This document shows, piece by piece, positions 1 to 29,679 of a stretch of 29,679 nucleotides of DNA. The notes below the pieces were generated by a model, which ran no database searches, was not told the DNA's origin, and worked only from the letters and a program-made list of their open reading frames with translations. The translations under genes were made by a program, and so were the position numbers. Each line of letters opens with the position of its first letter. The stretch's first letter is position 1. Source of the stretch: a virus; IMG/VR virus record IMGVR_UViG_3300010392_000080, positions 1 through 29,679 of that record; one strand, 5' to 3'.

Positions 1-1
1 G

Positions 2-73
2 CGGGTCAAGGAAACGATCGAAGACGTGGACAGGATGCTGAAATATGGCGAGGAAAAGCATGGAAAGAAGTGA
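2..73 (+). CDS. C-terminal end of an upstream gene (partial)
   Basis: A frame open from the left edge encodes 23 residues, rich in Lys, Glu and Asp and ending in GEEKHGKK, before TGA at 71-73. The other two forward frames give less protein-like sequence or stop early. Its stop lies 14 bases inside the next gene if that gene starts at 60, an overlap typical of this genome. It is too short for any functional call and could be a chance open frame. Confidence 0.4.
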   Translation, partial: RVKETIEDVDRMLKYGEEKHGKK

Positions 74-470
74 AATATTGAAAGTAACGGTTGAGGCTGG
101 CTTCACCGATGACGGCAAGATCATGACGCGCACGGTATGGCCAGGCCAGCAAGCGCAGACAATGGCCTATCAGGTACTGGATACGCAGGAGAAGGCCGTC
201 AGGCAGGCGCTGGTTCAGATGGGTTGGGCGCCACCGGGGCGGAATCCGAGGGAGATCGAACAATCTGACCTTGATATTTTGATAGGTCGCATCGCCCGCG
301 AAGCACACCGGCAGTTTTCAGAGCGGCGCGTAAACGATCCTGCAAAGCATGTGTTGAGACTGTTTGTCGAGGATTTGACCAAGGTTGGTATTCTATCAGT
401 CATCCATGAGCCGCGAACCAAAGGTGAACGAACGGATCCTTTGACCCGTATTGACCCTGCGGGACGGTAA
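60..470 (+). CDS. Hypothetical phage protein, 136 aa
   Basis: I do not recognise this family. ATG 60 is chosen over the upstream in-frame ATG 45 because GAGG at 50-53 lies six bases before it, while ATG 45 has nothing comparable. The product begins MERSEILKVTV and looks like a small soluble alpha/beta protein, with a charged helical middle (about residues 65-105) and a basic C-terminus. No membrane segment or signal peptide is visible. It overlaps the end of the preceding frame by 14 bases and is the last gene before a strong terminator at 544-586, so it probably ends a transcription unit separate from the adsorption genes. Function unknown. Confidence 0.7.
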   Translation: MERSEILKVTVEAGFTDDGKIMTRTVWPGQQAQTMAYQVLDTQEKAVRQALVQMGWAPPGRNPREIEQSDLDILIGRIAREAHRQFSERRVNDPAKHVLRLFVEDLTKVGILSVIHEPRTKGERTDPLTRIDPAGR

Positions 471-543
471 GAGGATAATGCTTGGCATGATCTGACAATT
501 GCGAATTGGCCAGATCCTTCCATCACTGTTTGGTCACAGTTGC

Positions 544-586
544 GCGCGACAGCCCACCCCCATCGGTGCTGTCGCGCTACTTTTTT
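544..586 (+). terminator. Rho-independent terminator
   Basis: GCGCGACAGC at 544-553 pairs perfectly with GCTGTCGCGC at 568-577, giving a 10 bp GC-rich stem with a 14 base loop. It is followed by TAC and a run of six T at 581-586. It lies in the 140 base gap between two genes and separates the upstream module from the adsorption genes. I see no convincing sigma-70 promoter elsewhere in that gap. Confidence 0.88.
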
Positions 587-610
587 GAGCTTCAACCCCC
601 GGAGAACGCA

Positions 611-3019
611 ATGTTTACCTTTCCATCAAGCCCCCATTCAGCGGGTGGGGAGTTGGACGCTGTTGAGCGCGTGCTGGTTACGGCTGCGGATATTGTAGGC
701 TGCTGCCTCTCGGCGCCAGTAATCGACACCCTAGGCAAGCACACGTTTGACGGGGTGAATGGTAAGAGCTGGCAGATGGAGCCTTTGAATACAGTAGGCC
801 GGGGCGCCTATGGGCCTATGCCTAAAGTGAAGCCGATCGTGCTACAGGCCGACGCGCTGACCATCTTCGATTGCAGTGACCCTGTGACCACGCCGATGTG
901 GATGAATTTCGACAACGCCGCCGCGCAGGGTATTCTGGCGCGCACCGGCACGCTTGGGGGTGTAGCGCACGCATGCACCACTTTCCTTGATGGCATTATG
1001 TATGTCGGCAACAACGGCGCGAACGGCGCTGGCTTGTATCGGGTTGATTTCATCAATGACCAAGCCGATACCATCTACACAAGTAACAGTGCGGCTTATG
1101 CCGGTGATATTTCTGAGCGGAACACTGGCGCAGGCTTCACCGCTGATGCAACGCTGCCGGTCATTGTGCATGAAAAGGTCAACGATGTGGCCGCGACAGT
1201 GCTGCCTGGCGCTGAAATGGATGAAAGCCGGGAGCTGCCGTATCAAACTGTGGCGGTAGCTACCGCGGGCGGGCTGTCTGTGATCAACCCTACCGGGACG
1301 AGAGCCGACAAGGACAAGGTGGTAAACATCACCGGTCAGGTCAGCGAAATTCTACATGTGGATTTCACTGCGGATAGTCGCCTTGTCGCAACCGGGAAAT
1401 ACTCGAACCAAATACAGATCTTTGACATCCCGGAAACGGACATTGCCGAAACGGCCTATGCCGAACAGTACAATTATGCGACAGCGCCATCAATCAAAGG
1501 CGGGCCGGGGGCTTCGAATGACAAAGTGGTTGGTTTGGTCGCCACAGAAACTGATGCGGTGCTTTTGGCCACAGATGATGTCAATGGCAATGGTGGCTTC
1601 ACTGCGCTGTTCCGCGAACCTGATGCACCTACTACCGGCATGGTCTTTCATCTGACCAATGACTATGCGTCCGGCTGCATTGTGGGCGATACCACTTACT
1701 GCCTGATGGCCGACACTTCCACAGGGTCAGTAACAGCCGCGCAGCCCATCAACAACGACGGGTTTGACGTTGACTTAACCAATTGGACCGTTGACCTCAA
1801 CGGCTCAGATGGGGGCAGCGTATCGGTTGTTGCAGGTCAACTTGTCATTCAGCAAGGCGCCAATTCCGTCTGGATGGGGGTTTTTCAGACCATAGACGTT
1901 ACCGGCATAGATACCTTGCAACTGTCTGTTGATCGGGTAGCCAAAACAGCCGCCAGCAATGCCCTGCGCGTCGGCCTACATACCGTTTCTGCATTCGCCA
2001 CTGCCCCAGACCTGGGTTTCATCCAATCATCGGTCGTAGAGGTTGCCAAAAAGACATTTGACGTGTCGGGACTGAACAGCGTCACCGTCGTGATTGCAGA
2101 AGGCTCGGTGGCTGGTGGGTCTTCCACAATGGAATATGCGAGGGCAGACGCGGTTATCCGTGATCACAGCGGTAACGAAAGCGCTGCCGTGATCACGGGC
2201 GCACTGACCAAGGCCGCAGTAGCTGCAGGCGCCGAGGCTGTCGCCTACGGTCCGTTTGATGACGGTAACTTCCCTTACATTCCGCACTCGTCTGACCTTG
2301 AGTATGGTACAGGGGATTTTTGGCACAAGGTATCGGTGAAAACGGATGAAGTAACAGGCGTTCTTGCCTCGTATGATGACGGAACAACCCGCGCTTGGGT
2401 GCTGTCCGTCTACACTGTGGGGTGGCTCAAGTTTAAGGTGGCCAGCGCCGATATAAACGCTTATGTGCCCATCAATGACGGCAATTGGCATCGGGTGGTG
2501 GTAGGCCGCAAATCCGGGATTGGCTATGTCTATTTTGACGGCAAACTGGTGGCGTCTGGTGCAGCTGCAGGCAATGTGTCGCTGGCAAACGCCATCCTGC
2601 GCTTCGGGTCTGATCCGATCGGTGGCCTTGGAACGCTGGATCAAGGGGCTATGGCCTTCATTGCAGGTGGCTCAGGGTGCCCGACAGCGGATCAGGTCCA
2701 ACTGATGGACCAGCTAGAGGCAGGCATGTTTAAGCCAGGCGGCACTGCCAGCCTTGGAACAACATCACCCATTTCCGCGATTGCTCAGGATGCCAGCAAG
2801 TCACGCTTCTATGTGGGCACTGCAGGATCCGGCGTGATCGTTCTGGATGCTCGCACGCTGCAGGTTCTGGAGGTGATCGACACAAACAACAGCGCCATCC
2901 CCTCGAACACCATAACGGCACTTGATGCCGCAAACGGTGATCTGCTGATCACGACGGCTGCGGAGGCGCTTATCCGGATGCCGTCTTACCGTCTTCGGGA
3001 GATAGTCGCATGCGCATAA
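611..3019 (+). CDS. Tail or receptor-binding protein with propeller-like repeats and a LamG domain
   Basis: 802 aa. ATG 611 is chosen because GGAG lies just upstream. The in-frame extension back to 506 would run through the terminator and reads unlike protein. The N-terminal half has beta-strand repeats like a WD/NHL propeller, for example TADSRLVATGKYSNQIQIFD near residues 255-274. Residues about 564-707 look like a concanavalin A/LamG jelly roll (GNWHRVVVGRKSG, YVYFDGKLVASGAAAG). The last 80 residues return to propeller-type strands (SRFYVGTAGSGVIVLDART), as if a sugar-binding domain were inserted into or next to a propeller. Together with its adsorption-gene neighbours this suggests a virion surface protein contacting host glycans. 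The propeller call is inference; LamG is firmer. It overlaps the next gene by 10 bases. Confidence 0.75.
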   Translation: MFTFPSSPHSAGGELDAVERVLVTAADIVGCCLSAPVIDTLGKHTFDGVNGKSWQMEPLNTVGRGAYGPMPKVKPIVLQADALTIFDCSDPVTTPMWMNFDNAAAQGILARTGTLGGVAHACTTFLDGIMYVGNNGANGAGLYRVDFINDQADTIYTSNSAAYAGDISERNTGAGFTADATLPVIVHEKVNDVAATVLPGAEMDESRELPYQTVAVATAGGLSVINPTGTRADKDKVVNITGQVSEILHVDFTADSRLVATGKYSNQIQIFDIPETDIAETAYAEQYNYATAPSIKGGPGASNDKVVGLVATETDAVLLATDDVNGNGGFTALFREPDAPTTGMVFHLTNDYASGCIVGDTTYCLMADTSTGSVTAAQPINNDGFDVDLTNWTVDLNGSDGGSVSVVAGQLVIQQGANSVWMGVFQTIDVTGIDTLQLSVDRVAKTAASNALRVGLHTVSAFATAPDLGFIQSSVVEVAKKTFDVSGLNSVTVVIAEGSVAGGSSTMEYARADAVIRDHSGNESAAVITGALTKAAVAAGAEAVAYGPFDDGNFPYIPHSSDLEYGTGDFWHKVSVKTDEVTGVLASYDDGTTRAWVLSVYTVGWLKFKVASADINAYVPINDGNWHRVVVGRKSGIGYVYFDGKLVASGAAAGNVSLANAILRFGSDPIGGLGTLDQGAMAFIAGGSGCPTADQVQLMDQLEAGMFKPGGTASLGTTSPISAIAQDASKSRFYVGTAGSGVIVLDARTLQVLEVIDTNNSAIPSNTITALDAANGDLLITTAAEALIRMPSYRLREIVACA

Positions 3020-3309
3020 CTGAAAACAATATGGGCCTGTTTCTGCGGGGCCTTGAGTGGGTGGGTAAGCGTTTCAAGTTTAGCCAGCCTTTCGCCTTTG
3101 GTCGCGAAGTAACCGCGGAAGCAAAGCTTTCCGTGGGTACTACCATCAACATGCACCTACATACGTCACTGCCAGATGCTGCAGACGCTGCTTACGGGCC
3201 AAACTGCATGATCCTCTATGACGACGGCGTAACCCGAAAACTGCTTATCTCTGACGACGCTTACGATTGGCGCGTCTTTGCGACAGAAGGAGCGATTGAA
3301 ATTGGCTAG
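3010..3309 (+). CDS. Small hypothetical protein of the adsorption module, 99 aa
   Basis: It starts at ATG 3010, inside the last codons of the propeller/LamG gene, which implies translational coupling. The product (MRITENNMGLFLRGLEWVG) is predominantly beta-type with no signal peptide or membrane segment. The last third contains CMILYDDGVTRKLLISDD, which could be a short beta hairpin. No known family is recognised. Its place between tail genes makes a structural or assembly role plausible, but this is only inferred from context. Confidence 0.65.
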   Translation: MRITENNMGLFLRGLEWVGKRFKFSQPFAFGREVTAEAKLSVGTTINMHLHTSLPDAADAAYGPNCMILYDDGVTRKLLISDDAYDWRVFATEGAIEIG

Positions 3310-3685
3310 TAATAACGACACGATCGGCGGCGTCGAAGTGGGGCTTGAAACCAAGACCATCGTTGAAATGACGCTGGATGAAAAACTGACCTTGGTAGCT
3401 GGGCTTGATGATGGCCGGCGCCAAAAGTTGAACGGCGAAATGCTATCCGTTGTGAAGGCGCTATCCCGCCTTCCTGACCGCGTGGCCGATATTGAGGCGG
3501 GCATCCAGCTTTATGCCACCTCGCCTTATGTATCCGCGGAAGACGTTGCAGAGCTGCGCCGGGTGGCAGGGGTTCTTTACGCTGAACAAGTGAAACCGCT
3601 TATGGATCTGCTGGATTCTCGCTGCCTTGCCAGTGTGATCCTGCCGGATTCCTTTGGCGCCAACAATGATGTGGTTGTGCCTTAA
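3302..3685 (+). CDS. Small hypothetical helical protein, 127 aa, TTG start
   Basis: AGAAGGAG at 3285-3292 fixes the start at TTG 3302, nine bases downstream. An in-frame TTG at 3278 lies before that site. The start overlaps the stop of the previous gene (TAG 3307-3309). The product begins MASNNDTIGG and is mostly amphipathic helix from about residue 25 (LDEKLTLVAGLDDGRRQKL, then a DRVADIEAGIQLY segment). There is no membrane segment. I recognise no family. A small helical tail-assembly or chaperone-like role is possible but rests only on position. Confidence 0.68.
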   Translation: MASNNDTIGGVEVGLETKTIVEMTLDEKLTLVAGLDDGRRQKLNGEMLSVVKALSRLPDRVADIEAGIQLYATSPYVSAEDVAELRRVAGVLYAEQVKPLMDLLDSRCLASVILPDSFGANNDVVVP

Positions 3686-3708
3686 CGGCACGCTAGGGGA
3701 GTTGAAGC

Positions 3709-4017
3709 ATGGCCGATAACGTCAGAATTGAGTGGGTGAAGGCCCTTCCGGCAGAGAATGGCAGCGTGGTCGGCGCCAAGCCAATGTCCTATGGCGATGA
3801 GGCCTTCGACACATTGGCAGCCAGCCAGTCTCAGGTATCATCTGTTGCAGTGCCGCCAGGCGCACGTTTCGCGCTTATCACGGCACTTTCCTGCGATGTT
3901 GTGGCTCGCGTGGCTACGGCGTTTGGCGCGGAAACGACTGGCGCCCTCTGCCTGAACCGCGCGCCGCGCATGCTGCCGGTACAAGGCGGCACCACCATCA
4001 ACTTCAAGATGCTTTAA
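3709..4017 (+). CDS. Hypothetical structural-like protein, 102 aa
   Basis: Starts at ATG 3709 after a clear GGGGAG ribosome binding site. The sequence (MADNVRIEWVKALPAENG) is beta-rich with many Ala, Val and Gly, including SSVAVPPGARFALITALSCD, and ends in TTINFKML. This looks like a compact beta sandwich such as a small capsid or fibre accessory protein, but no specific family is recognised. It sits between an unknown helical protein and the glycine-rich adhesin in an adsorption gene run. Confidence 0.65.
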   Translation: MADNVRIEWVKALPAENGSVVGAKPMSYGDEAFDTLAASQSQVSSVAVPPGARFALITALSCDVVARVATAFGAETTGALCLNRAPRMLPVQGGTTINFKML

Positions 4018-4074
4018 CGGTCTGACGGACCTGCAGGCACTGACCCCACCCCCCAGAAAGAAGGTAAAATACTG

Positions 4075-5187
4075 ATGCTTAAGGCGAGCGATATTCTGGC
4101 GTCTGCCGTTGGCAGCTCGTTGGTTGGCAATGTCGGCTTCCTAGACTTTACTGTCGTGGAGTTCACGGGTGCCGGTGTTCATACCTGGACGCCGCCCGCT
4201 GGCGTTACAGAGGTGTTTGTGGCCGTTGGTGGGGCGGGTGGATCCGGTGGTCAATCGCGCAACAACACAGGCGGCAAGGCGAACACGGGCGGCGGCGGCG
4301 GCGGTTGCGCTGGTGGCCTCATGGCGGTAACGCCGGGCAATGACCTGACCATCACGCTTGGCGCAGGCGGCGTCACTTCGGGGTCTGAAACAACTGACGG
4401 CATAGCGGGCGGCGCGTCTTCCATTACAGGCTTTGATGGCGCCCTGACCTTGAGCGCGACTGGTGGCTTGGGTGGCTTGGGCGGTGCTACGGTTTCAACC
4501 ACAAACTACGCAGCTGGCGGTACTGGATCGGGGGGCGACTTCCAGTTCACAGGTGGCCGCAGTGGGTATGCGAACAACACCTTCACGGCCACAGGTGGCG
4601 GGGCAGCCGCTACCATCTTTGGCGATGGCGGCAACGGCGGTGACGCTGACCTGCAATACCATGGCACTGGTGGCGGTGCGCCCAAGCTTGGGCATGCTGC
4701 CGCTGACGGGGAACTTGGCGCTGGCTTCGCGAATATTGGCGGCAGCCGCTACCCTGGCATCCTTGTGCCCAGCGTGGCGTCTATTGACCCTTACACGCTT
4801 GAAGTAACACATTTCTCAACCGGGATCTTTGCCGTTGAGCCAGTGGCAAACATCGGCAGCGATGTCGGGCTTACCGTGGGTGTGGGCGGATCATATGATC
4901 TTGGCGGAGGCACTGGCAAGGTAAGTGACACAGGGACTGCGGATGATGGCGGCAATGGCGGCGCGTTCGGCGGCGGGGGCGGCGGCGTTTCATATAGCAC
5001 TGCTTCGTCAAAAACAAATGGTGGTCTTGGTGGCCATGGTGCTGGTGGTGCCGCTGCCCATAACTGGTCAGGCGGCGGTCAGGCTTCCGCTGGCGACGGT
5101 GGCGACGGCTGGGCCATGATCGCCTATCGCACCACAGACGGCAGCGCGGCCCTCAAGGGCACCACCCTGACACTACCTGCAGCATAG
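4075..5187 (+). CDS. Glycine-rich tail fibre/adhesin-like protein
   Basis: 370 aa, preceded by an AAGAAGG ribosome binding site. After a short N-terminal region comes TWTPPAGVTEVFVAVGGAG (about residues 39-57), the signature opening of glycine-rich domains found in phage tail fibres and adhesins. The rest is dominated by Gly runs (GGGGGG near residues 72-77 and GGGGGG near 300-305) separated by Ala, Thr and Asn-rich spacers. In known glycine-rich phage adhesins such repeats pack as polyglycine-II bundles that display receptor-binding loops. That fold is inferred here, not shown. Third codon positions vary among the Gly codons, so this is a protein repeat rather than a simple DNA expansion. 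The next gene is a small fibre-associated protein. Confidence 0.75.
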   Translation: MLKASDILASAVGSSLVGNVGFLDFTVVEFTGAGVHTWTPPAGVTEVFVAVGGAGGSGGQSRNNTGGKANTGGGGGGCAGGLMAVTPGNDLTITLGAGGVTSGSETTDGIAGGASSITGFDGALTLSATGGLGGLGGATVSTTNYAAGGTGSGGDFQFTGGRSGYANNTFTATGGGAAATIFGDGGNGGDADLQYHGTGGGAPKLGHAAADGELGAGFANIGGSRYPGILVPSVASIDPYTLEVTHFSTGIFAVEPVANIGSDVGLTVGVGGSYDLGGGTGKVSDTGTADDGGNGGAFGGGGGGVSYSTASSKTNGGLGGHGAGGAAAHNWSGGGQASAGDGGDGWAMIAYRTTDGSAALKGTTLTLPAA

Positions 5188-5197
5188 GAGACGGGCA

Positions 5198-5677
5198 TTG
5201 ACGACTTTTGCACGCATTGAAAGCGGGATTGCCTTTGATCCCGTGGTGGCAGCTTCCGCTGAGGCTGCCAAGGCAATCTTTGGCCCGATCGCGGATGCGT
5301 GGGTGTTTACCCTGGTCCCAGACGGGACCAAGCACGGCGCCCGAGACAATGGCGACGGCACCTTTACCAACCCGATCCCTCGCGCGGTTGAGCCAACCTA
5401 TTCTTCGCTGTCGAAGGTTCAGTTTCAGGATTTGTGCGTGGTGCAGCTGGGCGGCGACGCCACAGGCCGGGCGCGATATGTGTCTGTAATGAACCAGATC
5501 AAGGCGTCCACCAATCCTGACACAGCCTTCTCGTATGAGCGCTATCTGGCCGCAAACGCCTTGGAGCGCGATGACGTGGCTGTGTTTCTGACGCTGCTGG
5601 TGGCAGATCCCCAGAATGACCTTACGGAGCAGGAAAAGGATCTGATCATCGCCAGTTGGCCTGCCAGCACCGGCTGA
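5198..5677 (+). CDS. Small tail fibre-associated protein, TTG start
   Basis: 159 aa. TAGGAG at 5185-5190 fixes TTG 5198 as the start. The N-terminus (FARIESGIAFDPVVAAS, then WVFTLVPDGTKHG and DNGDGTFTNP) follows the pattern of small proteins encoded directly after phage tail fibre genes: an opening strand, a pause near 40 residues, then a DGTFTNP-type turn. Those proteins are thought to help fibre folding or to be minor tail parts. The C-terminal half is helical (LSKVQFQDLCVVQLGGDA). Position right after the glycine-rich adhesin supports a fibre-linked role. No catalytic motif is visible. Confidence 0.65.
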   Translation: MTTFARIESGIAFDPVVAASAEAAKAIFGPIADAWVFTLVPDGTKHGARDNGDGTFTNPIPRAVEPTYSSLSKVQFQDLCVVQLGGDATGRARYVSVMNQIKASTNPDTAFSYERYLAANALERDDVAVFLTLLVADPQNDLTEQEKDLIIASWPASTG

Positions 5678-5701
5678 TTGAGGCAACGGTAACACGCGAA
5701 A

Positions 5702-6160
5702 ATGTCAGAACAGACCGTAGAGCAAATGCGCATGGATGGGGAGAAGGCCCTGTTCATTGATAAGCTTGCGCACGGCTACACTGTGACAGGGGCTGCCCGG
5801 GCAATCGAAAAGACACGGCAGCGGGTCTACCAGTGGCGCGATGAGGATCCAGAGTTCCGGACTGCCTGGAAGGAAGCGAAGCAGGAAGGAATTGACACTC
5901 TGCAGGATGAGGCTAGGCGGCGGGCGGTCGAGGGCGTGGCAGAGCCAATCATTGTTGACGGGCATGTTGTTGGGCAAAAGATCAAATACAGCGACACGTT
6001 GCTGATGTTCCTCTTGAAATCGCTTGACCGCGCCACGTTTGGCGATAGCTCGAAGATCGAACACTCCGGCCACCTTGCCACCAGCGAAATGAGCGACGAC
6101 AAGCTTAACGCTGAGATTGCCAAGCTGTCCAAAAGCATCAAGGCGCAGACAGACACCTAA
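5702..6160 (+). CDS. terS: Terminase small subunit
   Basis: 152 aa. The small terminase recognises phage DNA and loads it onto the large subunit for packaging. Residues about 18-50 form a helix-turn-helix (YTVTGAARAIEKTRQRVYQW) followed by an acidic/aromatic DPEFRTAWKEAKQEG helix, the usual layout of this family. LLMFLLKSLDRATFGD (about residues 100-115) resembles the oligomerisation region seen in HTH-type small terminases. The C-terminus is charged and helical. Its stop TAA shares a base with the ATG of the large subunit (TAATG at 6158), so the two are translationally coupled. No strong ribosome binding site precedes 5702. Confidence 0.88.
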   Translation: MSEQTVEQMRMDGEKALFIDKLAHGYTVTGAARAIEKTRQRVYQWRDEDPEFRTAWKEAKQEGIDTLQDEARRRAVEGVAEPIIVDGHVVGQKIKYSDTLLMFLLKSLDRATFGDSSKIEHSGHLATSEMSDDKLNAEIAKLSKSIKAQTDT

Positions 6161-6960
6161 TGCAGATCACAGCAACGGCGCTGGCTGAGCTGGACAGTTT
6201 ACCACGCTCACAGCGAGAGCATTTGCTTGCGCTGCTGATTGAGAAGCAGCGACGTACACGGCAACAAAAGCTGCTGCATATCTACCCTGATGCAGACCAT
6301 GAAGTGGACTATGGCGAGGGTAACACGCGCTTCTATCACGCGCGGCAGAAGTACCCAAAGCACATGGAGTTCTTCGAGGCCGGCGCGAACTATCGGGAGC
6401 GCTGTGCCCTCGCTGCCAACCGTATTGGCAAGACGTTCGGCATGGGCGGCTATGAAACGGCCTGCCACCTGACGGGCTGGTATCCGCACTGGTGGCGTGG
6501 GCGCAGGTTTACAAAACCCATAAGGGCGTGGGTGGCAGGCAAGAACGGCGAAACAACGCGCGACATTCTGCAAAAGGAATTGCTGGGCGAGGTTCTTGAG
6601 GGCGCTGAACGCAAAGGCGTGACGGGTGAGGGTATCATCCTGGGCAATAGCATCGTGCGCGACAGCATCACTTGGAAATCTGGCGTTCCCAACCTGATAG
6701 ATACGGTCAAGATCCGCCATGCTTCTGGGGGGCAAAGCCTCTTGGGCTTCAAGTCGTTCCACCAAGGGCGGGGTAGCTTCGAGGGTACGGCGCAGGATCT
6801 CATCTGGCTTGATGAGGAATGCCCGCTGGACGTTTACGGCGAGTGCATCATCCGGACGGCCACAACGGACGGAATCGTCATGCTGACCTTTACCCCACTC
6901 GAAGGATTGACCGAAGTGGTGCTTAAATTCCTGCCTGAAATGGACGTGGCAAGTAACTGA
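6160..6960 (+). CDS. terL: Terminase large subunit, ATPase half
   Basis: 266 aa covering only the packaging ATPase. AANRIGKT at residues 85-92 is the Walker A motif in the form common to phage large terminases. LIWLDEE at 214-220 is Walker B with the catalytic Glu, and TFTPLEG at 243-249 is the coupling motif. The frame ends with TGA at 6958-6960, a few residues after the LKFLPE segment that normally leads into the nuclease domain. That nuclease domain is present just downstream in the +1 frame, starting at ATG 6962. A usual one-piece protein would be about 510 residues, so the gene is split at the domain boundary. Whether two polypeptides or a frameshifted fusion are made cannot be told from sequence. 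Confidence 0.9.
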   Translation: MQITATALAELDSLPRSQREHLLALLIEKQRRTRQQKLLHIYPDADHEVDYGEGNTRFYHARQKYPKHMEFFEAGANYRERCALAANRIGKTFGMGGYETACHLTGWYPHWWRGRRFTKPIRAWVAGKNGETTRDILQKELLGEVLEGAERKGVTGEGIILGNSIVRDSITWKSGVPNLIDTVKIRHASGGQSLLGFKSFHQGRGSFEGTAQDLIWLDEECPLDVYGECIIRTATTDGIVMLTFTPLEGLTEVVLKFLPEMDVASN

Positions 6961-6961
6961 T

Positions 6962-7708
6962 ATGCCTGCCGTTTCAGAAAGCCGCTATCTCATCCAAGCA
7001 GGATGGGACGATGTACCGCATTTGAACGAAAAGACTAAGCGCGAGCTGCTGGATGCCACACCGCCGCACCTTCGGGATGCGCGGTCGAAGGGCACGCCGT
7101 CGCTGGGGGCGGGCGCCATCTTTCCGGTTCCCGAGAGCGAGTTTGTTGTAGCGCCGTTTCAGATCCCGGCCTACTTCCCGCGCGCCTACGGCCTTGATGT
7201 GGGCTGGAACAGGACCGCGGGTGTTTGGGGCGCTCACGACCGGAACACAGACACGCTGTATCTTTATGCCGAACACTACCGGGGCGAAGCGCCGCCAAGC
7301 GTCCATGCCACGGCCATCAAGGCCAGGGGCAACTGGATACCCGGCGTGATCGACCCTGCAAGCCGGGGGCGCACACAGCGCGACGGTGAGCAACTTATTA
7401 CCGACTATCGGTCCCTTGGGCTCAATCTGCAGTCCGCAGACAACAACGTCGAAAGCGGGATTTACAACATCTATGAGCGCCTGACCACCGGGCGCCTCAA
7501 GGTGTTTTCCACGCTTGGCAACTGGCTAGCCGAGTACCGGCTTTACCGCCGCGACGAAAAGGGGCGGATCGTCAAGAAGAACGACCACCTGATGGACGCC
7601 ACCCGATACCTGATTATCAGCGGCTTGGCCCGCGCCATCGTTCAACCAGTCGAAACCACCGGGCCGCTTGTTGGCTCAAGTATAGGGGATGCCAGTGCAG
7701 GTTATTGA
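6962..7708 (+). CDS. terL: Terminase large subunit, nuclease half
   Basis: 248 aa with the RNase H-like nuclease of the large terminase, which cuts DNA at packaging start and end. The start of the frame matches the inter-domain region (YLIQAGWDDVPHL, residues 9-21). Acidic metal ligands are recognisable at D79 in GLDVGWNRT, D131 in VIDPASRG and D212 in NDHLMDATRY. ATG 6962 follows the ATPase-half stop by one base (TGATATG) and has no clear ribosome binding site, so translation would depend on coupling. The frame is open upstream to about 6911, giving roughly 50 bases where a +1 shift could join the halves. It overlaps the portal gene by about 20 bases. Confidence 0.88.
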   Translation: MPAVSESRYLIQAGWDDVPHLNEKTKRELLDATPPHLRDARSKGTPSLGAGAIFPVPESEFVVAPFQIPAYFPRAYGLDVGWNRTAGVWGAHDRNTDTLYLYAEHYRGEAPPSVHATAIKARGNWIPGVIDPASRGRTQRDGEQLITDYRSLGLNLQSADNNVESGIYNIYERLTTGRLKVFSTLGNWLAEYRLYRRDEKGRIVKKNDHLMDATRYLIISGLARAIVQPVETTGPLVGSSIGDASAGY

Positions 7709-9905
7709 TGGACCGCATGATCTGACAGTCGAAGAACTGGAAGAATTGGACCGGATGAAGAAGGAAGAAGTGCGCGTCAAGCAGGTTATCGCTGGCATAG
7801 CGCACCGCCTCGAAAATGAAGCCGAGCAGGTTGTGGCGAAGAAGTCGGACGTTGAGCTGGGCTGGTACGGCGATACGCGCCAGTATTATGGCCGCTACGA
7901 CGCCGACACCGAGAAGAAGCTAAAGGACGGCAATAAGTCGCGTCTGTTTGTGCATCTGACCCGCCCAAAAACCGACACTTGGATTGCGCGGATCTTCGAC
8001 TTGATGTTCCCGACCGACGAGAAGAATTGGGGCATAAAACCGACGCCTGTACCAGAAATGCAGGCCAGTCTGGACGTGGAGCCGCGGCTGAAAGAAGGCC
8101 AGGCGCCCACAGAGGCACAAGCCGCCATGATAGAGAAGGCCCGCGCCAGCCGCGACTATATGGAGGAAGCTACCGCGAGATCCGATTCCATGTCGCGTGA
8201 AATGGAAGATCAACTGGTTGAGGCACGCTATGCCGCCGAATGCCGGGACGCGATCGAGTTCATGTGCAAGCTGGGCACCGGTATCATGAAAGGCCCGATC
8301 GACGGCGGCAAGACCCGTCGCCGCTGGGTCAAGCTCTATGATGAGAATACGCGGCAGGAATACTTCGACCTCAAGGCGGTTGCTGATGCCCGCCCGGTGT
8401 TCACCTGCACGGATCCTTGGAACTTCTTTCCAGACCCGAACGCAACCCGTATCGAGGACGCCGAGTTTACCTTTGAGCGCCACCTTTGGACGAAGAAGAA
8501 AATGCGCAAGATGGCCTATGCGCTTGGCTTCGACAAAGATGCGGTGCGCGCGCTGCTGGAAGAGGGGCCACAAGGCAAGATCCCTGATTACATCAGCCAG
8601 ATCCGCGCGATCGCCCGCCAGAACGAAGCCTCTATCGAGAACCGCTTTGTGGTCTGGGAATACCGAGGGCCAATTGAGCAAAACGAGCTGAAAGATCTGT
8701 TCTATGGCTTTGATCAGGCCGATGATTGGCGCGCTATTGAAGGCGAGGTTGACCCGCTGACGGACGTTGATGTGGTGGTTTATGTCTGCCAGGGCCACGT
8801 CCTGAAATTCGGTATCCACCACCTCGATAGTGGCGAGCCTATCTATAGCATTGTCAACTTCGCCAAGGATGTTTCCAGCATGTGGGGTTGGGGCGTTCCT
8901 GCCTTGATGCGCGACAGCCAGTCAGCCGTAAACGCTGCGTGGCGCATGATGCTGGACAATGGCGGGCTATCTGCCGGGCCGCAGGTTCTGGTCAACCAGA
9001 AGGCTGTATCGCCTGCAGACGGGGTTTGGGAGCTGACAGCCCGCAAGGTCTGGAAGATCAATGACAATGCGCCAAACGGTATCACGCCGTTTCAGGTTGT
9101 CTCAATCGACAGCAACCAGTCCGAGCTGGCCAACATCATCACCTTTGGCAAGCAGTTCATTGACGAAGAGGTCAGCCTGCCGGGCCCAATGCAGGGCGAG
9201 CAAGGCGGGCAGGTGGCCAACACGGTTCACGGTCTGGCCATGCTGATGAACAGCTCCAACGTGATCTTCCGCCGCGTGATCAAGAACCTTGATGATGATC
9301 TGACCGTGCCGTGCCTGCGTCGCCTGTACGACTGGAACACGCAGTTCAACGACAAGCTGGACATTAAAGGCGACATGCAGGTTGACGCCCGCGGATCCTC
9401 CGTTCTGCTAGTGCGCGAACTGCAGTCTCAAAACCTCATGGTGTTGCTGCAGCTGGCCGCACAGGATCCAGAGCTTGCGGGCCGCATCAAGAAGGACGAA
9501 GGGCTACGGAAGGTTGTTCAATCCATGATGCTTTCGTCGGACGACCTGATCCGCGACGACGAAGAATACAAGGAATGGATGGAACAGCAGATGGCGTCGC
9601 AGCAGGGCACAGCACAAACTGGCCCATCACCGGAAGAAGTGAAGCTGCAGACGATCCAGATGGAGCTGGATAGCCGCAAGGAAATTGCCCTGATCAACCG
9701 CGAAACCGAGCTGATGAAGCTGGCGGAACAGAAGGGCATGAAGATTGAGGAACTGCGCACCAAGCTTGGAATTGCCCAGATGGCGCAGGAAGGCGACGAA
9801 CGCAAGATGGCTGCCGAGGCAGGCTTCAAGATGAAGCTGGCCCGAGAAGAGGCGGCACAGCGCGCGGTTGAGGTGCCCGGCACCAGCTTTGGCGGCGCGA
9901 TCTAG
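7689..9905 (+). CDS. Portal protein
   Basis: 738 aa from ATG 7689. The portal dodecamer forms the DNA entry channel at one capsid vertex. The N-terminal region (VELGWYGDTRQYYGRYD, SRLFVHLTRPKTDTWIARI) and the core (FTCTDPWNFFPDPNATRIED, ALMRDSQSAVNAAWRMMLDN) are typical of large podoviral portals. Residues about 650-735 are a long charged helix with 11-residue periodicity, matching a C-terminal barrel or crown helix. AGGGG at 7684-7688 abuts the ATG, so GTG 7695, six bases beyond it, may be the true start. Overlap with the terminase nuclease frame, followed by scaffold and capsid genes, fits the standard head module. Confidence 0.88.
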   Translation: MPVQVIDGPHDLTVEELEELDRMKKEEVRVKQVIAGIAHRLENEAEQVVAKKSDVELGWYGDTRQYYGRYDADTEKKLKDGNKSRLFVHLTRPKTDTWIARIFDLMFPTDEKNWGIKPTPVPEMQASLDVEPRLKEGQAPTEAQAAMIEKARASRDYMEEATARSDSMSREMEDQLVEARYAAECRDAIEFMCKLGTGIMKGPIDGGKTRRRWVKLYDENTRQEYFDLKAVADARPVFTCTDPWNFFPDPNATRIEDAEFTFERHLWTKKKMRKMAYALGFDKDAVRALLEEGPQGKIPDYISQIRAIARQNEASIENRFVVWEYRGPIEQNELKDLFYGFDQADDWRAIEGEVDPLTDVDVVVYVCQGHVLKFGIHHLDSGEPIYSIVNFAKDVSSMWGWGVPALMRDSQSAVNAAWRMMLDNGGLSAGPQVLVNQKAVSPADGVWELTARKVWKINDNAPNGITPFQVVSIDSNQSELANIITFGKQFIDEEVSLPGPMQGEQGGQVANTVHGLAMLMNSSNVIFRRVIKNLDDDLTVPCLRRLYDWNTQFNDKLDIKGDMQVDARGSSVLLVRELQSQNLMVLLQLAAQDPELAGRIKKDEGLRKVVQSMMLSSDDLIRDDEEYKEWMEQQMASQQGTAQTGPSPEEVKLQTIQMELDSRKEIALINRETELMKLAEQKGMKIEELRTKLGIAQMAQEGDERKMAAEAGFKMKLAREEAAQRAVEVPGTSFGGAI

Positions 9906-9914
9906 CCCGACACT

Positions 9915-10133
9915 ATGAAAATCAATGTCCACGGAATGGACTGGCAGGCGATCCAGAAATGGATCCTCGCCAGGCGCAAGCTGCTGCTTGAGCAGCTGCA
10001 GGATCCCAACACCACACACGACCAGACACAAGTTCTGCGGGGGCGTCTCGCAGAGCTTCAAGCGCTTGAGGATGCACCCAAGAGCGCTGATGAGCCCGCC
10101 GAGGAAATGCAAACCGAATCCTACGGCATTTAA
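9915..10133 (+). CDS. Small helical hypothetical protein, 72 aa
   Basis: Starts nine bases after the portal stop, without a strong ribosome binding site. The sequence (MKINVHGMDWQAIQKWILAR, then LLLEQLQDPNTTHDQTQVL) is a short alpha-helical pair with an acidic C-terminal tail. Small proteins of this kind are often found between portal and scaffold genes, but I recognise no defined family. It lacks a membrane segment and is probably cytoplasmic or a minor head-assembly factor. Confidence 0.65.
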   Translation: MKINVHGMDWQAIQKWILARRKLLLEQLQDPNTTHDQTQVLRGRLAELQALEDAPKSADEPAEEMQTESYGI

Positions 10134-10175
10134 CCACGAAACCGCCCACCCGGGCCGTTGAGGAATTAAGCCAAC

Positions 10176-11150
10176 ATGACTGACAAAAAGACCGATCACG
10201 ACGAATTTGAAGCAGCATTCAACGCAGCATCTGGCGAAGGTTCAGGCACACAAGAACCAGCAAAAGAACCAGAGCCGACGCCGCCAGCGGATACTGCGGC
10301 AGATCAAGAAGAACCCGCCGCAGACGATGCCGCGGGCGAAGGTGAAGGCGGGCAAGAAGACGCCGCGCCGCAAGGCGACGAAGACGAGAATAAGGCGGAT
10401 CCGTGGGCAGATGCCCCTGAGCCGCTGCGGGCCGAGTTTGAGGCCCTGCAAACCAAATACCGGGACGTTGACCACCGATACCGCTCTGACACGGGCCGTA
10501 TCAGTGCATTGAACCGGAAATATGCAGAAACCCAGCGCGAAAACGAAGAGTTGAAGCGCCAACTGGCCGCACACGGTAACGGTGCCGCCACCAACAAAAA
10601 CGGCACTGCCCAGGGTGACGACGCCGAGGACGATTTCGAAAGCCTCCGCGCAGACTACCCGGAAGTGGTGGGGCCGATTGAAAAGAAACTGAAAGCCTCT
10701 GAGGCAAGGGCCGATGTGCTTGAACAGCGTTTGGCCTCGATGGACCAAGAGAAGCACCAGTCCTACATCATCAGCCAGCAAAACTACTTGTCCGATGCGC
10801 ACCCTGATTGGCAGCAGATTGGGGGATCCGACGAGTTCCACGCATGGGTTGGTGATCAGCCGCGCATGATCCAAGACGCGCTCGCTCGCAACAGCGAACA
10901 CATTGTCGATGGTGAAGAAGCGGCGGCAGTGATTGCGCTTTTCAAGCAGTCCCTCAATGCCGATCAGGGCAACGGCGGGCAACCAGACCCGCAACCCAAT
11001 CCAGAAGAAAAACCGACGACCAGTAAACGTGACCTGCAACGCAAGTCTGCGTCTGCGCCGACCTCTCGCACCTCCACAGGTGGCGGGGATGGGCCAGCCG
11101 ACGACTTCGAGTCAGCGTTCAAGTTCTACGCTCGTCAAGACGAGAAGTGA
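10176..11150 (+). CDS. Capsid scaffolding protein
   Basis: 324 aa. Residues 1-80 are highly acidic and low in complexity (Glu, Asp, Ala, Pro, Gly). A coiled coil follows at about residues 88-135 (KYRDVDHRYRSDTGRISAL, NRKYAETQRENEELKRQLA) and another helical stretch near 165-200 (KKLKASEARADVLEQRLAS). After a Pro/Gly/Thr-rich linker the C-terminus ends in DDFESAFKFYARQDEK, a short helix like those that dock scaffolds to coat protein. This acidic, helical, disordered composition and its place directly before the capsid gene fit a scaffolding protein that guides procapsid assembly and then leaves. A GAGGA ribosome binding site precedes ATG 10176. Confidence 0.85.
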   Translation: MTDKKTDHDEFEAAFNAASGEGSGTQEPAKEPEPTPPADTAADQEEPAADDAAGEGEGGQEDAAPQGDEDENKADPWADAPEPLRAEFEALQTKYRDVDHRYRSDTGRISALNRKYAETQRENEELKRQLAAHGNGAATNKNGTAQGDDAEDDFESLRADYPEVVGPIEKKLKASEARADVLEQRLASMDQEKHQSYIISQQNYLSDAHPDWQQIGGSDEFHAWVGDQPRMIQDALARNSEHIVDGEEAAAVIALFKQSLNADQGNGGQPDPQPNPEEKPTTSKRDLQRKSASAPTSRTSTGGGDGPADDFESAFKFYARQDEK

Positions 11151-11158
11151 GATAGGTA

Positions 11159-12154
11159 ATGCCTAACACGACTACCTACGGCGACATTAACCAGCGTACC
11201 GCTGGCTGGGCCGCAAACGAAATGCTCAAGCACGCCGAGCCTGAGCTGGTCCTGGCAAAATTCGGCCAAACCAAGCCGATGCCCAAAAACAAGGCGGAAA
11301 AGGTCAAGTTCCGCCGCCCTGTGCCGTTCGGTGCAGCAACCACGCCTCTTGTTGAGGGTGTGACCCCTAACGCCCAGAAGATGGCGTATGAGGACGTGGA
11401 AGTTACCCTGAACCAGTATGGTGTCCCTATCGAGATCTCCGACAAGGTTGCAGACCTTGCGGAAGATCCCGTGCTTAAGGACGCATCCATGCTGGCTGGT
11501 GAGCAAGCCGCCCTTACGGTGGAAATGATCACCTATGGCGCAATCAAGGCCGGCACCAACGTCTTCTATGCAAACGGCACGGCCCGGAACCAAGTGAACA
11601 CGGCGATCAGCCTGGACAAGCAGCGTGCGGTAACGCGCGGCCTGCGTGCCCAGAAAGCGGCGTTCATCACCAATGTTCTGAGCGGTTCCACGAACTATTC
11701 CACCAAGCCGGTGGAACAGGCATATGTGGCCGTTGCGCACACCAACCTTGAAAGCGACATTCGCAACCTTGCGGGCTTCATTTCCACGGCAGAGTATGGC
11801 AGCCGCCAAATTCTCTGCGCTCAGGAAATCGGTTCCGTCGAGAATGTGCGATATGTGCTTTCTTCCGAGCTGGATGCGTGGCCTGATGCGGGCGGTGCCT
11901 TCAACGGCATGCTGACCACCAGCGGCGCCCAAGCCGACGTTTACCCGGTTATCTTCATTGGCCGGGATGCATATGGCCTTGTGCCACTCAAGGGCATGAA
12001 CGCCATCACTCCGATGGTAATCAACCCTGGCCAGCCTTCCAAGTCTGACCCTCTGGGCCAGTGCGGTTACGTGTCTTGGAAGACCTACTTTGCAGCTGTC
12101 ATCCTGAACCAAAACTGGATGGCCCGCCTCGAAGTGGCCGCTACCGGCCTCTAA
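11159..12154 (+). CDS. Major capsid protein, N4-gp56 type (HK97 fold)
   Basis: 331 aa. The opening (TTTYGDINQRTAGWAANEML) and the segments VEGVTPNAQKMAYEDVEVTL and QYGVPIEISDKVADLAED are characteristic of N4-gp56-family capsid proteins. The P-loop and E-loop regions of an HK97 fold can be followed by order. DPLGQCGYVSWKTYFAAVIL near the C-terminus corresponds to the last strands of the fold. No separate protease or long delta domain precedes it; a separate scaffold gene lies upstream. Its stop codon is in the loop of an 8 bp hairpin (12142-12162), and a strong terminator follows 28 bases later, a common arrangement for highly expressed capsid genes. Confidence 0.92.
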   Translation: MPNTTTYGDINQRTAGWAANEMLKHAEPELVLAKFGQTKPMPKNKAEKVKFRRPVPFGAATTPLVEGVTPNAQKMAYEDVEVTLNQYGVPIEISDKVADLAEDPVLKDASMLAGEQAALTVEMITYGAIKAGTNVFYANGTARNQVNTAISLDKQRAVTRGLRAQKAAFITNVLSGSTNYSTKPVEQAYVAVAHTNLESDIRNLAGFISTAEYGSRQILCAQEIGSVENVRYVLSSELDAWPDAGGAFNGMLTTSGAQADVYPVIFIGRDAYGLVPLKGMNAITPMVINPGQPSKSDPLGQCGYVSWKTYFAAVILNQNWMARLEVAATGL

Positions 12155-12162
12155 GGCCGGTA
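12142..12162 (+). other. Hairpin enclosing the capsid stop codon
   Basis: TACCGGCC at 12142-12149 pairs perfectly with GGCCGGTA at 12155-12162, leaving the loop TCTAA that contains the TAA stop of the major capsid gene. It has no T run of its own and lies about 20 bases before the intrinsic terminator. It could stabilise the capsid mRNA 3' end or affect termination of translation; this is inference. Confidence 0.6.
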
Positions 12163-12182
12163 ATTCGTTCTGAGTACCCGTG

Positions 12183-12210
12183 AAAGGGGGGCTTCTTGCC
12201 CCCCTTTTTT
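12183..12210 (+). terminator. Rho-independent terminator after the capsid gene
   Basis: AAAGGGGGGC at 12183-12192 pairs with GCCCCCCTTT at 12198-12207 around a TTCTT loop and runs straight into six T at 12205-12210. The stem can be extended by the flanking GTG/CAC bases. It separates the capsid gene from the gp49-like gene and probably limits readthrough into the lower-expressed connector and tail genes. Confidence 0.9.
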
Positions 12211-12237
12211 CTTTTCACGCTCGTTGAAAGCGAAGCC

Positions 12238-12546
12238 ATGAAAGACGAAACAGCCATTGAGGCGGAAATCAATGCCAAGGGCCTGAATGCACCACGTTTG
12301 ACCACGGCACAGATTGACGACTGTATCGTGTCGCAACAGTTCCATGTTTTCCCTGGCACGACCCTGACCGTTTGCGCCCTCACGCTCAAGAACGGTTATC
12401 AAGTCGTAGGCGAGAGCGCCTGCGCATCACCCCAAAATTTTGACGCCGAAATCGGACGCAAGATTGCCTTTGAAAATGCACGCCAGAAGATCTGGGCACT
12501 TGAGGGCTACCACCTGCGTTCTGAACTTTCAAAACAAGCAAAGTGA
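12238..12546 (+). CDS. Phage Gp49-like family protein, 102 aa
   Basis: Starts at ATG 12238, since the upstream in-frame extension would run through the terminator. CIVSQQFHVFPGTTLTVCAL (about residues 28-47), then KNGYQVVGESACASPQNFD and AFENARQKIWALEGYHLRSE, match the small Gp49-like phage protein family. In other phages this family occurs among head and tail genes and has no known reaction. The Cys residues at 28 and 46 are not part of an obvious metal site. It lies 7 bases upstream of the next gene. Identity of the family is fairly firm from motif order; its role is unknown. Confidence 0.78.
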   Translation: MKDETAIEAEINAKGLNAPRLTTAQIDDCIVSQQFHVFPGTTLTVCALTLKNGYQVVGESACASPQNFDAEIGRKIAFENARQKIWALEGYHLRSELSKQAK

Positions 12547-12553
12547 GACTGAT

Positions 12554-13132
12554 ATGCAGACTGTGAAAGTTGCACTGAACGAAGCCAACCGCGACCAGCT
12601 TTTCTATTATGCTGCGACCGTCCTTGGTCTTGATGTGAAGCACAATACGGGCGAAACCAAGCTTCTGGCCAAAATCACCGAGGCGAACCCGGACCTGAAA
12701 GAGATCGAGGTGCCGGACGAAACCCCGGCAGCTGATAATGAGGCAACAGTGAATGAGCCCGCGGCCAGTGAGGCAGCCCCAGCGCCAATTGTGGCCGCAG
12801 CTGCTGCACCAGTGGTGGCGCCGGTTGTTACCCAAGCACCTGACCCAACACCAGCACCCGCACCGGCAGCCCGGGGCGACCCGATGAATGCGATGGTTGA
12901 AATCCTGATCGAACGCACAGAAGGCCGCGACGGTGAGCGCCCGGTCTTTGTTTCGGTCAACGGTGTCGGCCAGCTGATCCCGCGCGGCGAGCCAGTGAAG
13001 GTCAAGATGAAGTACGTGAAGGTACTGGAAAACGCTGTAGCTGAGCGCTTCTCGCAGGACGAAAAGGGCGACATGAAAGGCTACAAAGCGATGCAGTATC
13101 CGTTCCGCATCATCAGCGGTCCTGCCGCTTAA
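12554..13132 (+). CDS. Hypothetical protein with Pro/Ala linker and conserved C-terminal domain
   Basis: 192 aa from ATG 12554, just after the Gp49-like gene. Residues 1-50 form a small helical unit (ANRDQLFYYAATVLGLDVKH, then TKLLAKITEANPDLKEIEV) reminiscent of HeH/LEM-like modules. Residues about 55-112 are a disordered Ala/Pro/Val linker. The C-terminal domain (VFVSVNGVGQLIPRGEPVKV, then YVKVLENAVAERF) resembles a conserved domain seen in many podoviruses next to capsid genes, with an NGV...PRGEPV...VLENA pattern. A capsid-binding or head-completion role is plausible from neighbourhood but not shown. Confidence 0.72.
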   Translation: MQTVKVALNEANRDQLFYYAATVLGLDVKHNTGETKLLAKITEANPDLKEIEVPDETPAADNEATVNEPAASEAAPAPIVAAAAAPVVAPVVTQAPDPTPAPAPAARGDPMNAMVEILIERTEGRDGERPVFVSVNGVGQLIPRGEPVKVKMKYVKVLENAVAERFSQDEKGDMKGYKAMQYPFRIISGPAA

Positions 13133-13160
13133 TCCATCCTTTCCCCAAGAGGTAGCATAA

Positions 13161-13844
13161 ATGGCAAATTTCCTTGAGCTGTGCCAGAGCGTGGCGCGCG
13201 AGAGCGGCACTGTAACTGGTGGGCAGCCAACGGCGGTAGTTGGGCAAACCGGACGGCTTTTGAAGATCGTTCGGTTCACGGCGCAGGCATGGCGCAAGAT
13301 CCAGCTTATGCGAACAGACTGGCGCTGGATGCGCCGGGAGTTCGCAAAGGACACGATCGTCAACACCGAAGCCTATACTGCTGCCTCTTGGGGAATAAAG
13401 GATCTGGGGAGCTGGCTTGATACCAGCCCCCTTTTCTGCACCAAGGCGGGCGAGTCTGCGCAAACACAGACGCAGCTGATCTATGTGCCTTGGAATGAGT
13501 TTCGAGCCACCACGCGCCGGTCATACGCCGAAGCGGGCAGGCCATCCTATTGGAGTGTTCGTCCAGGCGACAACGCGCTGATGCTGGCACCAAAGCCGGA
13601 TGGCGTTTACAGCCTTGAGGGCGAGTATCATAAATCGGTTCAGACCCTGAGCCTTGATACTGACACCCCGGAATTTCACACCGACCATCACGATATTATC
13701 GTTTGGCGCGCGCTGCTGCTGCTGAATGAACATGATGAGGCGGGGGAAGCAGCTGCGACAGCAAGCAGGGAATATGGCGAGCTTCTTTCAGCGCTGATGG
13801 ACCGCGAGCTGGACAGCCCTAGTTTTGGTGGGCCCCTCGCATGA
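13161..13844 (+). CDS. Head-tail adaptor-like protein, 227 aa
   Basis: The pattern LELCQSVARESGTVTGGQPT, then GRLLKIVRFTAQAWRKIQLM and TDWRWMRREF is common in a podoviral protein family encoded between capsid and tail hub genes. It is thought to be a connector or adaptor joining portal and tail. The rest is mixed alpha/beta with PSYWSVRPGDNALMLAPKP and a C-terminal helical region (DIIVWRALLLLNEHDEAGE). An AAGAGG ribosome binding site precedes ATG 13161. Its stop overlaps the tail hub start by four bases (ATGA at 13841). Adaptor is my best call, based on family resemblance and position. Confidence 0.75.
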   Translation: MANFLELCQSVARESGTVTGGQPTAVVGQTGRLLKIVRFTAQAWRKIQLMRTDWRWMRREFAKDTIVNTEAYTAASWGIKDLGSWLDTSPLFCTKAGESAQTQTQLIYVPWNEFRATTRRSYAEAGRPSYWSVRPGDNALMLAPKPDGVYSLEGEYHKSVQTLSLDTDTPEFHTDHHDIIVWRALLLLNEHDEAGEAAATASREYGELLSALMDRELDSPSFGGPLA

Positions 13845-15919
13845 GCCAGCATGACAGAACATATGGACTGCGCGGTGGCATGGATCTTGTCACGCCGCCT
13901 ATTGAGCGCAAGGGCGGCAATGCTATCGGCGGCTTCAACTATGAGCCGCGCCCGGAAGGCTACCGCCTTATTTCTGGCTTTGAGCGCTGGGATGGCAGAG
14001 GTTTGCCCAGCGAGGCAGTTTACCACGTAATGCAATTCAGCGGCGGGACGGGGGCTTTTGCTTCTGGCGATACCGTTACCGGCGCCGTATCGGGCGCGAC
14101 GTGCGAGCTGCTGCAGGATCCTGTTGTCCTGTCGGGCACCTATGGCACCGCAGATGCGGTAGGCTATATCGTGGTGAGCGCGCTTGACGGCACCTTCACT
14201 GACGGCGAACAGCTTGAGGTCGCAGGATCCCCGCGGGCAACCCTTGATGGCGACCCGGTGCAGGACGGCGCCACAAACGACGCTGATCACAGGTCTTTTA
14301 AAGCAGCTGCGATTGAGCTGCAGCGGTCCAAGGTGGACAAGGTGCCGGGGTCCGGACCTGTTCGCGGCGTGTGGGATTATGGCGGGTCAACCTATGCTTT
14401 TCGTGACAATGCTGGCGCTACGGCCTGCGTTATGCACCGCAGCACCGCTTCTGGCTGGCAGAGCGTGCCGCTGGGCTTTGAGGTTGCTTTTACGGCAGGT
14501 TCAGGCGCCATTGCAGAAGGTGACGTGCTGACGGGAGCCACAAGCGCTGCGACGGCCACAGTAAAGCGCGTGATTGTGCAGTCTGGTGACTGGACCACAA
14601 ACGACGCAGCCGGGCGGCTGATCTTCACCAGCGTTACCGGTGCGTTTGCTGATGGCGAGAACCTGCAGGTGGATGCTGTTACGAAAGCGGTTGCATCTGG
14701 CGCAAGCGCCGCGATCACGCTGCAGCCTGGCGGGCGCTATGAGTTCATCAACGAAAACTTCTATGCGGGCACAGAGACGCGGCGCATGTACGGTTGCGAC
14801 GGCGTGAACCATGCCTTTGAATTTGACGGCGAGGTCTTTGCCCAGATCCACACTGGAACGCCGGTGGATGCCCCCATCCATATTGCAGAGCATAGCAGCT
14901 ACCTTATGCTTGGTTTCCGGGGCGGGTCTGTGCAGTTCTCGTCGCTTGGCAGGCCCCTTGAGTGGCAAGTGATAACGGGAGCTGGCGAGCTGGGCATGGG
15001 CGACGATGTGACCGGCTTTGTTTCTGGTTATGCCGGGGCGTTGATCATCTTTGCGCGCAACAAGATTGGGGCTCTGTATGGCAAGGTTCTGGGCGGCGAC
15101 AATTCCGACGCTGACCTGCAGATCGTGCGAAAGAAAGTGGGTGCCTATGAATGGTCCGTGCAGGACGTTGGGCAGCCGGTATTCTACGACAATGCAGGCG
15201 CCCGTGACCTGACAAGCACCCAGACCTACGGGAATTTCAGCCCTTCGGTTATCAGCAGGAAAATTAAGCCCTATCTGGACAAGAAGCGCCAATCGAACGC
15301 CAAGGTAACTGCGTCCTTTGTGGTGACAGAACAAAGCCAGTATTGGCTGTTCTTTGACGATCAGACCGGGCTGGTGTTCAGTTTTGCTGGCAGGTATGTG
15401 GAAGCAATGCCCGTCAGGTATGACCGGGTTGTACGTTGCGCCTGTTCCGTGGAAGACGACCAAGGCGACGAGGTTATCTATATGGGCTCGGATGACGGTT
15501 ATGTTTACCGGGTCAATAGCGGCAGCAGCTATGACGGCCAGCCGCTTGAGTTCCTGCTGCGGCTTCCCTTCAATAACCTTGGCTATCCGTCCATGGACAA
15601 GCGCTACCATCAGGTGGCGCTAGAAATGAATACCGGGGCCAGCGCTCAAATCGCAGTGTCTGCAGACTTCTCCTATGGCAGCCCAACGCTTCACTCAGTC
15701 ACGCGGGAAGAGTTTGACGTGTATGGCGGCGGCGGCTTCTGGGATGAGGTCTATTGGGACAACTTCTATTGGTCCCAGGTTGAAGGCACAGCAGAAGCCT
15801 ATATCGACGGATACGGCAGCAATATCTCTGTAGCGATCGGCGGCAGCGTCACGATCGAAGCCCCCCACACATTGCATGGCATCACCTATTATTTCAGCCC
15901 GAGGAAAAAGAAGCGATGA
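13841..15919 (+). CDS. Tail hub / tail accessory protein with an internal domain duplication
   Basis: 692 aa. Length, beta-rich composition and place between adaptor and fibre genes fit the large podoviral tail hub (P22 gp10-like or tubular protein B-like). Two about 65-residue blocks, near residues 66-131 and 217-282, share the pattern G-AF/I-A-GD-(V)-TGA-SGAT ... GTF/GAFADGE-LQV. This small domain recurs in phage tail proteins. The body has propeller-type strands (IHIAEHSSYLMLGFRGGSVQ, AGALIIFARNKIGALYG, VIYMGSDDGYVYRVN). The C-terminus is aromatic (GGGFWDEVYWDNFYW) and ends in a basic RKKKR. It overlaps both neighbours by ATGA, showing tight coupling. Confidence 0.78.
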   Translation: MSQHDRTYGLRGGMDLVTPPIERKGGNAIGGFNYEPRPEGYRLISGFERWDGRGLPSEAVYHVMQFSGGTGAFASGDTVTGAVSGATCELLQDPVVLSGTYGTADAVGYIVVSALDGTFTDGEQLEVAGSPRATLDGDPVQDGATNDADHRSFKAAAIELQRSKVDKVPGSGPVRGVWDYGGSTYAFRDNAGATACVMHRSTASGWQSVPLGFEVAFTAGSGAIAEGDVLTGATSAATATVKRVIVQSGDWTTNDAAGRLIFTSVTGAFADGENLQVDAVTKAVASGASAAITLQPGGRYEFINENFYAGTETRRMYGCDGVNHAFEFDGEVFAQIHTGTPVDAPIHIAEHSSYLMLGFRGGSVQFSSLGRPLEWQVITGAGELGMGDDVTGFVSGYAGALIIFARNKIGALYGKVLGGDNSDADLQIVRKKVGAYEWSVQDVGQPVFYDNAGARDLTSTQTYGNFSPSVISRKIKPYLDKKRQSNAKVTASFVVTEQSQYWLFFDDQTGLVFSFAGRYVEAMPVRYDRVVRCACSVEDDQGDEVIYMGSDDGYVYRVNSGSSYDGQPLEFLLRLPFNNLGYPSMDKRYHQVALEMNTGASAQIAVSADFSYGSPTLHSVTREEFDVYGGGGFWDEVYWDNFYWSQVEGTAEAYIDGYGSNISVAIGGSVTIEAPHTLHGITYYFSPRKKKR

Positions 15920-17043
15920 CGAACCAGTATTTTACCCTTGCTGCAGCCCAAGAAGAACACACGCTTGCGCGGGCTAACTCCATCAACCAGACCCTGCTGG
16001 CGGTACAGGCTGGGTTTGACAAGCTGCCAGCACCGGATCTGCTGCAGGGCGATACCGTCACCCTGGGCACAGCCACGATGGGCGCGGCCAATGAATATCT
16101 GCTGACCCTACCAATCACGCCGGAAGCCTATGAGGCAGGCATGGGGGCAATGTTTGTGGTGCCGGTTGGTGGCGGCAACACCGGGCCGGCCACCCTTGAT
16201 GTGATGGGTCCCAACGAGGTCTACCTTGGGAAAATCGCGATCAAGCGGGATGACGGATCTGATCTTGTGCCAGGCGATATGCCGGAAGGCAGTATCGCCA
16301 ATATGCGGCACAATGGCACCTACTGGCAGATTTTCAGCGCGCACGGCGACCTTGCCGCAACCCTGCTTGCTGCGCAAGGCGCCAGCCTTAGCGAGAGCAA
16401 TGCCGGAGACAGTGCGACAGCAGCAGGTGCAAGCGCCACAACAGCGACAGGGGCCGCGACAGCTGCGCAAGGATACCGGGACGAGGCTGCCGCTTCCAAA
16501 ATGCAGGCAGAAACGGCTGCAACCAATTCTACAAACAGCGCGGGCGCATCTGCAGCCAGCGCGACAACGGCAAGTGATGCGGCAACAGCCGCACTCGGAT
16601 ACCGGGACGAGGCGGAAAACTTCAAGAATATCGCGCAAGCGGCCTCGAACCATGAAGGAAATGCGGCGATTTATGCTGCCGCCGCATCTGACAGCGCAAC
16701 CGCCGCCGCCACCAGTGAGCTGGCTGCCGCGGCAAGCGCTACCTCTTTGGCAAACAGCCTTATCGCAAGGCCGATTGTCACGGCGAACTATAACGCCAGC
16801 CGCGGGGATGAGATTACAGTCAATGCGCCATCCGTGACCATCACGGCGCCGGCGACCCCCGCCGCAGAAGACTATTTCTCAGTCTTTGATGGAACCCTTA
16901 ACGCCTTTCAGGCGCCGTTTACCATTGACTTTGGTGCTGCAGGATACGACGGCCAAGGCCAGTTCCTCGAATTCAATGGCAGCGGCATAACGATGGGCTT
17001 CAAGCTTGATGGCGCCGCCTGGCGCCTTGTGAAATTGGGGTAA
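15916..17043 (+). CDS. Tail fibre protein
   Basis: 375 aa. The N-terminus (AAAQEEHTLARANSINQTLL) resembles virion-anchoring ends of podoviral fibres. Residues 40-150 are beta-rich. About residues 155-290 are a long Ala/Ser/Thr-rich helical rod with a repeated unit containing GYRDEA, about 42 residues apart. The two copies share a 17 base exact match (16471-16487 and 16597-16613). The last 80 residues form a beta domain (DEITVNAPSVTITAPATPA, GFKLDGAAWRLVKLG) that could be the tip. It overlaps the tail hub gene by four bases and is the last structural gene before the lysis cassette. A trimeric fibre is inferred from the rod-like repeat region. Confidence 0.78.
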   Translation: MTNQYFTLAAAQEEHTLARANSINQTLLAVQAGFDKLPAPDLLQGDTVTLGTATMGAANEYLLTLPITPEAYEAGMGAMFVVPVGGGNTGPATLDVMGPNEVYLGKIAIKRDDGSDLVPGDMPEGSIANMRHNGTYWQIFSAHGDLAATLLAAQGASLSESNAGDSATAAGASATTATGAATAAQGYRDEAAASKMQAETAATNSTNSAGASAASATTASDAATAALGYRDEAENFKNIAQAASNHEGNAAIYAAAASDSATAAATSELAAAASATSLANSLIARPIVTANYNASRGDEITVNAPSVTITAPATPAAEDYFSVFDGTLNAFQAPFTIDFGAAGYDGQGQFLEFNGSGITMGFKLDGAAWRLVKLG

Positions 17044-17045
17044 AC

Positions 17046-17354
17046 ATGAGCAACCAAAACGAGAGCGCCCTGATCGCTCAGCTGCAGCAGCAGGGTTATG
17101 CGGTCATTCCCGTTGAAAATCTCCATGCTTTGGGGAAGCAATGGGCGCAAGAGGGCGCGGAGGCTGCGCTAACCAGCGTAGGCCTTGGTGGGCCGAATGC
17201 TCAGAAAGATGTGCATGATCTGCTGTCTCTTCTGAGCGATGTACGCCTTATTCGGGCGGGCATGTTGAAGGCGCTTGGGCGCGTTCTGATTATAGGCATG
17301 CTTGCTTTGGCAGCGGCCTTCACCTTCAAGGACGGCATGCCGTTCAAGTTCTAA
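17046..17354 (+). CDS. Small membrane protein, DUF6127-like; candidate holin or antiholin
   Basis: 102 aa. The middle (WAQEGAEAALTSVGLGGPNA, then KDVHDLLSLLSDVRLIRAGM) matches the DUF6127 pattern found in alphaproteobacteria and their phages. A single C-terminal hydrophobic segment follows (about residues 78-95, ALGRVLIIGMLALAAAFTF). The N-terminal part is soluble and helical. It is the first gene of the lysis cassette, three bases after the tail fibre stop, and directly precedes a two-helix holin candidate. It might regulate the holin (as an antiholin) or be a holin itself. Membrane location is well supported; the lysis role is inferred from position. Confidence 0.68.
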   Translation: MSNQNESALIAQLQQQGYAVIPVENLHALGKQWAQEGAEAALTSVGLGGPNAQKDVHDLLSLLSDVRLIRAGMLKALGRVLIIGMLALAAAFTFKDGMPFKF

Positions 17355-17358
17355 ACAG

Positions 17359-17595
17359 ATGTTTGGAATAGCTTTCAGAAGGGCGCTGATGGCGGTAGTT
17401 GTCGGCGCCTTTCTTCACCTGTTGTATCGAGCCAGCGGTTCAGCCGCTAATGCTGACGTTGAGCTGGCCGATACACTTCCTTGGGTAATCGTTGTTGTGC
17501 TGATGCTTCCGACAGAACGGCTGACCACTGCCGGGCTGCAGATGTTGATCGGCCTTTGGAAAGGCGGAAATGAAACCAATAACAACAGCAAATGA
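17359..17595 (+). CDS. Putative holin, two membrane segments
   Basis: 78 aa from ATG 17359; the longer in-frame extension to 17302 would overlap the preceding gene and looks artificial. Two hydrophobic stretches (ALMAVVVGAFLHLLY, about residues 9-23, and LPWVIVVVLMLP, about 39-50) flank a short polar loop, followed by an amphipathic helix and a Lys/Asn-rich tail. This is the usual layout of small holins, which form the lesion that lets endolysin reach the cell wall. It overlaps the endolysin gene by 26 bases, as holin genes often do. No specific holin family could be named. Confidence 0.75.
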   Translation: MFGIAFRRALMAVVVGAFLHLLYRASGSAANADVELADTLPWVIVVVLMLPTERLTTAGLQMLIGLWKGGNETNNNSK

Positions 17596-18055
17596 CTTCC
17601 TGCATGAAGTGATCAACCCGGTCCTGCAGGATATGGATATGTGGTCGCGCTCTGCAGCGCGCCTGCTTCTGATGACAGCCTGCCACGAAAGCGGAGGCTT
17701 TATCACACGCGAACAGATCGGCGGGCCAGCTCTTTCCTTCTATCAGATCGAGCCGAAGACCCTCACGGATCTCTATGCGAACCACCTTCGCTTCCACGAA
17801 AAGAAACTGCAGATCCTTGAGAAGTTCGAGCCAGAAGGCATTGACGACCCGGTTGAGGCGCTGCGCTGCTGTGATCGCTATGCAACCGCCGTCGCGCGCC
17901 TGCAGTATTCGAGGTTCGGTGAACCACTGCCGGACGCTGACGACCTGCAGAACCTTGGCCGATACTGCAAGACCTACTGGAACACCGGCCTTGGTGCCGC
18001 GACCGCGGAAAAGTATGTGGCCGACTATCTCTACTGGACGGGGGAAAGCGCATGA
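17570..18055 (+). CDS. Endolysin, lysozyme/transglycosylase-like
   Basis: 161 aa without signal peptide or membrane segment, so export would rely on the holin. The motif ACHESGGF (about residues 37-44) has Glu40 where lysozyme/transglycosylase enzymes place the catalytic acid. GGPALSFYQIEP (51-62) corresponds to their G-x-x-Q-I substrate-groove strand. This layout matches a phage family, generally left unnamed, that replaces standard endolysins. The C-terminus (YWNTGLGAATAEKYVADYLY) is also typical. It lies between holin and spanin genes and overlaps both (26 and 4 bases). Predicted reaction: cleavage of the peptidoglycan glycan strand. Confidence 0.78.
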   Translation: MKPITTANDFLHEVINPVLQDMDMWSRSAARLLLMTACHESGGFITREQIGGPALSFYQIEPKTLTDLYANHLRFHEKKLQILEKFEPEGIDDPVEALRCCDRYATAVARLQYSRFGEPLPDADDLQNLGRYCKTYWNTGLGAATAEKYVADYLYWTGESA

Positions 18056-18525
18056 ATCCGTTCGGAATAGCAGCAGGGGTGGCGGCAGTCTTGGCCTTCA
18101 TCTTCTATGGCCTGTGGCAGAGCGAAATGGGGGAACACCAAGGAACCCGCGACTTGTTGCAGGCAGCAAACCTGACGGCCAAAACGGCCACAGACACCGC
18201 AAATGCCAATGCCAAGCAGGTAACGGAGCTGCGGATAGAGCTTGCAACGCGAAAGCTGACAGACAAGCACCGCGAAGAAGAGCGCGCCCGGCTGATGGCT
18301 GAGCGAGATAGGGAAAACTTTGAACTGAGGCAACGATTGGGAGCTTTCAATGATGCACTTTTTGAACGGCCTAAAGTGGCTGAGCGTGCTTTCCGTATTG
18401 ATCTTAACGGCAGCCTGCGGGAACTCTCGAACCTTACCTGCCGTGCCGATTGTGCAGTCGAAGGTGGAAAGAGTGAGCCTGGACGAGCCAAGGCGCCCAG
18501 ACCAGATCCAGCTGCGCCAGATTAA
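18052..18525 (+). CDS. Rz: Inner-membrane spanin subunit (Rz-like)
   Basis: 157 aa. An N-terminal membrane anchor (about residues 5-20, GIAAGVAAVLAFIFYG) is followed by a long charged coiled coil (about 25-105) rich in Glu, Lys, Arg and Gln, including KHREEERARLMAERDRENFE. This is the standard layout of i-spanins, which span the periplasm and fuse inner and outer membranes with the o-spanin in the last step of Gram-negative lysis. The C-terminal third is read in a second frame as part of the o-spanin gene. It overlaps the endolysin stop by four bases. Confidence 0.88.
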   Translation: MNPFGIAAGVAAVLAFIFYGLWQSEMGEHQGTRDLLQAANLTAKTATDTANANAKQVTELRIELATRKLTDKHREEERARLMAERDRENFELRQRLGAFNDALFERPKVAERAFRIDLNGSLRELSNLTCRADCAVEGGKSEPGRAKAPRPDPAAPD

Positions 18526-18751
18526 CGAAATGCCGCTGGCGCTCAACACCGAGCGCTTGGCGGAACTGCTGGCCGAGATCAAGGCGGGATCCCGCGCGCC
18601 ACTGCAGCATGTTTGCTTGCCCACATCCGAATGGGCCGAGGTAAAGCGGGGCTACAATGACATTGCCTACTACATCAAGCAGGCAGAGGCGTATTTTGCC
18701 GACATTGAGCGCCAACTGGAACAACAGCGCAGCCCACAAAAGCCGCCATAG
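18350..18751 (+). CDS. Rz1: Outer-membrane spanin lipoprotein (Rz1-like)
   Basis: 133 aa from ATG 18350, preceded by GGGAG at 18339-18343 (ATG 18353 is equally placed). It starts inside Rz in another frame and extends past it by 226 bases, the overlapping type of spanin pair. Residues 1-23 form a lipoprotein signal (FLNGLKWLSVLSVLILTAAC) with Cys23 as the lipidation site. Thr at -3 makes the lipobox slightly atypical. The mature part has a Pro-containing stretch and a helix (KQAEAYFADIERQLEQQ). It is longer than lambda Rz1 (60 aa) but normal for many podoviral o-spanins. Confidence 0.85.
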   Translation: MMHFLNGLKWLSVLSVLILTAACGNSRTLPAVPIVQSKVERVSLDEPRRPDQIQLRQINEMPLALNTERLAELLAEIKAGSRAPLQHVCLPTSEWAEVKRGYNDIAYYIKQAEAYFADIERQLEQQRSPQKPP

Positions 18752-18780
18752 GCTTGGCCCGCGCGAACGTAAGGCGAACG

Positions 18781-18812
18781 AAGGGGGGCTACTATATCGC
18801 CCCTCTTATTCT
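18781..18812 (+). terminator. Probable weak intrinsic terminator after the lysis genes
   Basis: AAGGGGGGC at 18781-18789 pairs with GCCCCTCTT at 18799-18807 (nine pairs including one G-T), loop TACTATATC, followed by the T-rich stretch ATTCTTAT. The T tract is interrupted, so termination is probably partial. It lies in the 135 base gap between Rz1 and the internal virion genes. A TATAAT at 18813-18818 follows immediately, but no -35 box is found at a suitable distance. Confidence 0.65.
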
Positions 18813-18886
18813 TATAATGAAGCCGTCAAATCAGGCATGAGCCGCCATTGGCCGCTTTTATTTCCCCAAACATATGAGTGGACTGC

Positions 18887-19978
18887 ATGGCAAGCCCGAC
18901 GAAACAACAGCCAAAAGTTTTGATCCCCCCCACCAAGCGCCAGACCATGGTTGGCGGCTTGGGCGGTAAGCCTGGTGGCGCTACAGCGCCAGACAGATCT
19001 TCGCCGCCGAACTGGATGAGCGCAACCGGAGCGCCGCAGGGTGGCCAAGGCCAGAACCTATCGCCAACCCCGAAGATCCCGAAAGCCCCAAAGATGGGCA
19101 GTACGGTCCCGACAGACACGGGAAAGACAAAGTTCCGCAATGCGAATGTGGACTTTCAGGTGGACCGCATCACCCAGAAAGATAGCCCGCTTATGAAGCG
19201 TGCCCGGGCAAACGGTGAAGCTTTCGCGAACGCGCGCGGGCTGCTTAATTCCACACTGGCGGGTCAGGCGGGCGAGGACGCTGTTTACAAGCACGTCATG
19301 GAAATGGCGAAACAAAACGCTGGGCAGATCCACGACCGGAACATTTCGCTGCAGAATTTTGAACAAGACAGCCGCCTTTCTGATCAGCGCTTTGTTCAGG
19401 ACAGCAGGCTTTCCGACCGCAATTTCGCGCAGAATAGCTCGCTCTCGCGGCAGGGCTTCGAGCAACAGGCTGAGCTGAACCAGCAAACATTCGGGCATCA
19501 GCAGACCCTGCAGCAGCAGGAACTGGCGAACCGGACAGAGATCGCGCAGCTTGATAACGAGACGCGCCGGGAAATCGCCGTGGTTGACGCCAACACGCGG
19601 TTGGAAATCAATGAGGCGACCCTGAACGCCCAGGAGCGGGCGGAAACATCCCGCTTGCTGCAGGAAGCAGACAGAACCTACCAACAGGCGGTTGCCAACA
19701 TCACGGCCAATCCAGACCTTCCGGCCAGTGTTCGCACCCAGCAGCTGAACAACGCCCGGCAGGTGTGGTCAACGTCACGGCAGATGGTTGCCAAGATGTA
19801 TGGCGTCACCCTCAAGTGGCCGAACAGTAACGCCTCAAGCACGGGCACAAGCGCAGGCACAAACACTGCAGCAACGGGAACCACCACAACACCTAACGCA
19901 CAGACCATTGCCTCCACCTATGCACGCACGGGGCTTGGCGGCGGCGGTGCTGCAGGTATTCGGGCAAGGAATAATTGA
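18887..19978 (+). CDS. Putative internal virion protein with 11-residue repeats
   Basis: 363 aa from ATG 18887 (GTG 18878 is possible). Residues 1-75 are Pro/Gly/Thr-rich and disordered. DSPLMKRARANGEAFANARG, then LLNSTLAGQAGEDAV resembles a recurrent phage virion motif. Residues 157-266 consist of about ten 11-residue blocks (NFEQDSRLSDQ, RFVQDSRLSDR, NFAQNSSLSRQ and others) with no gap, as in long right-handed coiled coils. A short helical region (NITANPDLPASVRTQQLNNA) precedes a Ser/Thr/Ala-rich tail. It opens a run of virion genes after the lysis cassette; in podoviruses this place holds ejected or internal core proteins. Function is inferred from context and fold. Confidence 0.72.
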   Translation: MASPTKQQPKVLIPPTKRQTMVGGLGGKPGGATAPDRSSPPNWMSATGAPQGGQGQNLSPTPKIPKAPKMGSTVPTDTGKTKFRNANVDFQVDRITQKDSPLMKRARANGEAFANARGLLNSTLAGQAGEDAVYKHVMEMAKQNAGQIHDRNISLQNFEQDSRLSDQRFVQDSRLSDRNFAQNSSLSRQGFEQQAELNQQTFGHQQTLQQQELANRTEIAQLDNETRREIAVVDANTRLEINEATLNAQERAETSRLLQEADRTYQQAVANITANPDLPASVRTQQLNNARQVWSTSRQMVAKMYGVTLKWPNSNASSTGTSAGTNTAATGTTTTPNAQTIASTYARTGLGGGGAAGIRARNN

Positions 19979-20460
19979 TGGCAGTCCGGAAGGCCTCATT
20001 TTCTGATATTCCCCGCCTCTGGGAGCTTGCGCAGGAAATGCACGCTGCGAGCGTGTATGCCGAGCGTGTTACGCCAGAAAAGAAGGCGTTTCGGGATCTA
20101 TGCTTTCAGACCATCACCAACCATGGGCACGCCACCTGCATCTTTGTTTATGAGGATGCGGGCGAGGTTGTTGGCTTCATCATGGGAACGATCGACCGGG
20201 TTTACCATATCGCCAAGGAATTTCTGGCGACGGACATTTTCTTCTACGTGGCCGAAGGTTCGACAGCCAAGGCTGCGCCAAAGCTGCTGGACGCCTTTGT
20301 TGAGTGGGGTGAGGGCCGCAAGAACGTGGTTGAGATCTATGTGGGTATTTCCGGCGCGATCGGGAATCCGGAAAGAACAGCAAAAATGTATGAGCGCAGG
20401 GGCTTCCGCCGCGACGGCCTCATGCTCGTAAGGGAGATTGGCCTTGGGCAAGATCATTAA
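19978..20460 (+). CDS. GNAT-fold N-acetyltransferase-like protein
   Basis: 160 aa. The start ATG 19978 overlaps the previous stop (TGATG). The order is typical of GCN5-related acetyltransferases: an N-terminal AVRKASFSDIPRLWELAQEM, central strands CIFVYEDAGEVVGFIMGTID, an acetyl-CoA-loop region near FFYVAEGSTAKAAPKLLDAF, then a VEIYVGISGAIGNPERTAKM stretch and YERRGFRRDGLMLVREI at the end. The pyrophosphate-binding loop is degenerate relative to the usual Q/R-x-x-G-x-G/A, so catalysis is uncertain. Related phage genes occur among virion genes of several podoviruses, where the protein may be virion-bound or modify a host or phage protein. Neighbours on both sides are virion proteins, and the next gene starts inside its end. 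Confidence 0.8.
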   Translation: MAVRKASFSDIPRLWELAQEMHAASVYAERVTPEKKAFRDLCFQTITNHGHATCIFVYEDAGEVVGFIMGTIDRVYHIAKEFLATDIFFYVAEGSTAKAAPKLLDAFVEWGEGRKNVVEIYVGISGAIGNPERTAKMYERRGFRRDGLMLVREIGLGQDH

Positions 20461-21283
20461 AGGTATCGGCAAAGTCTTTAAGAAGGTCGTGAAGGTCGTC
20501 AAGAAGGTTGCGCCCATTATCCTTGCTGCTGCAGCGGTATATTTTACCGCAGGCGCGGCACTAGGTATTGCTGGGGCAGCAGGTGGATGGGGGGCGGCAG
20601 CAGGAGGCATTGCCAGCTCTCTAGGGGCGACAGGGACGCTAGGGTCCATTGTGACAGGCGCCATCACCTACGCAGGTTATGGCGCGGCGATCGGTGGTGC
20701 GACAGCAGCTGTCACGGGGGGCAGCATCACAAAAGGCATGGGCCTTGGCGCATTGACGGGCGCGGTTTCAGGTGGGCTGCTTGGCGGGCTCTCTGCCCCA
20801 GCCAGTGCAACGGCTTCCGCAGCGACACCACCCGCGACCGGCCTTTCTTCTGCATCTTCTGGCATGACGGGCGCGGTAAATGCGCAATTGGCAGCCACAG
20901 GCACCGCAGGGGCCGCTGGCACTACTGCCGCCGCCACTACCGCAGCGGCGGTTGCGCCTGAGGTTCTGGCTGCACAAACCGCAGGCAAATATATGCTGGC
21001 AGGCCAAGTCATTTCAGGCTTGGGCAGCGGGCTTGCGGCTTCCGGCGAAGCAAAAGAGAGGCGCCGGCTCATTGAGGACCGGGCAGCCAACTATCAGACC
21101 GGTGATGCTGGTATGGTGAAGTTTGGCACCGAGGAAGACCCGAATAACCCGCTGCCGCAGATCTCTGGCGGTGCAGCGCCTTCCAATCAATCTGGCCGCT
21201 GGGTGGTCGATACCCAGACCGGCAGGCCAAAATATATCGCGCCTGGCACGCCAGAACACCGCGCTATGACGCAAGGGGGCTAA
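20444..21283 (+). CDS. Putative membrane-active internal virion protein, TTG start
   Basis: 279 aa. GGGAG at 20432-20436 fixes TTG 20444 as the start, inside the end of the GNAT gene; TTG 20438 is too close to that site. The product begins with a strongly basic amphipathic helix (GKIIKGIGKVFKKVVKVVKK, residues 2-21) and continues into a long Ala/Gly-rich hydrophobic region to about residue 180, with glycine-zipper spacing. A charged, polar C-terminus follows. Such proteins are common among podoviral core genes and are thought to insert into the host envelope during DNA ejection. That function is inference here. No enzymatic motif is present. Confidence 0.7.
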   Translation: MGKIIKGIGKVFKKVVKVVKKVAPIILAAAAVYFTAGAALGIAGAAGGWGAAAGGIASSLGATGTLGSIVTGAITYAGYGAAIGGATAAVTGGSITKGMGLGALTGAVSGGLLGGLSAPASATASAATPPATGLSSASSGMTGAVNAQLAATGTAGAAGTTAAATTAAAVAPEVLAAQTAGKYMLAGQVISGLGSGLAASGEAKERRRLIEDRAANYQTGDAGMVKFGTEEDPNNPLPQISGGAAPSNQSGRWVVDTQTGRPKYIAPGTPEHRAMTQGG

Positions 21284-21285
21284 GT

Positions 21286-21840
21286 ATGGAGCAACAACCG
21301 AACGTATCGCCGGAGGAACAGGCCGCATACGACAGCTTCATGGATGTGGCGCTGCAGGTTATCTACGGCGACGCATTCAACGAGATCTTTGAGCGCTTGC
21401 GGGCAGACGCTGACCCGATCGAGGCGCTGGCGCAAACAGCCGTGGAAATCGTGCGCCGCGTCGTTGCTTCCGCATCTGAAAACGGCCAGCAGATGAATGG
21501 TGACGTGGTGTTCCACGCCGGTATCGCCATTGTCGAAGAACTGGCAGACCACATGGGGGATCTTGGCATTCATGACTTCACGGAAGACGAGCTTGAAAAA
21601 GTCACCTACCGGGCACTGGATCTCTACCGAGACGTGGAGATCGAAAATGGTGAGCTTGACCAAGAGGGCGCCCAAGCGGATTGGGCAAACCTGCAGGAAG
21701 CCAACCGGTCCGGCGAGCTGGACGCACTGATGCAGGACATGACGGCAATGTCTGGGGGCAAGGCGCCAGCTGCCATGCAGCAACAGCCGCAACCGTCCCA
21801 GCAGCCAAACGACGGTACAGCAGGGGGGCTGGTGCGATGA
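21286..21840 (+). CDS. Conserved phage virion-associated protein, 184 aa
   Basis: The sequence has a pattern that recurs in podoviruses just before large virion genes: VSPEEQAAYDSFMDVALQVI, then GDVVFHAGIAIVEELADHMG and LGIHDFTEDELEKVTYRALD. The fold appears all-helical and the last 40 residues are Gln/Pro/Gly-rich. It is flanked by internal virion candidates, two bases after the previous stop and overlapping the next start (ATGA). A structural or ejected role is likely, but no activity is known. The start ATG 21286 has a GGGGG-rich region just upstream. Confidence 0.72.
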   Translation: MEQQPNVSPEEQAAYDSFMDVALQVIYGDAFNEIFERLRADADPIEALAQTAVEIVRRVVASASENGQQMNGDVVFHAGIAIVEELADHMGDLGIHDFTEDELEKVTYRALDLYRDVEIENGELDQEGAQADWANLQEANRSGELDALMQDMTAMSGGKAPAAMQQQPQPSQQPNDGTAGGLVR

Positions 21841-22712
21841 GTACAAGCTTGATCTTGGGGGGGCTTGCAAAAGGCCTTGGTAATGGTGTTTCTCAGCTAG
21901 GCCTGATGCTGCGGGACGGCAAGCTACAGGCGCTTGCGCGTGAAACGCGAACCGCAGAGCGTGAAGAGGATCGCGCCTTCCGAACCGATGAAGCAAACAA
22001 GGACAGGGCCCTCCGCTTGGGCATGGCACAGGATGACAGAAACTTCCGGGCCGCGCAGTCTGGCCTTGATCGGCGTTTCCGCGCGGATCTGCAGGATGAC
22101 GCCCAGGCGCATGCAGACCAAACCCTGACGACGAAACTGGACGCCGACCAGCCACTTACCGATGCGAGGACGCGCTTGACCAATGCTGAGGCAGATAATG
22201 CTGAGCGAGGTCTTGGCCGCAGCGGCAACAGCGCTTCGGTTGCCAACCGCGAGAACCTGCGGGCTGTGTTCATGGATTCCAGTGATGGGCGGCAGCAGGA
22301 GGGCGAGAGCGATGAAGACTACCGGCGCCGCGTGAATGACTGGATCCTCAAGATCGAAACACAGCGCGACAGCAAGTCTGATCAGGATCTGTGGCTGGAA
22401 GCTGTGAAGATGGCCCAGAATGACGCGACGGTATCTGTTCAAGGGGATGCTGCCGTTGAAGCGAAAGCGCAGCAGCTGTTCAAGGTTATGAAGGGCAGCC
22501 CCCAAAGCCAAACACGGCAGCCAGCCCCAGAGCGCAGCAACGGTGATGATGCGGCTGGCGCCGGGGCTGACCAGTCGTCCGGCAAGCCATCAGGCGCGGG
22601 AACGCAGGAAGATCCTTTCATGGCAACCAGCCAAAGCCAGATTGACTGGTTCAAGCAAAATGCGCCTGCGGGCGCGGTTATCAGCGTAAACGGCACACTG
22701 TACCGCAAATAA
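21837..22712 (+). CDS. Putative internal virion protein with DR-rich 11-residue repeats
   Basis: 291 aa from ATG 21837, overlapping the previous stop. A short hydrophobic N-terminus (about residues 4-24) leads into 11-residue blocks at 45-88: DRAFRTDEANK, DRALRLGMAQD, DRNFRAAQSGL and DRRFRADLQDD, with a weaker block just before. The periodicity equals that of the protein at 18887-19978, although the sequences differ. Residues 130-215 are charged and helical (EGESDEDYRRRVNDWILKIE). A disordered Ser/Gly/Pro-rich stretch follows, and the C-terminus ends in SQIDWFKQNAPAGAVISVNG, a small motif often seen at the end of phage internal proteins. It lies 12 bases before the giant polyprotein gene. Confidence 0.72.
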   Translation: MSTSLILGGLAKGLGNGVSQLGLMLRDGKLQALARETRTAEREEDRAFRTDEANKDRALRLGMAQDDRNFRAAQSGLDRRFRADLQDDAQAHADQTLTTKLDADQPLTDARTRLTNAEADNAERGLGRSGNSASVANRENLRAVFMDSSDGRQQEGESDEDYRRRVNDWILKIETQRDSKSDQDLWLEAVKMAQNDATVSVQGDAAVEAKAQQLFKVMKGSPQSQTRQPAPERSNGDDAAGAGADQSSGKPSGAGTQEDPFMATSQSQIDWFKQNAPAGAVISVNGTLYRK

Positions 22713-22724
22713 CAAGGGGCCTGC

Positions 22725-25700
22725 ATGGCGTCGAAACCTTTTGATCTGGATGGGCTGCAACCGCTTGATGTTTCGGGCTTGCTGCCTCAAAGCGGCCTTG
22801 ATGTAAACGGCCTTGAGCCCCTAGACGCGACCGGCCTGCAGCCGATCGACAAAGAGTTCAGCCTGGACAATACCGCCCGCCTCACGGGCGAGCGGGCTGG
22901 TGATGTGGCAGGGAACTTCATTGATTTTGGCCACACGCTGGGCAAGGAAGTCGATAGTGAAGAGGCTGGCCTGCCTGCGCTCATTCTTGGCCGTAGCAGA
23001 GAGACGCTTGAAAAGGCCGGTGTTGAGCCAGCCTTCTATCTGGGTGATCATGGTTTCGGCGTTGCTTCATATGATGAGAAGCAGCGGATTCGGCAAGTCT
23101 CTGATCACTTCCTGAAAAAATCGGCCGACGCGCTGAAAAATCTTGATCTTGGTGGCGATGAAACCAAACAGCGTTCATGGGACGAGGTAAAGGACAGCCC
23201 CATCAGCAACGTCCTGCCGTTTATCGTAGAGCAGGGGCTTGTTTCCACGCCTGACATGCTGGCAGCCATCTACGCCACGCCAGCCTACGTCACCTCGCGT
23301 TCTCAGGAAATCGGCGGCGAGCGGGCAATTAACGACGGCAGGGCAGAACCTACCGTTGAAGATGTGGTGAAAGCTGCACCGGCTGCCGTTGCATCTGCTA
23401 TCCTTGAGCGCTTCGGCGGCAAGGGGATGTTGGGCATTGATGAAGCTGCGGTTCAATCAGCAAAGCAGATCCTGCCAGAAGTCGGCAAGGCTGCCCTGAA
23501 AGAAGGCGCAACCGAGTTCGGCCAAAGCATCATCGAGAACGCAGGCGCCACGGTTGGAACAGAGCGCGGCTTTGAAATGGAAGAAGCCTTGGACGAAGGC
23601 TTTGCGGGCGCAGTAGCAGGCACTGGCTTTGGTGGCATTGTGCGCGGCGGAACGGCAACGGGCGAGCTTGTACTTGGCAGCAGGCCTGCGCCAGCTGGTG
23701 AAACAGACGTTGACGGCCAGCGGCTGGCAACAGTGCCGGATAATGTGAGTGACGCTGACATTGCAAGCCCGATTCCTACTGACGTTATCAGCGAAGGCCG
23801 GGCAGAGCTTGACGCAGCCTTGAACCATGCAGAGGCCCCCGCTGCAGATCCAGTGCCACAAGCGCCGACAGTGACAGCCCAGCCTGAGCTGGAAACGCTA
23901 TTCGATATGGATAGCGGTGAGGCGATCGGCCAATATAACCCAGGCACGGGCGAAACCTTCCTTGGTACACCTCAGCCCGAGCAATCCGCGGCCCAAACGC
24001 CAGCACCGGTGCCAGATCCTGCACCCGCAAAACTCCCCAAAGTTACAGTCGGCAATGACATTGAATTTGATGGCCGACCAATGAATATCACGGCTGTTGA
24101 AGGCCGTTTCATCATCGCAACGAACGCGGAAGGCGTGCCAACAGTATTCCGCGGCAAGAAGGACTTTGAGGCGCGAACCGGCCATACTTTTGAAGGCTTT
24201 ACAGCTGCCCGCGGCGCCATCCCCAAACGCCCGCCGTCCCTTGTTGAGCTGCTGCGCAAGCAGGGGATCCGCAAGGATGATGCGAAGGCCCAGGGTGTGG
24301 ATCTGGACGGCAAATTGCCCAAGCATTTGGCGCAAGTGTTCAGCAACAACCCGAAGACACTGACGCTTGATCAGGTAGGTGAGCGCCTTTCGGAAATGGG
24401 CTTGCTGCCACAAGGTGCTTACGATCTTTCCGATGTGGTCGAGCTGGTCAATCAGGATCTGCTGGCACACCGCAACAAGGATATGTCCCAAGCTGTCGTG
24501 CCTGCAGCCGATGTGGTTGAGAAGTTGGCCCGGCAGGAATATGAGGCACGACAATTCGAGCTTGGCGAGCTGGCCGACCTTTCTTATACTGAGCGCGCGA
24601 AGCAACTGCGCCAGCAATATGAAGCGGCGCCAGCAGTCGGCAATGAGCTGACGCAGGCCGAGATTGAGGCCGCATTTGATCTGGACAACTACAGGGCCAG
24701 CTACTTCGATGAAAACGACGCGGCAGAGCGTGCCGCAATGGAGGCTTATTACCGTGGACAAGACAATGACGGTGCAGGACGGCCTGGACATGGTGAACAA
24801 GCAGATACGCGAAACCGAGGTGTTTCTGGAAACCCAGCCGGACCACAAGATGGCCGACGAGGCAGCGAAGAAGCTGGGCGAAATGCGAGCCTTGAGGGAC
24901 CACCTACTGGACAGGCAACAAGCGCTGCAGAACTAGACCCTTTCGATCTGTCGCAGCCTGTACCAAGGGCGGGCAATCTTTCCAAGGTCGGCCAGAAGGA
25001 GCTGAGCAAGATCCAAGCTAATGCCGTGATTGAGGCAGGCTTGGCCGTTGAGGGCTCACCCCTGCAGGCCATTGCCAAGAAGGCGAGGGCAGGAAAGCTG
25101 CTGAGCAAGTCAGAGCGCAGCACGCTTGAAGAAGCTTTCGCGCGCAATGATCAACGTGCAGCTGAGCTGAAACTTACCGAGACAGAACAGCGTGCCGCGT
25201 CGGTCTATCAGAAGCTGCTGCAGCAGGGCTACAACGGCAATCTGCCACTGGACGACTACCGCCGCCAGCAGTGGCGCGAACAGGTCGCAGAACTTGCTGA
25301 AAACCCCGGCAGGTATCATCCGGTTGTCGAGGCAGCGAACGACAAAGGGTTGTCTATTGGCGACGAGGTAGTTGTTGGTGGTGATCCGGCCTTTGTGGTT
25401 TCCATTGATGAACAGGCCGGGAATATCCTTGTAAAAGTTGCCAGCACCAAGAATTTCGGCGGCTGGCTGGAACTGGAAAAGGTGACGCGGCCCGATGAGC
25501 CGCTGCCACAAGACGCCGATGGTCAAGCGCGCGTGCCAGGCAGCGAACGCACGGATGAGAAAGAGCAAGCTGCGAGCCGGGCAGAGGCTGAAATGCGCGC
25601 CCGCCAGCAGCAAAGCAAAATCCGAAAGGATGGGCAGGAATCGCTTGCCAACCAAGACGGTGGCCTGTTCAGCGCAGAGCGTGATCAAGGCAACTTGTTT

Positions 25701-28700
25701 GACACATCTGGCCTGCAGGAATTAAAGTCAGGCGAGAGCAAGAAGGAAGACGCAGATGTATCAGGTAGCCGCGCCAATCTGGAACGCGATAGCCGAGACA
25801 CAGGATCTGAAAACGGATTGGGCGAAACAGATGTTTCCGCTACCCGCCGAGGATCTGAGCAAGGCCCTGCAGATGGAAGAACAGCGCCTGACAGCAGAAG
25901 CCGGGACGGCGATGCTGGCCGCACAGTATCTGACGCTGATGCCGCTCCTTTGGGAGAACGAGGCGATCGCGGCGCACGTCGCCAGCAATCCCTCTTTGAT
26001 GACGGCACTACCGAACGTGACGAGCGCGGAAGAGGCGATACTGATGGCGGCAGCAGACAGGCCGAGAATGACGCAGGCGGAAAAGACACGCTTGCACCAA
26101 ATGCTGACGAAGCAGCCCAACTAGAAGCCCGCACCGAGCGGCAGGCAGCCGCTGACAAGATCAAGGTCAAGCCTGCAGACGCTGCCAATATCCGCGACAC
26201 GCTGCCGCTACTTCTTAAAGACCAGCAAACCGACGTATTGAAGGCGGAGACGCGCTTCAATAATCCGGACGCGCTGCCGGGCTACCTGTTCACCAACGGG
26301 ACCGGAACGGGCAAAACCTATGTTGGCGCAGGCGTGGTTAAACGCTATGCCCGCCAGGGTAAAGACAACATCCTGATTGTTGCACCCTCACAGGGTATCC
26401 TGCAGGGATGGGTAGAGGCCGGCACGGATCTTGGCCTGAATATCTCCATCCTTGATGACACCAAAAGCAAGGGCAAGGGCATTGTCGCAACGACCTACGC
26501 GAACCTTGGCGAGAACCCCCGCCTTGCCGAGCGCGATTGGGATCTGGTGGTCAATGACGAGTCTCAGGAGCTTTCAAAGAACGAGCGCGGGGATCCGACG
26601 CTGGCGCTCAATAACATGCGCGCGATCACCAATCGGGGCCGCTCTGGCGATCGTTACCAGAAAGCACGCATGCTGCTGGCCGATAAGTGGGCGCCGTACT
26701 TCGAGCTGGTTGAGCGCGCACGCACTCTGAAAAACAGCAAAAAGAAGGCCGATAAAGATTTGGCCGAAAACTTGATGTTCAAGGCCAAAGAGCTGGGGGA
26801 GACGCTGCACCCGGAAACCAAAGCCAAGGCAGACAGCCTGACGGATGCGCCGCGTACAGATGTGCTGTTCCTATCGGCCACACCTTTTGCCTACGACAAG
26901 AACATTGATTACGCCGAAGGCTATCTCTTCGATTATGGCAGGGATAAAGAGGGTGGCCGCGCATACAACGAAGGCGACGCCCGCGACCAGTTCTTCATGC
27001 AGCCCTTCGGCTACCGCATGCGCTACAACAAGCTGACGCGCCCGGAAAGCGGCGTAGACAGCGAAGTGATGGAACGCGAGTTTCACGAATGGCTCAAGGA
27101 GGAAGGCGCTCTCTCTGGCCGCAGGCTGGAAGTTGATGCCGACTATGACCGTAAATTCGTGCTGGTTGACGACGCCGTGGGTGCGAAAATCGACCAAGCG
27201 CTGGACTTTCTGCGGGAAGCCGACAAGGGCAAATTCCGTGACCTAGCTGACTTGGTGAACAAGCGCTTCGATTACCTCACCCGCATGAAGCTGCTGGAAG
27301 CCATCAAGGCGCGGCATGCTGTCCCGATGATCAAGCAGCACCTCGCCCTTGGCCGCAAAGTTGTTGTGTTCCACGACTATAACGTGGGCGGCGGCATCAA
27401 CCCGTTTGTGATGCCCGCTGACGAGCAAGTGCTGGTGCGCGTGGGTGTTGACGGCACGGAAAAAGAGATCAGCCTGCAGAAGCTTTATGCGGAGTTCATT
27501 GCACGCAACCCATATGTGGAGAAGCTGAACTTTTCAAGCTTCCGGTCGCCTATCAATGAGATCCGCGAGAATTTCGACCAAGCGCTGATCTACAACGGCA
27601 GGGAAAGCGCCAAGGCCCGCAATGAGGCCAAAAAGCTGTTTAACGACGACGAGAGTGGCCATGATGTCATTCTGGTGCAGTCGGCAGCTGGTGAGGCCGG
27701 TATCAGCCTCCATGACGCCAAGAACGGCAAACAGCGTGCCTTGATCAACCTTGGCATGCCCACGCGCCCGACGACGGCCATTCAGGAAGAAGGCAGGATC
27801 TATCGCACCGGCCAGACCTCTGACGCGATCTTCCGTTACATGAATACCGGCACCAGCTGGGAGCGCTGGACGTTCGCCCAGAAGATTGCTGAACGCGCAG
27901 GCACAGCAGAGAACCTTGCCCTGGGTAACGAGGCGCGGGCGCTCAAGCAGTCCTTCATTGACGCCTTTATCGACAGTGACGTTTACGAGCCCACAGCAGG
28001 CGAGGGCAAGGGCGGCAAGGAACTGGACTTTGTGGCCCGTGACGAACTGAGCGGCTTCGAGCGCGCGAAGACCTTCTATTGGGCCCAGCAAAAGAAAAGC
28101 GGGCGCCGGGACCAGCGCGAAGGGCAGGACTATTATGCCACGCCGGAGCCGATCGGCTTCAAGATGGTCGAGCTTGCCGACATCAAGCGCGGCGAACGGA
28201 TACTAGAGCCCTCTGCAGGGCACGGCGCCATTGCGCGTTTCTTCCCCGAAGACACTGACCGCACGATCGTAGAACCATCAAGCGAGCTGGCGAGTAAGGC
28301 GGCAATCGTATCCGCGGGTGCGAACGCAAAGAACCACACCTTTGAGGAATTGAACGTCCGGCTGAAATATGATGCGGTGGTGATGAACCCACCATATGGC
28401 ATGGGCGGCAAAGTAGCCATGGACCACCTTGCCAAAGCCATGAAGCACACCAAAAACGGTGGCCGCGTGGTTGCTCTTATTCCGACCGGCCCAGCTGCAG
28501 ACAAGCGCTTTGATGCCCTGTATGAGAGCAAAGAGGCCAAGGCATTCCATTTGGTGGCTGACATTAAGCTGCCCTCAGCGACCTTTACGCGCGCGGGCAC
28601 CAGCGTCATGACGCGCATTGTGGTGCTTGAGAAGCAGAGCGATAGTTCCGTTGCAGAAACACTCAATTCAATCCGGCGAGACTACACAAGCGCTGCGACG

Positions 28701-29679
28701 GTTGAGGAATTGTTCGAGCGGATCGAAGACCTTGACCTGACCGGGCGCAAGGATCCTGTGACGGCTGATGCTGATGAGATTGTTCCTGGTGAGCCTTTCC
28801 AGATTGGCGAACACACCTATAGCATGCGGCTTACCTCTCATGATCTGGACGGCAGCAACTATGTAGAATGGGCGAAATATCCGGGCCGCACCGAGCATGC
28901 GCGCCTCGCCGCCATGGCGGAGCGCATGAACGGCAACTACTTCAAAGCCCTGAAAGCCTTCTCGTTCGATACGGTCGAGGATTCGCAAGCTTGGATCCCT
29001 GAGGCGCGCAAGCCAGTGAGTGAGGGTACGGTATCCAGCAAGGGTATCGAGGGCGTCACCTTTGATACCGGCGAAACCACGCATAGTAAGACAGGGCAGG
29101 ATCTGTATGTGGCATCCTTCCAGACCCGCCACGACATGGATGTGTTTGTAGCGGTTCGAGAGATCGCCAAGAAGCACGACGGCTACTATTCCAAGTTTCG
29201 CGGGCGGGGCGCCATTCCGGGCTTCCAGTTCAAAACTGAAGAACAACGGCAAGCTTTCATTGATGAAGTTACCCAGGGCACCGCGACAGAAGAAAAGTTC
29301 AAGCTGCAGGACGAAGCCACAGAGGATGCGCCGCAGCGGGAGTTGTCCGGCCTCAGCCAAGAGGCCAAAAAGCAGCTTGAGGAACGCTTCCACCAGCTGG
29401 GGCTGGACGCGCACGCAGGGCTGTTCTTTGTGAAAGAGATTTCGACGGCTGTTGAGGGGCAGAAGCTGTCTGCCAATGGTCGCTTTATCAAGCTGAAAAA
29501 GGACGGCGCGGTCTATCGGTTTATTGAGATTGCCGAAGATGCACCCGACGCCCAGCACACACTGGATCACGAAACCATCCACGTTCTGCGCAGCATTGGC
29601 GCCTTCCGTAAGTCTGAATGGACTGCGCTTACCAAGGCCGCAAAGAAGGACCGCCAGCTGATGGCCCGCATTGATCGCC
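22725..29679 (+). CDS. Giant DarB-like polyprotein: helicase, N6-adenine methyltransferase, HExxH (3' partial)
   Basis: ATG 22725 opens a frame I translated without stop to the right edge, at least 2318 codons. Residues 7-43 carry LxPLDxxGL repeats. A glycine-zipper segment (GFAGAVAGTGFGGIVRG, about 292-308) could contact membrane. Residues about 1160-1760 form a superfamily 2 helicase: TNGTGTGKT 1190-1198, DESQ 1278-1281, SATPF 1384-1388, QEEGRIYRTGQ 1687-1697. Residues about 1805-1970 form an adenine-N6 methyltransferase: EPSAGHG 1828-1834, NPPY 1888-1891. HETIH at 2282-2286 has the zinc protease pattern. The helicase-methyltransferase order matches P1 DarB and the giant proteins of Bcep22-like phages, which are packaged, injected and linked to protection from restriction. 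That role is inferred. Two linkers overlap other genes. Confidence 0.9.
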   Translation, partial: MASKPFDLDGLQPLDVSGLLPQSGLDVNGLEPLDATGLQPIDKEFSLDNTARLTGERAGDVAGNFIDFGHTLGKEVDSEEAGLPALILGRSRETLEKAGVEPAFYLGDHGFGVASYDEKQRIRQVSDHFLKKSADALKNLDLGGDETKQRSWDEVKDSPISNVLPFIVEQGLVSTPDMLAAIYATPAYVTSRSQEIGGERAINDGRAEPTVEDVVKAAPAAVASAILERFGGKGMLGIDEAAVQSAKQILPEVGKAALKEGATEFGQSIIENAGATVGTERGFEMEEALDEGFAGAVAGTGFGGIVRGGTATGELVLGSRPAPAGETDVDGQRLATVPDNVSDADIASPIPTDVISEGRAELDAALNHAEAPAADPVPQAPTVTAQPELETLFDMDSGEAIGQYNPGTGETFLGTPQPEQSAAQTPAPVPDPAPAKLPKVTVGNDIEFDGRPMNITAVEGRFIIATNAEGVPTVFRGKKDFEARTGHTFEGFTAARGAIPKRPPSLVELLRKQGIRKDDAKAQGVDLDGKLPKHLAQVFSNNPKTLTLDQVGERLSEMGLLPQGAYDLSDVVELVNQDLLAHRNKDMSQAVVPAADVVEKLARQEYEARQFELGELADLSYTERAKQLRQQYEAAPAVGNELTQAEIEAAFDLDNYRASYFDENDAAERAAMEAYYRGQDNDGAGRPGHGEQADTRNRGVSGNPAGPQDGRRGSEEAGRNASLEGPPTGQATSAAELDPFDLSQPVPRAGNLSKVGQKELSKIQANAVIEAGLAVEGSPLQAIAKKARAGKLLSKSERSTLEEAFARNDQRAAELKLTETEQRAASVYQKLLQQGYNGNLPLDDYRRQQWREQVAELAENPGRYHPVVEAANDKGLSIGDEVVVGGDPAFVVSIDEQAGNILVKVASTKNFGGWLELEKVTRPDEPLPQDADGQARVPGSERTDEKEQAASRAEAEMRARQQQSKIRKDGQESLANQDGGLFSAERDQGNLFDTSGLQELKSGESKKEDADVSGSRANLERDSRDTGSENGLGETDVSATRRGSEQGPADGRTAPDSRSRDGDAGRTVSDADAAPLGERGDRGARRQQSLFDDGTTERDERGRGDTDGGSRQAENDAGGKDTLAPNADEAAQLEARTERQAAADKIKVKPADAANIRDTLPLLLKDQQTDVLKAETRFNNPDALPGYLFTNGTGTGKTYVGAGVVKRYARQGKDNILIVAPSQGILQGWVEAGTDLGLNISILDDTKSKGKGIVATTYANLGENPRLAERDWDLVVNDESQELSKNERGDPTLALNNMRAITNRGRSGDRYQKARMLLADKWAPYFELVERARTLKNSKKKADKDLAENLMFKAKELGETLHPETKAKADSLTDAPRTDVLFLSATPFAYDKNIDYAEGYLFDYGRDKEGGRAYNEGDARDQFFMQPFGYRMRYNKLTRPESGVDSEVMEREFHEWLKEEGALSGRRLEVDADYDRKFVLVDDAVGAKIDQALDFLREADKGKFRDLADLVNKRFDYLTRMKLLEAIKARHAVPMIKQHLALGRKVVVFHDYNVGGGINPFVMPADEQVLVRVGVDGTEKEISLQKLYAEFIARNPYVEKLNFSSFRSPINEIRENFDQALIYNGRESAKARNEAKKLFNDDESGHDVILVQSAAGEAGISLHDAKNGKQRALINLGMPTRPTTAIQEEGRIYRTGQTSDAIFRYMNTGTSWERWTFAQKIAERAGTAENLALGNEARALKQSFIDAFIDSDVYEPTAGEGKGGKELDFVARDELSGFERAKTFYWAQQKKSGRRDQREGQDYYATPEPIGFKMVELADIKRGERILEPSAGHGAIARFFPEDTDRTIVEPSSELASKAAIVSAGANAKNHTFEELNVRLKYDAVVMNPPYGMGGKVAMDHLAKAMKHTKNGGRVVALIPTGPAADKRFDALYESKEAKAFHLVADIKLPSATFTRAGTSVMTRIVVLEKQSDSSVAETLNSIRRDYTSAATVEELFERIEDLDLTGRKDPVTADADEIVPGEPFQIGEHTYSMRLTSHDLDGSNYVEWAKYPGRTEHARLAAMAERMNGNYFKALKAFSFDTVEDSQAWIPEARKPVSEGTVSSKGIEGVTFDTGETTHSKTGQDLYVASFQTRHDMDVFVAVREIAKKHDGYYSKFRGRGAIPGFQFKTEEQRQAFIDEVTQGTATEEKFKLQDEATEDAPQRELSGLSQEAKKQLEERFHQLGLDAHAGLFFVKEISTAVEGQKLSANGRFIKLKKDGAVYRFIEIAEDAPDAQHTLDHETIHVLRSIGAFRKSEWTALTKAAKKDRQLMARIDR
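24754..24936 (+). CDS. Small gene nested out of frame in the giant gene, 60 aa
   Basis: GTG 24754 lies nine bases after GGAGG at 24740-24744 (ATG 24766 is an alternative). The product (MTVQDGLDMVNKQIRETEVF, then KMADEAAKKLGEMRALRDHL) reads as a compact helical protein, with G/C-ending codons typical of this genome. In the same stretch the giant frame gives a Gly/Arg/Gln/Pro-rich linker full of GGA, CGA and CAA codons. This suggests the nested frame carries the coding constraint. It is in the +1 frame of the giant gene and stops at TAG 24934-24936. No family is recognised. Independent translation is inferred from the ribosome binding site; it has not been shown. Confidence 0.6.
   Translation: MDKTMTVQDGLDMVNKQIRETEVFLETQPDHKMADEAAKKLGEMRALRDHLLDRQQALQN
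25756..26124 (+). CDS. Gene nested out of frame in the giant gene, 122 aa
   Basis: ATG 25756 is eight bases after AAGGA at 25743-25747. The product (MYQVAAPIWNAIAETQDLKT, then MLAAQYLTLMPLLWENEAI and ASNPSLMTALPNVTSAEEA) is clearly protein-like and mostly helical, without obvious membrane anchor. Codon third positions are mostly G or C. The giant frame in the same stretch is an Asp/Arg/Gly/Ser-rich linker with AGA, GGA, CGA and ACA codons, directly before the helicase domain. It lies in the +1 frame and ends at TAG 26122-26124. I recognise no family; possible roles include a small partner of the giant protein or an unrelated accessory gene. This is the better supported of the two nested genes. 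Confidence 0.7.
   Translation: MYQVAAPIWNAIAETQDLKTDWAKQMFPLPAEDLSKALQMEEQRLTAEAGTAMLAAQYLTLMPLLWENEAIAAHVASNPSLMTALPNVTSAEEAILMAAADRPRMTQAEKTRLHQMLTKQPN

Follow-up and report, generated by a model that had tools for sequence, protein, structure and literature searches.

The textbook examples of nested phage genes are the Rz/Rz1 spanins of lambdoid phages, where the o-spanin gene lies within the i-spanin gene in another reading frame. In Erwinia phage PEp14 rz1 lies inside rz, and embedded spanins have been mentioned for the phage Parlo (PMC6606913). A further described system that is relevant here is the Dar system of phage P1, which comprises DarB together with DarA, Hdf, DdrA, DdrB and Ulx. 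All six of these proteins are co-ejected, and packaging of DarB requires both DarA and Hdf (PMC12810830). Phage polyvalent proteins were described by Iyer et al. 2017 (PMC5512222), with Strawberry-notch-like helicases in a few members. For the terms searched, that paper describes no overprinted or overlapping gene.

The DNA analyzed here is a viral stretch of 29,679 nucleotides (IMG/VR record IMGVR_UViG_3300010392_000080), referred to as the window. Towards its end, a small reading frame is overprinted on a linker of a giant DarB-like protein. Comparative evidence makes it practically certain that this frame is a genuine overprinted gene, in the absence of transcript, footprint or peptide data. 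Its product is very probably a long-conserved phage protein of unknown job.

The nested frame and its giant host gene

The locus contains the following features.

22725 to 29678, plus strand: host gene encoding a giant DarB-like/polyvalent protein (ORF; matches to PHROG giants, to Strawberry-notch-type helicases and to methyltransferases)
25699 to 25728, plus strand: weak sigma-70-like promoter match, possibly an own promoter of the nested gene (TTGACA, 18 nt, TAAAGT; consensus scan)
25743 to 25749, plus strand: Shine-Dalgarno-like AAGGAAG of the nested gene (seen in the sequence; SD-like 4-mers also precede homologous starts)
25755 to 26123, plus strand: giant-frame linker overprinted by the nested gene (low-complexity Gly/Ala/Ser/Asp/Arg; nearly neutral, stop-free)
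25756 to 26124, plus strand: nested overprinted gene, +1 frame, 122 aa, all-helical protein of family 1 (homologues, inverted selection, AlphaFold2)
25761 to 26120, minus strand: antisense open reading frame opposite the nested gene
26127 to 27900, plus strand: SNF2/Strawberry-notch-like helicase part of the giant (Pfam ResIII and Helicase_C_4; alignment A4 with a TNGTGTGKT Walker motif)
28050 to 28800, plus strand: N6-adenine methyltransferase-like part of the giant (weak Pfam matches of UPF0020/MTS/Eco57I type, PHROG methyltransferases)

The giant ORF opens at 22725 and is still open where the window ends, after 2318 aa; in relatives with a full giant ORF, its median length is 3771 codons. 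An earlier reading made without database searches (the sequence-only reading) had taken this host for a giant polyprotein. The giant stands, as a DarB-like/polyvalent protein: it is very large and multi-domain, it has helicase and methyltransferase parts, and its relatives are annotated as DarB-like. That it is a processed polyprotein has not been shown. The helicase part adjoins the nested gene directly downstream, and the methyltransferase-like part is matched by 209 phage records in tblastn.

The nested ORF begins with ATG at 25756, ends with the stop codon TAG at 26122-26124 and lies wholly inside the giant ORF, on the same strand and in the +1 frame relative to it. Its ATG is preceded by AAGGAAG at a distance of ~7 nt. 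The ORF, its start and its ribosome binding site are exactly as the sequence-only reading had described them, and the codon usage it had pointed out was confirmed in both frames. In the giant frame the rare codons AGA, GGA and CGA amount to 3.3%, 5.7% and 2.4% over the overlap compared to 0.0%, 0.5% and 0.5% in the rest of the giant. The preference of the nested frame for G/C-ending codons is reflected in a GC3 of 0.74, compared to 0.43 for the giant frame in the overlap and 0.66 for the rest of the giant (determined for locus L017, the nested gene of which is identical to that of the window). When the giant protein of the window was kept and its codons were reshuffled, the +1 frame remained open in 34% of trials. 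The length of the nested ORF alone is therefore not significant; it is the conservation at 136 loci, together with the selection pattern, that makes this ORF more than a product of chance.

A consensus scan upstream of the nested gene found one sigma-70-like match, with 0.2 expected, 28 nt 5' of the ATG. Such matches are located upstream of only 14 of the 136 homologues (10%, compared to 2% at random).

Homologues and selection in the two frames

Homologues, for which the sequence-only reading had suggested a search, do exist, with phages and a plasmid among their carriers. By tblastn, the nested protein was found in six distinct named phages with 28-52% identity to the window protein: Ruegeria phage 45A6 (51%), Serratia phage Parlo, Pseudomonas phage Skulduggery, Klebsiella phage ZX1, Vibrio phage 1.232.O and Vibrio phage D274. 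In each of the six, a single long CDS surrounds the nested frame; its annotation reads DarB-like, PLxRFG, methylase or hypothetical. The gene is also present on a Comamonas plasmid bearing phage tail genes and in IMG/VR contigs and prophages of many phyla; phages and prophages with the family come from Proteobacteria, Negativicutes, Bacteroidota, Verrucomicrobia, Campylobacterota and others. In the phage records examined, the nested gene is nowhere annotated. Since, in addition, gene callers generally disallow long overlaps on the same strand, a nested family this widespread could remain unseen until now.

Altogether, 136 distinct nested copies were compared. They encode 118-153 aa (median 124) and start at an equivalent ATG position in the same frame, with 133 ATG and 3 GTG start codons. 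The host ORF is uninterrupted across all copies, and the nested frame is always +1 and usually placed just before the SNF2-like helicase. An SD-like 4-mer precedes 120 of the 136 starts, compared to 20% of random ATGs. Codon usage was also compared with that of the giant gene, and in 103 of the 136 loci the nested frame resembles it more closely than the giant's own frame does over the overlap. Scored against the same giant, the nested frame reached 0.112; the giant's own frame scored -0.158 within the overlap and 0.220 outside it. The GC3 of the 136 copies follows the same order as in the window (nested 0.74, giant frame in the overlap 0.38, giant elsewhere 0.64).

A collection was also assembled with the downstream helicase as query, giving 80 viral and 65 genome loci (145 in total). 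With the first profile the nested gene was detected in 133 of them, always +1 and with an open host frame. Richer profiles added L180, L186, L190 and L196, plus L189, so that 138 of 145 helicase loci carry the nested gene; L183 and L194 among these are weak or partial matches. The seven loci without it (L166, L168, L170, L172, L174, L177 and L178) are free-standing helicase genes of ~610-860 residues, from Bacteroidota and, in one case, Thiotrichales. Loss of the nested frame in relatives, which would have counted against the gene, was thus not seen in any embedded relative found. As the loci without the gene have a free-standing helicase, the nested gene accompanies the giant protein and not the helicase alone. 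The free-standing genes are related to the helicase part of the giant and are a possible source of the helicase module.

Five DarB-like giants in which this helicase is missing, including P1 DarB, do not have the nested gene, and the 35 viral contigs retrieved with the nested profile contain no free-standing copy. Of 16 genomes searched, 15 were matched, with one nested copy per genome. In gammaproteobacterial genomes the gene was present in 2 of 369, and the newly added copy again lies beside a helicase ORF. Genome contigs scanned with a Parlo-type profile gave no match, nor did E. coli genomes with the Parlo fragment. Distances of the nested protein and of the helicase are correlated (Mantel r 0.74). 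The nested gene is also kept in 11 loci where further coding sequence of 213-1125 nt intervenes between it and the helicase. It is for this reason not merely a start signal of the helicase, and exact adjacency of nested gene and helicase is not required.

Substitutions between close relatives show which frame is constrained. Between the window and its close relative L018, the overlap contains 20 substitutions, of which 19, 0 and 1 fall on giant codon positions 1, 2 and 3; nearly all of them are at the third position of nested codons. In the flanks, the corresponding numbers are 67/47/136 and 25/16/123. For a quantitative estimate, changes in eight independent close pairs were divided into four classes according to their effect, synonymous or nonsynonymous, on each of the two frames. 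Over the overlap, the nested frame had an omega of 0.28-0.30 and the giant frame one of 0.90-0.94. In the adjacent helicase, which served as a control with the same pairs and the same code, it was 1.01 for the +1 frame and 0.19 for the giant frame. Indeed, purifying selection on the nested frame is evident when only changes that are nonsynonymous in the host are considered (0.28, compared to 1.01 in the control). The selective roles of the two frames are inverted over the nested gene, and the sequence-only reading was right to infer that constraint acts on the nested frame and that the Asp/Arg/Gly/Ser linker is what results when the giant frame is read through it. The counting method is simple and uses no likelihood model; it is the helicase control that makes the result convincing. 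Single pairs vary, and the Vibrio pair alone gives a nested omega of 0.91.

Synonymous recoding of the nested protein would create a mean of 1.3 to 11.6 giant-frame stops per locus (3.2 in the window), yet none exists and the linker is stop-free in all 136 loci. The combined figure for this absence treats related loci as independent and is not a probability. These results indicate that the giant frame over the nested gene is a nearly neutral linker that is not free to close.

Structure and possible role of the nested protein

AlphaFold2, run with 31 sequences, predicted seven helices with a mean pLDDT of 95.2 and a pTM of 0.88. Nothing credible was found for the nested family in Pfam, PHROGs, NCBIfam, PADLOC or PDB, where scattered weak hits vary between members, and Foldseek searches against PDB and BFVD returned no match with E below 1. 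A missing fold match does not show that the fold is new. Several candidate identities were rejected. The cyanophage A4 pre-ejectosome is too weak as a fold relative (best VIA-align Z 3.2 over 92 residues, 4.7 A), and a DNA mimic of the Ocr type does not agree with a mean net charge of only -4.7 for the family. P1 Ulx and DdrA gave negative profile scores with E values of 0.7 or worse. The transposon-encoded protein TnpV (PF14198) was excluded for this family, as none of the 31 members has a Pfam match. No description of the nested family was found in the literature; most subscription papers were outside the search, and an earlier mention cannot be excluded.

We infer that ribosomes may start at the Shine-Dalgarno sequence and ATG of the nested gene on the mRNA of the giant. 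A small all-helical protein would then be made alongside the giant, for which there are no expression data. With less certainty, this product could be a dedicated companion of the giant anti-restriction-type protein, possibly keeping the enzymatic half soluble or inactive, or aiding its packing or ejection with the genome. The functional comparison for such a companion would be P1 DarB, by analogy, because of its dependence on partner proteins for packaging. That the nested protein has a role tied to the giant we judge slightly better than an even bet. This rests on co-occurrence and position, which could also reflect a recombination cassette, and interaction data are lacking. A role in assembly, packaging or regulation in particular is a more tentative suggestion, which we would sooner doubt than assert. 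The giant of Pseudomonas phage H66, which does not contain the nested gene, is annotated as detected in the virion by mass spectrometry; this is the only evidence on packaging or ejection of such giants, and it is indirect.

Alternatively, the gene may be real and its product, perhaps a small anti-defence or host-takeover protein, may work without the giant; the gene would then sit there only because space is available, in a cassette that recombines as a unit. Small phage proteins of this type are common, and the nested gene stays put where inserted domains separate it from the helicase. An independent effector, however, would be expected to move alone at least sometimes, whereas the nested gene strictly co-occurs with the embedded helicase across many phyla, is absent from free-standing helicases and has no free-standing copy in the viral contigs or genomes searched. 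We regard an independent product as unlikely without setting it aside.

A less probable alternative, and one we would give only a small chance, is that the gene survived the assembly of the giant. An ancestral gene would have been located between an upstream gene and a helicase gene, and a stop loss would have fused both around it, its original, unrelated function being kept. The more genome-like codon usage and firm fold of the nested frame, the neutrality of the giant frame over it and the existence of free-standing helicases are all in line with such an origin, while no genome was found that has a free-standing small gene next to a separate helicase. As this scenario concerns origin, it does not exclude a companion role. 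Codon usage hints that the nested gene is older than the surrounding fusion; an origin inside the linker is not excluded.

Programmed ribosomal frameshifting from the giant, which would yield a shortened giant with a different tail and no free small protein, is very improbable. The nested frame is open upstream of its ATG in many loci (median 13.5 codons, maximum 188), but a stop lies within 5 codons of the ATG in 42 of 136 loci and directly before it in 16, which disfavours frameshifting as the only route, and the start codon and SD are conserved. Finally, that the open frame is no gene and only a by-product of codon bias in the low-complexity linker can be practically discounted, as the frequent openness of reshuffled codons, seen for this window alone, is outweighed by the omega difference to the control, by 136 copies conserved with start and SD and by a fold predicted at pLDDT 95; selection and conservation rule out a chance ORF, which is refuted in practice.

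A second overprinted family and comparison with known systems

The arrangement of a small gene overprinted on a giant recurs in a second family (MNLxNW..., about 105 aa), which a scan of other DarB-like giants revealed in Erwinia phage PEp14 and relatives, again in the +1 frame.

L204:16779-17096 (PEp14), L207:6001-6318, L208:6001-6327, L209-L214 from 6001, and L215-L269: second overprinted family

Its hosts are DarB-like giants of the PEp14, SopranoGao/LASTA, Itty13 and Atu_ph08 types. Of 51 distinct copies in viral contigs, 48 lie nested in the +1 frame, all of these with ATG and 47 with an SD-like motif; two of the three non-nested copies are cut by a contig end, and in the third (L223) the giant looks broken. 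Selection was inverted here as well (omega 0.22 in the nested frame, 0.96 in the giant frame). Profile comparison detected no homology between the two families. Their first four predicted helices are similar in length and position, although the predicted structure of the second family is less certain (pLDDT 77.9), and a fold search with it gave no match. TnpV (PF14198) matches the second family weakly, with E values of 2e-4 to 4e-4, below the curated cut-off, and does not match the family of the window.

Several further observations were made on such giants. The giant gp70 of Burkholderia phage BcepIL02 contains a 107-aa nested ATG frame (+1, L203:36296-36619) with a strong SD (gaaggagg), which is conserved in eight Burkholderia phage records and resembles the second family by eye only. 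In Sinorhizobium phage PBC5 the giant is split (L213:1-6309 and 6966-12240): orf33 continues without a frame change into the second-family protein and shares its stop codon, orf23 bears the methylase part, and a frameshift, real or a sequencing error, could explain the split. PHROG 938 (endolysin) seems to inherit the PBC5 orf33/second-family arrangement. In Pseudomonas phage Itty13 (L209:1905-8318) the annotation of the giant's locus shows long hypothetical proteins on the strand opposite to the open giant frame, apparently a misannotation.

The existence of the second family makes a general principle of overprinted companions in giants plausible, although it is only partly explored. In its strong form, an obligate small companion gene would be a general property of giant virion-delivered proteins, encoded in the +1 frame within the linker that precedes the enzymatic half. 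At least two sequence-unrelated families would have converged on this arrangement, and such linkers would be a regular, overlooked home of important phage genes. To this we give just under an even chance. Given this recurrence, a new scan of giant phage proteins for embedded genes seems warranted. The nested gene of the window is a concrete candidate for a missing part of DarB-like anti-restriction machines. It is also an unusually clean and deep case of overprinting, in which the small frame is constrained and the host frame is a nearly neutral read-through, and it is useful for the question of how overlaps arise and persist.

Overprinting as such is a known phenomenon, and what is new is this conserved case. 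Compared to Rz1, the nested family has no lipoprotein-type composition (Cys is rare) and no spanin match in any library, and its host is a giant helicase-methyltransferase protein. It shares with Rz/Rz1 that a small phage gene with a start of its own lies wholly within a same-strand gene, in a different frame; in Rz/Rz1, the product of the embedded gene is known to partner that of the host gene. Neither the nested gene nor this helicase has a homologue in the darB region of P1. The partners of DarB are encoded by ordinary separate genes, and Ulx and DdrA show no sequence relationship with the nested protein. DarB itself is, like the present giants, which are annotated as DarB-like, a large helicase-methyltransferase protein; it is delivered with the DNA and depends on partners. 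Finally, the host in the window belongs to the polyvalent proteins, with which it shares a multi-domain architecture containing a helicase-methylase dyad.
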